Made by a program: the position numbers and the translations under genes. A DNA stretch of 64,000 nt from Synechococcus sp. M16.1 (GTDB lineage: Bacteria; Cyanobacteriota; Cyanobacteriia; PCC-6307; Cyanobiaceae). This document shows positions 1-64,000 of this stretch, one piece after another. The DNA lies in the NCBI RefSeq assembly GCF_014279895.1, contig NZ_CP047954.1, forward strand, positions 1,612,001-1,676,000. Reading direction: 5' to 3'. Below the pieces are notes generated by a model. It had not been told where the DNA came from, did not search any database, and saw only the letters and a program-made list of their open reading frames with translations. Each line of letters opens with the position of its first letter. Position 1 is the first letter of the stretch.

Positions 1-336
1 GATGCGGGTCACCTCGCCCTCTTCGGTGGCGCGGTTGATCGTCACGCATTCCCGCAGCGTGTTCCCATCACCAATCAACACCTCGGTGTTGGCACCGCGG
101 TACTTGAGATCCTGCGGCGGAAGCCCGAGGCAGGCGCCCGGGTACACCTTGTTGTCACGGCCCAGGGTCAGCCGACCATCCAACACGGCATGGGGACCGA
201 TCCAGGTGTTCTCTCCGATCACCACCTCAGGGCCGACCACCGCACCCGGGCCGATGACCACGCCGGAGGCCAGCTCAGCCTTCGGGTCGACCACCGCCGT
301 GGGGTGGATTTGCTGTGACGCCGTTTGCTGCGACAT
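1..336 (-). CDS. lpxA: UDP-N-acetylglucosamine acyltransferase LpxA, N-terminal part
   Basis: Catalyses the first step of lipid A synthesis in the cytoplasm, moving a hydroxyacyl chain from ACP to UDP-GlcNAc. The gene runs off the window start, so only about 112 N-terminal residues are present. They begin [18 protein letters not shown] and contain hexapeptide left-handed beta-helix repeats ([21 protein letters not shown]) and the segment [14 protein letters not shown] typical of LpxA. It starts 5 nt after the fabZ stop, so it is the last visible gene of a lpxC-fabZ-lpxA unit. Family assignment is secure; completeness cannot be judged. Confidence 0.93.
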
Positions 337-341
337 CCCGC

Positions 342-797
342 TCAGCCCACCAGGGAGAACATCAATTCCCCGGAGCAGGCCAGATCGCCGTCCACTGTGG
401 CCTCCGCCTTCACCTTGCCGAAACGTTTGCGCTTGAGGCTGAGCAGTTCACAGCGGATCACCAGCTGATCTCCAGGAACCACAGGGCGCCGGAAGCGTAC
501 CCCGTCAATCCCGGCGAAAACGAACAGTCCCTTCGGCAGATCGGGCATCTGGGTCACGATCAGACCACCCACCTGCGCCATCGCCTCCACAATCAGCACC
601 CCTGGCATCAGGGGACGCTCGGGGAAATGCCCCTGGAACTGGGGCTCGTTCATGGTCACGTTCTTGATCGCCGTGGCCGAAACCCCGGGCTCATGGGCGA
701 TGACCCGATCCACCAGCGCGAAGGGGTAACGGTGCGGGAGCAAACCGGCGATCTGCTCGCTGGTGAGCACGACGTTTGGGGTGGTGGATTCAGTCAC
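342..797 (-). CDS. fabZ: (3R)-hydroxyacyl-ACP dehydratase FabZ
   Basis: Dehydrates 3-hydroxyacyl-ACP to trans-2-enoyl-ACP in type II fatty-acid synthesis. The 151-residue hot-dog-fold protein carries the motif [14 protein letters not shown] with catalytic His22 and the helix motif [14 protein letters not shown] with catalytic Glu71. Length matches the family (about 145-150). The start overlaps the end of lpxC by 4 nt, implying translational coupling. Clustering with lpxC and lpxA is common because hydroxyacyl-ACP is shared between lipid A and fatty-acid synthesis. Confidence 0.95.
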
Positions 798-1621
798 AAA
801 GCGGCTGCGAGATCGGTGTGAAGACCATGGGATCCCTTGTACACAAGAACCTGTGCCTGGGGAAAACCGACGAGGGCCAGGTCGCCGATTAGGTCCAAGA
901 GCTTATGGCGCACAGGTTCATCCTCGAACCGCAGCGGTGGATTCATCCACTGATCACCGTCACAGACCAGGGCATTGTCCAGAGCTCCGCCCTGGATCAA
1001 TCCCGCAGCGCGCAGCTGCTCCACCTGCTCCCGGAAGCCAAAGGTGCGTGCTGGAGCGATCTCATCGACGAAGCGTTGGGGCGTGAGCTCTAGGGCGAAT
1101 TGCTGTCGCCCAATGGCCGCCTGCGGGAAGTCAATTATCCCTACAACGCCAAAGCAATCGGCCGGAGTGGCGGTGATCACACTGTTGCCCCGGGTGCGCA
1201 GCAGGGGTTGCTCCAACTTCGGTGGAGCCGGCCGCGGGGTGGCCGCCGGCACCAACCCAACACTGGCGATCGCCTCCACCCAACCCAGGGCTGAGCCATC
1301 CAGCAGCGGAACTTCATGGCCGTTAAGGCCAATCTCCACATGGCTGAGCCCACAACCTGCAAGAGCCGCAAGCAGATGTTCGACGGTGGCCACCTTGCTG
1401 GAACCCAGATCCAAGGTGGTGCACAACGGGCTGTCGCGCACCTGATCCGGCCGCAGCTGGATGGGCTGCTCCATGCCCGGCAAACGCATGTGGAACCCCG
1501 GCTGATCCGTCGGCCGAAGCTCCACCGTGGCCTCAGCTCCAGTGTGGAGACCAACGCCCGAGCGTGATGTTTGCTCCGCCAGTGTCCAACCAGCGGAGTA
1601 GTCGTGAGGCCAGCTGGTCAC
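794..1621 (-). CDS. lpxC: UDP-3-O-acyl-N-acetylglucosamine deacetylase LpxC
   Basis: Zinc-dependent deacetylase of the committed lipid A step. I place the start at the GTG whose G is shared with the bamA stop codon (TAGTG), giving 275 residues, the usual length. The frame is open further upstream inside bamA, but that extension does not look like LpxC. Seen in the protein: SGVGLHTG near the N terminus, zinc ligand His82 in EHLLAAL, zinc ligands His239 and Asp243 in HKLLDLIGD, and probable catalytic His265 in GSHGLH. Direct coupling to bamA links lipid A and outer-membrane protein assembly. Confidence 0.93.
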
Positions 1622-3804
1622 TAGAACTTCCAGCCCACGCCCAGATTGAACCGCCAATCGGAGCTGAAGTCCTTACTGGCCACTTCCACACGCAGCGGAC
1701 CCACTGGGGTGGTGACGATCACGCCGGTACCCACGGAAACACCGGAGCCGCTCTTGTCCAAGAGCAAACCGGGCTTGCCGGGCACATCTTTCTGGGTGCC
1801 GATATCAGTACCGGCGTCCATGAACACTTCACCGGAAAAGATGCTGATCAGCGGGAAGCGGTACTCGAGCGTGAGTTCACTGAAAGCCTTCGAAACCGCA
1901 AGATCACAGTCGTACCAACCGCGAATCGAGTTGGATCCGCCCATGCAGAACGCCTCGTACGGGGGCGCTTCACCCATCAAGAGACCACCCTTGATCTGCA
2001 CACCGATGGCCTGCGGGCAATCGGCCTGTTCACCGGCCTTGGGCCGGCAACCCTTGTGGATTTTCAGCCAGTTCACGGGGAAGAACTGGGTGTAACTCGC
2101 CCTCAGCCGGTTGAAGGTGGGTGAATCGTTGTTGATGCCGAAGAACTGCTCGGTACCAGCCGTAAAGAAGTTGCCGCTGGTGGGGTTCCGAGGGTTGTTG
2201 AAGTTGTTGTAAGTGGTGGCGACACGTACTCCCACAAGGGTGTTGCTGTCGGCGCAGTTGTACGCCACGCAAATCACGTCATCGCCGTCGACCACTCCAT
2301 TCTTACGGTTGTTGGTGGAGACGCCGTATGGCCGAGTACTTCCTGCGAAATTGACTGGACGCACCTCAGCAAAGGACATGCCGGCCAGCACATTCCACTT
2401 GCTGTCCTTGTAGGGATTGCCTCCGTTTAAAGGGCGGGAGAAAGAGAAGCTGCCACCGGTCCTGCGCAGCACCACCGTGTCGCCCTCGTAGTCATACCAA
2501 CTGCGGTTGGGGTACTCGCTATCAGCTTTGTTGACGTCGTCCGGAGCCTTGTTTCCATCGGTGAATCCATAACTGCGGCCTGTCTCATAAGCCTTGTTGG
2601 AGCCGTTGTCGACGTAGTCCTTCGCTGTGCGGATGTAACCGTTGTCATCGCTCTGGAACACCTGTGGCACCTGCTGGCTCAGGAACACCGACGTGCGGAA
2701 GCTGGTGCGGTGCTTGTCGCCATAGATCCAGGGATCCCTGAAGCTGAGGTTGGCGAGACCGCCGTACTGGCCGTAGGTGATGTTCGTAGACAGATTCCAA
2801 GCTCTTCCGAGGAGGTTGGTCTCCTGTAATTGCACCTGACCGAACACACCCTGACTTTGGCTGTAGCCAAGGCCTCCGGAAAGCTGGCCGGTGGACTGTT
2901 CAACGATGCCCAGCACGATCACCACGTCGCCGGGCTCTTCGGGCACAGGCCGCAGGGTGACCTTCACATCACTGAACAGCTGGGTGCCGTACAGGCGTTT
3001 GATGTCCCTCTCGAGCTGGTTGCGGTTGAACGGATCACCAGGCTGAATCGAAACCTCTCGGGTGATCACCCACTCCCTGGTCTTGCCGCGGATGGAGTTG
3101 CCGTTCTCATCGGTGTCATCACCATCTTGGGTGAGGAATTTCACCTCAACGCCAGACACATTGCCCTGCAGAAGTTTCAGCGTGACCACACCCTCAGGAC
3201 TGACCCGTTCCGGACCGGACACCCGCGCCAGGGAATATCCCTGACCGGCCACGGAGGTCTGCAGGGCCTTCATCCGCTGCTGCAGATCGTTGAGGTTCAG
3301 CGTGCGGCCGTAATCGGAGGCAAACGCCTCCTCAATCAGCTCATCCGAGAGGAGATTCTCCTCGTCACCGTTGATCTCTACGGCACTCAGCGGAGGGAAG
3401 GGCTGCACCTGAACAACCACTTGAACCCCGAGCGGTCCGTTCTGAGGAACGATCCGCACATCCGAGAACCAACCTGTGGCCTGAATGCCATTCAGATCGT
3501 TCTGCAGCTCCTCGCGTGTCACACGCATCCCCGGACGCACCTGCATGGCGTCGTAGGTGGAGATCTGAAGACGTTCCTCTTCCGGGTGGCCCTCGATGCC
3601 CTCAATCAGCACCTCGGAGATCAGCACCCGGGGCTGTTCCACCAGGGTGTTTTCAGCAACAACCTCTTCAGCCTCAGCAGCTGGGTTCCCAGGCGTGGCC
3701 TCCTGAGCCATCACCGGTGGAGCGACCAGGGGGATCCCCAGCATCAGACCCAGAACCGTGCCACGAAAGGCAACCGAAGAGCGGCGGGTCGAACGGCGGG
3801 TCAT
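1621..3804 (-). CDS. bamA: BamA/Omp85 outer-membrane assembly factor
   Basis: Inserts beta-barrel proteins into the outer membrane. The 727-residue protein has an N-terminal signal peptide (hydrophobic core GTVLGLMLGIPLVAP, cleavage near VMAQ), a short acidic linker, roughly three POTRA domains (about residues 55-310, the cyanobacterial number) and a C-terminal barrel. The barrel has the Omp85 signature GGSNSIRGW and ends in aromatic WKF. An odd feature is cysteines in predicted surface loops (DVICVAYNC, GCRPKAGEQADC, and Cys on both sides of the GGSNSIRGW motif), which could form disulfides. It is followed by lpxC with a one-base overlap. Confidence 0.95.
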   Translation of the reverse strand: MTRRSTRRSSVAFRGTVLGLMLGIPLVAPPVMAQEATPGNPAAEAEEVVAENTLVEQPRVLISEVLIEGIEGHPEEERLQISTYDAMQVRPGMRVTREELQNDLNGIQATGWFSDVRIVPQNGPLGVQVVVQVQPFPPLSAVEINGDEENLLSDELIEEAFASDYGRTLNLNDLQQRMKALQTSVAGQGYSLARVSGPERVSPEGVVTLKLLQGNVSGVEVKFLTQDGDDTDENGNSIRGKTREWVITREVSIQPGDPFNRNQLERDIKRLYGTQLFSDVKVTLRPVPEEPGDVVIVLGIVEQSTGQLSGGLGYSQSQGVFGQVQLQETNLLGRAWNLSTNITYGQYGGLANLSFRDPWIYGDKHRTSFRTSVFLSQQVPQVFQSDDNGYIRTAKDYVDNGSNKAYETGRSYGFTDGNKAPDDVNKADSEYPNRSWYDYEGDTVVLRRTGGSFSFSRPLNGGNPYKDSKWNVLAGMSFAEVRPVNFAGSTRPYGVSTNNRKNGVVDGDDVICVAYNCADSNTLVGVRVATTYNNFNNPRNPTSGNFFTAGTEQFFGINNDSPTFNRLRASYTQFFPVNWLKIHKGCRPKAGEQADCPQAIGVQIKGGLLMGEAPPYEAFCMGGSNSIRGWYDCDLAVSKAFSELTLEYRFPLISIFSGEVFMDAGTDIGTQKDVPGKPGLLLDKSGSGVSVGTGVIVTTPVGPLRVEVASKDFSSDWRFNLGVGWKF

Positions 3805-3846
3805 CTAGACGCAGGCTGGGCCAGAGCCACAAAAGTTGCGCTGACC

Positions 3847-4599
3847 TTACAGGCAGTTGCGGGGGTTGGGGCAGCTGCTTTGGACCCGTTTAAGGACCTC
3901 CCCGTAGGCCTCCATCACCCCACCGAGATCCTTGCGAAAGCGGTCCTTGTCCAAAATCCGGTCTTCGGCATTGCTGTTGCGGCGATCCCAGAGCCTGCAG
4001 GTGTCAGGGCTGATCTCATCGGCGAGCAGGAGTGTTCCGTCCGCAGCCAGCCCCAACTCCAGCTTGAAATCCACCAATTGCAGATCAAGCCCTTCAAAGA
4101 ACGGCAGGAGCACGGCATTCACCCGGCGGGCCAGTTGTTCAATCGCTGACAGTCGTGCTGGGTCTGCCACACCAAGCAGCTGCACACGCGCCTCCGTAAG
4201 CAAGGGATCGCCCAGGGAATCATCCTTGTAATAGAGATCCAGCAGGGCGGGTTCGATGGCGGTACCCTCCGCGATCGGCGTTTGACGGCACAGCGATCCG
4301 GTGGCGGTGTTGCGCAGCACCACCTCGAGGGGAATGATCTCCACCCGACGCACCAGCATCCAGGCCTCCCCGGCCAGACCGCAGTAATGGGTCGGCACCC
4401 CCTCACGCTCCAGCAGCTCGAACAACCGTGCTGAGATCTGGCAGTTCAGCCGACCTTTGTCGTCCAGCTGGGCTTTCTTCTGGGCATTGAAAGCGGTGGC
4501 GTCGTTCTTGAACTCCACCAGCACCCGCTCAGGATCCGTGCTGGCGAACACCCGCTTGGCCTTGCCTTCGTAAAGCAGCTCTCCGTGATCGGGCGTCAT
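3847..4599 (-). CDS. purC: Phosphoribosylaminoimidazole-succinocarboxamide (SAICAR) synthase
   Basis: Condenses CAIR with aspartate using ATP in de novo purine synthesis. The 250-residue protein has family motifs: N-terminal [20 protein letters not shown], the [12 protein letters not shown] stretch, DFKLELG, and [14 protein letters not shown] near residue 190. Length is normal. Its ATG overlaps the end of the upstream secreted protein by 4 nt. A second purine gene, purD, lies divergently only about 1 kb away. Confidence 0.95.
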
Positions 4600-5504
4600 G
4601 GCGACGGTGCAACGGCAGTTGGTCTTACATCAGCATGGCCTCCGGGATCCCGAGGTGAACGCAGCAGGGGATCGGGTTCGGCCTCCGGCTGCAGTTGCTG
4701 GAGCGAATAACGATCGTTGAGAACAGTGGCCAACCGTTGGATCCGCTGCCGCGGCCGTGCGCCATCGCCCCCAGCCGCCAGCTGCAGTTGCAGTTGTTGA
4801 TGCAGCAGGTCCATGGCCAGTCCCCAGGCCTCCGCTGCTGCCGCTTGGTCCAAGGCGGTTTCAAGCAGCTGATCGGCCTGCTCGAATTGTTCGACATCGA
4901 GCCATTGCACCGCCCGCGCCAGTCGTTTCGCCCCCCGCACGCCCGTTAGGTCGCCCAGCAGCTGCAGCTCCACAGCCACAGCGTTACGGCCCAGGGCTGC
5001 TTCATGCAAAGCCAACTGATCAAGCCCATTGCCCTGATCCGGCAACGGCTGCTCAGGGAACAGAGGCGCATCCAGGGCTTTCAGGTTGCCATCCACCAAA
5101 CGGCGCAGCGCCAAAGCCGCCTGGTGGTGATCCAGGGCCGCTGCTGCTGCACGCCAGCGCAGCAGCAACCACTGACGCCGTTCATCGCCAACGCGGGGGA
5201 TGTAGCGGCTGAGCACCACGGCCGCAGCTTCGGGGGCACCACAGCTCATCAGGGCTTCGGCGTTCGCCAGCACCAGTTCCAACGAATCGATCACCGGATG
5301 CAGCTCCAAAAGCCGATCGCGCAAAGCCTGGCGACGGCCATCGGAGTTGGCGATGCGGGGGTTGAGACAGGCCTGCTCCGCCGCGGCCAGATCCATCTCA
5401 GCAAGAACGCTCTGAAAACGTTCCTCGCGCATCACCTGCAGATCCGGGGCTGCCGTGACAGCAGCCAGAAGGGTGAGGGCGAAGGGGAAAAGGGACGTCC
5501 CCAT
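4596..5504 (-). CDS. Secreted helical-repeat protein of unknown function
   Basis: Unrecognised 302-residue protein. A short hydrophobic N terminus ([16 protein letters not shown]) looks like a signal peptide, suggesting a periplasmic or lumenal location. The rest is rich in Leu, Ala and Gln and reads as consecutive amphipathic helix pairs like tetratricopeptide repeats ([34 protein letters not shown]). The C-terminal 30 residues are Pro/Arg-rich and probably disordered. It overlaps purC by 4 nt and is divergent from purD with a 58-bp spacer. A scaffolding role is possible, but no function can be assigned. Confidence 0.7.
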
Positions 5505-5562
5505 GGCGGGCTGCGGTCTACAAAGGAAAACCTAAGAGGCCCTAACCGTTCCTCCCGCAACC

Positions 5563-6870
5563 ATGGCCATGTCGTCCACCCGTCCCACCACGCTGCCCGC
5601 CCTCCAACGTGCCCTCGTCGTCGGTGGCGGAGGCAGGGAACAGGCCCTGGCCTGGGCCCTGGGCCGTTGTCCGGGCCTGGACACGGTCTGGATCACCCCT
5701 GGCAACGGCGGCACGGAAGGCAGCGCCATGGCGGTGGGCGAAACCGATAGCGCTGGGTTGATCGCGCTGTGCCAGCAGAACAGTGTCGACCTGGTGGTGG
5801 TGGGTCCGGAAGCGCCGCTGGCCGCTGGTGTTGCCGATGCGCTGCGCGATGCGGGCTTTGCCGTGTTCGGCCCGGGAGCGGAGGGGGCCCAACTGGAGGC
5901 GAGCAAAGCTTGGGCGAAGCAGCTGATGCAGGAGGCGGGGGTCCCCACCGCTGGCTACTGGGCGGTGAGCAGTGAAGCCGAGGCCCTGGCGGTGTTGCAG
6001 GAGGTGCAACGGCCTCTGGTGGTCAAAGCCGATGGCTTGGCCGCCGGCAAGGGCGTCACGGTGGCGGACAGCGTGGATGAATCGGAAACCGCCATCCGCG
6101 AAGCGTTTGAAGGGCGTTTCGGTGCCGCCGGCTCCCAGCTGGTGCTGGAGGAGCGGATGGAGGGCCCTGAAGTGTCGGTGTTCGCCCTCTGCGATGGGGA
6201 GCGGATGGTGCTGTTGCCCCCGGCGCAGGACCACAAACGGCTCAAGGACGGTGATCGCGGACCCAACACCGGCGGCATGGGCGCCTATGCCCCCGCCCCG
6301 CTTCTGAATGCCGAGGGCCTCGAGGAGGTGCGCCGCATCGTGCTCGAGCCCACCTTGAAGGCCCTGCGCCAACGGGGCATCGATTACCGCGGTGTGATCT
6401 ACGCCGGCCTGATGATCACGGCCGATGGCCCCCAGGTGATCGAGTTCAACTGTCGCTTCGGCGATCCCGAATGCCAGACCTTGATGCCCCTGCTCGGCCC
6501 TGAGCTCGGCGCCGTGCTGCAGGCCTGTGCCTTGGGACGCCTGGACCTGGCCCCGCAGCTGAGCATCGCCGAACGCTGCAGTGCCTGCGTTGTGGCGGCC
6601 GCCGAGGGCTACCCGGAGGCTCCCCGCAAAGGCGATGCGATTCGCATCGACCTCGCCCCCAGCCCCAACCATCAGCTGTTTCATGCCGGCACCCGCCGCG
6701 ACAGCTCCGGCGAACTGCTCACCGCAGGCGGCCGGGTGCTGGCCGTCGTCGCCCAGGGCGATGACTTCGATGCCGCCTTTGCCGGGGCCTACAACGGCCT
6801 CAATCAGCTGGATTACGCCGGAATCACCTACCGTCGGGACATCGGCCATCAGGTGCGCTCGGGCGGATGA
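5563..6870 (+). CDS. purD: Phosphoribosylamine-glycine ligase (GAR synthetase)
   Basis: ATP-grasp enzyme joining glycine to phosphoribosylamine in purine synthesis. The 435-residue protein shows the N-terminal VVGGGGREQALAWAL, the ATP-grasp region KADGLAAGKGVTVA, DHKRLKDGDRGPNTGGMGAY, and the metal-binding FNCRFGDPECQ. A second ATG two codons downstream could also start the gene. Its last 4 nt overlap nblS, so purD and nblS are probably co-transcribed. Confidence 0.96.
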   Translation: MAMSSTRPTTLPALQRALVVGGGGREQALAWALGRCPGLDTVWITPGNGGTEGSAMAVGETDSAGLIALCQQNSVDLVVVGPEAPLAAGVADALRDAGFAVFGPGAEGAQLEASKAWAKQLMQEAGVPTAGYWAVSSEAEALAVLQEVQRPLVVKADGLAAGKGVTVADSVDESETAIREAFEGRFGAAGSQLVLEERMEGPEVSVFALCDGERMVLLPPAQDHKRLKDGDRGPNTGGMGAYAPAPLLNAEGLEEVRRIVLEPTLKALRQRGIDYRGVIYAGLMITADGPQVIEFNCRFGDPECQTLMPLLGPELGAVLQACALGRLDLAPQLSIAERCSACVVAAAEGYPEAPRKGDAIRIDLAPSPNHQLFHAGTRRDSSGELLTAGGRVLAVVAQGDDFDAAFAGAYNGLNQLDYAGITYRRDIGHQVRSGG

Positions 6871-8933
6871 GCAGCGGCAGCGGAGCAGCAATCGCTGATT
6901 GGGCGCTTCCCCCCAGTGGCAAGCCGCCGGGGGACGACCAGAACCTCTGGGACCGCATCACCGCCTGGTGGGCGGAATTCACCCTCCAGACCAAGCTGCT
7001 GGCGATTGCCACCCTGGTGGTGAGCCTGATGATGACGGGCATCACCTTCTTCGCGCTGAACGGAATTCAGCGCGATGCCGTGATGAACGACACGCGCTAC
7101 GCCAGGGATCTGGGCTTGCTGCTAGCCGGCAATGTCACTGAGCTAGTGGCGCAGGGCCAGGACCGTGAGCTGGCCAACGTCGCCGAGAAGTTCTGGCGTT
7201 CCAGCCGCAGCGTCCGCTACATCTTCTTCGCCGATCCTGAGGGCGTCGTCTATCTGGGGATCCCGATCAGCGCCACCCCCAGCAGTGGCGATGGGGAGCT
7301 TCGTCTCAACCGACGACTGGAGCTGCCCGATGAGCTGCGTCGACGCCCCCAGAACCCCCTGGTGCGGCAACACCTCACGCCCCAGGGTGCCGTCACCGAT
7401 GTGTTCGTCCCCCTGATCCGGGGGGGTCAGTACTACGGCGTTCTTGGCCTCGGGGTGAACCCGAATGAGACCGCCCTGGCCAGCGCAGCCCTCACCCGGG
7501 AGGTGACCGTGGCCGTGTTCATCTCGATCTGGGTGCTGGTGATCCTGGGCGCGGTGTTCAACGCCCTCACCATCACCCGACCAGTGAAGGAACTGCTACG
7601 GGGGGTGCGATCCGTCGCCTCCGGCAATTTCGGTGCCCGGGTTGACCTGCCAGTTGGGGGGGAATTGGGGGAACTGCTCACCGGCTTCAACGCCATGGCC
7701 TCCCAGCTCGAGGCCTACGACGAGGCCAACATCGAGGAGCTCACCGCCGCCCAGGTGAAGCAGCAGTCATTGATCGCCACCATGGCCGACGGCGCCATGC
7801 TGCTGGATGCCGATGGCCGCATCGTGCTGGCCAATCCCACGGCGCGGCGTCTGTTCCGCTGGGAAGGGCGCAGCCTGGAAGGCCAGGAGCTGGTGGGGGA
7901 ACTGCCGGAACTGCTGGCCATCGAGCTACACAGTCCCCTTGATTCCCTGCTCGGTGGCGCGGCAGACAGTGAAGACCTGCGCTGCAGCGTGGGGGAACCG
8001 GCCCGCACCCTGCGCATCGTTTTGCAAGCGGTGCGTGATGCCAGCGGTGAAACCCTCAAGGGCATCGCCGTCACCATCCAAGACCTCACCCGCGAGGTGG
8101 AGCTGAATGCGGCCCAGAGCCGCTTCATCAGCAACGTCTCCCATGAACTGCGCACGCCGCTGTTCAACATCAAGAGCTACGTCGAAACCCTGCACGACCT
8201 CGGCGATCAGCTCAGCCCCGATGAACAGAAGGAGTTTCTCGGGGTCGCCAACGACGAAACCGATCGACTCACCCGGCTGGTGAACGATGTGCTGGACCTC
8301 TCCCGGCTGGAGTCGGGCCGGACGCTGCAGTTCGAACCGATCAGCATGCGCCCGGCCATGGAGCAGACCCTGCGCACCTACCGGCTGAATGCCGAAGATC
8401 GCCAGGTGGAACTGGTGCTGGATGTTCCCGAAGAACTGCCCGAGGTGCTGGGCAACTGGGACCTGCTGCTCCAGGTGCTCGACAACCTGGTGGGCAATGC
8501 TCTGAAGTTCAGCCGGCCAGGCGGCCCCCTGGCGCTGCGGGCCTATCCCTGGCCCGACGCCTGTTCAGTGGAGGGAACGGCGATCACCAACAGTGATGGA
8601 CCCACCTGCGCCCTCACCTCACCGCTGCCCAAGCTGAGGGTGGAGATTGCCGACACGGGCTGCGGCATCAGCAGCGCTGATCAGGAGCGCATCTTCGATC
8701 GCTTCTTCCGGGTCGAGAACGCCGTTCACACGGAAGTGGGCACCGGACTGGGTCTTTCGATCGTGCGCGGGATTCTCGAGAAACACGGCGCCCAGGTTCA
8801 GATGGCGAGTGAGCCCGAGGTGGGCACCACCTTCTGGTTCGACCTGCCCCTGGCGGAGGCCGACAAGGATGAGCTGCAACTGCAGGCGGAACGGCGCAGC
8901 CGCACCGCCATCGCTGAAGCCGTCGAGCTGTAG
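6867..8933 (+). CDS. nblS: Sensor histidine kinase NblS (Hik33/DspA type)
   Basis: Membrane sensor kinase that in cyanobacteria controls high-light, nutrient and cold responses through RpaB-type regulators. Domain order in 688 residues: TM helix about 45-65, periplasmic segment, TM helix about 210-235, HAMP (TITRPVKELLRGVRS), PAS domain (ATMADGAMLLDADGRIV), HisKA with NVSHELRTPLFN (phospho-acceptor His426), and HATPase with N box DNLVGNALKFS and G boxes DTGCGIS and GTGLGLSIV. An insert of about 30 residues lies between the N and G1 boxes. The start overlaps purD by 4 nt; the stop is one base from the opposing kaiC stop. Confidence 0.93.
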   Translation: MSSGSGAAIADWALPPSGKPPGDDQNLWDRITAWWAEFTLQTKLLAIATLVVSLMMTGITFFALNGIQRDAVMNDTRYARDLGLLLAGNVTELVAQGQDRELANVAEKFWRSSRSVRYIFFADPEGVVYLGIPISATPSSGDGELRLNRRLELPDELRRRPQNPLVRQHLTPQGAVTDVFVPLIRGGQYYGVLGLGVNPNETALASAALTREVTVAVFISIWVLVILGAVFNALTITRPVKELLRGVRSVASGNFGARVDLPVGGELGELLTGFNAMASQLEAYDEANIEELTAAQVKQQSLIATMADGAMLLDADGRIVLANPTARRLFRWEGRSLEGQELVGELPELLAIELHSPLDSLLGGAADSEDLRCSVGEPARTLRIVLQAVRDASGETLKGIAVTIQDLTREVELNAAQSRFISNVSHELRTPLFNIKSYVETLHDLGDQLSPDEQKEFLGVANDETDRLTRLVNDVLDLSRLESGRTLQFEPISMRPAMEQTLRTYRLNAEDRQVELVLDVPEELPEVLGNWDLLLQVLDNLVGNALKFSRPGGPLALRAYPWPDACSVEGTAITNSDGPTCALTSPLPKLRVEIADTGCGISSADQERIFDRFFRVENAVHTEVGTGLGLSIVRGILEKHGAQVQMASEPEVGTTFWFDLPLAEADKDELQLQAERRSRTAIAEAVEL

Positions 8934-8934
8934 A

Positions 8935-10473
8935 TCAGTCCTCGGTGGAGACGCCGCGGGCGATGCGCGACAACTCGCTGCGCTCATCGGTGGTGACCCG
9001 ATGGGGCACACCGGAAATGATCCGCTCGAAGTTGGAGAAGGAATCCTTGATCTGAGGGCCATTGCCCGTGATCACAAATTCGCGGATGCCCTTGTCGTGC
9101 CATGAACCGCGCATCTTGAACACGTTCAGGGCGCGGGCCATCTCCCCGCGGATCTCCACGTACTGCAGCAACAGGATCGTGTCGGTGATCGTGGAGATGT
9201 GGGAGTCGGTGATCGAATGGCTGCCCATGAACTCCTCGGAGGTGTTCGTGAAGAAGCCGGCGATCTCTTCCTGCTTGGCGTAACCGGTCACGCCGATCAC
9301 GAACTGACGGAAGGCGTTATGGCTCACACCGCGGGCGAGGGCGGAGAGGGAATCGATCGCCATCCGCGACGGTTTGAACTGGCTGATCTCCGTCTTGATG
9401 ATCTGCAGGTGATCCTCAAGGCCCGTTGATTCGGGATAGGCGCAAATGATCTTGAGCAGCCCGTCCTGCTCCATCTGCTCGAAGTCGATGCCCCAGCTGG
9501 TGCCGTTGCGCAGCAGCTGAGCCCGCGATTCCTCATAGGCAAACAGGATCGCGCGTTCCTTGTTGCGGCAGGCGTCTTCGATGAATTTGGAGACGAGCAT
9601 CGTCTTGCCCGTTCCGGTGGCACCGGTGGCGAGGATGATCGAGTCCTTGAAGAAACCTCCGCCGCACATGTCGTCCAGGCGCGGCACGCCGGAACTGACC
9701 CGGACGTTGGATGACCGCTGGGTGAGGCGCATGGCCCCGAGCGGGAAGATGCTGATGCCGTGGGTTCCCATGGTGAAGGGGAACTCGCCCTTCATGTGGG
9801 TGGTGCCCCGCAGCTTGAGAATCTCCAGGGTGCGCCGACGCCGCTCTCCCTCGAGCACGTTGCGCAGAATCACCACGTTGTCGGAGACGAATTCCTCAAC
9901 GCCGTAGCGGGCAATCGGGCCGTACTCGTCAATTCGTTCGGTGGTCATCACCGTGGTGACGCCGATTTCCTTGAGCCTTGCAATCAGCCGAAAGATCTCA
10001 CGGCGCACCACGAACACAGCGTCGTACTGCTGGAACACCGCCGTGATCGAGTCGATGGCGACGCGCTTGGCCTTGTACTTGCGGATGGCGTAGTTGATCC
10101 GCTCGATCAGACCCGAGAGATCAAAGCTGCCAGCCACGTCCTGGCCGTCGGGATCTGGCGAGGCATCAAGAATGAAGAGTTTGTCCTGCTCGACCATCTC
10201 CTGCAGGTTCCAGCCGAAACTGGCGGAGTTGCGCAGGATGTCGAGGGGCGATTCCTCGAAGGTGACGAAGATGCCAGGTTCGTCGAAATCCTTGATGCCG
10301 TTGTGGAGGAAGTGCAGCGAGAACACCGTCTTGCCGGTGCCGGACGTGCCGCTGATCAGTGTGCTGCGGCCGATCGGTAGGCCGCCCTGGCACACATCAT
10401 CAAAGCCCTCGATCCCCGTCGGGAGCTTTTGCACCTGCATCTGAGGCTGACCGCTGGTCGGAGGGAACTGCAT
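8935..10473 (-). CDS. kaiC: Circadian clock ATPase/kinase KaiC
   Basis: Hexameric double-ATPase core of the cyanobacterial clock. The 512-residue protein has two RecA-like domains: CI with Walker A GTSGTGKT (42-49) and catalytic Glu73/Glu74, and CII with GATGTGKT (284-291) and Glu314/Glu315. The CII phosphorylation site lies in ITDSHISTIT, giving Ser427 and Thr428 as equivalents of S. elongatus Ser431/Thr432. The C-terminal A-loop and tail that bind KaiA are present. It follows kaiB after a 65-nt gap and converges on nblS with a 1-bp spacer. Confidence 0.98.
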   Translation of the reverse strand: MQFPPTSGQPQMQVQKLPTGIEGFDDVCQGGLPIGRSTLISGTSGTGKTVFSLHFLHNGIKDFDEPGIFVTFEESPLDILRNSASFGWNLQEMVEQDKLFILDASPDPDGQDVAGSFDLSGLIERINYAIRKYKAKRVAIDSITAVFQQYDAVFVVRREIFRLIARLKEIGVTTVMTTERIDEYGPIARYGVEEFVSDNVVILRNVLEGERRRRTLEILKLRGTTHMKGEFPFTMGTHGISIFPLGAMRLTQRSSNVRVSSGVPRLDDMCGGGFFKDSIILATGATGTGKTMLVSKFIEDACRNKERAILFAYEESRAQLLRNGTSWGIDFEQMEQDGLLKIICAYPESTGLEDHLQIIKTEISQFKPSRMAIDSLSALARGVSHNAFRQFVIGVTGYAKQEEIAGFFTNTSEEFMGSHSITDSHISTITDTILLLQYVEIRGEMARALNVFKMRGSWHDKGIREFVITGNGPQIKDSFSNFERIISGVPHRVTTDERSELSRIARGVSTED

Positions 10474-10538
10474 AGAAAAGACCTATGACTTGACCGTAGT
10501 GAGCGCGAGATGAACCGTGCTGGAGCGCACCATGTCGC

Positions 10539-10904
10539 TTAAGGATCTGAAGAAATCGTCGTGTCGGTCTCCTCATCGACCGCGTCGATCAAGCTCGAAT
10601 TGAGCGACGTATCGGACAACTCGTCGTAGAGCAGATCCAGGCCGATCAGCACGCGCTCCCGATCGGAGAGGTCACCGATGATGCGCCGCACCGGCGGGGG
10701 AAGAATCTTGGACAACGTTGGCGTTGCCAGGATCTTGTCTTCCTCCGCCAGTTGCGGATTTTTGAGCACGTCAATCACCTTGAGGGCATACACCCCCCGG
10801 AATTCGGTCTCGAGGATGTTGCGCAGCGTTTTCAGCGCCCGCATCGAATTGGGCGTGTTGCCCGCAACGTAGAGCTTGAGGATGTAGGTCTTGCGGGGAC
10901 TCAT
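10539..10904 (-). CDS. kaiB: Circadian clock protein KaiB
   Basis: Fold-switching thioredoxin-like clock protein that binds phosphorylated KaiC and sequesters KaiA. The core [20 protein letters not shown] and [20 protein letters not shown] are canonical. At 121 residues it is longer than the 102-residue S. elongatus protein; the excess is an acidic Ser/Thr/Asp-rich C-terminal tail (about residues 100-121). Its ATG overlaps the kaiA stop (ATGA), so kaiA and kaiB are likely on one message. Confidence 0.97.
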
Positions 10905-11785
10905 GACGACTCCTCCGAGGCATCGAGCTGATCCATCGGGCGACGTACACGGCTGGAGGCCGTGCCCGACAGAGGAAGATCCGGCGGAATGGAGCGCCGG
11001 TACATCTCACACAGATGCGCCATCACGTCGAGAAGCGCAAGGCGGTAATCCTGAAGAAAGTCATGTTTGTGGCCCTCCAAACTCAGTTGTTTCCAGAATT
11101 CGTCGATCAAATCCACGTGGATCTCAACGGTGCGGGTGATCGGTAGATCACTGAAAAAAGCGGTGTTGACGAAGCTTTCCAGGGCCTGATTCGCCGTGGC
11201 CGGATCACTGAAGTAGCTCGCCAGCAGATCCCGGTAGGTGCGTTGGAGAGACAGCAGCAGATCCCGGCGTTCTTCAGGCGGCAGGCTGCCCAGGAAGCGG
11301 GATGGGTCCCGCTTGTAGAAGACCCCTAGGTAGCCGAGTCGCTCCTGCAGGCGATCGGAGAGGTTGCTGACGGCGCGGGAGGAGGAGCTGCTGTCGTCCG
11401 TGCGTCCGTCGGCACGACCCTGGCGCAGAAAACGCGAAATGGCCGCATCCACGTTGTATCCCAGCTGGGCCAGCTGGTCGTCGGGCAGATGCAACTCCTC
11501 GGGGTGGTAATCCACCTGCCCCTTCACCTCCCCAACGATCACGGCAGGGAAGAGCAGACCCGCCGCCAGCAGTTGCTCCTTGGCTGAAGCATCGAGCAGG
11601 CTCTGCTCGAGCACCACAGCGTCGAAGTCGTCCTGCCGGGGTCCGAGAACAGCCGCCAGGGTCTCCCCAGGATCAACCGTCAGAACAACAGACTCATAAC
11701 GGTTGGCCGGCAGCCAGGGGCGGCAGGCTTCCACCAGGGCTGGGCTGGCCAGCACGAGAGCAACAGTGAGGGCCGGCCTGGCCAT
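10901..11785 (-). CDS. kaiA: Circadian clock activator KaiA, full length
   Basis: Stimulates KaiC autophosphorylation. The 294-residue protein has the N-terminal pseudo-receiver half ([21 protein letters not shown] to about residue 140), a charged Ser-rich linker ([14 protein letters not shown]), and the C-terminal four-helix KaiC-binding domain ([26 protein letters not shown] region to [19 protein letters not shown]). A complete kaiA separates this organism from Prochlorococcus, which has lost it or keeps a remnant. It overlaps kaiB by 4 nt; the 132-bp divergent spacer with rplU must hold the kai promoter. Confidence 0.96.
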
Positions 11786-11917
11786 CCGGGCATCCGCAGC
11801 GTCGAGGTATCTGAATCTTGACGATGGGGCGCGTCAGAGACGAAGATCTTGGTTTGTCTTTCGATTGCGGCTCAGGCCTGAATCGGTTCGCCGAGCCTGA
11901 ACGCGTCTTTTCACCTT

Positions 11918-12283
11918 ATGGCCGACACCAAACCAGCCGCGGAACAGAGCGGGACCTACGCCATCGTTGAGGCGTCGGGCACCCAGATCTGGCTGCAGCC
12001 CAACCGCTACTACGACATCGATCGGCTTCAAGCTGAGGTGGATGACACCATCAAGCTTGAGAACGTTCTCTTGGTGAAGGACGGCAAGGGCACCACCCTC
12101 GGCCAGCCCTACGTCAAGGACGCCACCGTGTCCCTGAAGGTGATGGCCCATCGCCGTGGACCCAAGGTGATCGTTTACAAGATGCGCCCCAAAAAGAAGA
12201 CCCGCCGCAAGAATGGTCACCGGCAGGAACTCACCCGGGTGATGGTTGAGTCCATCTCCGTGGGCGGCAAGGCCATCAGCTGA
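11918..12283 (+). CDS. rplU: 50S ribosomal protein L21
   Basis: Large-subunit protein near the 23S rRNA 5' region. The 121-residue sequence has the L21 core (YAIVEASGTQIWLQPNRYYDID, and KVIVYKMRPKKKTRRKNGHRQ with its basic RNA-binding tail). An N-terminal extension of about 10 residues (MADTKPAAEQSG) precedes the usual start. It is followed after 45 nt by rpmA, the normal bacterial pairing. Confidence 0.97.
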   Translation: MADTKPAAEQSGTYAIVEASGTQIWLQPNRYYDIDRLQAEVDDTIKLENVLLVKDGKGTTLGQPYVKDATVSLKVMAHRRGPKVIVYKMRPKKKTRRKNGHRQELTRVMVESISVGGKAIS

Positions 12284-12328
12284 CCTCTCCCCCTCGCTCC
12301 ATCAACCGCCCCACCAGCATCTCTTCTC

Positions 12329-12595
12329 ATGGCACATAAAAAAGGCACAGGCTCAACCCGTAACGGCCGCGACTCAAACGCCAAACGCCTTGGTGTGAAG
12401 GCCTACGGCGGCGAAACCGTTACCGCCGGTTCCATCCTGATCCGCCAGCGCGGCACCTCCGTTCTGCCCGGCGTCAATGTCGGCAAAGGCAAGGACGACA
12501 CCCTGTTTGCCCTCACCGACGGCATCGTGAAGTTCGAATCGATCCGCCGCGGCCTGCGCAACCGCAAGCGCATCAACATCACTGCAGCGGTCTGA
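12329..12595 (+). CDS. rpmA: 50S ribosomal protein L27
   Basis: Ribosomal protein whose N terminus reaches the peptidyl-transferase centre. The 88-residue sequence begins [20 protein letters not shown], the canonical L27 start without the cleavable Firmicute extension, and includes [20 protein letters not shown]. It ends just before a strong intrinsic terminator. Confidence 0.98.
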
Positions 12596-12617
12596 GTTTC
12601 AAGGCCAACGTCAATCC

Positions 12618-12654
12618 AAAGCCCCGATGCCAGCTGGCACCGGGGCTTTTTTGT
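12618..12654 (+). terminator. Intrinsic terminator of rplU-rpmA
   Basis: Perfect outer stem AAAGCCCCG / CGGGGCTTT enclosing the palindrome TGCCAGCTGGCA, followed by a T tract. It lies 22 nt after the rpmA stop and faces the end of the convergent methyltransferase. Confidence 0.93.
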
Positions 12655-12677
12655 TGGCAACTTGTGTTGCAGCAGCC

Positions 12678-13430
12678 TCAGGAACGCCGGTAGAGCCGAG
12701 CCGTGATCAACAGGGGGTGAAACACCTCCAGGAACTGAGCCTGCAGGGTGCGGAAAAACCCATCCACCAGGGCCGGATCATCGAAATGGAAGGGGTACTC
12801 GCCCTGATGGCCTTTGAAGAAGTACCAGTTCAGAAGCGCGATGGCCCCGGGGGCCATCCGCTGGTGAAACTCCAGCAACTGCGCCGAGGGATCCGGCAGG
12901 TGTTCCAGCACATCGAGGCAGACCACCGCATCGAAACGAACATCGCCCGTGCTGCTGAGGTCGCGATGCACCGAGAGCTTGTCCGCCAGCCCCAGGCTTT
13001 GCGCCCGTTGCTGAACAAAAGCCTGGTTGTGGGGATTGAGGTCGACAAACCAGACGTGATCGACCTCCGGCAGCGCCGCCGCTGATAGGGCGTGGGTGCC
13101 GATGCCACCGCCGAAATCCAGCACCTGGCCCTGCACCGCCATGCCCTGCAGCCGCAGCGTGTCGGCGATGTAGTCCGCACTGGAGAGGTGCCAGGCCGCC
13201 AGCTCCAGCAGGTGTCCCGTGCCCACCGTGTCCTCATAGAAGGCGGTGGCGTCCTCCGGCCGGAACGCACCGGGATGCAGATCCGCCAGGTCGTCGGTGC
13301 TGCTGGGCAGACGCTGCTCAAGCTGATCCAGCGTCAGGTCGAGGTAGCGACTGAGGTGTTGCTTGATGCCCAAACCGTCCGCCAGGAAAGCGGAGACGTC
13401 CACGTCCGTGCTGCTGCGGAGCTGGGGCAT
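12678..13430 (-). CDS. Class I SAM-dependent methyltransferase, substrate unknown
   Basis: A 250-residue soluble protein with the methyltransferase motif I VLDFGGGIGTHALS near residue 110, acidic motif II WFVDLNPHN, and motif IV VVCLDVLEHLPDP. The N-terminal 90 residues form a helical, family-specific region. No substrate can be inferred. It converges on rpmA and is divergent from truB with almost no spacer, so its promoter probably overlaps the truB 5' end. Confidence 0.8.
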   Translation of the reverse strand: MPQLRSSTDVDVSAFLADGLGIKQHLSRYLDLTLDQLEQRLPSSTDDLADLHPGAFRPEDATAFYEDTVGTGHLLELAAWHLSSADYIADTLRLQGMAVQGQVLDFGGGIGTHALSAAALPEVDHVWFVDLNPHNQAFVQQRAQSLGLADKLSVHRDLSSTGDVRFDAVVCLDVLEHLPDPSAQLLEFHQRMAPGAIALLNWYFFKGHQGEYPFHFDDPALVDGFFRTLQAQFLEVFHPLLITARLYRRS

Positions 13431-13471
13431 GGATGGGCATCAGGGAGCGGCCAACCTACGCAGCCGGCGGA

Positions 13472-14380
13472 ATGCAACAGTCAGGGCACCCCGCTCGAGC
13501 CCCGGTGAACGGCCCCTTCGGCTTCGTAGTGATCGACAAGCCCGCAGGCCTCACCTCCCACGCCTGCGTCAGCCGACTGCGCCGCAGCTATGGCCTCAAG
13601 CGCGTGGGCCATGGCGGCACCCTTGATCCTGCCGTCACCGGGGTTCTCCCCATTGCCCTAGGGCCCGCGACCCGATTGCTGCCCTACCTCCCCGGGGAGA
13701 AGACCTATACCGGGATGATTCAACTGGGCCGGCGCACCAGCAGCGACGATCTGGAAGGAGAGCTGCTGGAGCAGCAGGCCTGGCCATCCCTTCGTGAAGC
13801 CGAGCTCAACAGCAGCTTGGAGGCGTTCCGGGGCGCGATTGAACAGCGTCCTCCGCAGGTCTCCGCCGTGCATGTGGATGGCGAACGGGCCCACGCCAGG
13901 GCACGGCGCGGTGAAGCGATGGATCTGCCGCCACGGGCCGTCACCGTGCACCGGCTGGAGCTGTTGGATTGGGATGCGGCCCTGGGGCAGCTGAGCATCG
14001 AGGTGCACTGTTCCGCCGGCACCTACATCCGCTCGATCGCCAGGGATCTGGGGGACCGCATTGGCTGCGGAGGTTGTCTGGCCTCCCTGCGCCGCACGCA
14101 AGCCCTGGGGTTCCATGCGCATCAGGCCCATCCCCTGCCGGAGCGAGACGCTGTGCCGCCCGATCCCCTCTCGCCGCTGCTGGCCCTGGGGGCCCTGCCC
14201 CGGCGTGATCTCAGCGAAGCCGAGCAGATCGACTGGCGCTGCGGCCGACGCATCGCGATGGATCCAGGGCCTGGAGAGGCGGTGGTGGTGTGCAATGCGG
14301 ATGGAAGCATGGCCGGCATCGGCCACCGCGAGGGCGAAGGTCTGCTGCGACCCAAGGTGGTCTTCGATGCAGCAGGCTGA
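13472..14380 (+). CDS. truB: tRNA pseudouridine-55 synthase TruB
   Basis: Isomerises U55 in the T-loop of tRNAs. Seen: N-terminal [17 protein letters not shown], the catalytic motif [17 protein letters not shown] with the active-site Asp, [10 protein letters not shown], and [14 protein letters not shown]. The reading frame is open from 13433, but that would leave 2 nt to the divergent methyltransferase gene, so I choose the ATG at 13472 (302 residues). A GTG at 13505, just before the conserved core, is an alternative. Confidence 0.93.
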
Positions 14381-14433
14381 AACCAACCGGTCGCTCAGTA
14401 CTCTCCGAGCGCATCCTGCCCTGCCCTGACGCG

Positions 14434-15177
14434 ATGGCTGGCCACAGCAAATGGTCCCAGATCAAACGCACCAAGGCCGTCGTCGACGCCAAACGTGGTG
14501 CGGTGTTCACCCGGCTGGGGCGAGAAATCATGGTGGCGGCCCGTGCCGGGGCCGATCCCGCCGGGAATTTTCAGTTGCGGACGGCCATCAGCAAAGCCCG
14601 GGCCGCTGGGGTGCCCGCCTCCAACATCGAGCGGGCCATCGCCAAGGGGTCAGGTCAGGCCGGTGATGGAGCCCAACTCGAGGAGGTGCGCTACGAGGGC
14701 TACGGCCCCGGCGGCATGGCGGTGCTGGTGGAAGCGCTCACGGACAACCGCAACCGCACCGCGGCGGATCTGCGGCTGGCCTTCAGCAAGAACGGCGGAA
14801 ATCTGGGGGAAAACGGCTGCGTGGCCTACCTGTTTGAACACCGCAGCGAAGTGATCCTCAACGCCGGCCCCGACGACGAGGAACGTTTACTGGAAAGCCT
14901 CCTGGAGCTGGAGGCCGATGGCTATGAGCTGTTGGACGAATCATTGATGGTGCACGGCCCCTTTGAGGCCTTGGAGAGCCTTCAGGACGGCTTGCGACGG
15001 GCTGACTGGAATGTGCGGGAATGGGGCCATCACTGGTCCGCCCAGACCAGCGTCTCTGTGAAAGATCCCGACACCGCCCGCAGCTGCCTCAAGCTGCTGG
15101 ATGCCCTCGACGGGCTCGACGATGTGCGCAGCGTCAGCGCCAACCTCGATCTCGCCGACGGACTGGAGCTCGACTGA
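14434..15177 (+). CDS. YebC/PmpR-family protein
   Basis: Conserved DNA-binding or translation-associated regulator (YebC/PmpR, TACO1 family). The start at [20 protein letters not shown] is canonical. Also present are [19 protein letters not shown] and [19 protein letters not shown], and the protein is 247 residues, the usual length. It begins 53 nt after truB in the same direction and is probably in its transcription unit. The exact role in cyanobacteria is unknown. Confidence 0.93.
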
Positions 15178-15282
15178 CGCCTCCTTGAAGTTTGTCGTCA
15201 GCAAATCCGCACCAAAGCTTGAGGCCCTGAGCCCCGATCGACCCCAGCGCTAGGCCGAAGACATCCCTTCTGGAGGATCGCC

Positions 15283-15453
15283 ATGTCCATGAAACAGCTG
15301 GAGACGTTCATGTCGCGGGTGCAGAGCAACGACTCGATCCGCGATGAGGTGCAGCGCTGCGGCAAGGACAACTCCTGCGTGGTCAAGGTCGGGGCCAAAC
15401 ACGGCCACAAGTTCTCGCCAGCACACCTGAGCCGCTGGCAAAAGGAACACTGA
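15283..15453 (+). CDS. Nif11-like 56-residue protein
   Basis: Short gene with a good ribosome-binding site (GGAGG 6 nt before ATG). It encodes 56 residues starting MSMKQLETFMSRVQSND. The pattern (Phe in helix 1, NDSIRDEV, then VGAKHGHKFSPAHLSRW at the end) resembles the Nif11 / N11P leader domain that guides lanthipeptide and other RiPP precursors in picocyanobacteria. There is no Gly-Gly leader cleavage site and no core peptide, and two Cys (positions 26 and 32) lie within the domain. No modification enzyme is adjacent. It may be a stand-alone Nif11 protein rather than a precursor. Confidence 0.72.
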   Translation: MSMKQLETFMSRVQSNDSIRDEVQRCGKDNSCVVKVGAKHGHKFSPAHLSRWQKEH

Positions 15454-15483
15454 CACCCGACCAAGCCGGCGGCTGGGGCCCCC

Positions 15484-15747
15484 TCAGGGGGACTCAGCCG
15501 CCTTCTCCTCCTCGCCATCGGGTTGCTGACGGATCATCCGCGCCAGCATCTCCAACTTGGCGCTTTCCGATTCCGAGGCCCGGGTGGCCATCCAGGCACT
15601 GGCCGCCTTCTGCTGGGCCAGCTGCTGCACCAACGCCAGGGCCGTCTCGCGCAACTGCTCAAGGTCCTGACAGTCCTGAATGAAGCGCGTCCAGCGTTCC
15701 GCCTCAAAGCTCTGCTCAAGGCGCCGTTCCACGGGGTCGATGCTCAT
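15484..15747 (-). CDS. Small conserved-type hypothetical protein
   Basis: An 87-residue, strongly helical, charged protein (MSIDPVERRLEQSFEAERW, then a long Gln/Ala/Glu-rich helix and an acidic end). Composition suggests a coiled coil; there is no signal peptide, membrane segment or catalytic motif. It ends on a CCCCC-TCA-GGGGG hairpin (15479-15491) shared with the end of the convergent Nif11-like gene. It lies 19 nt downstream of the nagB-like gene and may belong to that unit. Function unknown. Confidence 0.6.
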   Translation of the reverse strand: MSIDPVERRLEQSFEAERWTRFIQDCQDLEQLRETALALVQQLAQQKAASAWMATRASESESAKLEMLARMIRQQPDGEEEKAAESP

Positions 15748-15766
15748 CGCCGCTGCTCTCGGCTGT

Positions 15767-16534
15767 TCAAACTAAAGCCGCTGCATCGCACCAGAGCCAG
15801 ACATTGGGATGGGTCAGCAGCCAGCTGGCGGGCAGCGCAGGATCCGGCTCCCTTAAGTCCAACAACCGCTTGAGGATGCCGGCCTTGGCGGCGCCGGTCA
15901 CCACCAGATGAATCTCAGCAGCCTCGAGGATCTCCCACAGGCCCAGGGTGATGGCCCGCTGCGGCACAGCCTCAACGCAACCATCGAAGAGCACCGCGTT
16001 CTGCTGCCGGGTTGCAGGGGTCAGCTCCACCTCATGGCAGTGCTGATCAGGGGGACAAGGCGGCTCATTGAAACCCACATGACCATTGCTGCCGAGCCCC
16101 AGAAGCTGCAGGCCGATGCCCCCGCAGCCGCTGAGCTGCTCGCCGTAGCGCCGCGCAGCAACCGCTCCGTCAGCGGCAGTGCTGTCGGGCAGATGCACCG
16201 CAGAGGCGGGCAAGCCCAGGGGTGCAGCGAGGTGGTGGGTCATGTAGGCCCTGTAGCCCCGGGGATCGTCCGCCGAAAGTCCGAGGTATTCGTCCAGATT
16301 GAAGCTGCACCATCGGGCCCGCAGGGCCTCCAGCTCATCGGCAGACCACGACAGCAGCCGTTCCACCAGGGTGCGATAGAGCGGCTCCATCGTGCGTCCC
16401 GTGGCGAGGCCCAAGGGCTTCAGGGGATCAGGCCCCTGCCAACTGAGCAGATGACGCTCCAGATGGGCCGCCAGCACAGCGCAGAGATCCGTGTCACTGG
16501 AATGGCGTTGCAGACGACAGGGAAACCGTGCCAA
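15767..16534 (-). CDS. nagB: NagB-family glucosamine-6-phosphate deaminase-like protein
   Basis: Predicted aldose-ketose isomerase/deaminase acting on glucosamine-6-phosphate. The 255-residue protein carries GLATGRTMEPLY (phosphate loop), FNLDEYLGL (catalytic Asp) and GLGSNGHVGFNEP (catalytic His and Glu). The E. coli Asp141 position is Asn here, as in Bacillus enzymes. These motifs favour NagB over 6-phosphogluconolactonase. The 5' end overlaps the upstream SpoIID-domain gene by 41 nt; a later start would remove conserved N-terminal sequence. It could link amino-sugar recycling to glycolysis. Confidence 0.85.
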   Translation of the reverse strand: MARFPCRLQRHSSDTDLCAVLAAHLERHLLSWQGPDPLKPLGLATGRTMEPLYRTLVERLLSWSADELEALRARWCSFNLDEYLGLSADDPRGYRAYMTHHLAAPLGLPASAVHLPDSTAADGAVAARRYGEQLSGCGGIGLQLLGLGSNGHVGFNEPPCPPDQHCHEVELTPATRQQNAVLFDGCVEAVPQRAITLGLWEILEAAEIHLVVTGAAKAGILKRLLDLREPDPALPASWLLTHPNVWLWCDAAALV

Positions 16535-17981
16535 AGGGCGAAACCGGCATGTCTCTCCAGAGTGGCTTCGTTGGGGGCTTCAGCGCCAGCGATGGGTCGT
16601 GGTGCGGCTGGTAGGGAACAACCTCAGCCCCGCGGTAGTAGTGCCGAAGAATCGAGCGGAAGTGAGCCCCCTGCTCCGCCAGACCATGGGCTCCCCACTG
16701 ACTCATGCCAACGCCGTGGCCATAGCCCTGGCCCTTCACCAGCAGCTGGAGTCCGCCAGCGGACCAACGACGCACCGACGTCTTGCTGACCAGCACCGGC
16801 GGAGGGGCCACCAACAGGGGCAGCCGTGCTCCCCGCTGGCGGGCCACCGATGCGGTGATCCGCTCAATGCGGGAGCCCGGGCGGGAGGTTGCAGTCACCC
16901 GCCGCACCGGAAGCTCCACGGGAGAACGCTGCCCCCCCGTCACCATCTCAAAGTTCACCAGCGTGCTTTTGAGGCCCAACCGCTTGCGCAGCTCGCCGCC
17001 GCTGAGCACCAGCGATCCGCGGGGCCCGCGCAAGCGGGCCTCACGCACCCGTCCGCTGGCGGAACGACTCAGCACCTCAACGTCCTGGAGCCCACCGGTT
17101 TCGGGCAGCCGCTGACGCAGCCCGGCCGAATCAAACCATTGTTCCCAGCGGTGCACCGGGCTGTGCTGATCGTGATCGGGGACGCTGACCAGATAGGGAT
17201 GCTGGCGGCGCCAGACCATCCCACTCGCCTCGGTCACCCCGCCAGAACTGCTGTGGAAGACGGCATCGATCAGGCGACCGCCGTGCACGAGCACCAGCGA
17301 ACGGGTGCTCGCCACCGCCTTGCGTGTGCTCGGCGTTTCCGACTCCACGCCGCGGTACACCTGACTCGCCACCGTGGCCTTCACATCCCAGGCACCACCG
17401 CGGCTGCGCTGTTTCAACGCATAGGTGCGCGCGGCCACGGCCTGGGCCTGCAGGGCAGCCAGGGGCCAGCGGTGGGGCATTTCGCTGCCGACAACACTGG
17501 CGAGATAGGTCTCAACGCCCAGGCTGTTGACCACCCGCAAGGTGCCGCCGCGGCCGCTGACGCGCAGCACACCCCGGTAGCGACGCCCTCCCACCCAGAT
17601 GCCCCGTGGATCGTCGTTCTGCACCGTCACCAGGGTGCTGGGGGCCAGCCGCATCGATCGGCCATCCACGGTGGCGCGCAGGCGGGCCCCTTGAAGGCTG
17701 AGCTGCAGCCGCTGTGGCCGTCGCTCGCCGCCGGGGAGTCCCTGCACCCGCAGCGGCAGTGCACCATCGGAGCGCAGGCTGACCCGGTTGCTCTCCTGCA
17801 ACAGCACGCGCATCTGCGGCTCGCGGCCGCGGGCCAGCGCCACCGGTGATGGAGCGATCACAGCGACGAGCACCAGACCGACGGCAACGGAGGCGCGGCG
17901 CACGCTGGAGATCAATAGGCGCCCCAGTGTGCCGCCTGTTCCTGGGTTCAGCCAGATGGCAGCATGAGTCCTGAGGAGCAC
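16494..17981 (-). CDS. SpoIID/LytB-domain cell-wall protein
   Basis: Exported protein with a SpoIID/LytB domain, a family linked to peptidoglycan glycan-strand cleavage or wall remodelling. A hydrophobic export segment ([15 protein letters not shown]) ends near ALARG. The SpoIID domain covers about residues 150-300 with [27 protein letters not shown] in two adjacent blocks, SQVYRGV and [11 protein letters not shown]. The C terminus has [16 protein letters not shown], typical of the family. The longest frame gives 495 residues; a TTG near 17915 or a GTG near 17903 may be the true start because the first 25 residues are not signal-like. It overlaps nagB downstream. Confidence 0.82.
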
Positions 17982-17986
17982 CGGCC

Positions 17987-18946
17987 TTGCAGGTCACATT
18001 TCTCGGTACGAGTTCTGGGGTACCCACCCGGGCCCGCAACGTTTCAGCCGTGGCTCTGCGCTTGCCGCAGCGCTCGGAGATGTGGCTGTTCGACTGCGGC
18101 GAGGGAACCCAACATCAGTTTTTACGCAGTGATCTGCGGCTCTCGCAGCTGCGCAGGGTGTTCATCACCCACATGCATGGCGACCACGTGTTCGGCCTGC
18201 CTGGTCTGCTGGCCAGCCTCGGGCTCGCCGGCAGCAGCGCCGCAGGGGTGGATCTCTACGGGCCGGACCCGCTGGAGAGTTACCTGAATGGTGTGTTGCG
18301 CACCAGCTCCACCCGGATCGGCTATCCCCTCGCTGTCCACAGGGTCCGGGATGCAGCCGAGCAGGGCACGCTGCTGTTCGAGGACGACGACTTCACGGTG
18401 CGCTGCACCCCGCTCACCCACCGCGTGCCGGCCTACGCCTATCGCATCGAACAGAAGCCCCTGGCCGGTCGCTTCGACATTGAGAAAGCACGGGAACTGA
18501 ACATCCCCCCCGGCCCCGTATACGCCCGGTTGAAGCGGGGTGAAACGGTGACCCTGGAGGACGGTCGCAGGATCGACGGCACCAGCCTCTGCGGTGAGGA
18601 ACGGCCCGGTGTGAGCGTCGTCTATTGCACCGACACGGTGTTCTGCGAAGCGGCCGTGGAGCTTGCGCGCGGCGCGGATCTGCTGATCCATGAATCCACC
18701 TTTGCCCATGGCGAGGCAGAGATGGCGTTCCAGAAACAGCACTCCACCAGCACCATGGCTGCCCAGACGGCCGCCGAAGCGGGTGTGGGGCAGCTGGTGC
18801 TCACCCACCTCAGCCCGCGCTACGTGCCGGGCAACCCGGTCACGCCCCAAGACCTGTTGGACGAGGCCAAGGCGATCTTCCCGAACACGCTGCTGGCCAA
18901 GGACTTCCTCAGCATTGACGTCAAACCACGCTGCAACAGTTCGTGA
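17987..18946 (+). CDS. rnz: Ribonuclease Z
   Basis: tRNA 3'-end processing endonuclease of the metallo-beta-lactamase fold. The 319-residue short form starts at TTG (no better start retains [10 protein letters not shown]) and has the zinc motif [15 protein letters not shown], the EGTQHQ segment, [23 protein letters not shown] and LTHLSPRY. Its start is 5 nt from the divergent SpoIID-protein frame, supporting a later start for that gene. Confidence 0.95.
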
Positions 18947-19019
18947 TCCGGCCACAGAGGGTCACTTCCCCGTGATACAAGAGCTTGGTGCGGTGAATGC
19001 GTCACACCCCCTTACCTTC

Positions 19020-19532
19020 ATGGCCTCTGTGTTCTCTTCCTTGCGACGGTCCCTGAAGGGCCTTCTGGTCCTCATCCCGGTGCTGATCGGTTTGGCCGTT
19101 ATCTCTCCGGCTCAGGCGGCCCAGTGGGACGCTGAGACCCTGACGGTTCCGGCAGATCCCTCCGGCACAGAGGTGACCTTCAGCGATCGTGAAATCGATG
19201 CTGGCCGCAAGGTGTTCAACACCAGCTGCGGCACCTGCCACGCCGGCGGCATCACCAAGACCAACCACAACGTGGGCTTGGATCCTGAGACCCTGGCCCT
19301 GGCCACCCCGGCCCGCGACAACGTTGAGGCCCTGGTCGACTACATGAAGGACCCCACCTCCTACGACGGTGAGTACAGCATTGCCGACCTGCACCCGAGC
19401 ATGCGCGACGCTGAGCTCTACCCCGCCATGCGCGATCTCGATGATGAGGACCTGCGCCTGATGGCTGGCTACATCCTGGTGTCGCCCAAAGTCCAGGGCA
19501 GCGCCTGGGGTGGTGGAAAGATCTACTTCTGA
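19020..19532 (+). CDS. psbV: Photosystem II extrinsic cytochrome c-550 (PsbV)
   Basis: Lumenal haem protein stabilising the oxygen-evolving complex. The 170-residue precursor has a signal peptide (basic RRSLKG, hydrophobic LLVLIPVLIGLAVI, cleavage after AQA at about 33). The haem site Cys70-x-x-Cys73-His74 and second axial ligand His125 (in DLHPSM) correspond to mature residues 41 and 92, as in other PsbV. The C terminus GGKIYF is conserved. A strong terminator follows. Confidence 0.97.
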   Translation: MASVFSSLRRSLKGLLVLIPVLIGLAVISPAQAAQWDAETLTVPADPSGTEVTFSDREIDAGRKVFNTSCGTCHAGGITKTNHNVGLDPETLALATPARDNVEALVDYMKDPTSYDGEYSIADLHPSMRDAELYPAMRDLDDEDLRLMAGYILVSPKVQGSAWGGGKIYF

Positions 19533-19570
19533 TCAGCTTCTGCCGATCAACTCCAATCAAAATCGTTCGT

Positions 19571-19604
19571 CCCCGGCGGCCTCAGGTCGTCGGGGCTTTT
19601 TGTT
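19571..19604 (+). terminator. Intrinsic terminator of psbV
   Basis: A 12-bp hairpin arm pair (CCCCGGCGGCCT / AGGTCGTCGGGG, with two G-T wobbles) followed by CTTTTTG, about 40 nt after the psbV stop. Confidence 0.85.
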
Positions 19605-19965
19605 GGGGACTCACCTGCTCAGGGGCCATGGAGCTGGGATGGCGGCTGTACCACCACTCCTGCAGATCCCGGCTGAAACGAACGGAGAACAGGGTCAGCA
19701 CTGTGGGTGTGGGTCGTCCTCCCGGCTGCAGCAGTTCCACGGCGTAGGAGGGGCAACGCCGGGCCGCCAGGTCGGGCACAAACCGCCGTCCGATCCGTCG
19801 CCAGCTCGGCTCCTTGCTGCGCCAGGCCAGACGACAGCAGGGCCAGGGCAGTTCTTCGCGATCAAACAACCGGCAACAGGGCCCGATGACGCGGAAGCTG
19901 TACTGACCGCCGGGGCTGGTGTGAACGCTGCCGGGCTCCAGAAGATCGTCGACTTCGGGGCGGCT
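19582..19965 (-). CDS. Cys-containing hypothetical protein
   Basis: Unrecognised protein of 127 residues if it starts at GTG (VSRPEVDDLLEPGSVHTSP). The longer frame to 20046 would run through the petF terminator hairpin, so I reject it. It contains a Cys/Arg/Trp-rich middle (GPCCRLFDREELPWPCCRLAWR, in which four Cys are paired, plus RRCPSY) and a basic C-terminal half. The Cys pairs could bind metal. It is transcribed in the same direction as petF but after its terminator, and its 3' end overlaps the psbV terminator on the other strand. Confidence 0.6.
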   Translation of the reverse strand, partial: SRPEVDDLLEPGSVHTSPGGQYSFRVIGPCCRLFDREELPWPCCRLAWRSKEPSWRRIGRRFVPDLAARRCPSYAVELLQPGGRPTPTVLTLFSVRFSRDLQEWWYSRHPSSMAPEQVSPQQKAPTT

Positions 19966-20008
19966 CACGGCAGGAGAAGACAAGGGACACGCATGGAAGA
20001 CGACCAGA

Positions 20009-20040
20009 CCAAAAAAAACCACCCCCGAAGGGGTGGTTGA
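20009..20040 (-). terminator. Intrinsic terminator of petF
   Basis: Read on the minus strand: AACCACCCC, a CTTCG-type loop, GGGGTGGTT and an eight-T tract, 28 nt after the ferredoxin stop. Confidence 0.93.
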
Positions 20041-20067
20041 AGACACGTCCAGTTGAAGGACAGAGGC

Positions 20068-20367
20068 TCAATAGAGCTCTTCTTCGGCGTGGGTCTTGAT
20101 GGTGCAGTCGCTGGTGGGGTAGGCGACGCAGGTCAGCACGAAACCAGCTTCGATCTGGTCGTCGTCCAGGAAGCTCTGGTCGGACTGGTCGACGGTGCCA
20201 GCGGTGATCTTGCCGGCGCAGGTGGAGCAAGCGCCAGCGCGGCAGGAGTAGGGGAGGTCGATGCCCTGCTCTTCAGCAGCGTCGAGGATGTACTGGTCGT
20301 CGGGCACTTCGATGGTCTTGTTCAGACCTTCGCTCTCGGAGACCAGGGTGACCTTGTAAGAAGCCAT
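20068..20367 (-). CDS. petF: Plant-type [2Fe-2S] ferredoxin PetF
   Basis: Main soluble electron carrier from photosystem I to FNR, FTR and nitrogen-assimilation enzymes. The 99-residue protein begins MASYKVTLV and has cluster ligands Cys42, Cys47, Cys50 and Cys80 in [10 protein letters not shown] and LTC, with the acidic C terminus HAEEELY. It is monocistronic: 155 nt separate it from prmA upstream and a strong terminator follows. Confidence 0.96.
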
Positions 20368-20522
20368 GATTGATGAATGCGTACAGGGTTCCGGAAAACC
20401 CGGTCCTGCAGAACGCCACATTTTTACTTCAAATAGGTGCTCAACCTGACGATTCCGGGGCAACTGGGGAGGAGGACCAATCGGAGACCCCACTCTGATA
20501 AGCCTGGCTTATAGGGCCAGGC

Positions 20523-21410
20523 CTAGCGGCGGCGGATCTCCAGCAGCCCCCAGCGGCCCTGTGCCGCCTCGGCGGTGACCAACCAGCCCAAGCCCCCCAG
20601 CACCTCCTTCAGGCGTGGTGCCTGATCCACCAGGAGCCCACTGAGCAGAGCGCGCCCATCGGGCTGAAGCAGCCCCTCGAAACCCGGGGAGAGGGCTTCA
20701 ATCACCGGGGCCAGGATGTTGCAGAGCAGCAGATCAGCGCGGCGGGGCGCGAGCAGATCGCTCAGGGTCTCCACAGAACCGAGAGCCACCTGAAGCTCAG
20801 CCTCCGATCGGTCGTTGAGGCCGCGGTTGTCCGTTGTGGCACGCACCGCCAGGGAATCGGTATCAGCGGCCACCACCGACTCCGCGCCCAGACCCAGCGC
20901 AGCGAGGCCCAGCACCCCGCTGCCGCAGCCCAGATCGGCCACAAGCGCCCCAAGCGGAGGCGACTGTTCCAACGCCTCCAGGCAGAGCCGGGTGGTGGGG
21001 TGACTTCCGGTGCCGAAGGCACTGCCGGGGTCCATCTTGATCACCAGCCGAGCGGCATGCTCCGGAGGAACCTCCAGCCAAGCCGGCAGGATCAACAGCC
21101 CCGTACCGACAGGATCGGCCTGCCAATGCTGTTTCCAGCTGAGGCTCCAATCCTCGTCGGCCACATCGTCCCAGTGCCCATTGGGCAGGCTGAGTCCAAA
21201 GGGCTCCGCCAGCGGCTGCAGGCTGGCGACCAGCTCACGCCGCTGAAGCTCCGGCCACTCCGGCTTCGGGAGCCAGACCAACAGCGTCTTGCGATCAGGC
21301 GTTTCCGGAGCATGCTGCACCGCATGGCGATGCAGCCCAAGATCCGTCAGTTTCCACACCAGCGACTCCTCCAGCTCCGGAGGACACGGGAGTGTGAGAC
21401 GCCACCACAT
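20523..21410 (-). CDS. prmA: Ribosomal protein L11 methyltransferase
   Basis: SAM enzyme trimethylating L11. The 295-residue protein has an N-terminal substrate-recognition domain (WWRLTLPCPPELEESLVWKL), the linker KMDPGSAFGTGSHPTTRLCLE, and the Rossmann motif VADLGCGSGVLGLAAL, with LLCNILAPVI as motif IV. The start ATG shares one base with the serA stop (TGATG), so translation is probably coupled. Confidence 0.95.
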   Translation of the reverse strand: MWWRLTLPCPPELEESLVWKLTDLGLHRHAVQHAPETPDRKTLLVWLPKPEWPELQRRELVASLQPLAEPFGLSLPNGHWDDVADEDWSLSWKQHWQADPVGTGLLILPAWLEVPPEHAARLVIKMDPGSAFGTGSHPTTRLCLEALEQSPPLGALVADLGCGSGVLGLAALGLGAESVVAADTDSLAVRATTDNRGLNDRSEAELQVALGSVETLSDLLAPRRADLLLCNILAPVIEALSPGFEGLLQPDGRALLSGLLVDQAPRLKEVLGGLGWLVTAEAAQGRWGLLEIRRR

Positions 21411-22996
21411 CAGAGCGTGACCGGGTGTGCTTCCTGGATGCCATCGATGGCCGTGATCGTCTGCAGCAGATCTGCTGGGATCGGATCATCGATGCTGAGC
21501 ACCATCACAGCATCGCCGCGAACGATTTTGCGGCCCACCTGCATGGAGGCGATGTTGACGTTGTGTTCGCCCAGCAGAGAGCCCAGGTGACCAATGATTC
21601 CGGGCATGTCCCGGTGCCGGGTGAACAGCATGTGGCTGCTGGGGGTCACATTCACCGGGAAGGCATCGATGCTGGTGATGCGCAGATCGCCATCGGCAAA
21701 AACGGCACCGGTGACGCTGCGGCTGCCCTGATCACCACGGGTGGTGATTTGCAATGAGCCTCCGGCGAAGTCGCGGCTGCTCTCATCTTTCACCTCCAGC
21801 ACCTGAATGCCGCGGGCCTTGGCCTCGAGCGAGGCATTCACGAAGTTGATGCTGTCACCCAGACCAGCGCTGAGCAGACCCTTCAGGGCAGCAATCACCA
21901 GAGGCTGGGAGGGATGGCTGGCGAATTCACCTTGCAGGCGCAGTTCCATCTCCTTCACATGACCGCCAGCCAGCTGACTGACGAGCAGACCAACCGTCTC
22001 GGCGAGCTGGAGATGGGGCTTGAGCCGCTCCATGATCTCGGCGCTGAGGCCGGGAATGTTGACCGCACTGCGGGCCGGCAGACCCAGCAGCACATCACGG
22101 ATCTGCTCCGCCACATCGATCGCCACATTCTCCTGGGCCTCTTCCGTCGATGCACCGAGGTGGGGCGTCAGCACCAGACCACGCTCCACCGCCCGCAGGG
22201 GGGAGTCTTCCGCCAGGGGCTCACTGGCGTACACATCCAAGCCCGCACCGGCGATCACACCGTTGTTGATGGCTTCAGCGATCGCCGCCTCATCCACCAC
22301 GCCGCCGCGGGCACAGTTCACGATCCGCGCCGTGGGCTTCATCGTGCGCAGCAGCTCCGCATTCACCAGGTTCTCGGTGTCCTTGGTGCGCGGGATGTGC
22401 AGGGTGACGTAGTCGGCGGTGCGGAACAGCTCATCCAGCTCCAGCAGCTTCACCTGCATCCGTTGAGCCCGGTCAGCGGCAATGAAGGGGTCGTAGGCGA
22501 TCACCTCCATGCCCATGGCCTGGGCAACCCGGGAGACGTGGGATCCGATCTTGCCGAGACCGACCACCCCCAGGGTCTTCTTGTAGAGCTCGTTGCCGAC
22601 GTATTTCTTGCGGTCCCACTTGCCGGCCCGCATGCCGCCATGGGCCTGAGGGATGTGCCGCGAGAGGGTCAGCATCATCGCCAGAGCGTGCTCCGCTGCA
22701 GCGATGGTGTTGCCCTCCGGCGAGTTCACCACCAGCACACCCCGCTGGGTGGCGGCAGGCACATCAACGTTGTCGACGCCGACGCCGGCGCGGCCAATGA
22801 TCTTGAGCCGGCCCGCCGCCGCGATCACCGCTGCGGTCACCTGGGTGCCGGAACGGATCATCAACCCGTCGTACTCACCGATGATCCCGATCAGCTCCTC
22901 CTCCGAGAGGCCGGTGCGCTGATCCACCTGCGCCACTTGGCCAAGGATGTCGATCCCGGCCTGGTCGATCGGATCGGAGACAAGAACTTTCGTCAT
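21410..22996 (-). CDS. serA: D-3-phosphoglycerate dehydrogenase
   Basis: First enzyme of serine synthesis. The start at [14 protein letters not shown] gives 528 residues, the long type-I form: NAD-binding Rossmann domain ([17 protein letters not shown]-like segment), catalytic Arg/Glu/His pattern ([24 protein letters not shown]), an intervening ASB domain, and a C-terminal ACT domain ([19 protein letters not shown]) for serine feedback. It leads a serA-prmA pair. Confidence 0.96.
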
Positions 22997-23102
22997 CGAA
23001 AGGCGCAGAACTGCCGCGGTGAACTGTAGAGATCGACATCCACCAACCCCTCCACTTCTAAGCACAGGGTTCAGAATTCAGCGCATTGGATCTGAATGCC
23101 CC

Positions 23103-23603
23103 ATGCCCGTCTGTGTGATGGTGATGGCCGATGCCCCTGCGGCAGAAGGCCTGACCCAGCGGCTCCGGGACACCGATCTGCCGCTGCTGAAGTGTCTGAC
23201 CATCCCCCCTGATGGGGATGCCATCGACAAGGTTGCCCTGCTGAACCCCAACCTCACGCGCCAACAGCGGCAGCGAGGCATGGCCCGCTGGCTGATGCCC
23301 TTCGGTTTCCTGGCAGGGGTCACCTTCACCAAGATCACCACCCTCACCACCTTCGCCAGCTTTGGCCCCTGGGGCGAAACCCTGATCGGCGGCCTGCTGG
23401 GCATGGGCTCCGGTCTGATGGGGAGCTACGCCGCAGCTGCCAGCGTGGATTCAGACAACGATGCAGGCGTGCGGATCCTGCGCAACCGCCGCGACGAAGG
23501 ACGCTGGCTGGTGCTGCTGGAAACACCTAATGGCATCGAAGCCCCCTGGCAGGTGATTCAAAAGTCGCGGCCGCAGCAGGTGGTTCGCCTCGACGACCTG
23601 TGA
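23103..23603 (+). CDS. Small membrane protein of unknown function
   Basis: A 166-residue protein with a soluble N-terminal part (about 55 residues), a hydrophobic hairpin about 60-115 rich in Gly (GETLIGGLLGMGSGLMGSYAAAA, a glycine-zipper-like stretch in two blocks), and a soluble C-terminal domain with WLVLLETPNG. I do not recognise the family. Its stop overlaps the ATG of the PSII S4-domain protein, so the two are likely translated together; a photosynthesis-associated role is an inference from that alone. Confidence 0.72.
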   Translation: MPVCVMVMADAPAAEGLTQRLRDTDLPLLKCLTIPPDGDAIDKVALLNPNLTRQQRQRGMARWLMPFGFLAGVTFTKITTLTTFASFGPWGETLIGGLLGMGSGLMGSYAAAASVDSDNDAGVRILRNRRDEGRWLVLLETPNGIEAPWQVIQKSRPQQVVRLDDL

Positions 23604-24379
23604 TGCTGCCCCGGGAGGAGCTGCTGGCGGGGGCCCAGAACCCGGAAGAGCTGACGGTGCTGGTCGATCTCGCGGAGCAGGTGTTGCGCACCTGGCAACC
23701 GGCCTGGAGTCCCTTTCTCAGCGCACCGCTGCGGGAGGAAGCCTTGGCACGCCTGGGCAGCCTCAGTGAATTGACCTGGATCAGTGATGGCGGCTATCCA
23801 GGCGCCGAACGCCAACGGCTGCTCTGCCACCGTCGCGACGACAGCCCTGATCCAGCAGCCCCGGTTCAAGGCCTGCTGATTGAAGGCAATTTCCTCTTCG
23901 ACCCCCTTTCCCCCGAGGACCTGCGCGAAGCGTTGAAGGCCATGGGCGTCGACGCAGACCACATCGGCGATCTCTGGGTGCGCGGCGATCGCGGCGGGCA
24001 AGGGATCTGCACCCCCAGTGCTGCCGAAACACTGCATGGCCGCCTGGGTGCCGTGCGCGAGGTGGAGATTCGCTGCGAATCTCGTCCCGTGGAGCAGTTG
24101 CAGCAGCCTGTGCAACGCAGCGTCCGCACCCTGCAGACGGTGGAAGCCTCCTGTCGCCTGGATGCGATTGCATCGGCTGGATTCGGGCTGTCCCGAGCCA
24201 AGATCGTGACCCACGTCAAAGCTGGGCGCCTACGGCTCAACTGGGGCAACGTGCGTCAAGCGAGCCGTGAACTGGTGGTAGGCGACCGGCTGCAGCTGCA
24301 GGATCGCGGCTCGGTGGAGGTGCTCTCGCTCACGCGCACCAAACGGGAGCGCTGGCGCGTTGAACTGCGCCGCAGTTGA
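23603..24379 (+). CDS. Photosystem II S4-domain RNA-binding protein
   Basis: A 258-residue protein of the cyanobacterial/plastid PSII S4 family, YlmH-like with a C-terminal S4 RNA-binding domain. The S4 part is SCRLDAIASAGFGLSRAKI followed by VKAGRLRLNW. The N-terminal domain contains SDGGYPGAERQRLL. Family knowledge suggests RNA binding; involvement in PSII is by name and co-occurrence, not proven here. The ATG overlaps the upstream TGA. Confidence 0.85.
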   Translation: MLPREELLAGAQNPEELTVLVDLAEQVLRTWQPAWSPFLSAPLREEALARLGSLSELTWISDGGYPGAERQRLLCHRRDDSPDPAAPVQGLLIEGNFLFDPLSPEDLREALKAMGVDADHIGDLWVRGDRGGQGICTPSAAETLHGRLGAVREVEIRCESRPVEQLQQPVQRSVRTLQTVEASCRLDAIASAGFGLSRAKIVTHVKAGRLRLNWGNVRQASRELVVGDRLQLQDRGSVEVLSLTRTKRERWRVELRRS

Positions 24380-24451
24380 GTTGAGCTGCCCACCAACTGC
24401 TACTGTTCAGCCTCGGTCGACGAAATCACGAGATTTCAAATGATCGATGTC

Positions 24452-24523
24452 GGGCGATTAGCTCAGGGGTAGAGCACTACATTGACATTGTAGGAGTCAC
24501 TGGTTCAAATCCAGTATCGCCCA
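24452..24523 (+). tRNA. tRNA-Val (GAC)
   Basis: A full 72-nt cloverleaf: acceptor GGGCGAT/ATCGCCC, D arm GCTC-AGGGGTA-GAGC, anticodon arm CTACA-TTGACAT-TGTAG with anticodon GAC, five-nt variable loop, T arm ACTGG-TTCAAAT-CCAGT and discriminator A. No CCA is encoded in place (next bases are CTT). Confidence 0.97.
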
Positions 24524-24565
24524 CTTTCCCTGTCGGGACTGCGTTTTCGAACTTCAGACCTCGCG

Positions 24566-25951
24566 ATGACACGCACGATTGTCGTTGGCTTGGGTCACTC
24601 AGGTTTGGGAGCTGCGCGTCTGCTCAAGCAGCAGAATCGCGACGTTGTTGTGTTCGAACGGGGCGATAACGAAGCCCTCCAACACACCTCGAAAACCCTC
24701 GCCAAAGAGGGCATTCAGGTGGTGCTGGGGCAGCCCCTGACCCTGGAGAGCTTTCACGCCTGGCGCGACAACCTGGACGCAGTGGTGATCGGCCCCGGCA
24801 TCCCCTGGGATCATCCAACCCTGGTTGAGCTGCGATCCGAGGGCATCCAGGTGCGCGGCGAGATGGATCTGGCCTGGGATGCCCTTCAACAGATCCCCTG
24901 GATCGGCATCACAGGAACCAACGGCAAAACCACGGTCACCCATCTGCTCAACCACGTGCTGGAAGCCTCAGGCCTTACGGCACCGATGGGGGGAAACATG
25001 GGCCTCTCCGCCGCTGAACTGGCCTGCCAGATCAGCTCAGGGGCCACACCGCGGCCGGATTGGCTCGTGATGGAACTGAGCAGCTACCAGATTGAGGCGG
25101 CGCCCGCCGTGGCCCCCAAGATCGGCATCTGGACCACGCTGACCCCAGACCATCTCGAACGCCACGGCAGCCTGGAGGCCTACCGGGCCATCAAACGCGG
25201 GCTGCTTGAACGCTCGGCGTGCGCCCTCTTCAATGCCGATGATCCAGACCTGCGCCAGCAGCGCAGCAGCTGGAACCGCGGCACCTGGGTGAGCAGTGAG
25301 GGCGCGCGTCCGGACAACCAGCCCGCCGACCTCTGGATTGATGACGAGGGCATGGTGCGCAACACCACCACCCGCTTGTTTGCGGCTGATGCCCTGGCGA
25401 TGCCGGGCTGCCACAACCGCCAAAACCTTTTGCTGGTGACCGCTGCCGCCCTCGAGGTCGGCCTCTCCCCCCAGCAAATCGCCGACGCCTTGCGCACATT
25501 TCCGGGCGTACCGCACCGGCTTGAGCAACTGGGCACGTTAGCAGGAGCCAGCGTGTTCAACGACAGCAAAGCCACCAATTACGACGCAGCCGAGGTTGGC
25601 TTGCGGGCCGTGCAGGGGCCCGTCGTGGTGCTGGCCGGGGGGCAGACCAAACAGGGCGACGCCAGTGGCTGGCTCGAGCAGCTGCACACCAAGGCCTGCA
25701 GCCTGATCCTGTTCGGTGCGGGGGCCGAGGAGCTGGCCAGCCTGGCCAAAACGGCTGGATACCCCGGCGAACTGCTGCAGTGCCTGGAGCTCGAGAGCGC
25801 TGTGAACCTGGCTGAAACGGCCGTACAGCGGCATCAAGCCTCATCGCTGCTGCTGTCACCGGCCTGCGCCAGCTTTGATCAATACCGGGATTTCGAGGCC
25901 AGAGGAGACCACTTCCGCACCCTGATCACCCCCCTGCTGGACGTCGCCTGA
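24566..25951 (+). CDS. murD: UDP-N-acetylmuramoylalanine-D-glutamate ligase
   Basis: Adds D-Glu to the peptidoglycan precursor. The 461-residue Mur ligase begins TRTIVVGLGHSGLGAARLL (UDP-binding domain), then ATP loop GITGTNGKTTVTHLLNH near residue 115, MELSSYQIE, TLTPDHLERHGS, and C-terminal NDSKATNYDAAE. Length is normal. It starts 42 nt after the tRNA-Val gene. Confidence 0.96.
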   Translation: MTRTIVVGLGHSGLGAARLLKQQNRDVVVFERGDNEALQHTSKTLAKEGIQVVLGQPLTLESFHAWRDNLDAVVIGPGIPWDHPTLVELRSEGIQVRGEMDLAWDALQQIPWIGITGTNGKTTVTHLLNHVLEASGLTAPMGGNMGLSAAELACQISSGATPRPDWLVMELSSYQIEAAPAVAPKIGIWTTLTPDHLERHGSLEAYRAIKRGLLERSACALFNADDPDLRQQRSSWNRGTWVSSEGARPDNQPADLWIDDEGMVRNTTTRLFAADALAMPGCHNRQNLLLVTAAALEVGLSPQQIADALRTFPGVPHRLEQLGTLAGASVFNDSKATNYDAAEVGLRAVQGPVVVLAGGQTKQGDASGWLEQLHTKACSLILFGAGAEELASLAKTAGYPGELLQCLELESAVNLAETAVQRHQASSLLLSPACASFDQYRDFEARGDHFRTLITPLLDVA

Positions 25952-26021
25952 GACCAAACGAACGCAATGGGATGCATCTGGGCCTAACGGTCCGATGATG
26001 GTGTGAAACAAGCCTTGCGAC

Positions 26022-26483
26022 GTGGCCTTCTGGTTGATGAAAAGCGAACCCGACGCCTACGGGATCGATGATCTGCGGCGCGAGGGCACCACGCTGTGGG
26101 ACGGCATTCGCAACTACCAGGCCCGCAATTTCATGCGCAGCATGGAGGTGGGAGACCAAGCATTTTTTTATCACTCCAATTGCAAGCCCCCCGGGATCAT
26201 CGGGCTGATGGAAGTGATGGAGACCGGCCTGGTGGACCCCACGCAATTTGATCCCACGGCCAAGTACTACGACCCCAAATCAAGCCCCGAGAAACCACGC
26301 TGGGACTGCGCACGCCTGCGATTCCTCGGCGAATTCGACGATCTGCTCAGCCTCGACCAGCTGCGGGAGCTCTACAGCGAAGAGCAGCTGCCCGTGATCA
26401 AACGCGGCAACAGGCTCTCGATCCTTCCGGTCCCCACCGATACCGCCAACGACCTCCTTTCACGGCTTGGCCAGCTCCACTGA
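26022..26483 (+). CDS. EVE-domain protein
   Basis: A 153-residue single-domain EVE/PUA-like protein starting at GTG (AFWLMKSEPDAYGIDDL). Canonical motifs are WDGIRNYQARNFMR, DQAFFYHSNCKPPGIIGL and FDPTAKYYDPKSS. EVE domains bind modified bases in DNA or RNA; here a housekeeping role is more likely than defence because no restriction gene is near. It overlaps the downstream membrane protein by 17 nt. Confidence 0.88.
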   Translation: MAFWLMKSEPDAYGIDDLRREGTTLWDGIRNYQARNFMRSMEVGDQAFFYHSNCKPPGIIGLMEVMETGLVDPTQFDPTAKYYDPKSSPEKPRWDCARLRFLGEFDDLLSLDQLRELYSEEQLPVIKRGNRLSILPVPTDTANDLLSRLGQLH

Positions 26484-27195
26484 AATCCCACTGGTCACGC
26501 TGCTGCCACGGGCCTGGATCGGCTTCAGCCGGGGGCCCTGGCGCTGTGTTGGCTTGGCGGCGCTGGTGTTGATCAGTGCCAGCGGCCCTGCGGTGATCGG
26601 CCACGACCTGCGCCTGGCGGGATCCCCATGGCTCAATCGGCTGGGGGACCTCTCAGTGTTGATCAGCCTGGTGCTTCCGCTGCTGCCTCTCCTGGGCCTG
26701 CTCCAACTGACGGATGGCCTGCTCCCCGACCGACGCGACGACCGCCCCCAACAGAGCTGGAGACAGCTGCTGCGCCAGGCCTTCACCCTGGTGCTGCTTG
26801 AGCTGGTGCTGGTGCTGGGGGGCGTCGGATTGATTCAGTCGTTGAGCTGGGCGCTCGGACGCTGGAGCACGGCCTTGGCAGGCCTGAGCGTGCTGCTGGG
26901 GGGAGTGGTGCTGCTGAGCTGGCTGTTCAGCCAAACCCTGGCCCTGCCCCTGCTCGTGCACGAGCGCTGCCGAGCGCTTCAGGCGATGGACCACAGCCGA
27001 CAGCTGGTGCACCGCAATGGGCTCAAGGTGCTGGCGCTGCTGGGGATGCTGCTCGGCCTCAATCTTCTGGGGCTGATCGGGGCAACCCTGGGGCTGCTGC
27101 TCAGCCTCCCCTTCAGCGCGCTGGTGCTGATGGCCTGCTGCCGGCCTCAGACCCCATTGATCAGCGATTCCCGGCGGAACATATTTCCGACGTAA
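26467..27195 (+). CDS. Polytopic membrane protein of unknown function
   Basis: A 242-residue Leu-rich membrane protein starting at TTG within the EVE gene. About five to six hydrophobic segments are seen (around residues 28-45, 62-82, 106-128, 135-155, 190-225). Between segments 2 and 3 is a polar loop LLPDRRDDRPQQSWRQLLRQA. Near the end, RALQAMDHSRQLVHRNGLKVLAL resembles membrane proteins of glycerophosphoryl-phosphodiesterase-like or DUF975 type, but I cannot assign a family. Its 3' end overlaps the convergent DUF2811 gene by 49 nt. Confidence 0.68.
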   Translation: MASSTEIPLVTLLPRAWIGFSRGPWRCVGLAALVLISASGPAVIGHDLRLAGSPWLNRLGDLSVLISLVLPLLPLLGLLQLTDGLLPDRRDDRPQQSWRQLLRQAFTLVLLELVLVLGGVGLIQSLSWALGRWSTALAGLSVLLGGVVLLSWLFSQTLALPLLVHERCRALQAMDHSRQLVHRNGLKVLALLGMLLGLNLLGLIGATLGLLLSLPFSALVLMACCRPQTPLISDSRRNIFPT

Positions 27196-27392
27196 ACCCG
27201 GGTGATCTCCCGCGATGCCTGGCCGTTCTGCACCAAGAAGCCGGCAAGCGCCGCCTGAATCAAACGGTATTGATCCCAGTTCGGATGTCCTTCGATGAAC
27301 TGGTTCATGGCCTGCTGGAGGGGCTGTGGCACTTCCGATTGGAAACTCACAACACTGATCTCAGCCGCGGCTTGCTCAAGGCCTTCCGGCAT
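27147..27392 (-). CDS. DUF2811-type small cyanobacterial protein
   Basis: An 81-residue protein whose core (SFQSEVPQPLQQAMNQFIEGHP, split here as SFQSEVPQPLQQAM and NQFIEGHPNWDQYRL, then AALAGFLVQNG and ITRVYVGNMF) matches my recollection of DUF2811, a cyanobacteria-specific family of unknown function. It is convergent with and overlaps the membrane-protein gene by 49 nt, so antisense interaction of the two transcripts is possible. Confidence 0.78.
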   Translation of the reverse strand: MPEGLEQAAAEISVVSFQSEVPQPLQQAMNQFIEGHPNWDQYRLIQAALAGFLVQNGQASREITRVYVGNMFRRESLINGV

Positions 27393-27705
27393 CTTTTCTC
27401 TTCGAAACGAACACTAGTTCTCCACACCACGGCGCCGCCGTCAAGAACCCCCAACACGGGGCCATTCTCACGAATCTCCAAGCGAGATCCCTGCCAGAAA
27501 GCCGCTCCTGCACTGGTCGAAGCACCGGCTTAGACGGAACTGAGCAGCCCGCCGCCATCGTCAAGCAAAAACAACGACAAACGGGAGATTTCCACAGAAA
27601 CCCGCCAGGGCGGCGTTAACGCCCCGCGACCTGTGGAAAAACTGTGCAGAGCACCAGGGAAAGGACGGGGGAAATCAATGACTCAAAAACGATTAGCTGG
27701 ATTAA
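27393..27705. other. 313-bp spacer with DnaA-box-like sites and a palindrome
   Basis: No convincing gene. It holds TGTGGAAAA (27632-27640), the exact complement of the cyanobacterial DnaA box TTTTCCACA; two one-mismatch relatives, ATTTCCACA (27588-27596) and TTCTCCACA (27418-27426); and a perfect 12-bp palindrome GGCGTTAACGCC (27612-27623). It must also contain the DUF2811 promoter. Confidence 0.5.
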
Positions 27706-28077
27706 TCAATGCTGCGAGTCCCACAACGTTCTCAAGGCCGCAACGGCCGCCGCCGCCGCTTGGGCCGGCCACTCCCCCTCCGCCGCACGTCCCTGCAGCG
27801 GGGTGAGCAGGATGCGCAGCTCCCATTGGCTGCGATCACCGCTCAAGCATCCCCACCACACGCCTCGATCCAGCTCCAGCTCGATCGATTCCTCGGGCAT
27901 CAGTTGGTCAACCAGACCCCTGTGCTGCTGCTCCAGGGTTGCCACGAGATCCACCAGATCCCGCCACTCCGGCTCGGTCAACTCAAACGCCCAGCGTTCT
28001 CCTCCGATAAGAACGCAATACTCGCCGCGGGAGGGGTCGTGCGACACCCGCCAACCGTCCCCCTCCTGCTGGATCAC
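27706..28077 (-). CDS. DUF1818-type cyanobacterial protein
   Basis: A 123-residue protein resembling DUF1818, a small alpha/beta family restricted to cyanobacteria and with solved but uncharacterised structures. Seen: GDGWRVSHDPSRGEYCVLIGG in two blocks, WAFELTEPEWRDLVDL, and RGVWWGCLSGDRSQWELRIL with conserved Trp. It begins 10 nt after the rpoZ stop in the same direction, so co-transcription with RNA polymerase omega is likely. Confidence 0.78.
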   Translation of the reverse strand: MIQQEGDGWRVSHDPSRGEYCVLIGGERWAFELTEPEWRDLVDLVATLEQQHRGLVDQLMPEESIELELDRGVWWGCLSGDRSQWELRILLTPLQGRAAEGEWPAQAAAAAVAALRTLWDSQH

Positions 28078-28087
28078 AACCGATGGA

Positions 28088-28315
28088 TCAACCAGGCAGC
28101 AAATCGGGCTGGTCTTGCTCGTCGCTCAATTCCACGATGGCCCGCTGCACCGGCTTGACGCTGGACTCCTCCAGCAGACCGTCAAAGTCGTCGAAGCGGC
28201 GCTGCTTGGCCCGGAAGGCAATACGCACCGTCGTCAGATAACGGTTGCTTGATTGACGAATCAAGCTTTCGCCACGTTTGGCGAGATCCTTGGAATCGAC
28301 TCCGGCCGAAAGCAC
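28088..28315 (-). CDS. rpoZ: RNA polymerase omega subunit (cyanobacterial RpoZ)
   Basis: A 75-residue RNA polymerase accessory subunit. It starts at GTG and includes [23 protein letters not shown] across two blocks, [16 protein letters not shown] and [20 protein letters not shown]. This is the cyanobacterial Ycf61-type omega, which binds the beta' subunit and helps sigma recruitment. It heads an rpoZ-DUF1818 unit. Confidence 0.93.
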
Positions 28316-28357
28316 AGGCTTCTAGATCAAACAACTTGAGACTAAGCGGTGGCCGTC

Positions 28358-28666
28358 TCAGGCCAGCTGGTCGGTGTGAAAGGGCACGTGCATGGGGTAA
28401 GCCCGCTGACGGGAGCCTGGAACCCGCAACACGATCTGGCGCCCCATTCCCAAGGCCGCCAGGGGCAAGCGCAGATCACCGACCAAACCACTCAATTCCT
28501 CGAGATGTGCATCGTCGATGCACTCGATGCGGATGCTGCCCCAGCTGCGACGCATGCGACAGCTCCGCAGCGGCTCCAGCCTCTCCTGCAGTTCAGGATC
28601 TTCCCGGTAAAAGGAGAAGATCAGCTGTTGCAATCGATCCATCGCCGCCAGTCCCCCTAGTCTCAT
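28358..28666 (-). CDS. Hypothetical protein, about 100 residues
   Basis: An unrecognised soluble protein. It reads MDRLQQLIFSFYREDPELQERLEPLR from the second possible start (28642), then RRSWGSIRIECIDDAHLEELSGLV and LGMGRQIVLRVPG. Either ATG (28666 or 28642) is possible. Alternating beta and helix character suggests a small alpha/beta domain. It is divergent from the Hsp70-like gene with a 38-bp spacer from the first start and lies 42 nt upstream of rpoZ. Confidence 0.65.
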   Translation of the reverse strand: MRLGGLAAMDRLQQLIFSFYREDPELQERLEPLRSCRMRRSWGSIRIECIDDAHLEELSGLVGDLRLPLAALGMGRQIVLRVPGSRQRAYPMHVPFHTDQLA

Positions 28667-28704
28667 CCTGACTTCACCGTGCCCTGAGCACGGTCAGAGA
28701 TCGC

Positions 28705-30279
28705 GTGGGCGAAGAAAAGCTTCAGCATTCAGACCAACGGGGCGGAACACTCGCCATCGATTTGGGCAGCACCACCACGGTGGTGGCCTATCAGGGAGCG
28801 ACATCCACAACAGCCGATCTGCTGAACCTGCCCGCCATCTGCAGCCGGGCCGGTGAAATTCCCAGCCTGGTGTGGGAGGCATCCCAACGCCCCCTGATTG
28901 GCCGGCAGGTGCTCGAGTCAGGCCTCAATGACTCCGTGGACAGACGTCTGCATCGCGACTTTAAGGGCCGCATCGGTCAAGCGGATGCACCAGAGCAGGA
29001 CGTAGCCCGCTGGGCTGGAGAACAGCTGCTTCAACAGATCTGGAGCCGGCTCCCCAGCGATCTCCCGGTGGAGCGGCTGGTGCTGACCGCCCCGGTGGAG
29101 TGCTATCGGGCGTATCGCAGCTGGTTGCTGCAGGCCTGCACCACGCTGCCGGTGGCCGAGATCGCCCTGGTGGATGAACCCACAGCAGCCGCCATGGGTG
29201 CAGGGCTTCCCGCTGGTTCCACTCTGCTGGTGGTGGACCTGGGCGGAAGCACCCTGGATTTGGCCCTGGTGGCTCTGGAAGGAGGGGAAGGTCGTGCTGC
29301 ACCGATCGCCCAACTGCTGCGGCTGGGGGGGCGCAGCCTCGGGGACAACAGCCGCCAGATGCTGCGCACAGCAAAGGTTCTGGGCAAAGCGGGGCTGCGC
29401 CTCGGGGGCCGTGACATCGATCGCTGGATTGTGGACCGCTGTTGCCCGGGTCAACCCGCCAGCACCCCCCTGCTCAATGCTGCCGAACGGCTCAAATGCC
29501 GGCTGAGCGACACCGCCTTGGCCGAACGCGAGCCCCTGATGGAGTTGGCGGTGGATGAGCGGGAGCATGTGCTCCGCCTGTCGCGCAGCGAACTCAACGC
29601 GCTTCTGCTGGAGCGCGGCTTCGGAGACGCCCTCGAACAACTGCTGGAGAGCTGTCTCGCCGGCGGTCGCCGCAACAACTGCAGCCTTGAAGATCTGGAG
29701 GGCGTGGTGGCCGTCGGAGGCGGTGCCCAGCTGCCCCTCCTGCGCCAGTGGCTCTCCGAGCACACGGCGCCAGCGCCCTTGCTCACCCCGCCACCGGTGG
29801 AGGCCGTGGCCCTGGGTGCACTTCAACTCACGCCAGGGGTCGCCATTCGGGATGTGCTGCAACACGGCGTTTCCCTGCGTTTCTGGGATCAGCGCAGCAA
29901 CAGCCACCGCTGGCATCCCCTCTTCGTGGCCGGTCAACCCTGGCCGAGCCCCGCCCCCCTGGAGCTGGTGCTGGCCGCCAGCCGCACCGGCCAACGCAGC
30001 TTGGAGCTGGTGCTGGGAGAGCCCATCCCCCAGGGGAGCCACAGCGTGGTCTTCATCAATGGTTTGCCGACCCTGCAGGAGCAGACCGCCGGGGAGGTCT
30101 CCCATCAGCCTTGGCCTGGCATCGAGCTGGTGCTGCCTCTGGAACCCGCCGGAGAGCAGGGCGAAGACTGCCTGCGGCTGCGCTGGAGCATTGATCAAGA
30201 TGCGCAGCTTCAGCTGGAGATCAACGATCTGCGTTCAGGTCGGACGTGGTCCCAGTCAACGCTGGGGGCTGTCCGATAA
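28705..30279 (+). CDS. Atypical Hsp70-family protein
   Basis: A 524-residue DnaK-like protein starting at GTG. The actin-like ATPase domain is recognisable: phosphate 1 LAIDLGSTTTVVAY (about residues 16-29), LTAPVECYRAYRSWLL, connect-1 ALVDEPTAAAMGAG, phosphate 2 VVDLGGSTLDLAL, and adenosine motif VVAVGGGAQLPLLRQWL. The region after about residue 385 is a short beta-rich domain (FWDQRSNSHRWHPLF onward) lacking a normal DnaK substrate-binding lid. Cyanobacteria carry several such DnaK relatives whose clients are unknown. It is followed by a membrane-anchored gene, a possible partner. Confidence 0.88.
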   Translation: MGEEKLQHSDQRGGTLAIDLGSTTTVVAYQGATSTTADLLNLPAICSRAGEIPSLVWEASQRPLIGRQVLESGLNDSVDRRLHRDFKGRIGQADAPEQDVARWAGEQLLQQIWSRLPSDLPVERLVLTAPVECYRAYRSWLLQACTTLPVAEIALVDEPTAAAMGAGLPAGSTLLVVDLGGSTLDLALVALEGGEGRAAPIAQLLRLGGRSLGDNSRQMLRTAKVLGKAGLRLGGRDIDRWIVDRCCPGQPASTPLLNAAERLKCRLSDTALAEREPLMELAVDEREHVLRLSRSELNALLLERGFGDALEQLLESCLAGGRRNNCSLEDLEGVVAVGGGAQLPLLRQWLSEHTAPAPLLTPPPVEAVALGALQLTPGVAIRDVLQHGVSLRFWDQRSNSHRWHPLFVAGQPWPSPAPLELVLAASRTGQRSLELVLGEPIPQGSHSVVFINGLPTLQEQTAGEVSHQPWPGIELVLPLEPAGEQGEDCLRLRWSIDQDAQLQLEINDLRSGRTWSQSTLGAVR

Positions 30280-30309
30280 GACCGACCCATAAAGACCGTC
30301 CGATAAGAC
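30271..30309. repeat. Short direct repeat over the Hsp70-like stop codon
   Basis: The 12-mer GTCCGATAAGAC occurs at 30271-30282 (including the TAA stop) and again at 30298-30309, 27 nt apart. A related CATAAAGACCG lies between them. It looks like a local slippage duplication. Confidence 0.75.
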
Positions 30310-30380
30310 GTCCGTCCACAGGCCCTTGGAACGGGAGCCGTCACTCCATAAAACAGAACCAACGTTCAGCTCCACCCTTC

Positions 30381-31226
30381 GTGGCGGCACCGCGTCAACT
30401 GCTGCTTCGGCTCTGGGGTGTTGGAACCCTGGGATTGGTGCTGGCGATTGCGACAGGTGCCTATTGGTGGGAACAACAACTGCCGAGGCGGCTGCAGAGC
30501 GCCCTCGCTGCCAACGACTACGAGGCCTGCATCCGCACCAGTGAGCAACTCGCCTCCCTGCGCTGGTTGGGGGAGGGCGCACCGGAGGAGCAGGCCCTCT
30601 GCCGCCAGAAGCACGCCGAACATCTCTGGGACCAAGGCGATTCGATCGCTGCCCTCACGCTGCAGAAACAATTGGTCGCATCGGGCCATGGCGACCTTGC
30701 CCTCCATCGCAAAACCCTCGAACGCTGGCGCCAGGCTCTGATGGATCAGGCGATTGCTCTGTTTCGTGAGGGAGACCTGCAGCAGGCACTCGCGTTGCTG
30801 GATCCCCTTAAAGGCAGCGCGCGCAGCTCCATCAGCCAACTCAGTGCAACGCTGATGGAGATCTGGAACCGCAACCAATTGGAACAGCGTCGGCTGGTTC
30901 AACTGGTGGAGCAAGAACGCTGGTGGGAGGCCTTGGACAGCCTCAACAAACTCGACCATCCCTGGTGGCAGCAGCGGACAAGTGCCACCCGTCAAGAGGT
31001 GGAGAGTGCCATTCAGGCCCTCGATGAGGCTCAGCAACACCAACAGCACCTAGCGGTGCGTGCCGACGTCATCAGCGGTGATCGGCTGGATGCCGCTGTC
31101 GAGGATCAGTTGCTCCAAGGTCTGGACCCCTGGACGGCCTTTTCGATGGGCTGCAGCGACCTTGGCGGTCGCGTCGAAGAGGACGGACCGGAAAGTTTCT
31201 GTCGACGCTCGTCCCCAAGCCCGTGA
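30381..31226 (+). CDS. Membrane-anchored helical protein, unknown function
   Basis: An unrecognised protein of about 281 residues from the GTG at 30381. The frame is open upstream to 30246, but that part covers the repeat and the Hsp70-like 3' end. One N-terminal TM helix (WGVGTLGLVLAIATGAYWW) is followed by helices resembling TPR-like pairs (LQSALAANDYEACIRTSEQL, LFREGDLQQALALLDPL, LVQLVEQERWWEALDSLNKL). The C terminus (LDPWTAFSMGCSDLGGRVEE) is distinctive. A soluble helical domain on a single anchor beside an Hsp70-like gene suggests a membrane recruitment factor; this is inference. Confidence 0.7.
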   Translation: MAAPRQLLLRLWGVGTLGLVLAIATGAYWWEQQLPRRLQSALAANDYEACIRTSEQLASLRWLGEGAPEEQALCRQKHAEHLWDQGDSIAALTLQKQLVASGHGDLALHRKTLERWRQALMDQAIALFREGDLQQALALLDPLKGSARSSISQLSATLMEIWNRNQLEQRRLVQLVEQERWWEALDSLNKLDHPWWQQRTSATRQEVESAIQALDEAQQHQQHLAVRADVISGDRLDAAVEDQLLQGLDPWTAFSMGCSDLGGRVEEDGPESFCRRSSPSP

Positions 31227-31256
31227 CAAGATGAGTCCGTGGATGACTCAGGTGCA

Positions 31257-31478
31257 ATGCAGGCGGGCGACAGGGTGACGGTGGAGGCATCCGTCGTTGT
31301 GTTCAACCATCCCGAACACCGGGGCAAAGCCTTTGACATGAAAGGGCAGACCGGAGAGGTGGCGAACGTTCTCAATGATTGGAGGGGTCGGGTGATCAGC
31401 CCAACGCTTCCTGTGATCGTTGCCTTCGGCCGCTACAAGGCCCATTTCCGCGCCGACGAACTCAAGCCTGCCGGCTGA
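31257..31478 (+). CDS. ftrV: Ferredoxin-thioredoxin reductase, variable chain
   Basis: Non-catalytic subunit of FTR, which passes light-derived electrons from ferredoxin to thioredoxin. The 73-residue SH3-like protein has GDRVTVEASVVVFNHPEHRG, FDMKGQTGEVANVLNDWRGR, ISPTLPVIVAF and AHFRADEL. The catalytic chain ftrC is not in this window. Its last 17 nt overlap the convergent pyrR gene. Confidence 0.93.
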   Translation: MQAGDRVTVEASVVVFNHPEHRGKAFDMKGQTGEVANVLNDWRGRVISPTLPVIVAFGRYKAHFRADELKPAG

Positions 31479-32013
31479 ATCGGCTGAGGAACACCCCCTC
31501 CTCACCATCAACATCCCTGAGGCGGAGCTCGATGGTTTCGCTGCGTCGGGTCGGCACAACGCGACCACAGAAATCAGGCTGAATCGGAAGCTCCCGATGG
31601 CCTCGATCCACCATGGCCAGCAACATCACCCGCTGCGGCCGCCCCCAGCTCTGCATGGCCTCCAGGGCGGCACGCACAGTCCGCCCCGTGAAGATCACAT
31701 CGTCCACCAGAATCACCTGGCGGTCCTCAATGCTGGTGGGGAGAGTCGTGAGCTGGGGCAGACGGGTGCCGATGCGCTCCAGATCATCGCGATGGAACGT
31801 GGGATCAATGGCCCCCTGGGAGATGGCATGACCTGTCAACCGCTCCAATTCCCGCGCCAAAACCCTGGACAACTGAACGCCGCGGGTGGGGATCCCCAAC
31901 AGCATCAACCGACGGCTGTCTTCGGCGCTCTCCAACACCTGCGACGCCAAACGCGACAGCGTTAGACCAAGCTCACGCTCCGAGAGAATTTCGATCCGTT
32001 CAGGGTCGGCCAT
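31462..32013 (-). CDS. pyrR: PyrR-type uracil phosphoribosyltransferase/regulator
   Basis: Phosphoribosyltransferase-fold protein that in many bacteria both makes UMP and regulates pyr mRNA by binding. The start at MADPERIEILSERELGLTLS gives 183 residues. The PRPP loop VILVDDVIFTGRTVRAALEA, the GIPTRGVQL segment and DRGHRELPIQPDFCGR are canonical. No pyrimidine gene is adjacent, so its regulatory targets are elsewhere. It is divergent from gpmI. Confidence 0.93.
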   Translation of the reverse strand: MADPERIEILSERELGLTLSRLASQVLESAEDSRRLMLLGIPTRGVQLSRVLARELERLTGHAISQGAIDPTFHRDDLERIGTRLPQLTTLPTSIEDRQVILVDDVIFTGRTVRAALEAMQSWGRPQRVMLLAMVDRGHRELPIQPDFCGRVVPTRRSETIELRLRDVDGEEGVFLSRFSRQA

Positions 32014-32120
32014 GGAGGATTGAGCGCTGCGGGGTGTGGGAATTGGCTGAAACTGCAGCTTGAGGGCTGGCGTGGCGTTAAGTTGATTCTGCAAGAGTCC
32101 TTAAGAACCGTCGGTCGCGG

Positions 32121-33758
32121 GTGAACGTGGGGAAAAGCACTACCAACGGTTCAGGACGCTCCGGGACAGTGGCACCGGTCGTTCTCGCCATTCTTGATGG
32201 CTGGGGTTACAGGAACGCAAGCGAGCACAACGCGATTCAGCAAGGCGGCACTCCTGTGATGGATGCCCTGTGGCATGCCTATCCACACACCTTGATTGAG
32301 GCCAGTGGCTCCCATGTGGGCCTCCCCGATCAACAGATGGGTAACTCTGAGGTGGGCCACCTCACCATCGGAGCCGGCCGCATCATTCGCCAAGAGTTGG
32401 TGCGAATCAGCGACACGGTGCGCAGCAACCAACTGGGCGACACGCAGGCACTCAAGGAATTGGCAGAGCGCACCCAAGGTCGAGGCGGCACCTTGCACCT
32501 GCTCGGCCTCTGCTCCGATGGGGGCGTCCACAGCCACGTGGACCATCTCTGTGGACTGATCCAGTGGGCAGCGGACAGCGGCATCTCTGATGTCGCCGTG
32601 CATGCCATCACCGATGGTCGCGACACACCGACCCAGAGCGCACCGGGATACATCAGCCAGGTGGAAGCGGCCCTGAGCCGAAGCGGCGTTGGCCAGCTCG
32701 CCAGCCTCTGTGGCCGGTACTGGGCCATGGACCGGGACCAGCGCTGGGAGCGGATCGAAAAGGCTTACAACCTCTACACCGATCCCAACATCGCCGTCGA
32801 CAGCCGAACGGCAGACCAGGTGCTGGCGGAGAGTTATGCCGGAGACATCACCGATGAATTCCTCGAACCGGTGCGGCTTCAGAACAGCCTCATCAAAGAC
32901 TGTGACAGCGTTCTGGTGTTCAACTTCCGACCCGATCGCGCCCGCCAGATCGTGCAAGCGCTCTGCCTCCCCGATTTCAAGGGCTTTGAGCGCAGCCACA
33001 CGCCGGAAGTGGATGTGGTCACCTTCACCCAGGTGGAACAAGACCTTCCCGTTCAAGTGGTCTTCCCCCCCGAGCCGCTCGACCAACTGTTGGGGCAGGT
33101 GGTGGCAGACGCTGGGCTGAAGCAGTACCGCACTGCAGAAACAGAAAAGTACCCGCACGTCACGTACTTCATGAACGGTGGCATCGAACAGCCACTGGCG
33201 GGAGAAGACCGTCACTTGGTGCCCTCGCCGAGGGTCGCCACCTACGACCTCTCACCGGCGATGTCGGCGGAGCAACTCACCGACAGCTGTATTTCAGCCA
33301 TTGAGAAGGCGGACTATTCGTTGATTGTGATCAACTACGCCAACCCCGACATGGTGGGGCACACCGGTGTGATGGAGGCCGCCAAGGAAGCCATCCAAAC
33401 CGTGGATGCCTGCATTGGCCGGTTGTTGGATGCGGTGGGACGCCAAGGCGGAACCATGCTGATCACGGCTGATCACGGCAATGCCGAATTGATGAAGGGT
33501 CCGGATGGCCAAGCCTGGACAGCTCACACCACCAATCCTGTGCCTGCGATCCTGATCGAAGGAGAACGGCGCAAACTGCCTGGCCATGGCAACGCCATCA
33601 CACTGCGCGATAACGGGGGGCTGGCCGATATCGCTCCGACGTTGCTGCAAATTCTTGACCTTCCGCAACCGGCTGCCATGACTGGCCAAAGCCTGATTGC
33701 CCCCATGTCCAACATGGACCCCACCCCCAAGACCGCTCGCCTTCCTCTTTCCGTTTGA
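32121..33758 (+). CDS. gpmI: 2,3-bisphosphoglycerate-independent phosphoglycerate mutase
   Basis: Interconverts 3- and 2-phosphoglycerate using two Mn ions. The 545-residue protein starts at GTG and has [19 protein letters not shown], the phospho-serine region [39 protein letters not shown], and the metal motif [13 protein letters not shown] near the C terminus. A GTG at 32169 could also start it. The stop overlaps the secG ATG (TGATG). Confidence 0.96.
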
Positions 33759-33988
33759 TGCTCACCTCAATTTTGTCCTGGAGCTGGATCGGCACCGGCC
33801 TTCTGTTGATCGTCTTGGTGCTGCTGCATAGCCCCAAAGGTGATGGCATGGGTGGCTTGGCGGCAAGCGGCAGCTCCATGTTCAGCAGCGCCAGCAGCGC
33901 CGAAGCAACGTTGAACCGTCTGACATGGACATGCCTGGCGTTGTTTTTGTCCTTGGCTGTGATCCTGAGTGCTGGCTGGTTGAACTAA
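33758..33988 (+). CDS. secG: SecG protein-export membrane subunit
   Basis: Small SecYEG accessory subunit. It has 76 residues and two hydrophobic segments (WSWIGTGLLLIVLVLLHSP and WTCLALFLSLAVILSAGWL), separated by the Gly/Ser-rich SecG loop DGMGGLAASGSSMFSSASSAEATLNR. It is directly coupled to gpmI. Confidence 0.92.
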   Translation: MLTSILSWSWIGTGLLLIVLVLLHSPKGDGMGGLAASGSSMFSSASSAEATLNRLTWTCLALFLSLAVILSAGWLN

Positions 33989-34256
33989 ACCAACCCGCTC
34001 ACAAACTCAATTTCCAGCACACATATTTTGAAGACAGCTTCAAGCTGATGGTCGTAATGCTGTTCATCAACTTGCCGCTCTGTTCCGATCAATTTTGCGA
34101 CCAGAAGCCACACAAGAAAGCACTAATCAAGAAAACTGAGCCACGACTGAGGCGGTATTACAAGATCAACAAACCAAGAATTCTTCAAGCAGCCTGAATG
34201 GATGAGAGCCCTAGCGGCCTTGAACTTAAGCCGTGAGACTTCAGATTCCAGAAACA

Positions 34257-34709
34257 TTACTCAGGGCTTTGCAACCCTGATTTCAGAAAAGCAATTTCCT
34301 TGTAGACCCGATCAAGCTCGTACAACGTTTTTGTTTCCTTCTTTTCAAGGATTTCAACCCGCTTCAACAGATCCTCCAACAACTTGTTTTGCAAAGATTC
34401 AACCTGAACTTGCCTTTTTTGCACGCCTTTTGAGGGAGCAGAAGCCGTGCTGGCCGGGGAAAGAATGCCTCCATCCGTTTCGACGTACAACAAGGCAAGA
34501 CGCTCCAACACCTTGGAGTAGGCCTTGTCTTGTTGTCGGCAAAGGGCTTTGAAACGCTGCAGCGTCTCTGGAGCGAACTGGGCGGCGAAAGCTCCGGGGC
34601 GCTGGGGCATTTGTCCCGACACATCGATACACAGCAAGACGTTAGCCGGTACCTCTCCGCACCCCGAATCCTTCATGACCGGCAACCAACGCCGGCCCCC
34701 AGGCGCCAC
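34257..34709 (-). CDS. Putative ribbon-helix-helix-like protein with C-terminal coiled coil
   Basis: An unrecognised 150-residue protein; an internal ATG at 34676 is an alternative start (139 residues). About residues 38-82 (AFAAQFAPETLQRFK, then ALCRQQDKAYSKVLERLALL) have the beta-helix-helix pattern of CopG/MetJ-type DNA-binding proteins. After a Ser/Ala linker, residues about 95-147 (VESLQNKLLEDLLKRVEILE, then KKETKTLYELDRVYKEIAFL) read as a coiled coil. It is less GC-rich than its neighbours, lies between secG and groEL, and has an inverted repeat immediately upstream. Assignment is a pattern judgement only. Confidence 0.55.
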   Translation of the reverse strand: MAPGGRRWLPVMKDSGCGEVPANVLLCIDVSGQMPQRPGAFAAQFAPETLQRFKALCRQQDKAYSKVLERLALLYVETDGGILSPASTASAPSKGVQKRQVQVESLQNKLLEDLLKRVEILEKKETKTLYELDRVYKEIAFLKSGLQSPE

Positions 34710-34712
34710 ATA

Positions 34713-34738
34713 TCTTGTAAAAACTAGTTCTTACAAGA
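34713..34738. promoter_or_regulatory. Inverted repeat, possible operator
   Basis: TCTTGTAA (34713-34720) and TTACAAGA (34731-34738) form perfect 8-bp arms around a 10-nt A/T-rich centre. It lies 4 nt upstream of the first possible start of the regulator-like gene and downstream of the groEL terminator on the same strand. Confidence 0.5.
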
Positions 34739-34751
34739 CAGCATCCGAACA

Positions 34752-34782
34752 TAAAAAAGAGGCCCCGCAGGACCTCTTGGCA
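34752..34782 (-). terminator. Intrinsic terminator of groES-groEL
   Basis: On the minus strand: AAGAGGTCC, loop, GGGGCCTCTT and a T run. Closer to the groEL stop (34803-34822), GGGTGGT / ACCACCC forms another hairpin that may assist. Confidence 0.85.
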
Positions 34783-34831
34783 TGACTTGAGTTGGGGTGA
34801 TCGGGTGGTCTCCCGACCACCCGAAGGTCGA

Positions 34832-36466
34832 TCAGTAGTCGAAGTCGCCGCCGCCCATGCCGCCGCCGGCAGGAGCTGCTTCCTTCTTCTCAGGCAGATC
34901 AGCCACGATGCACTCGGTGGTGAGCACCATGCCAGCAATGGATGCGGCATTTTGCAGACCGGAGCGGGTCACCTTGGCGGGATCTACGATGCCGGCAGCC
35001 AGCATGTCGACGTACTCGCCGGAGGCAGCGTTGAAGCCTTCGGCACCAGCGCGAGCCTTGACGTTCTCAGCCACAACAGCGCCGTTGGCACCTGCGTTTT
35101 CAGCGATGCGCATCAGCGGAGCGGTAAGAGCAGCAGCCACGATGTTGGCGCCGATCAGTTCCTCACCGGACAGGCTGGAGGCTGCCCACTGCTCCAGGGC
35201 CGGAGCCAGGTGAGCCAGGGTGGTGCCACCGCCAGGAACGATGCCTTCCTCAACAGCCGCCTTGGTGGCGTTGATGGCGTCCTCGAGACGGAGTTTCTTG
35301 TCCTTCATCTCGGTTTCGGTGGCTGCACCCACCTTCACCACAGCCACGCCACCGGCCAGCTTGGCCAGGCGTTCCTGCAGCTTCTCCTTGTCATAGGTGG
35401 AGTCGGTCTCGTCCATCTGCTTCTTGATCTGTTCGCAGCGGGCGCCGACAGCCGCCTCGTTGCCCTCGGCAACGATGGTGGTGGTGTCCTTGTTGATGGT
35501 GATGCGACGGGCGGTGCCCAGCATCTCGAGCTTGGCGTTCTCCAGCTTGAGACCGGCATCTTCGGTGATCAGCTGACCGTTGGTCAGCACAGCCATGTCT
35601 TCCAACATGGCCTTGCGGCGATCACCAAAACCAGGAGCCTTCACAGCGGCCACGTTCAGCACACCGCGCAGACGGTTCACCACCAGAGTGGCCAGGGCTT
35701 CCTTCTCGATGTCCTCAGCAATGATCAGCAGAGGCTTGCCGGTGCGGGCGATTTGCTCCAGCACGGGCACCAGATCCTGCACCAGACCGATCTTCTTGTC
35801 GGTGAGAAGGATGTAGGGCTCGTCGAGGACGGCTTCCATCCGCTCGGTGTCGGTGGCGAAATAAGGGGAGATGTAGCCCTTATCGAAGCGCATGCCCTCG
35901 GTGACCTCGAGTTCGGTCTCCATGGACTTGCCCTCTTCGAGGGAAATCACACCTTCCTTGCCAACCTTGTCCATGGCATCGGCAATCATCTTGCCGACTT
36001 CTTCATCGTTGCCAGCGGAGATGGTGCCGACCTGAGCGATGGCATTGCTGTCAGCGATGGGCTTGGCCATTTCCTTGATCTTGCTGACCAGGAAATCGGA
36101 AGCCTTGTCGATGCCCTTCTTCAGGGTGATGGCGTTGGCACCGGCAGCCACGTTGCGCAGACCCGCCTTGACCATGGCGTGAGCCAGAACGGTGGCGGTG
36201 GTGGTGCCGTCACCTGCGGCGTCATTGGTTTTGGAGGCGGCCTGACGGATCAGAGCAACACCGGTGTTCTCGATGTGGTCTTCGAGCTCAATCTCCTTGG
36301 CGATGGTGACGCCGTCATTGATGATCTGGGGTGCACCGAACTTCTTCTCGAGCACCACGTTGCGGCCCTTGGGACCAAGGGTCACGGCAACAGCTTCGCA
36401 GAGGATGTCGATGCCTTTTTCGAGAGCGCGACGGGCGTTCTCGTTGTAGATGATGCGCTTTGCCAT
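34832..36466 (-). CDS. groL: Chaperonin GroEL
   Basis: 60-kDa folding chaperonin. The 544-residue protein contains [12 protein letters not shown], the ATP motif [14 protein letters not shown] and [18 protein letters not shown]. The C-terminal tail [11 protein letters not shown] is the short cyanobacterial type without repeated GGM units. It is downstream of groES (77-nt gap) and is therefore the operon-borne GroEL; cyanobacteria usually carry a second groEL elsewhere. Confidence 0.98.
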
Positions 36467-36543
36467 GGAAGGCGGTTCCTAATGAAGAGGATGGTTAAAG
36501 GAGGCTGAGTTGAGGCTCAAGCCGCAATGCAGCAGGGCTGATC

Positions 36544-38577
<2,034 letters not shown>

Positions 38578-38616
38578 TGTTTCTCGACAGTCCGTTCTCT
38601 TTTCGAACCAAGGTTC

Positions 38617-39027
38617 ATGTCCCTCACCCTCCGCGTGCTGGCAACAGACCAGAACGTCTTTGATGGCAGCGCCGACGAGGTGATCCTGCCCAGTACTACC
38701 GGTCAACTCGGCATCCTGCCCGGCCACATCTCCCTGCTCACCGCCATCGACATCGGTGTGCTGCGGGTGCGTGCCAACGGTGCCTGGAACTCCATCGCTC
38801 TGATGGGTGGTTTTGCCGAAGTGGATGCTGATGAAGTCACCGTTCTGGTGAACAAGGCCGAACTGGGCAGCTCCATCGATGCCGCTGCCGCCGAAGCCGC
38901 TTTCCAGAAGGCCTCCACCGTGGTGGCTGGCATGGAAGGCCAACCTGCTTCGCCGGAAAAACTCAAGGCGCAGCAACAGCTGAATGAAGCCCGCGCTCGC
39001 CTTCAGGCCAGCAAAACCTCCGACTGA
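38617..39027 (+). CDS. atpC: ATP synthase F1 epsilon subunit
   Basis: Central-stalk regulatory subunit. The 136-residue protein has the beta-sandwich domain (MSLTLRVLATDQNVFDGSAD and STTGQLGILPGHISLLTAID) and the C-terminal helical hairpin (AAAEAAFQKASTVVAGME to the end). It follows atpD after 74 nt and ends before a strong terminator. Confidence 0.97.
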   Translation: MSLTLRVLATDQNVFDGSADEVILPSTTGQLGILPGHISLLTAIDIGVLRVRANGAWNSIALMGGFAEVDADEVTVLVNKAELGSSIDAAAAEAAFQKASTVVAGMEGQPASPEKLKAQQQLNEARARLQASKTSD

Positions 39028-39057
39028 TTCATCCCCCTGTTTCAAGGATGACGTCGC

Positions 39058-39092
39058 AAAAGGCCAGGGGTTAGCGCCCCTGGCCTTTTTTG
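39058..39092 (+). terminator. Intrinsic terminator of atpD-atpC
   Basis: AAAGGCCAGGGG, loop TTAGCG, CCCCTGGCCTTT, then further T residues, 30 nt after the atpC stop. Confidence 0.95.
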
Positions 39093-39146
39093 TGGTGTGG
39101 TTTGTCCGTTCGTTTTCCCAACACCAGCCAAGCCACAGGAAGGCAT

Positions 39147-39176
39147 AAAAAAACCTGCCCGAAGGCAGGTTTGCAT
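39147..39176 (-). terminator. Intrinsic terminator of the PSRP-3 gene
   Basis: On the minus strand: AAACCTGCC, TTCG loop, GGCAGGTTT and a T run, 20 nt after the stop. With the atpC terminator it insulates the two convergent genes. Confidence 0.92.
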
Positions 39177-39196
39177 CATCAAATTGAAAAGCGGAA

Positions 39197-40537
<1,341 letters not shown>

Positions 40538-40578
40538 GGGCAACTGCGGTCCGCGAAACTCCCCGCTGATCGAGGCGA

Positions 40579-41904
40579 TCAGCGCTCCATCGCAGCAACG
40601 CTCTTGAGGGCACCGGCGGTGAGCACCTCATGGCCCGTCTCGGTGACGGCAACGTCGTCTTCGATGCGGATGCCGATGCCTTTCCAGCGATCGTCAATCT
40701 CTGGCTGTCCTTCCGGCACGCTGAGGCGATCGCTGACGTAAAGACCGGGCTCAACGGTGAGCACCATGCCTGGCTCCAGCGGCGCAGGTTGCTCACCTAG
40801 CCGGTAGGCCCCCACGTCATGCACATCCAGACCCAGCCAATGGCCGGTGCGGTGCATGTACAGGTGGCGGTAATCGCCTCGCTCGATGATGCCGTCCACA
40901 TCCCCGATCAGCAGGCCCAGGTCCACCAAGCCCTCCACCAGAATTCGCAGGGCGGTGTCGTGCACCGCCTCCGCCGTGCCGCCGGGAGCCACAACGGCAA
41001 CCGCAGCTTCCTGAGCCTCCAGCACCAGGCTGTAGAGCTCCCGCTGTTCCACCGTGAAGCGGCCATTCACCGGGAAAGTGCGGGTGATGTCGCCGTTGTA
41101 GTAATCCTCCAGCGAACAACCGGCATCGATCAGCAGCAGGTCACCGTCCTGCAGCGGGGCCGTGTTGGCGGTGTAGTGCAGCACGCAGGCGTTATCACCG
41201 CCGGCGACGATGGATCCGTAGGCCGGACCACGGGCCCCGTTGCTGCGGAAATGGGCCTCCATCGCAGCCTGAACCTCGGCTTCGTTCATGCCCGGGCGGG
41301 TGATCGATCGGGCCAGCTCGTGGGCTTCTGAGGAGATGCGGCAGGCCTCCCGCAAACGCTCCAACTCATGGGGCTCCTTGCGCAGCCGCAGGCGATGCAG
41401 GATCGGCGTTGGTGCCACCAGGCCCAGGGCCGCCGTCCCCGTGCGGGCATAGGTGTCCAGTTGCCGCCCCCAGGCCGAAAGCACCATCGACTCCACCGAT
41501 GTGTTTCGGCCCACCCGGAAGGCGATGGCTTCGGCACCGGCGAGGTACTCGGGCAGTTTTTCGCTCAGCTGATCCAGCGGATGAGCCAGGTCCGCCCCAT
41601 AGCGCTCCACGGCGCCTTCGGTGCCCCATCGGAAGCCGGTCCACACCTCAGCAGCAGGGTCCTTGGGCTGCACGAACAGCACGTAGCGCTCGCCTTCCGG
41701 TCGATGCGGCAGCAGCAGAGCCACCGCATCCGGTTCATCAAAACCGGTGAGATAAAAGAAATCGCTGTCCTGCCGGAAGGGCCATTCGCAGTCGGCGTGA
41801 TGAGTCGCCAATGCCGCGGCCGGAATCACCGCGGCGGCAGCGCCGAGTTGCTCCATGAACAGAGCGCGACGACGCGAGTGGATGCCGGAGTCGAAACCGT
41901 TCAC
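40579..41904 (-). CDS. pepP: Xaa-Pro aminopeptidase (PepP-like)
   Basis: Metallo-aminopeptidase removing N-terminal residues before proline. The 441-residue protein has an N-terminal creatinase-like domain (RRRALFMEQLGAAAAVIPAA, DSDFFYLTGFDEPDA) and a C-terminal pita-bread domain with metal ligands in LLIDAGCSLEDYYNGDITRT, HRTGHWLGLDVHD, VLTVEPGLYV and GIRIEDDVAVTETG. Length is typical of PepP. It lies 34 nt upstream of nothing coupled and ends close to the convergent HAD gene. Confidence 0.93.
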   Translation of the reverse strand: MNGFDSGIHSRRRALFMEQLGAAAAVIPAAALATHHADCEWPFRQDSDFFYLTGFDEPDAVALLLPHRPEGERYVLFVQPKDPAAEVWTGFRWGTEGAVERYGADLAHPLDQLSEKLPEYLAGAEAIAFRVGRNTSVESMVLSAWGRQLDTYARTGTAALGLVAPTPILHRLRLRKEPHELERLREACRISSEAHELARSITRPGMNEAEVQAAMEAHFRSNGARGPAYGSIVAGGDNACVLHYTANTAPLQDGDLLLIDAGCSLEDYYNGDITRTFPVNGRFTVEQRELYSLVLEAQEAAVAVVAPGGTAEAVHDTALRILVEGLVDLGLLIGDVDGIIERGDYRHLYMHRTGHWLGLDVHDVGAYRLGEQPAPLEPGMVLTVEPGLYVSDRLSVPEGQPEIDDRWKGIGIRIEDDVAVTETGHEVLTAGALKSVAAMER

Positions 41905-41938
41905 AGCAGCAGAGCGTTCAGGGGAACAGGATGGCAGC

Positions 41939-42934
41939 TCAGCCCCTCAATTGTTCCGTCGCCAGAGCTGCCTGGAAATCCGCGTAAGCACGCTGCAGGC
42001 CATCGGCCAGGGAAATCGATGCCGACCAGCCCATGGCCCGCAGACGGCTGACATCCAGCTGCTTTTTCGGTGTTCCATCTGGCTTGCTCGTCTCCCACAG
42101 CAGGTCTCCGCTGAAGCCCACCACGGCAGCGATCTGCTCCGCCAAGGCGCGAATCGTGAGATCAACCCCGGTGCCCACATTCAAAAAGGCCAAGGGCTGG
42201 CCGGCCTCGTTCAGTGGGGCATCGTCCGCCATTGCGCTCCAATGCTCCAAGGCGAATACACAAGCCGCACCCAGGTCATCAGCATGCAAAAACTCCCGCA
42301 GCGGAGTGCCACTGCCCCAGCAGGTGACCGACGCATCCCCACGGGTCTTGGCTTCATGGAAGCGGCGCAGCAGGGCAGGCAGCACATGGCTGTTGGTGGG
42401 GTGGTAGTTATCCCCCGTCCCGTACAGGTTCGTTGGCATCAGGCTGATGGCATCAAAGGCGTGCTGACGGCGAAGGGCCTCACACAGCTTGATGCCGCTG
42501 ATCTTGGCGATGGCGTACCACTCATTGGTGGGCTCTAGGGCCCCGGTGAGCAGCGCCTCTTCGCGAATCGGTTGGTCTGCGAACTTCGGGTAGATGCAAC
42601 TGCTGCCAAGGAACAGCAGCCGCCGGACACCACTGGCCCATGCCGCCTCGATCACATTGGTTTGGATCTTGAGGTTGTCCAGCAGGAAATCAGCCGGAAA
42701 GCTGTTGTTGGCCTGAATGCCACCCACCCTGGCAGCGGCGAGAACCACCACGTCCGGCCGCGACTGCTGCATCCACTGCTCCACTGCAGGGCGATCCAGA
42801 CAATCCAAGGCATTACGGCCTGGTGTTAACAGCGATCCATAACCGCGCTGCTGCAAGGCCCGGGCGATGGCACTGCCCGCCATCCCCCGAGCACCAAAAA
42901 TGGCGATCCTGTCGGATCCAGAGATCAGGGTCAT
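41939..42934 (-). CDS. fcl: GDP-L-fucose synthase
   Basis: Epimerase-reductase converting GDP-4-keto-6-deoxymannose to GDP-L-fucose. The 331-residue SDR protein has NADP motif [30 protein letters not shown], catalytic Tyr and Lys in [17 protein letters not shown], and [11 protein letters not shown]. It overlaps gmd by 4 nt, so the two sequential steps of the pathway are coupled. The product supplies surface polysaccharide. Confidence 0.95.
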
Positions 42935-44019
42935 TCGTGCGCCCCGACAACCTTGAAACCTTCCCGCTTCAGCAGCGCTTCCTTACGCGCCTCCTCGTGA
43001 TCGGTCTCCACCATCTCCGCCACCAGCTGCTCCAGAGTGGTGGTGGGGGTCCAACCCAGTTTGTCGCGCGCCTTGGTGGGATCGCCCAGCAGGGTTTCCA
43101 CCTCAGCGGGGCGGAAATAGCGGGGGTCAATCCGGACCACCACGGCACCGCTGTCGACACGGCGGCCTACCTCCTCCAGCGCAGCACCTTCCCAGGTGAT
43201 GCCGCCCCAGCCGATCTTCTCCGCTGCAAGCTCAATGAAGCGGCGCACACTCTCCTGGCGCCCGGTAGCGATGACGAAATCCTCCGGATGCTCCTGCTGG
43301 AGCATCCGCCACTGCATCTCGACGTAATCGCGGGCGTGGCCCCAGTCACGCTTGGCATCAAGGTTGCCCATGTAAAGACACTCCTCAAGACCCGCATCAA
43401 TGCGGCAAAGGCCCCGGGTGATCTTTCGGGTGACAAAGGTTTCGCCGCGGCGGGGGCTCTCGTGGTTAAACAGCACGCCGTTGCAGGCGTACATCCCATA
43501 AGACTCGCGGTAGTTCACCGTGATCCAGTAGGCGTACAACTTGGCCACGCCGTAGGGACTGCGGGGATAGAAAGGCGTTGATTCCTTTTGCGGAATTTCC
43601 TGCACCAGGCCGTAGAGCTCACTGGTGCTGGCCTGATAGATGCGGGTTTTTTCGGTCAATCCCAGCATCCGCACCGCCTCAAGAATGCGCAGAGTTCCGA
43701 GGGCATCGCTGTTGGCGGTGTACTCCGGTGCCTCAAAACTCACAGCCACATGGCTCTGGGCGCCAAGGTTGTAGATCTCATCGGGCTGCACCTGCTGGAT
43801 GATGCGAATCAGATTGGTGCTGTCAGTGAGGTCGCCGTAGTGCAGGATCAGGCGTGGATCCTGGTCATGAGGATCCTGGTACAAGTGATCAATCCGGCTG
43901 GTGTTGAAGCTGCTGGAGCGGCGCTTGATCCCGTGCACCTCGTAACCCTTCTCCAGCAGGAGCTCCGTCAGATAGCTGCCGTCCTGGCCCGTGATCCCAG
44001 TTATCAACGCCTTTTTCAC
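42931..44019 (-). CDS. gmd: GDP-mannose 4,6-dehydratase
   Basis: Dehydrates GDP-mannose to GDP-4-keto-6-deoxymannose. I use the GTG at 44019 ([19 protein letters not shown] follows), giving 362 residues. Seen: [37 protein letters not shown], catalytic Tyr/Lys in [12 protein letters not shown], and [17 protein letters not shown]. It is divergent from the CBS membrane protein with a 55-bp spacer. Confidence 0.95.
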
Positions 44020-44074
44020 GTCTGGTGTGTTCCACAGGCGTCGATAGAGTAATTCGACTACAGACCACCTCTGG

Positions 44075-45079
44075 ATGGCGCCCAACTCGGACCTCCTGGT
44101 GCTGTTGCTGCTGGTTTTGGTGGTGCTGCTGGGTTCGGCCCTCTGTTCCGGAGTGGAAGCCGCCCTGTTGACCGTGAGTCCGATCCGGGTGCACGAGCTG
44201 GCGGCCCGGGAACGTCCCGTGGCCGGGGCCCGGCGGCTGGCGCAGTTGCGTCAACGGCTGGGGCGCACCCTGTCGGCTCTGGTGATCGCCAATAACGGCT
44301 TCAATATTTTCGGCAGCCTGATGCTGGGCGGTTATGCCGCCTGGGTGTTCGAGCAGCGCAACATCAGCGGTGTTGCCCTGCCGGTGTTCTCGGTGGGACT
44401 CACCGTCCTGGTGATCCTGCTAGGTGAAATCCTGCCCAAAGCCCTCGGAAGCCGTCTGGCCCTGCCGGTGGCCCTGGCCAGCGCACCCCTGTTGCATTGG
44501 CTCGGCCTGGTGCTCAGGCCGCTGGTGCTGCTGCTGGAACGGATGCTGCCGGCCATCACCGCCGAAGCGGAACTCAGCACCAATGAAGAGGAGATCCGTC
44601 TGCTGGCTCGCCTGGGCTCCCAGAAGGGAGAGATCGAAGCCGATGAAGCCGCGATGATCGGCAAGGTGTTTCAGCTCAACGACCTCACCGCCCGCGACCT
44701 GATGACGCCGCGGGTGGCGGCGCCCACCCTGGACGGCAGCCTCAGCATCGAAGCCCAGCGGGCCAAGCTGATGAGCACCAACGACCCCTGGTGGGTGGTG
44801 CTGGGCGATCAAGTGGACAAGGTGCTTGGCGTGGCCAGCCGCGAGCGGGTGCTCACCGCCCTGTTGGAGAACCGCGGCCTGCTCACACCCGTTGACCTCT
44901 GCGAACCGGTGGAATACGTGCCCGAGATGATCCGGGCTGATCGGCTGCTGACGGGCTTCCGGCGCGACAGCGGTGGTGTGCGCGTGGTGGTGGATGAATT
45001 CGGTGGCTTTGTCGGCGTGATCGGTGCCGAATCGGTGCTGGCCGTGCTGGCCGGCTGGTGGCGCAAGCCGGCAGCATGA
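44075..45079 (+). CDS. CNNM/DUF21-CBS membrane protein, short form
   Basis: Putative ion-transport or regulatory membrane protein. The N-terminal DUF21/CNNM domain has about four hydrophobic segments ([76 protein letters not shown]), followed by two CBS motifs ([21 protein letters not shown]-like [13 protein letters not shown]). At 334 residues it lacks the C-terminal CorC/HlyC domain of longer homologues. The ATG of the next gene overlaps its stop. Confidence 0.85.
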
Positions 45080-46371
45080 GCGGGATGCAACCCACCCCGC
45101 CCCATACCGTTGAGCGCTGCCAGCTGCTGCTGGAACACTGGCGCAGTCAGCTTCAGCTGAGCCCACGGGACCAGGGACTGCTGGGGGGTGAATTGCGGCT
45201 GCTGGATCGTCAGCTGCAACGGCTGCAGCAACGACGCCTGCGCATTGCTCTGTTTGGTCGGGTGGGGGTCGGCAAATCCAGCCTGATCAATGCCTTGATC
45301 CGCCGGCCACTGCTGGCAACGGATGTCGCCCACGGCAGCACCCGCCATCAGCAGGCGGTGGACTGGCCCGTGGAGATTGCCGGGCTGACCAGGGTGGAAC
45401 TGGTGGACACCCCCGGCATTGATGAAATCGATGCCGCCGGGCGGGCTCGCTTGGCCTCCCGCGTGGCCATGGGGGCTGATCTGGTGCTGCTGGTGGTGGA
45501 CAGCGACCTGACCCGAGCCGACCTGGAGGCCTTACGAACGCTGCTGGAGAGCGGCAAGCCCCTGCAGCTGGTGCTGAACCGGAGCGACCGTTGGCCAGAG
45601 CAGGAACGTGCCGAACTGCTGCGCAGCATCCGCGCCCGGCTGCCGGTTGATCTGCCGATCACCGCGGCAGCGGCAGCGCCCCGCAGCCCCCAGATCCAGG
45701 CCGATGGGCGGGTGCGCAGCACGATCACGACGCCGCAGGTGCAGGATCTGCAGAAGCAGCTCTGCCGGCAGCTGGAGAACGAAGGCACCCTGCTGTTGGC
45801 GATTCAGTCGCTGCGTCAGGCCGACCGCTTCCAGAGGGCCTGCCAAGCACTGCGGCTGCAACAGCACCGCCGCACGGCCCAGAGCCTGATCGGTCGTTAT
45901 GCAGCCGCCAAGGCCACCGGCGTGGCCGTCAACCCTGTAGTGGCATTGGATATGGCCGGAGGCATGGCCTGCGACACCGCCCTGGTGCTGCAGCTCAGCC
46001 GTCTCTACAACCTGCCGATGACACCAGCGGCGGCACGGCTGCTGCTCACCCGGCTCTCCAGCCACAACGCCTTGTTGGGCGGGGTGCAGCTGGGGCTGGC
46101 GGCCCTCAAGCAGGCCCTGCTGCTGCTGGTGCCGGTGAGCGGCGGCGCCAGCATGGCCCCTGCAGCCCCGGTGGCCTTGGCCCAAGCCGCCCTGGCGGTG
46201 CATGCCAGCCGCCGAACGGGGCGTCTGGTGGCGCAGCAGTTGCTGCGACGGCGCGGTGGACAACCCGGTGCGCTGTTACGCCGCCTGGCCGAACGTGATC
46301 CCGTGGTGCACCACTGGCTGTTGCGCTGGCCCAAAGCCCTGGAACAAGATCTGCAACCACTGCTGCCCTGA
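45076..46371 (+). CDS. GTPase with C-terminal membrane-associated domain (DUF697-like)
   Basis: A 431-residue Era-like GTPase: helical N terminus, G1 FGRVGVGKSSLINAL near residue 62, G3 LVDTPGIDEID, G4 LNRSD. A C-terminal helical region (from about 280; NPVVALDMAGGMACDTALVL, then hydrophobic LGLAALKQALLLLVPVSGGA) resembles DUF697. Such proteins are usually membrane-associated and of unknown role. Overlapping starts tie it to the CBS protein upstream and the nadD-like gene 1 nt downstream. Confidence 0.85.
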   Translation: MSGMQPTPPHTVERCQLLLEHWRSQLQLSPRDQGLLGGELRLLDRQLQRLQQRRLRIALFGRVGVGKSSLINALIRRPLLATDVAHGSTRHQQAVDWPVEIAGLTRVELVDTPGIDEIDAAGRARLASRVAMGADLVLLVVDSDLTRADLEALRTLLESGKPLQLVLNRSDRWPEQERAELLRSIRARLPVDLPITAAAAAPRSPQIQADGRVRSTITTPQVQDLQKQLCRQLENEGTLLLAIQSLRQADRFQRACQALRLQQHRRTAQSLIGRYAAAKATGVAVNPVVALDMAGGMACDTALVLQLSRLYNLPMTPAAARLLLTRLSSHNALLGGVQLGLAALKQALLLLVPVSGGASMAPAAPVALAQAALAVHASRRTGRLVAQQLLRRRGGQPGALLRRLAERDPVVHHWLLRWPKALEQDLQPLLP

Positions 46372-46372
46372 G

Positions 46373-46954
46373 ATGACCGCTGCTGCCATCGCTTTGCTGG
46401 GCACCAGCGCCGATCCACCCACCCGCGGCCATCAGGTGCTGCTTGAGGGGCTGTTGAACCGCTACGGCCAGGTGGCGACATGGGCCAGCGACAATCCCCT
46501 GAAAGAGCACGATGCCCCCCTGGAGTTGCGAGCGATGCTGCTCGGCCAGCTGGTGCAGCAACTGCAGGATGAACGTCTCGAGCTGGCCCAGCATCTGAGC
46601 AGCCCATACACCTTGATCACCTTGCAACGGGCTGCCCAGCATTGGCCTGATCGCAACCTGGTGTTTGTGGTGGGCAGCGATCTCGCTGGCCAGATTCCCC
46701 GCTGGAAACAGAGCGATTGCTGGCTGCCGCAGTGCCGCCTGGCCATCGCCCCCCGCAAGGGTTGGCCCCTCGAGGAGGCGACGCTGCAGGCCCTGCGCGA
46801 TCTGGGCGGACAGGTGGAGCTGCTGGATCTGGAGGTTCCCGCCACCGCCAGTTCGCAACTGCGCCAGCAACCGAATCAAGCGCAGATCCCTGAAGCGGTG
46901 TGGCCGCTGTTGCTCCAGCACAATCTTTACGGCCTTTCGGGGAGCCTCTGCTGA
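46373..46954 (+). CDS. nadD: NadD-like nicotinate-nucleotide adenylyltransferase
   Basis: Predicted to adenylate nicotinate mononucleotide. The 193-residue nucleotidyltransferase begins TAAAIALLGTSADPPTRGHQ, where the usual HxGH is TxGH, and has VFVVGSDLAGQIPRWKQ and a C-terminal ATASSQLR corresponding to the ISSTxxR signature. Loss of the first His is unusual for NadD, but its position directly before nadE (shared base at the stop/start) strongly supports NAD synthesis. An alternative is a related cytidylyltransferase-like enzyme. Confidence 0.82.
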   Translation: MTAAAIALLGTSADPPTRGHQVLLEGLLNRYGQVATWASDNPLKEHDAPLELRAMLLGQLVQQLQDERLELAQHLSSPYTLITLQRAAQHWPDRNLVFVVGSDLAGQIPRWKQSDCWLPQCRLAIAPRKGWPLEEATLQALRDLGGQVELLDLEVPATASSQLRQQPNQAQIPEAVWPLLLQHNLYGLSGSLC

Positions 46955-48639
46955 TGCGCATCGCCCTGGCCCAACTCAACCCCGTGGTCGGCGACTTCGA
47001 GAGCAACGCGAAGCGGATTCTGGAGGCCGTGCGCAGGGCAGAAGAGCAGGCTATTGAGCTGGTGCTCACCCCTGAACTCTCCCTCTGGGGGTATCCCCCC
47101 CGGGACCAGTTGCTCGAGCCCAGCCGCCTCCAACAGCAGGACACGGTGCTGCAGTGGCTGGTGAACCAACTGAACAGCAGCGTCAACCTGTTGGTGGGAG
47201 CTGCGCTGCCCGCATCAGATGCCCGCAGTCCACGGCTGCACAACGGTGTGGTGCTGGTGAATCGCCTGGGCTGGCGGCCGATTGCCCAGAAACAACTGCT
47301 GCCCAGTTACGACGTCTTCGATGAGCGGCGCTACTTCCGCCCGGGCCATGGGCCCTGCCTGCTCAGCCTGCCCAACGGGAAACGACTGGGCCTCACCATC
47401 TGCGAAGACCTCTGGGTGGATGACGGCCTGCAGCGCGAGCGCCTAGACGGACCGGATCCCATCGATCAACTGATCCCCGAACAGCCGGATCTGGTGATCA
47501 ATCTGGCGGCTTCCCCCTTCGATGCCTCCAAGCCAGCCTTGCGCCAACAGCTGGCGGCGGCGGCGGCGCAACGCCTCAATTGCCCCCTGATCTACCTCAA
47601 TCAAGTGGGGGGCAACGACGAGCTGGTGTTCGACGGGGCCAGTTTTGTGGTGGGAGCCGATGGCGCCGTGCAGCTGGAGCTCCCCGTCTGTGAGGAGCAC
47701 CTGGCGGTCTGGGACAGCGGCCATCCCACCCCTGTGCAGTCCCGCGGCCAGATTCAACCCATGGATCCCCTGGAGCGGCTGTTCCGCGCCCTGGTGCTTG
47801 GGGTGCGTGACTACGCCCGGAAATGCGGGTTCAACAAGGCATTGCTGGGGTTGAGCGGCGGCATCGACTCAGCGCTGGTGGCCGTGATCGCCAGCGCAGC
47901 CCTTGGGAACGAGGCGGTCTCAGCGCTGTTGATGCCCTCCCCCTGGAGCTCGGCTGGATCCATCGACGACGCCTTGGCCTTGGCCGACCGGTTGGGACTG
48001 CAGACCAACACCGTGCCGATCGCCGGCCTGATGGAGGGCTACGACCAGGCCCTCACCGCACCGCTGGGGGCAACGCCCCAGGGCGTGACGGCGGAAAATC
48101 TGCAATCACGCATTCGCGGCACCCTGCTGATGGCCGTGGCCAACCAGCAGGGCCAACTGCTGCTCACCACCGGCAACAAATCCGAGCTGGCCGTGGGGTA
48201 CTGCACCCTCTACGGCGACATGAACGGCGGGCTTTCGGTGATTGGCGATCTCTACAAAACCAGCGTGTTTGCCCTGTGCGACTGGCTCGACAGCGAAGCA
48301 GCCCGGGGCTGCCGCCAGGCGCTGGGACTCCCGACCCACGGGGAGCTGGTGGGGGAGGCGATTCGACGCAAACCCCCCAGCGCCGAGCTCAGGCCCAACC
48401 AGAAAGACAGCGACTCCCTGCCCGACTACGACGCTCTGGACTCCCTGCTCAAAGCCCTGATCCAGGAGCGCCAGTCTGGACCAACCCTGGTGGCGGCCGG
48501 CCATGATCCCGCCCTTGTTCAACGGGTGGAACGGTTGCTGAAACGGGCCGAGTTCAAGCGTCGCCAGGCGGCACCGTTGCTCAAGGTGAGTCCCCAGGCC
48601 TTCGGCAGCGGCTGGCGGTTGCCCATTGCAGCGGCCTAA
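46954..48639 (+). CDS. nadE: Glutamine-dependent NAD+ synthetase
   Basis: Makes NAD from deamido-NAD with glutamine as ammonia source. The 561-residue two-domain protein has an N-terminal nitrilase glutaminase (RIALAQLNPVVGDFESNA; Glu in LTPELSLWGYPPRD; catalytic Cys in LTICEDLW) and a C-terminal synthetase with PP-loop LLGLSGGIDSALVAVIA, TTGNKSELAVGY and LPDYDALD. Length matches the glutamine-dependent form. Confidence 0.96.
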   Translation: MRIALAQLNPVVGDFESNAKRILEAVRRAEEQAIELVLTPELSLWGYPPRDQLLEPSRLQQQDTVLQWLVNQLNSSVNLLVGAALPASDARSPRLHNGVVLVNRLGWRPIAQKQLLPSYDVFDERRYFRPGHGPCLLSLPNGKRLGLTICEDLWVDDGLQRERLDGPDPIDQLIPEQPDLVINLAASPFDASKPALRQQLAAAAAQRLNCPLIYLNQVGGNDELVFDGASFVVGADGAVQLELPVCEEHLAVWDSGHPTPVQSRGQIQPMDPLERLFRALVLGVRDYARKCGFNKALLGLSGGIDSALVAVIASAALGNEAVSALLMPSPWSSAGSIDDALALADRLGLQTNTVPIAGLMEGYDQALTAPLGATPQGVTAENLQSRIRGTLLMAVANQQGQLLLTTGNKSELAVGYCTLYGDMNGGLSVIGDLYKTSVFALCDWLDSEAARGCRQALGLPTHGELVGEAIRRKPPSAELRPNQKDSDSLPDYDALDSLLKALIQERQSGPTLVAAGHDPALVQRVERLLKRAEFKRRQAAPLLKVSPQAFGSGWRLPIAAA

Positions 48640-48712
48640 AGCCATCCCACCCTTGAGATGTGGCGGGTTCCGCCCAGCGGAGCCAGATTGAAGGCATCCC
48701 CTTGAAGCCGCC

Positions 48713-49852
48713 ATGGCAGCCTCCGTTCTCTCGGCCCCGATGGCCAGCATCGGTGTGCCGAAGGAGATCAAGCTCGATGAGCAGCGCGTGGCGCTGACTC
48801 CCGATGCGGTGCGGGAGCTGGTGAGCCAAGGCTTGGAGGTGCGCATTGAAACCGGAGCCGGGGCTGGAGCGGGAATCGGTGACGACGCCTTCGCCGCCGC
48901 CGGTGCCCAAATGGTGAGCCGCGACGAGGCCTGGGGCGCCCATTTGGTGGTGAAGGTGAAGGAACCGCAGGCGGAGGAATTTGTCTATCTGCGGAAGGAC
49001 ATGGTGCTGTTCACCTACCTGCACCTGGCCGCCTATCCCAGCGTTGGCGAGGCCCTGCTGGAGGCAGGCACCGCCGCCATCGCCTACGAAACCGTGCAGC
49101 TGGAGAACGGCAGCCTGCCGTTGCTGGCACCGATGAGCGAAATCGCGGGGCGCTTGGCGGCCCAGGTGGGCGCCCACCTGCTGGAGAAACCCCACGGCGG
49201 CCGCGGCGTGCTGATGGGGGGCTGCACCGGCGTGCAACCGGCCCGGGTGGTGGTGCTTGGCGCCGGCACCGTGGGATGGAATGCCGCACGAACGGCCGCC
49301 GCCATGGATGCCGAGGTGTTGCTGCTCGACCGCTCACCCCAGCGGTTGCGCAGCCTGGAGGCCGACCGGCGCGGTCGCTTGATGAGTGTGGTGAGCAGCC
49401 GCGGACTTCTGGAACGGTTGGTGCCGACGGCGGATCTGGTGATCGGAGCCGTGCTCACCCCCGGCGGGCGCGCCCCCACCCTGGTGGACGAGCAGATGGT
49501 GAAGCAGATGCGGCCCGGTTCGGTGATCGTGGATGTGGCCATCGACCAGGGCGGCTGCATCGCCACCAGCCAGGAGACGACCCACCGCGATCCCACCGTG
49601 GCGATCCACGGCGTGCAGCACTACGCCGTGGGCAACATGCCTGGTGCGGTGCCGTTCACCTCCACCGAAGCCCTGGTGAGCGTGACCCTCCCGTACATCC
49701 TGGGCATCGCCGGGCGGGGCCTGGAGGAAGCGGTGACGGAACGACCGGAACTCATCTCCGGCCTGAACACTGTGCAGGGATCGGTCTGCCACCCCGGCGT
49801 GGCCAAAGCACTTGGGGTGCCGCCGCGGCATCCGATGGCCTGCCTGCGTTAG
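48713..49852 (+). CDS. ald: Alanine dehydrogenase
   Basis: Reversible NAD-dependent deamination of L-alanine to pyruvate. The 379-residue protein has IGVPKEIKLDEQRVALTPDA, EPQAEEFVYLRKDMVLFTYL with catalytic His in YLHLAAYP, NAD motif VVVLGAGTVGWNAARTA, and the C-terminal MACLR. An ATG at 48740 (MASIGVPKEIK) is the more family-like start; the longer one is given because the frame stays open and no better signal decides. It lies 73 nt after nadE. Confidence 0.95.
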   Translation: MAASVLSAPMASIGVPKEIKLDEQRVALTPDAVRELVSQGLEVRIETGAGAGAGIGDDAFAAAGAQMVSRDEAWGAHLVVKVKEPQAEEFVYLRKDMVLFTYLHLAAYPSVGEALLEAGTAAIAYETVQLENGSLPLLAPMSEIAGRLAAQVGAHLLEKPHGGRGVLMGGCTGVQPARVVVLGAGTVGWNAARTAAAMDAEVLLLDRSPQRLRSLEADRRGRLMSVVSSRGLLERLVPTADLVIGAVLTPGGRAPTLVDEQMVKQMRPGSVIVDVAIDQGGCIATSQETTHRDPTVAIHGVQHYAVGNMPGAVPFTSTEALVSVTLPYILGIAGRGLEEAVTERPELISGLNTVQGSVCHPGVAKALGVPPRHPMACLR

Positions 49853-50277
49853 CCCTCCAAGTGGAGTGCACCCACATAGAGCCAAGGACCATCCTCCGCG
49901 CCATCGCGCCGGCGAAACAGGGAGGTTTCCTTCAGCACCCCACCGCGGTAACAGGCTTCAAACTGCACCGTTCCCTCCAGGTCCCGCGGGCCGCCGGCGC
50001 TAACAGCCAGCACCGTCAAGCCGAGCCAACGGGTCTGCCGGCAACTTCGCTCCAGGGATCGACGCCGCTGCTGTGCTGGAACATTCGGCTCGGGATGGGT
50101 GGCCAGCAGATAGTCGATCTCGCCACGCGCAAAAGCTGAATATCTTGAGCGCATCAGCTGTTCAGCCGTTTCGGCACGCCGATCGCCGCGATGCAGGGGC
50201 CCGCAGCAGCTGCGATAAACAGCACCCCCACAGGGGCAAGGGCTCTGATCGAAGGCTCCACCAAAACCGCCAGGCAT
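49849..50277 (-). CDS. YchJ/SEC-C zinc-motif protein
   Basis: A 142-residue UPF0225/YchJ-type protein. The N-terminal CPCGGAVYRSCCGPLH is a SEC-C-like Cys motif, followed by AETAEQLMRSRYSAFARGEI and YLLATHP, the NTF2-like part, with a Cys in VQFEACYR. Function unknown; SEC-C motifs bind zinc. The start shares one base with the DUF3326 stop, and the 3' end overlaps the convergent ald gene by 4 nt. Confidence 0.87.
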   Translation of the reverse strand: MPGGFGGAFDQSPCPCGGAVYRSCCGPLHRGDRRAETAEQLMRSRYSAFARGEIDYLLATHPEPNVPAQQRRRSLERSCRQTRWLGLTVLAVSAGGPRDLEGTVQFEACYRGGVLKETSLFRRRDGAEDGPWLYVGALHLEG

Positions 50278-51329
50278 CAATCCAACCGTTGCAGCGCTGG
50301 TAGTGGCCGGCCCAGGGACGCCGGACTCAATCCCTCCCGCAGCGCCAGCACCAACCCTGCTGCCTCGCTGTAACTGCTGGCCTGAAGAACGCCCTGGCTC
50401 AAGCCAAGGGCATCGGCCGTGACCGACAGCACCGCGGAGTTCTCCACTGTGATCAGCGGAACATTCCGTTCCAGACAAGCCAGCACCGCTTCACCCCCCA
50501 GTGCGCCTGCGGGCGCCACAACCGCCCCCAATTGCGCCGCATCAAGATCGCCAGGCTGCCGGGGGGCGCTCACCAGATCCGGCGCCCGGCTCAGCCCCAC
50601 CAGCACGCAGGCCAGGAAGGTGTAACCGAGCTCCTCACCTGCCGCCCTTGGATCCAGTTGCGGATCCAGGGGTAAGGGGTCCAAGGCCGGAGCGTGGGCA
50701 CAGGGAATCTGCAGGTGCTGCACCAGCAGGTGGCTGATCACTGCTTCAGCACCGGCCAGACCATCCACGCCACTGCCCTGGCGATACGCCGCCAACGCGT
50801 CACTCTCCGGATCCTCCGGGAAGCGGGCCACCACCGCAATCGCCGTCGCCCCGGCCTGCTTCAAGCGTTCACCGGCCCGCAACAAGGCATCAGGACGCCC
50901 CAATCGCCCCCAGCTGGCGCCACTGGCACCACACTCAAGCGTCACCTCAAGCGGCGCATCCGTTGAAACCACCGGGCCGATCTCCAAACCCAGGCTGGCT
51001 CGGCAGCCCTCAGCCACCTGAATCTGGCGCTGGGCCAGCTCTGGCTCGATGCCGGCATCCAGCAGCAAGCCGATCCGTTGCCTTCGCACCGGCCGCAGGG
51101 CCCAGTCACCCACGGCAAACCGATCGAGGCCATAGCCCTCTACGTAGAGCACGCGGGAATCGCTCCAATACAGCGAAGCCCCGTTCATCACATTGGGATG
51201 GGTGATCAGGCAGCCGCTCGCTGCAGCAAGCAAGCGTGCAGACGGCAGGGCGTCACCGGCAAAGCCACCGATGTCGCAACCGATGCCCGTGGGCACCAGC
51301 ATCAGCGTTGGCAGCGGTGCCGAGCTCAC
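50277..51329 (-). CDS. DUF3326-family protein
   Basis: A 350-residue protein matching my knowledge of DUF3326, found in cyanobacteria and plants and uncharacterised. I start it at the GTG overlapping the upstream stop (GTGA), giving VSSAPLPTLMLVPTGIGCDI. Striking conserved-looking segments are GCLITHPNVMNGASLYWSD, YVEGYGLDRFAVG, DGLAGAEAVISH, and ITVENSAVLSVTADAL. Asp, His and Asn in these suggest an enzyme, but no reaction can be named. It is the fourth gene of a coupled operon. Confidence 0.83.
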   Translation of the reverse strand: MSSAPLPTLMLVPTGIGCDIGGFAGDALPSARLLAAASGCLITHPNVMNGASLYWSDSRVLYVEGYGLDRFAVGDWALRPVRRQRIGLLLDAGIEPELAQRQIQVAEGCRASLGLEIGPVVSTDAPLEVTLECGASGASWGRLGRPDALLRAGERLKQAGATAIAVVARFPEDPESDALAAYRQGSGVDGLAGAEAVISHLLVQHLQIPCAHAPALDPLPLDPQLDPRAAGEELGYTFLACVLVGLSRAPDLVSAPRQPGDLDAAQLGAVVAPAGALGGEAVLACLERNVPLITVENSAVLSVTADALGLSQGVLQASSYSEAAGLVLALREGLSPASLGRPLPALQRLD

Positions 51330-51511
51330 GCGCTGATCACTGCCTCCACTTGAAGGGTTCGGGCACCATCGGCACTGGAGTGCACTGCGGTAAGAGCCCA
51401 ACGCAGCAGATCACCCTCCTGAGCCAACTGCTGACGGATCCAGCTGCGCAGCTCAACCAATGGCACATCAGCAGGCCAAGGAAACTGCCGTTGCAGGCTG
51501 ATAAGCCTCAC
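51326..51511 (-). CDS. Small protein between ferredoxin and DUF3326
   Basis: A 61-residue protein (GTG start) reading MRLISLQRQFPWPADVPLVE, then LRSWIRQQLAQEGDLLRWAL and SADGARTLQVEAVIS. It is probably a small alpha/beta fold; no Cys, membrane segment or known domain. Translation is coupled at both ends by 4-nt overlaps (GTGA), which supports it being real and working with its neighbours. Confidence 0.7.
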   Translation of the reverse strand: MRLISLQRQFPWPADVPLVELRSWIRQQLAQEGDLLRWALTAVHSSADGARTLQVEAVISA

Positions 51512-51837
51512 TTCTGGTATTGACCGAACTGGGCTTCATAGAGCGCATCCTCTTGCCCCGCCTTGAGGGTGAGATCAGCCCGCGGGAAAGCAACACAGAG
51601 CAGGCTGTAGCCCTGCTGCTGAAGCTCACCCTTCACGCCCATGGCATCGGGCTGCTCAACACTGCCCTCGCTGATCACCGCAGCACAAGTGGTGCATACC
51701 CCGGAGCAGCAGGAGCTGGGGAGGGTGATGCCAGCGGCCTCAGCAGCATTCAGCACCGTCTGGTCAGCGCGGCAGGGAAAGCTGTGGGTTTCGCCTTCGA
51801 ACTCGGCGCGGACGGTGTAGGTGGCCACGTCGGACAT
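51508..51837 (-). CDS. [2Fe-2S] ferredoxin, divergent paralogue
   Basis: A 109-residue plant-type ferredoxin fold distinct from PetF. Cluster ligands Cys43, Cys48, Cys51 and Cys81 lie in SSCCSGVCTTC and SLLC, with additional Cys22 and Cys44. It is followed by a coupled small protein and preceded by an Fe(II)/2-oxoglutarate oxygenase gene 32 nt upstream. It is more likely a dedicated partner of an enzyme in this operon than a general photosynthetic carrier. Confidence 0.9.
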   Translation of the reverse strand: MSDVATYTVRAEFEGETHSFPCRADQTVLNAAEAAGITLPSSCCSGVCTTCAAVISEGSVEQPDAMGVKGELQQQGYSLLCVAFPRADLTLKAGQEDALYEAQFGQYQK

Positions 51838-51869
51838 GCCGGGCTCAACAAGGAAGACGCCGCATTCTC

Positions 51870-52580
51870 TCAGGCAATGGGCTCGTCCAGCGAGTCCCAG
51901 TGGCGGGGGTGGGGCGCCAGATATTCCGGCGAACCACCCTGCACGGGTGCTGTCAGCACGAAATCAAAACTGATGGAACAGCGCAGCTCGTCTGGTGCGT
52001 CGTTGGGCAGAACGCTGTGGTGCAGGCTCGACGGAAACAGCACCAGCAAACCGGGGCGTGGGGCCAGATCCCAGTGGGCCTGATTGAACGGGTGGCCTTC
52101 AGCAATCGGGCCGCCGTAACCCACCGCCAAACCCGCCACCAACTCATTGAGTTGATGGGACGCATGCAGCCGCAACACGCCTTCTTCTCCCGAGCCGTTA
52201 CCCGTGAGGTACAGAACAGCACTGAGATGGGCATTGGGGTGATGGTGGCGGCCAACCGCTTGATCCCAATCACTGATCACCGGCCAGCAACGCTGCAGGT
52301 GCAGAGCCACTTGACTTCGCTCAAACCCAAGCGAATCGAGATAACTCCAGGCCTGCTCAACCACCAGCTGAGCCAAAGCCTGAAAGGGCTGCTGTTGATG
52401 CAGCTGCCACACCCCATGCAGGTCCCCCGTCCAGGCGCAGCCTTCATTGGGGTTGCCCTCGGCCTGGCCGCGAAGCTCAAGCAGAGCCTGCATGCAGGAC
52501 GCCTGCTGCAGAGGGTCGAGAGGAAGTTGCGTCGTTGCCACCACGGTGGGGAAGAGCTGATGAAGCTGAAGCACGCCCAC
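51870..52580 (-). CDS. Putative 2-oxoglutarate/Fe(II)-dependent oxygenase (TIGR02466-like)
   Basis: Double-stranded beta-helix oxygenase of about 235 residues. The likely iron site is His in RHHHPNAHLSAVLYL and a distal His in PSSLHHSVLPN, with Arg of ELRCSISFDF as the 2-oxoglutarate ligand. The frame is open to 52619, but there it enters the atpG terminator, so I place the start at one of the GTGs at 52580 or 52574. This family (TIGR02466) is known from cyanobacteria and their phages; its substrate is unknown. Confidence 0.8.
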   Translation of the reverse strand: MGVLQLHQLFPTVVATTQLPLDPLQQASCMQALLELRGQAEGNPNEGCAWTGDLHGVWQLHQQQPFQALAQLVVEQAWSYLDSLGFERSQVALHLQRCWPVISDWDQAVGRHHHPNAHLSAVLYLTGNGSGEEGVLRLHASHQLNELVAGLAVGYGGPIAEGHPFNQAHWDLAPRPGLLVLFPSSLHHSVLPNDAPDELRCSISFDFVLTAPVQGGSPEYLAPHPRHWDSLDEPIA

Positions 52581-52613
52581 ACCCTCAAAGCGCTCCGCTT
52601 CACCGTTAACACG

Positions 52614-52648
52614 GCACAAAAAAAACCGGCCCCGAGGGACCGGCTGTC
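52614..52648 (-). terminator. Intrinsic terminator of the main atp operon
   Basis: On the minus strand: AGCCGGTCCC, TCG loop, GGGGCCGGTT and a long T run, about 37 nt after the atpG stop. Confidence 0.93.
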
Positions 52649-52684
52649 TATGAATCGATCGACCGAAAAGATCAGCCGATTTGG

Positions 52685-53635
52685 TTAGCCAACAGCGGCA
52701 GCACCACCTGCAACTTCCAGGATCTCCTGGGTAATCGCAGCCTGACGGGCCTTGTTGTAGTCAAGGGTGAGGGTCTTGGCCAACTCCTTGGCGTTGTCGC
52801 TGGCGTTGTTCATGGCCGTCATCCGACTGGCCAGCTCGGAGGCAGCCGATTCCTGCAGGGAACGCAGCAACTGGTTCTGCAGATACAGGGGGAGAAGCGC
52901 ATTGAGCAGCTGCTCAGGAGTCTGCTCAAACACGATGTCCGAAGGGATCTTCGGCTCGGTGTTGGCAGGGCCTGCACCAGGCTCCACTGTGAGAAGGCCG
53001 TCCTTGGTGGTGAGACGGAAGATCTCATCCTCAGGATCAGCGATGTCCTGAGGATCCAAGGGGAGGAGGGTCTGAACCACGGGCTTGCAGCTCACCAGGT
53101 TGATGAACTTGGTGAAGATCAACTCGACACGGTCGGTGCTTTCGGCCAGGAACTCAGCCAGCAGATCCGTGGAGATCGTGTTGGCCTCATCAGCGGTGGG
53201 CACCTGTTCCAGACCGGAGAAGGTGGCCTGGATCGGGTAGTCCCGACGGGTGAAGTAGCCGATGGCTTTGGTGCCGATCAGCAGCAGCTTCACGTCGAAG
53301 CCTTTGCCCTTCAGCTCAGCGAAACGCTGTTCCGTGCGCTTGATGATGTTGGCGTTGTAGCCACCACACAGGCCGCGATCGCCGGTGACCGCCACCAGGG
53401 TGATGGTCTCCACATTGCGCTGCTGCATCAGGGGAGATGCCGCATCATCGAAACCCATGCGGGACTGGAGGTTTTCCAGGATCCGTGCCAGCCGATCCGC
53501 AAAGGGACGGCTGCGGAGCACTTGCTCCTGGGCGCGGCGCACCTTGGCCGCAGCCACCAGGCGCATGGCCTCGGTGATCTTGCGCGTGTTTTTGACCGAC
53601 TTAATTCGGTCTCGGATTTCCTTGAGATTCGCCAT
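52685..53635 (-). CDS. atpG: ATP synthase F1 gamma subunit
   Basis: Rotating central-stalk subunit. The 316-residue protein has the N-terminal [20 protein letters not shown] and C-terminal helix NDAS-type [16 protein letters not shown] for the coiled coil, and [14 protein letters not shown]. An insert near residues 195-230 ([15 protein letters not shown]) is the cyanobacterial regulatory segment, without the two Cys used for thiol control in plant chloroplasts. Last gene of the operon. Confidence 0.97.
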
Positions 53636-53648
53636 GTCGGCAGCTCCT

Positions 53649-55169
53649 TCAGGCCGCGGAGGCGACCATGGTGGACACGACTTCGGTGATGGCGTCCTTG
53701 AGGATCGCCTCAGCCTCAGGGCTCATCACTTTCTTTTCCTGGATTTCGGTGATGAACTCAGCCTTGTTGGACTTGAGGTACTCACGCAGTTCGCGGGAGA
53801 AATCAACAACCTTGTCGACAGGGACGTCGTCGATCAGGCCCTTCACACCGGCGTAAACGATGGCAACCTGCTCAGCCAGGATCAGGGGGCTGAACTGAGG
53901 CTGTTTAAGCAGCTCACGCAGGCGCTTGCCACGCTCCAGCTGCTGTTGGGTGGAGGCGTCCAGGTCAGAAGCGAACTGGGAGAAGGCGGCCAGTTCGTCG
54001 AACTGGGCCAGCTCCAGCTTGAGGGTGCCGGCAATCTTCTTGATGGCCTTGGTCTGGGCAGCACCACCCACCCGGCTCACGGAGATACCCACGTTGATCG
54101 CAGGACGCAGACCGGAGTTGAACAGGTCGGAGCTGAGGAAGATCTGACCATCCGTGATCGAAATCACGTTGGTGGGGATATAAGCCGAAACGTCACCGGC
54201 CTGGGTCTCGATGATCGGAAGGGCAGTCATGGAACCCTTGCCCATGGCGTCAGACAACTTGGCTGCACGCTCGAGGAGACGGCTGTGGCAGTAGAAGACG
54301 TCGCCGGGGTAGGCCTCACGACCGGGCGGACGACGCAGCAGGAGCGACATCTGGCGGTAAGCAGCAGCCTGCTTGGAGAGATCGTCGTAGATCACCAGGG
54401 TGGCCTTGCCCTTGTACATGAAGTACTCGGCGATGGTGGCACCGGTGTAGGGGGCCAGGTACTGCAACGCAGCGGGCTCGGAAGCGTTGGCCGCCACAAT
54501 CACGGTGTAGTCGAGGGCGCCGCGCTCACGCAGCACTTCAACGACGTTGGCCACGGAAGCAGCCTTCTGACCCACGGCGACGTAGACGCAGATCATGTCC
54601 TGATCCGCCTGGTTCAGGATCGTGTCGATCGCGATGGCGGTCTTGCCGGTCTGGCGGTCACCAATAATCAGCTCGCGCTGGCCACGGCCGACGGGAATCA
54701 TCGCGTCGATGGCGGTGATGCCGGTCTGCATCGGCTCATGCACCGACTTGCGCTGAATGATGCCGGGCGCCATGGATTCGATCAGGCGCGTCTCGCTGGT
54801 GGCGATTTCGCCCTTGCCGTCGATGGCACGGCCCAGGGAGTTCACTACCCGGCCCAACATGGCTTCACCCACGGGCACAGCGGCGATCTTGCCGGTGGCC
54901 TTCACCGTGCTGCCTTCCTGAATGCCGTAGCCCTCACCCATCAGCACCGCGCCGACGTTGTCGTCTTCGAGGTTCAGGGCGATGCCTTCAGTGCCGTCCT
55001 CAAATTCAATGAGTTCGCCGGCCATGGCTTGCTGCAGGCCGTAAACGCGGGCGATGCCGTCGCCCACGGTCAGAACGGTGCCGACATTGCTGACGGAAAC
55101 CGACTTGTCGTAGTCCTCAATCTGCTTCTTGAGGATGGCGCTGATCTCGTCGGGACGGATGGAAACCAT
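53649..55169 (-). CDS. atpA: ATP synthase F1 alpha subunit
   Basis: Non-catalytic nucleotide-binding subunit. The 506-residue protein has [21 protein letters not shown]-loop [35 protein letters not shown] in two blocks, and [12 protein letters not shown]. It lies 57 nt after atpH and 13 nt before atpG. Confidence 0.98.
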
Positions 55170-55226
55170 GGCGTGTGATCCCTGCTGGGAGTTGGGGAGG
55201 AAGGAGCGGTGGAGGAAAGAGTTAGG

Positions 55227-55775
55227 TCAGCTCGCCTTGGCGAGTGCCAGACCGAGGCGACGAACCTGGCCAGACAGGCTGGCGTCGATCACCTGAGATC
55301 CGAGACTCACGACGAAACCGCCGATTAGGGACGGATCCACACTGAGGTCGATGTCGACCTTTTTGGTGCCGGCCATGGCCTGCACCTTTTTAGACAGTGC
55401 CGCCTGTTGATCCTCAGTGAGGCTTTGAGCAGAACGGACCTGGGCCAGCGTGATGCCCTGCTGTTCCCGATAAAGCTCGAGGTAGCGAAGCATCACCGCA
55501 TCGAAAGCAATGAGGCGTTGACGGTCAGCCAGCACCTTCAGCAAATTGAAAACTGAAGGAGTGACATCCTCACCCACAAGCGCCTTGAGAGCTTGCTTCT
55601 TGGCGTCCGGCTCAAGCACCGGGGAAACCATGGCGTCGCGGAAGTCTTCGGAGTCGTTCCAGATCGCAAGCAGTTGCTTGCATTGATCGGCAACGGTTTC
55701 AGACTCGCCACGCGCCTCAGTGACCTGAAGCAATGCTTCGGCGTAGGGGGTAGCCAGGGAGTTGAGGAGAGGCAT
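55227..55775 (-). CDS. atpH: ATP synthase F1 delta subunit
   Basis: Peripheral-stalk connector between F1 and the b/b' dimer. The 182-residue protein has the helical N-terminal domain (LATPYAEALLQVTEARGE) and the C-terminal GTKKVDIDLSVDPSLIGGFV segment. Its start shares a base with the atpF stop. Confidence 0.95.
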   Translation of the reverse strand: MPLLNSLATPYAEALLQVTEARGESETVADQCKQLLAIWNDSEDFRDAMVSPVLEPDAKKQALKALVGEDVTPSVFNLLKVLADRQRLIAFDAVMLRYLELYREQQGITLAQVRSAQSLTEDQQAALSKKVQAMAGTKKVDIDLSVDPSLIGGFVVSLGSQVIDASLSGQVRRLGLALAKAS

Positions 55776-56260
55776 CAGGCGTTCTCCAGATTTTTGATAG
55801 TGGAATCAATCAACTTGGCCTGAGCACTGGCATCAAGACGAGCCGGAAGTTCGGCGAGGGCCTTGTCGATTGCAGCCAGGGCAGCCTCACGACGGAGGCT
55901 GTCCTTGATCCGAGCAGCATCGGCCTCGGCATCGGCATCAGCACCGGCCTTGATCGCAGCCATCACGGAGACGGTGCGCTTCTCGCCTTCGGCACGAATG
56001 CCTGCGGCGCGGGCCTGACCATCAGCACGAATCTTCTCGGCTTTCTGCTGGGCAGCAGCCAACTCGGCCTGAGCCTGGCTCAGGTTTTCGGTGGCGGTCT
56101 TCAGGCGGGACTCTGCGTCCTGCAATTCCTGAAGGATGGCGGCGCGGCGGCGTTCCAGGATTCCTCCCAGGAAACCGCGCAGGAACCAAACCAGGAGACT
56201 GATCACAATGACCAGGTTGACCAGATTGGTTTCGAGCGGATTGAGATTGAGGGTCATCAC
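55775..56260 (-). CDS. atpF: ATP synthase F0 b subunit
   Basis: Peripheral-stalk subunit with one N-terminal TM helix ([21 protein letters not shown]) followed by a long charged coiled coil. 161 residues. It overlaps the b' gene by 4 nt and atpH by 1 nt, so the stalk subunits are translationally coupled. Confidence 0.95.
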
Positions 56261-56721
56261 GCGGCCAGCAAACGGTTGATGATCGTGGTGCTCAGCTGAT
56301 CCACCTGGCCCTTGAGTTGGGTTCGGGCGGACTCACGCTCGGCCTCGATGGCACGACGGCTTTCCTCTTTGGTGCGGTTGGCTTCAGCTTCCGCCTGAGC
56401 CAGTGCTTCGCGGTAAAGCCGATCAACTTCTTGTTCCGCCTCAACGATCACGGCCTGAGCGGCCTGGCGGGCACCTTTCAGCTGTTCAGCCAGATCAGCT
56501 TCCAGGCGTTCAACCTGAGCAAGCTTCTGCTTGGCATCAGCGCGACTGGTGGAGATGTAGCCCTCACGATCTTCCACGACCTTGCCGACCGGACGGAAGA
56601 AGAGGACATTGAGCAGGAAGGTGAGGAGAACCACCTGAACCGCCATCAGCGGAAGGGTGGCATCGAGGTCAAAAAGACCTCCCTCCGGAACACCTGCTTC
56701 AGCGAGCAGAAGCCAGGTCAT
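56257..56721 (-). CDS. atpG': ATP synthase F0 b' subunit
   Basis: Second, diverged b-type stalk subunit found in photosynthetic bacteria, forming a b/b' heterodimer. 154 residues with TM helix [21 protein letters not shown] and a Glu/Ala/Gln-rich coiled coil. It lies 69 nt after atpE. Confidence 0.94.
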
Positions 56722-56790
56722 GGAAAGGTGCGCTGGGAAGGAATCGAAACAAGAAGTTCAGGAGGGGGATCAGCGATCCCCCTGCACTGA

Positions 56791-57209
<419 letters not shown>

Positions 57210-57935
57210 TTAGTGGGCCTCGTGGAGGCCTTCACCGATGTAGAAGGACGCCAGGGTCGCGAAGATCAGAGCCTGAATGGCACTGGTGAACAGACCCAGA
57301 AGCATCACAGGCAGGGGCACGATCAGCGGAACCAGGTACACCAGCACGCCCACAGCCAATTCGTCGGCAAGGATGTTTCCGAACAGACGGAAGGAGAGGG
57401 AGAGAGGCTTGGTGAATTCCTCGATGATCTTGAACGGGAGCATGATCGGGGTCGGCTCCACGTACAGCTCGAAGAAGCGCAGACCTTTACGGCTCAGGCC
57501 GGCATAGAAGTACGCCAGTGACACCAGCAGAGCCATCGCCACGGTGGTGTTGATGTCTGCGGTGGGAGCGCCGAGCTCACCCTCAGGGAGTTCGAAGATC
57601 TTCCAGGGGATCAGGGCTCCGCCCCAGTTGCTCACGAAGATGAACAAGAACAGGGTGCCGATGAACGGCAGCCAGTCGCGGTAGTACTTCTCGCCGATGT
57701 TGTCGCGGGCGATATCGCGGATGAAATTCCAGAGGAATTCGAGCAGGTTCTGCAGACCGATCGGGTCACGCTTCATCCCGCGGGTGCCGACAAGCACCAC
57801 AGCCAGGAGGATGCCGATCAGGATCCAGGAGCTCAGGAACACCTGACCATGCAGATACAGATCGCCGATCTGCCAGTACAGGTGATGACCCACTTCCAGT
57901 TCAGCGAACGGGAGTGGTAAGGGCAACAAAGCCAT
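57210..57935 (-). CDS. atpB: ATP synthase F0 a subunit
   Basis: Membrane subunit forming the proton half-channels. The 241-residue protein has about five TM helices and the conserved Arg helix in [20 protein letters not shown], plus [14 protein letters not shown]. It begins 24 nt after atpI. Confidence 0.96.
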
Positions 57936-57959
57936 GGGTGCAGAGAAAAGTGCTCAGAC

Positions 57960-58331
57960 TCAGCGGTCGTCGAAGACGTGCTGAAGAATCAGGGCGGGCT
58001 TGTAGAGAAGGAATCCCAGGAAGGCCGGCAGCAGATCGAGCTGAGGCAGCTTGGCCGAACCAACCACAAGCAGGGTTGGAACGATGAGCTGAAAACGCCC
58101 CAGTCCACGGGACTGGTCACTGAGCCGGGCCACACTGCGAGCAAGCAAGCGCACGTACAGAAGTCCGGCGCAGGAGCCCACTAGAACACTGCCGGCCACC
58201 GAGAGATTCATGGTGAGAGCCACGATCGGAACCGTGACGAGTGACACCAGAAGGGTGGCCAACAGCAGGCGACGTTGAAGACGGTAAAAATCTTCCAAGC
58301 GCTGCCTGAAATGGCGCGCGGAATCTATCAC
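57960..58331 (-). CDS. atpI: ATP synthase accessory protein AtpI
   Basis: Small membrane protein at the head of the atp operon, thought to aid c-ring assembly. I start it at the GTG at 58331 (VIDSARHFRQRLEDFYRLQR), giving 123 residues with four hydrophobic segments (LLLATLLVSLVTVPIVAL, VAGSVLVGSCAGLLYVRLL, FQLIVPTLLVVGSA, LDLLPAFLGFLLYKPALIL). A longer frame upstream lies inside the methyltransferase gene and is rejected. It starts 13 nt after that gene's stop. Confidence 0.87.
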   Translation of the reverse strand: MIDSARHFRQRLEDFYRLQRRLLLATLLVSLVTVPIVALTMNLSVAGSVLVGSCAGLLYVRLLARSVARLSDQSRGLGRFQLIVPTLLVVGSAKLPQLDLLPAFLGFLLYKPALILQHVFDDR

Positions 58332-58344
58332 GCGTTCGCTGCTG

Positions 58345-59514
58345 TTATTCCTGCAACAGCAGCAGCTGGCGATCCACAAGATCGCGGATCTGATCGGGAG
58401 ACGCAAGGGCCCCCAGCCTCTGTTGCGGCTGCTCAGCGACAGTCCGCAGCAGGGAGCGGTCGGCATCCGTGAGCTGAATGGGCTCCATGTTGCGACCAAG
58501 AATCGGATCGGGTTCTCCCCAGAGGCAGGGCTGAACCAAACCCCTGGCGAGGCCCAGGGCCTCATCACTCCAGCAAGCTCGCTCCACTGGTGCCGCAGAG
58601 AGAAAGAACTCGAAGTGGCTGATGTCGGGATCCAGCTGCTCCACAAGCTCCCACTGCTGACGCGGTGGCAAGGCCTGGGCTCGCTCAAGCAGTTCTCCCT
58701 GCAGAAGGCGGGATGGATCCCAAACCTCCGGATTGGAGAAGCCGGCGAAATGCAGACCCGCCGTTTCGATGAACGCGAAAAGACGCTCGAGGTTGTAACT
58801 GGTTTCCTGCGGGTGCAGGTACATGTCCGCGAAATTTGCGTCAGGTGCGCAATCCACGGCCCAGCGTTCCCGGTGATGACGGGCAAGGCGGTTGCCCTCA
58901 GGCAGGGTCTCGAACAGCTCCCGCCCCAGATGCAGGCCCTCCGAGCCTGTGCCGGCATTCAGAAGACTCAGCGCTTTCTGGGTGCGGTGGATCTCCCAGC
59001 GACCGGCATCGGCATAAAGGAAGAGATGCAGCAGACCCGACGGAGCCAGGCGATCCGCCAGGGAGCGCAGCCCCGCTTCCGGCTGATCCAGGTGATGCAA
59101 CACCCCCACCGAGTTGATGTAGTCGAAGGCCCCTTCGTCGGCCAGATCAAGAAGACTGCGCCGCTCCTGACGCAGGGAGGTCACTTGCTCAGGCGCCCCG
59201 GAGCGCTGGCACCTTTCCCGCGCCACCGCCAGAGCCCCATCACTGATGTCCACCCCGAGCACGTCAGCACCCGGATTGAGATGGCAGAGGTAATCGGTGC
59301 TCACCCCGGTTCCGCAACCGGCATCGAGGATCCGCGGCGCCTCCATCCCTGCAGGGATCGAGCCGTGCACAGCGGCCAGAACGCTGCGATGACACCAACG
59401 CCAGTTGTATCCAGGTGGGGGGCCGTCCTGCAGTGGATCCCCCGGGAAGGGGAAGCGGTCATAAAACGCACTCACCACGGGAGTCGCAGCATCACTGGGC
59501 TTGGGGTGGGTCAT
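58345..59514 (-). CDS. SAM-dependent methyltransferase upstream of the atp operon
   Basis: A 389-residue protein from the start MTHPKPSDAATPVVSAFYD. Methyltransferase motif I ILDAGCGTGVSTDYLCHL (about residues 60-77), LGVDISDGAL, and YINSVGVLHHLDQPEAG are clear. A C-terminal half of about 200 residues (NFADMYLHPQETSYNLERLF, DISHFEFFLS) is family-specific. Substrate unknown. It is 13 nt from atpI in the same direction, so the atp operon may be transcribed from this gene's promoter, which faces apcE across a 146-bp spacer. Confidence 0.82.
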   Translation of the reverse strand: MTHPKPSDAATPVVSAFYDRFPFPGDPLQDGPPPGYNWRWCHRSVLAAVHGSIPAGMEAPRILDAGCGTGVSTDYLCHLNPGADVLGVDISDGALAVARERCQRSGAPEQVTSLRQERRSLLDLADEGAFDYINSVGVLHHLDQPEAGLRSLADRLAPSGLLHLFLYADAGRWEIHRTQKALSLLNAGTGSEGLHLGRELFETLPEGNRLARHHRERWAVDCAPDANFADMYLHPQETSYNLERLFAFIETAGLHFAGFSNPEVWDPSRLLQGELLERAQALPPRQQWELVEQLDPDISHFEFFLSAAPVERACWSDEALGLARGLVQPCLWGEPDPILGRNMEPIQLTDADRSLLRTVAEQPQQRLGALASPDQIRDLVDRQLLLLQE

Positions 59515-59660
59515 GCAGCGCTGATTTCGCGCCTGCGAGCTTTTCACGTCAGACCCGTGGATCCCCTGCAGCACCGCAAGGCCTGCAAACATTTGTTCAT
59601 GGGGCCACGGAGGGCCATCCCAGCAGCCGTAACGTGGCGCGATCCGGCTTGCTTTCGTCG

Positions 59661-62612
59661 ATGACAGTGACCGCCAGCAGCGGCAGCCCGCGCGTGTCTC
59701 CCCAACTGTTCGACACGCTGCCGCTCTCCAGCGTCCGTCAGGCAGAGCAGCAGGACCGTTTCCCTGACAACGGGGAACTGGACAGTCTTGTGACCTTCTT
59801 CCGAACCGGTCAGGACCGGATCGAAGCGTCCCGGATCATTGCGGCCAACGCCGAGGCCATCGTGGCCCGCGCCGCCAACAGAATTTTTGTGGGAGGAACG
59901 CCCCTCTCCTTCCTTGAAGCGCCTCTAACAACGGGCGAAACCGCACGTTCAACAGGTAAGGAAGGAACTCCCCTGGCTGCTGACCAAGCCGCGTTTGAAC
60001 AGTCGGTGCGCACCTTCACCGGCGACAGCAACAGCACCAAGCGGGGCAACTTCCTCACCCGCCTGCTGGAAGGAGCTGGTGGCGATGCCGACGTGCGGGT
60101 TGTGCTCCCCACCGGTTTCAACGCCATCAGCGTGGCCAAGTACGGCCCGGCCTTCATGCGCAAGTCGGTGCGCGACATGGGTTGGTTCCTGCGCTATGTG
60201 GGCTATGCCCTGGTGGCAGGTGACCCCAGCATCCTTGCGGTGAACACCCGCGGCCTGCGGGACATCCTTCTGGAGAACTGCTCTCTGGCGGCCACCAACG
60301 TGGCTCTTCAGGAGATGCGGGCTGCTTCAGCGGAACTGCTGCGGGATCGTCCTGAAGCCCGTCAGATGACCATCGACTGCTTCAACGTGCTGTTGCAGGA
60401 GCTGGCCATCCCCACCCCCAGCACGAAGCAGCGCCAGGGGAGTGCAGTGCAGCAGGGCCTGCAGCTGCCGGCGATCTATGCCCTGGCCTCAGAGGGACGC
60501 CAGCTGTTTGAAATGCGTCCCGGTCTGTCCGGAGCCGAGAAAGCTGAAATTATCCGCGCCGCCTACCGCCAGGTGTTTGAGCGCGACATCGCCAAGGGCT
60601 ACTCCCAGACCCCCTGTGCGGACAAAGCCAGTGCCGTCGCCCAGGGACAGATCTCAATGCGTGAATTCGTTCGCGCCCTCGGCCGCAGCAAGGAGTATCG
60701 CCAGCAGTTCCACAACGGTTTCGTCAACAGCCGCGTGGTGGAACTTGCTTACCGCCACTTCCTCGGCCGGGGCATCAGCTCCCTCGAGGAATTCCGCAAG
60801 TCGTTCGCGATCCTCAGCGACCAGGGCCTGAACGGTCTGGTGGATGTGCTGGTGAATTCCTCGGAATACGCCCAGGCCTTTGGTGAGGAAACCGTTCCCT
60901 ACCTGCGGGATCTCGGCACTGAAGCTCAGGAGAGCGCCGGTTGGGGCTCCAATCGCAAGCTGTTCAAATTCAGCGCCCCCTTCGATGGCGCGCCGCAATA
61001 CGTCACCCTCTACGCCTCCTACCGCCAACCCTTTGCCGATCAGCACGTCTACGGCGGCGGCAATGATCCGGTGGCCAACCAGTACGGCGCCATCTTCCCC
61101 AGCGGAACCGCTTCGGTGGCCACACGGCCGGCACCATACGGCTACGACAGCCGCCGCCTGCTGGTGAGCAACGGTCTCAACAGCCCCGGACAGCTGGACA
61201 GCGCCAGCTTCCGCGGCAGCCGCCCTCGCAAGGTGGGACCACGGGTGGTTCGGCTTCAGCAGATCGCAACCGGGGGAACCGTCAATCCCCGTCGCAGCGG
61301 AAACCCCAGCGTTCGTACCACTGAAGCCAGCACCCAAGCCGTGATCAAAGCGGTGTATGTGCAGGTGCTGGGCAACGGTGGCTATGCGGGAGAACGCATG
61401 GGTTCAGCCGAAGCTCGGCTCGAGAACGGTGACATCTCCCTGAAGGATTTCGTGCGCGCGGTCGCCCGCTCTGATGCCTTCCGTCGCCGCTACTGGAGTG
61501 GCCTTTACATCGTGAAGGCGATCGAAGTGATGCACCGCCGTCTGCTGGGACGTCCCACCTTCGGCCGCTGGGAAATTGATGCCCTGTTCGACACGGCTGC
61601 CCGCCACGGCTTCTACGGGGTGGTGGACGCCCTGATAGACAGCCGTGAATACAGCGAAGCATTCGGATCCGACACGGTCCCCTTTGAGCGATTCATCACC
61701 CCAGGCGATGTGAACGCCCGTCGTGCCCCCGGCTGGGCCCGCCCGCTCAATCTCGCCGCCGTAGCCGATCTCACCCAGAGCAGCCGCCCGGAAGCGCGGC
61801 CATCGGAAGGCTTCCGCAGCAGTGGCACGATCACACCCCGCAACCTGGTCGACACCAAGTCGGCATCGCAAGGAACCTGGACGCCCACCAGTGGCGCCAG
61901 CGGTGCCGACTCCCGTTGGCTGTCGGTGGTCCGCCAGCAAAGCCTGGCCTCGAAGCAAACCGGCTTCCCGATGCGTCGGGCCAGCGGATCCGAGCCCAGC
62001 AAGCTTGATGGCCCCTCATGGACGGTCAAGAGCCGCTCCGTGGCGACCGGCAAGACCCAGGCCCTCTCGACCATGGGGCAGGCACTGGCCAACGCCGATG
62101 CCTCTGGATTCCAGCTGCGGGAAGGGCTCCCGGCCATGCTGGAGCTGAAACAGCCCTGCAGCGAGTCTGAACTTCGCACCGTGCTCGATGCGACGTATCG
62201 GCAACTGCTGAACCGTGTCCCAACGGAAAGCGAGCGCCTGGTCTCCGCCGAGTCCCGACTGCGCAATCAGGACATCGACCTGCCTGATTTCATCGCTGAA
62301 GTGGCCATGAGCGAAGCGTTCCAGAACCGCATCGCCTCCATGGCTCCGCTTCGGGCCGCATCCGCCGCAGGCCTGGCGCTGCTGGGACGGGCCACCACCC
62401 CAGCAGAGACCAGCCGCTTCTTGATCACCCGCGCTCAAGCAGGTCAGGGTGCAGCTGTCACCGAACTGTTGGCGGAACGGATCAGCACAACCGTGCCCCG
62501 CATCGACGGCATGTCGACAGCCTCAGGGGTCAGCCAGGCCACCATCCAGCGCACGGCTTCGCTCTACCGCGGCAATGCCGGCCTGAATCCCCCCACGGGC
62601 GACGCGATCTGA
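59661..62612 (+). CDS. apcE: Phycobilisome core-membrane linker ApcE (LCM)
   Basis: Anchors the phycobilisome core to the thylakoid and is its terminal energy emitter. The 983-residue protein has an N-terminal phycobilin domain with a loop insert (about 75-135), with LLENCSLAATNVAL giving probable chromophore-binding Cys207. Three linker (REP) domains follow, at about 275-430, 555-690 and 830-975, joined by Ser/Pro/Arg-rich arms. REP1 and REP2 keep ISMREFVRALGRSKEYR and ISLKDFVRAVARSDAFRRR; REP3 (IDLPDFIAEVAMSEAFQ) is shorter and more diverged. The number of REPs normally sets core architecture. Confidence 0.97.
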   Translation: MTVTASSGSPRVSPQLFDTLPLSSVRQAEQQDRFPDNGELDSLVTFFRTGQDRIEASRIIAANAEAIVARAANRIFVGGTPLSFLEAPLTTGETARSTGKEGTPLAADQAAFEQSVRTFTGDSNSTKRGNFLTRLLEGAGGDADVRVVLPTGFNAISVAKYGPAFMRKSVRDMGWFLRYVGYALVAGDPSILAVNTRGLRDILLENCSLAATNVALQEMRAASAELLRDRPEARQMTIDCFNVLLQELAIPTPSTKQRQGSAVQQGLQLPAIYALASEGRQLFEMRPGLSGAEKAEIIRAAYRQVFERDIAKGYSQTPCADKASAVAQGQISMREFVRALGRSKEYRQQFHNGFVNSRVVELAYRHFLGRGISSLEEFRKSFAILSDQGLNGLVDVLVNSSEYAQAFGEETVPYLRDLGTEAQESAGWGSNRKLFKFSAPFDGAPQYVTLYASYRQPFADQHVYGGGNDPVANQYGAIFPSGTASVATRPAPYGYDSRRLLVSNGLNSPGQLDSASFRGSRPRKVGPRVVRLQQIATGGTVNPRRSGNPSVRTTEASTQAVIKAVYVQVLGNGGYAGERMGSAEARLENGDISLKDFVRAVARSDAFRRRYWSGLYIVKAIEVMHRRLLGRPTFGRWEIDALFDTAARHGFYGVVDALIDSREYSEAFGSDTVPFERFITPGDVNARRAPGWARPLNLAAVADLTQSSRPEARPSEGFRSSGTITPRNLVDTKSASQGTWTPTSGASGADSRWLSVVRQQSLASKQTGFPMRRASGSEPSKLDGPSWTVKSRSVATGKTQALSTMGQALANADASGFQLREGLPAMLELKQPCSESELRTVLDATYRQLLNRVPTESERLVSAESRLRNQDIDLPDFIAEVAMSEAFQNRIASMAPLRAASAAGLALLGRATTPAETSRFLITRAQAGQGAAVTELLAERISTTVPRIDGMSTASGVSQATIQRTASLYRGNAGLNPPTGDAI

Positions 62613-63018
62613 GCCAAACGGCGATTTTCCTGACAAACAACCGCCCCAATTGCCAGCGGTTGTTCTCATTGGATCCCGGTGAAGTGCCGCTTCATCGGGA
62701 TCATTTTCTGCGTCTTGGGAGCCTCTCGAACCATGACGCAAAGCGCAGTCATGGCAACGGCTTTCGAGCCACGGTCGATGCCGTGAAGAACTGTTACCCG
62801 GGCAAAAATCCCAGGCCGTCGCCAGCGCAGAATGCCTCAGCCGATCCCAACGGAGCGGGGCCACAACGATCAGTGTTGACCGTTGTGAACAAGTCTCACT
62901 CCCGACGCTTCGACCCCCTGTCTCAGCCTTTAGTCTGAGACGCGATCCCTCGGGATCACCCCTTATTCACCGGATACCGGTCTCCTACGGGCGGCCGCTT
63001 GTTTCGAGGCAGAACTGC
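62613..63018. other. apcE-apcA spacer with three inverted repeats
   Basis: About 405 bp with no convincing gene. It contains CAACCGC / GCGGTTG (62638-62644, 62656-62662), a 13-bp stem GATCCCGGTGAAG / CTTCATCGGGATC around TGCCG (62672-62702) followed by ATTTTC, and GTCTCAG / CTGAGAC (62920-62926, 62935-62941). The first two probably end or attenuate apcE mRNA; the last may be in the apcAB promoter or leader. Confidence 0.65.
62672..62708 (+). terminator. Possible apcE terminator or attenuator
   Basis: A 13-bp stem with one G-T pair and five-nt loop, 59 nt after the apcE stop, followed only by ATTTTCTG. The weak T tract suggests partial termination, which would let apcAB be made in excess of apcE. 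Confidence 0.6.
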
Positions 63019-63504
63019 ATGAGCATCGTCTCCAACTCGATCATCAACGCGGACGCCGAAGCCCGCTACCTCAGCCCTGGCGAACTCGACCAGATCAAAG
63101 CCTTCGTCACCGGCGGTCAACGCCGTCTGCGCGTGGCCCAGGTCCTGTGCGAGAGCCGCGAGCGCATCGTCAAGCAGGCTGGTGGTCAGCTGTTCCAGAA
63201 GCGTCCCGACGTCATCTCCCCCGGCGGCAACGCCTACGGAGAAGAGATGACCGCCACATGTCTGCGTGACATGGATTACTACCTCCGTCTTGTCACCTAC
63301 GGCATCGTCGCCGGTGACGTCACTCCGATCGAAGAGATCGGCGTGATCGGCGCGAAAGAGCTCTACCGCTCCTTGGGCACTCCCCTGGAAGCCATGGCAG
63401 AAGCCGTGCGCGAGATGAAGATCGTCGCCATGGGCCTTCTCACCGGAGCCGACGCAGAGGAAGCCGGCACCTACTTCGATTACGTGGTTGGCGCCCTCGC
63501 CTGA
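63019..63504 (+). CDS. apcA: Allophycocyanin alpha subunit
   Basis: Core phycobiliprotein. 161 residues beginning [20 protein letters not shown], with phycocyanobilin-attachment Cys81 in [15 protein letters not shown] and the phycobiliprotein globin-like helices. It precedes apcB by 39 nt, the normal order. Confidence 0.98.
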
Positions 63505-63543
63505 ACCGCTCGCTGAATTTCCCTCTCGTCTCCTCACGGATCC

Positions 63544-64000
63544 ATGCAAGACGCCATCACCAACGTCATCAACAAGTCGGACGTCCAGGGCCTCTACCTG
63601 GACACGGCTTCGATGAGCAGCCTCGAGTCGTATTTCGCCAGTGGTGAACTGCGCGTGCGCGCTGCCGCCACCATCAGTGCCAATGCTTCGGCCATCATCC
63701 GCGATGCCGTCGCCAAGGCCCTGCTGTACTCGGACATCACCCGTCCCGGCGGCAACATGTACACCACCCGCCGCTACGCAGCCTGCATCCGCGACCTGGA
63801 TTACTACCTGCGTTATTCCACCTACGCCATGCTGGCTGGCGACACCTCGATCCTCGACGAGCGTGTTCTGAACGGCCTCAAGGAGACCTACAACTCCCTG
63901 GGTGTGCCCATTGGCGCCACAGTTCAGGCCATCCAGGCCATGAAGGAAGTGACCGCAGGCCTGGTGGGCCCTGATGCTGGCAAGGAAATGGGTGTCTACT
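63544..64000 (+). CDS. apcB: Allophycocyanin beta subunit, truncated by window end
   Basis: Partner of ApcA in the core trimers. About 152 of the usual 161 residues are present: [20 protein letters not shown], Asn71 (site normally N-methylated) in [16 protein letters not shown], and chromophore Cys81. Only the last few residues are beyond the window. Confidence 0.98.

Follow-up and report, generated by a model that had tools for sequence, protein, structure and literature searches.

Ribbon-helix-helix (RHH) repressors such as Arc, CopG, ParG and MatP typically act on dyad operators and regulate their own genes, and SaPIs are reportedly controlled by a master repressor, Stl. In the staphylococcal phage-inducible chromosomal island SeCISE48 and its relatives, insertion at the 3' end of groEL is driven by an integrase and, according to the passages that describe the site, the att site overlaps the last bases of groEL and leaves the gene unaltered (PMC8125051). 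Tycheposons of Prochlorococcus are described, in the passages on their borders, with tRNA genes at these borders (PMC10872708). For cyanobacteria, we found no report of an integrative element at groEL in the open-access literature searched, and the groEL passages of PMC3744912, PMC3025956 and PMC2217521 contain no such element.

The stretch analysed here (hereafter the window) comprises 64,000 nucleotides of Synechococcus sp. M16.1 (contig NZ_CP047954.1, positions 1,612,001 to 1,676,000). Between groEL and secG, a sequence-only reading had pointed to a regulator-like gene, here called X, a palindrome described as abutting it and an A/T-rich pocket; gene, palindrome and pocket proved real when open reading frames, sequence and GC content were checked. 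The pocket (33989-34750) has a GC content of 49.6% compared to 63.1% for the window and belongs to the lowest 0.33% of all 762-bp stretches; its portion between X and secG (33989..34256) is non-coding, has 45.5% GC and yielded neither a second groEL tail nor an integrase remnant. As proposed, a minus-strand open reading frame is present (34257-34709), but the gene is shorter than had been implied, as X most likely starts at the ATG at 34610 and not at the GTG at 34709. The GTG start is probably wrong because in-frame stops break the N-terminal extension upstream of the ATG in two relatives (L010 and L012) and the upstream frame continues back into the end of groEL in a third (L003); the aligned copies at groEL open with MPQRPGAF or a close variant. 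X would thus cover 34257..34610 on the minus strand and encode 117 amino acids. The palindrome TCTTGTAA-N10-TTACAAGA was found with its 8-bp arms at 34713-34738 and, given the ATG start, lies about 100 bp upstream of X, not immediately upstream as had been claimed. Upstream of X on the same strand lies groEL (34832-36466, minus), with its own terminator in between, which we read from the sequence as a hairpin plus T-run (34753..34780, minus) directly before the palindrome-containing dyad D1 described below; the order of hairpin and D1 is the same in relatives. The 3' end of groEL, GACTTCGACTACTGA (34832..34846, minus), is a probable att core, a second copy of which lies at the far end of the elements found in relatives.

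The protein probably consists of an RHH-like N-terminus (approximately residues 6-48), a linker and a C-terminal coiled coil. The predicted model (mean pLDDT 62) contains helices at residues 14-26, 31-44 and 63-110, of which the first two correspond, at low confidence, to the helix pair of an RHH fold and the third is a single long helix; the ribbon strand is absent from the model. Among 20 X members, Pfam RHH_9 matched 11 (best E 0.0028, below the curated cut-off) and the ParG family three (best E 0.0033), member 1 falling under both RHH cut-offs, while the Arc-like family phrog_3180 matched three (best E 1.2e-4). The match of six members to bZIP_1, with a best E value (0.00038) better than these RHH values from Pfam, was taken as a chance match of the coiled coil. 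A profile match to ParG in the PDB (E 0.044) ranked under a coiled coil, and a coiled-coil match to cartilage matrix protein (E 0.018) is uninformative on the N-terminus. Of the RHH proteins, ParG ranked first in the profile search; it was also the top Foldseek match, and MatP appeared too. The Foldseek matches were mostly RHH proteins by name, all with E values of 0.96 or higher, and the best Z score in the structure comparison was 4.4, a range that possibly reflects only a common arrangement. The RHH matches are thus weak but recurrent over three kinds of search, and the earlier assignment of an RHH domain and a coiled coil is supported by weak but consistent indications from families, profiles, structure model and Foldseek. 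In the alignment of X members, the N-terminal domain is shared and the coiled coil varies by subfamily. An X-like RHH stretch also occurs within a longer protein of 248 amino acids (L127 6556-7302, in G089), the neighbours of which we take to be HlyD/ABC-transporter-like.

Two candidate operators precede X. The first, D1 (34711..34740, minus), is a dyad of 30 bp (TGTCTTG-TAAGAA-CTAG-TTTTTA-CAAGATA) that includes the palindrome; the second, D2 (34612..34641, minus; CGTCTTG-CTGTGT-ATCG-ATGTGT-CGGGACA), is weaker, with just 3-4 of 7 outer pairs, ends 1 nt before the ATG, lies 99 bp from D1 and carries a -10-like TATCGA at its centre. A genome-wide scan allowing 3 mismatches to the D1 consensus also recovered the D2 copy of G005. 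The exact palindrome is single-copy in the genome (2.11 Mb). Since perfect repeats of the 8-N10-8 type are not rare (n=7 in the window), rarity alone is insufficient, and we judge the palindrome real because it is conserved across loci. The form 7-6-CTAG-6-7, written as TGTMTTG-N6-CTAG-N6-CAAKACA with small variations, was found at the same place in 12 of the 14 loci with X adjacent to groEL, own locus included; the anticipated conservation in carriers did not extend to G012 and G018, the two most diverged adjacent copies, which are without this form. The two arms change jointly (TGTATTG/CAATACA in L010). With a matrix from 12 of the 13 known D1 sites, counting the one in G014 (22-48 bits when left one out), the same 12 of 14 loci scored at least 29.9 bits, and the G026 site (L030), which was left out of the matrix, scored 45.0. 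Of 16 groEL loci lacking X in the fetched stretch, 15 scored below zero, two of them with less than 250 bp after groEL (L032 and L048), and the remaining one, the resolvase promoter of G016, scored 24.7. The spacing between D1 and D2 is 98-100 bp in 12 of 12 loci of the window's clade, 109 and 110 bp in L056 and L057, and 118-120 bp in six loci of genus g32.

The matrix gave no significant sites in the UW, g32, G136 and G240 loci, which have their own half-sites. Inverted repeats assessed promoter by promoter were weak (p <=0.08 in 12 of 33 upstream regions), and in three of these 12 regions (L013, L063, L071) the repeat was not the dyad. At up to 2 mismatches, dyad sites in G000 were not above the reversed-pattern control (4 versus 7). 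At 3 mismatches, the CTAG form occurred at one further site in 11 of 13 X carriers and one of eight other genomes; as an operator of a wider regulon this site was rejected because of its position within a coding frame. That no other sites turned up in the genomes scanned speaks for a dedicated, self-contained switch and against a global regulator. An RNA element at the locus was considered and discarded, as there was no Rfam match.

X was detected in 20 of 59 genomes, own included (19 of 34 inside the genus, one of 25 outside); at the level of the family, a broader profile found it in 37 of 400 genomes. Within the genus, the proposed comparison of relatives for presence or absence revealed X directly 3' of groEL in 14 of the 34 genomes searched, own included. 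In G014, X and D1 are retained with X lying about 8 kb from groEL, past an inserted element; in G016, X is located within an element; and G002, G013 and G028 have only a diverged X, on a contig other than that of groEL. For 12 close copies, the median dN/dS was 0.075 (57 usable of 66 pairs), indicating that X is under strong purifying selection, and the copies of G000 and G001 differ by 16 synonymous substitutions and no others. The spread of X at the locus and the low dN/dS argue against a recent arrival as well as against a decaying gene, and the view that X was recently acquired was not supported, given this spread and the 16 synonymous and 0 non-synonymous differences to the nearest relative. 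The tree of X does not distinguish one loss from several for the solitary copies at groEL. Phage origin of X was rejected, as tblastn against 50,697 phage records gave no match and none of 45 pattern matches on viral contigs was confirmed. X genes, otherwise found here in picocyanobacteria only, also occur on two contigs labelled Coxiellaceae and Flavobacteriales (L061, L069), which are probably mis-binned MAG contigs. A further X subfamily adjoins a gene that is presumably serine-hydrolase-like (L125, L162, L163, L065), in L125 beside tRNA-Ser(gct), and this site is possibly a third locus at which X is retained.

In relatives, X is part of elements at groEL that contain an integrase and a duplicated target end. 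In G016, groEL is followed by resolvase, ParB-methyltransferase, cargo and X, then by the integrase on the opposite strand and a second groEL tail; in G136, one contig carries the left end with groEL, resolvase and ParB and another the right end with X, integrase and tail, and the two are taken as one element. A third element, in G240, carries resolvase, ParB-methyltransferase, X and a distant integrase with a phage-integrase SAM-like domain between ylqD, the last 16 residues of which are unmatched, and a gene that we take to be pdhC; Pfam confirmed the YlqD and lipoyl acyltransferase domains on L122. In these three, the only X elements with an open integrase found, X and the integrase are placed tail to tail with open frames overlapping by 12-13 bp, and the resolvase and ParB-methyltransferase genes are at the opposite end. 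The integrases of G016 and G136 are 62% identical (L071 versus L098). The E values for Phage_integrase were 2.6e-8 for L070 (above the cut-off), 5.5e-6 for L071 and 1.7e-4 for L098, the latter two with 26.7 and 21.8 bits, both below the cut-off of 27.1. L070 and L071 have GACTTCGACTAYTGA both at groEL and at the far end, and in L098 it was seen at the far end.

Other loci retain parts of such elements: a broken integrase and X after ylqD in G344, a broken resolvase between groEL and X in UW105 and UW140, fragments of ParB and integrase next to X in L061, a contig that contains no groEL, and X before pdhC without resolvase or ParB in G125 and G172, the latter with a distant integrase-like gene 11 kb from X. 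Altogether, X/integrase pairs were seen at two unrelated loci in four genera. The window has only X, D1 and D2 left, with no integrase or second att copy (best remnant match in its X-secG stretch E 0.45), and a search for integrase, resolvase, ParB and att remnants in the X-secG stretches of three relatives gave a best E value of 0.005 (L006). Because of the loci with elements and those bearing fragments, X is best read as an element gene that can outlive the rest, and the earlier suspicion of a mobile-element relic gained strong support. The loci can be arranged in a decay series at groEL from the full element to X alone, with a similar outcome at ylqD/pdhC.

Several further features of these elements were observed. 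The groEL site of G014 is occupied by another type of element without X (L070 2035-9110), which carries a resolvase, an integrase sharing about 33% identity with the G016 integrase, an RHH-like gene of its own (NikA-like, E 8e-5), a TylF-like methyltransferase and a weak DruA-like match (E 0.009). Repeats like GTTTGGAACA or GTGTGGAAC lie near element ends (L071 980-1040 and 10338-10363, L070 about 9249) and are possible integrase arm sites; a GTGTGGAAC-like copy is left between groEL and X in L063. In three loci, one end of the element has two groEL tails separated by about 20 bp (L070 1721/1741, L071 10445/10466, L098 12680/12660), which suggests repeated or staggered integrations. The cargo in L071 includes a gene for 755 amino acids with BspA-type leucine-rich repeats (2141-4408; LRR_5, E 7.5e-115). 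Related genes starting with LHIGHGKTGT or LHLGFHKTG occur in L072-L075 and L061-L063, either in the X-secG interval or downstream of X, making this site a variable cargo spot; the identification of one of them (L072:648-1817) as a sulfotransferase was dropped, as it had no Pfam match at E 0.01.

The candidate operators of solitary X recur at a promoter of the elements. In 11.5 kb around the G016 element, the two best hits of the 12-site solitary-X matrix scored 18.5 and 12.2 bits (the top one reached in 0 of 200 shuffles) and both fell at the resolvase promoter, 99 bp apart and the second over a -10-like CTATAT; these two are the only sites with up to 2 mismatches in that genome. A third site (7.3 bits, above the 95% shuffle level of 4.7) lies elsewhere in the element, off any known promoter. 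Before the G240 resolvase, GTATAGG occurs four times within 72 bp and nowhere else in the 15 kb; the cluster also contains one GCATAGG, and GCCTAT is found twice before X. After G016 and G240, a half-site shared between the two promoters was predicted for G136 before looking, and the prediction held: the resolvase promoter contains GTATCTA-N16-TAGATAC and the X promoter GTATCTA-N15-TAGATAC. In G035, where a related X occupies a different locus, GTATCTA-N16-TAGATAC lies 10 bp ahead of the start of X, so that the type of dyad follows the protein lineage from locus to locus. The autoregulation suspected earlier is supported by a putative operator that is both conserved and common to the resolvase promoter of related elements.

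These results suggest that a family of integrative elements in picocyanobacteria, with one branch that uses the 3' end of groEL as its insertion site, has X as its putative transcriptional repressor. As long as the element is intact, dimers of X would bind through their RHH domains to the roughly 30-bp dyads at two promoters, the one of the resolvase/ParB-methyltransferase genes and that of X itself, and would thereby silence the element and limit the level of X. The lineage of the window would have lost integrase, resolvase, ParB gene and cargo, leaving X under a promoter with two putative operators 99 bp apart, as at the resolvase promoter of G016; since the spacing varies between loci, this agreement may be coincidence. 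As the dyads are centred on -10-like sequences, repression by occlusion is favoured over activation, and looping between the two operators would be possible. X would then have been retained by selection as a solitary autoregulated gene. Considering the relic context, the shared operators, the conservation and the selection described above, we regard it as likely that X is the autoregulated master repressor of the element, retained alone with its operator.

An unlikely alternative is that X acts as a partition or nucleoid-organising protein of the element, ParG- or MatP-like with RHH and coiled coil, which works with the ParB-methyltransferase on dyads that are both centromere-like and autoregulatory. 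The rank of ParG and the appearance of MatP in the searches, a ParB_N domain in the element protein (Pfam) and the clustered GTATAGG and GCATAGG copies before the G240 resolvase fit this role, whereas the dyads are few and located at promoters, solitary X is retained where ParB is gone, and no ParA-like family was detected among the element proteins scanned (three and, in a further scan, six of L071, six of L124, five of L098; the G136 element in part). Rather improbable is also that X is an ordinary host regulator captured by elements and not a leftover element gene. Its strong conservation at groEL in many strains would be expected of such a gene, but resolvase, ParB or integrase fragments lie broken beside solitary X, the pairing with integrases extends to two unrelated loci in four genera, and no second operator was found apart from the carrier-shared site at 3 mismatches (11 of 13 carriers, one of eight others) in a coding frame. 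Very unlikely, finally, is a role as directionality factor (excisionase) or accessory protein of the integrase, which would account for the tail-to-tail pair in the three intact cases, since the dyads are found at the resolvase and X promoters, a different, GTTTGGAACA-like repeat lies near both element ends in G016, and it is not evident why an excisionase on its own should be retained at a dN/dS of 0.075.

If X is a retained repressor, the most likely reason for its retention, we infer, is that it silences newly arriving elements of its own type, and immunity of this sort would be plausible. G014, a genome with solitary X, has in its groEL site an element that lacks X and carries another RHH-like gene, which fits this view but is a single case. 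More tentatively, and with some doubt, we propose that the repressor and operator of dead elements at the groEL and pdhC loci have been kept repeatedly as a heritable immunity gene, with X silencing incoming resolvase/ParB genes and the co-divergence of repressor and operator (TGTMTTG, GTATCTA, GTATAGG) constituting an arms-race-like code. A conserved gene of abundant ocean cyanobacteria that has no family name is thus given a proposed function and origin, and elements in cyanobacteria are described that target groEL as islands do in staphylococci; the gradation from complete element to solitary putative repressor, seen at two loci, offers a test bed for repressor-operator co-evolution and for immunity by retained repressors.

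Compared to Arc, CopG, ParG and MatP, the predicted low-confidence model of X shares the helix pair after a short N-terminal stretch, but X reaches no family cut-off, has a long C-terminal coiled coil after the RHH-like domain and has a candidate operator of 30 bp with 16 bp between the arms. Like the SeCISE48 islands as described in the passages on their integration (PMC8125051), the elements of the relatives integrate at the 3' end of groEL by means of an integrase; they differ in their RHH-like putative repressor, their serine resolvase and ParB-methyltransferase and their cyanobacterial host. Neither phage genes nor an inducing phage were identified for them in Pfam scans of some of the cargo proteins. 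No tRNA gene was found in L070, L071 and L124, and L098 has one tRNA-Val at 12 kb from the element. With tycheposons, as far as the passages on their borders describe them (PMC10872708), they have in common that they are site-specific tyrosine-recombinase elements of marine picocyanobacteria, whereas they use groEL and the ylqD/pdhC locus in place of a tRNA border.
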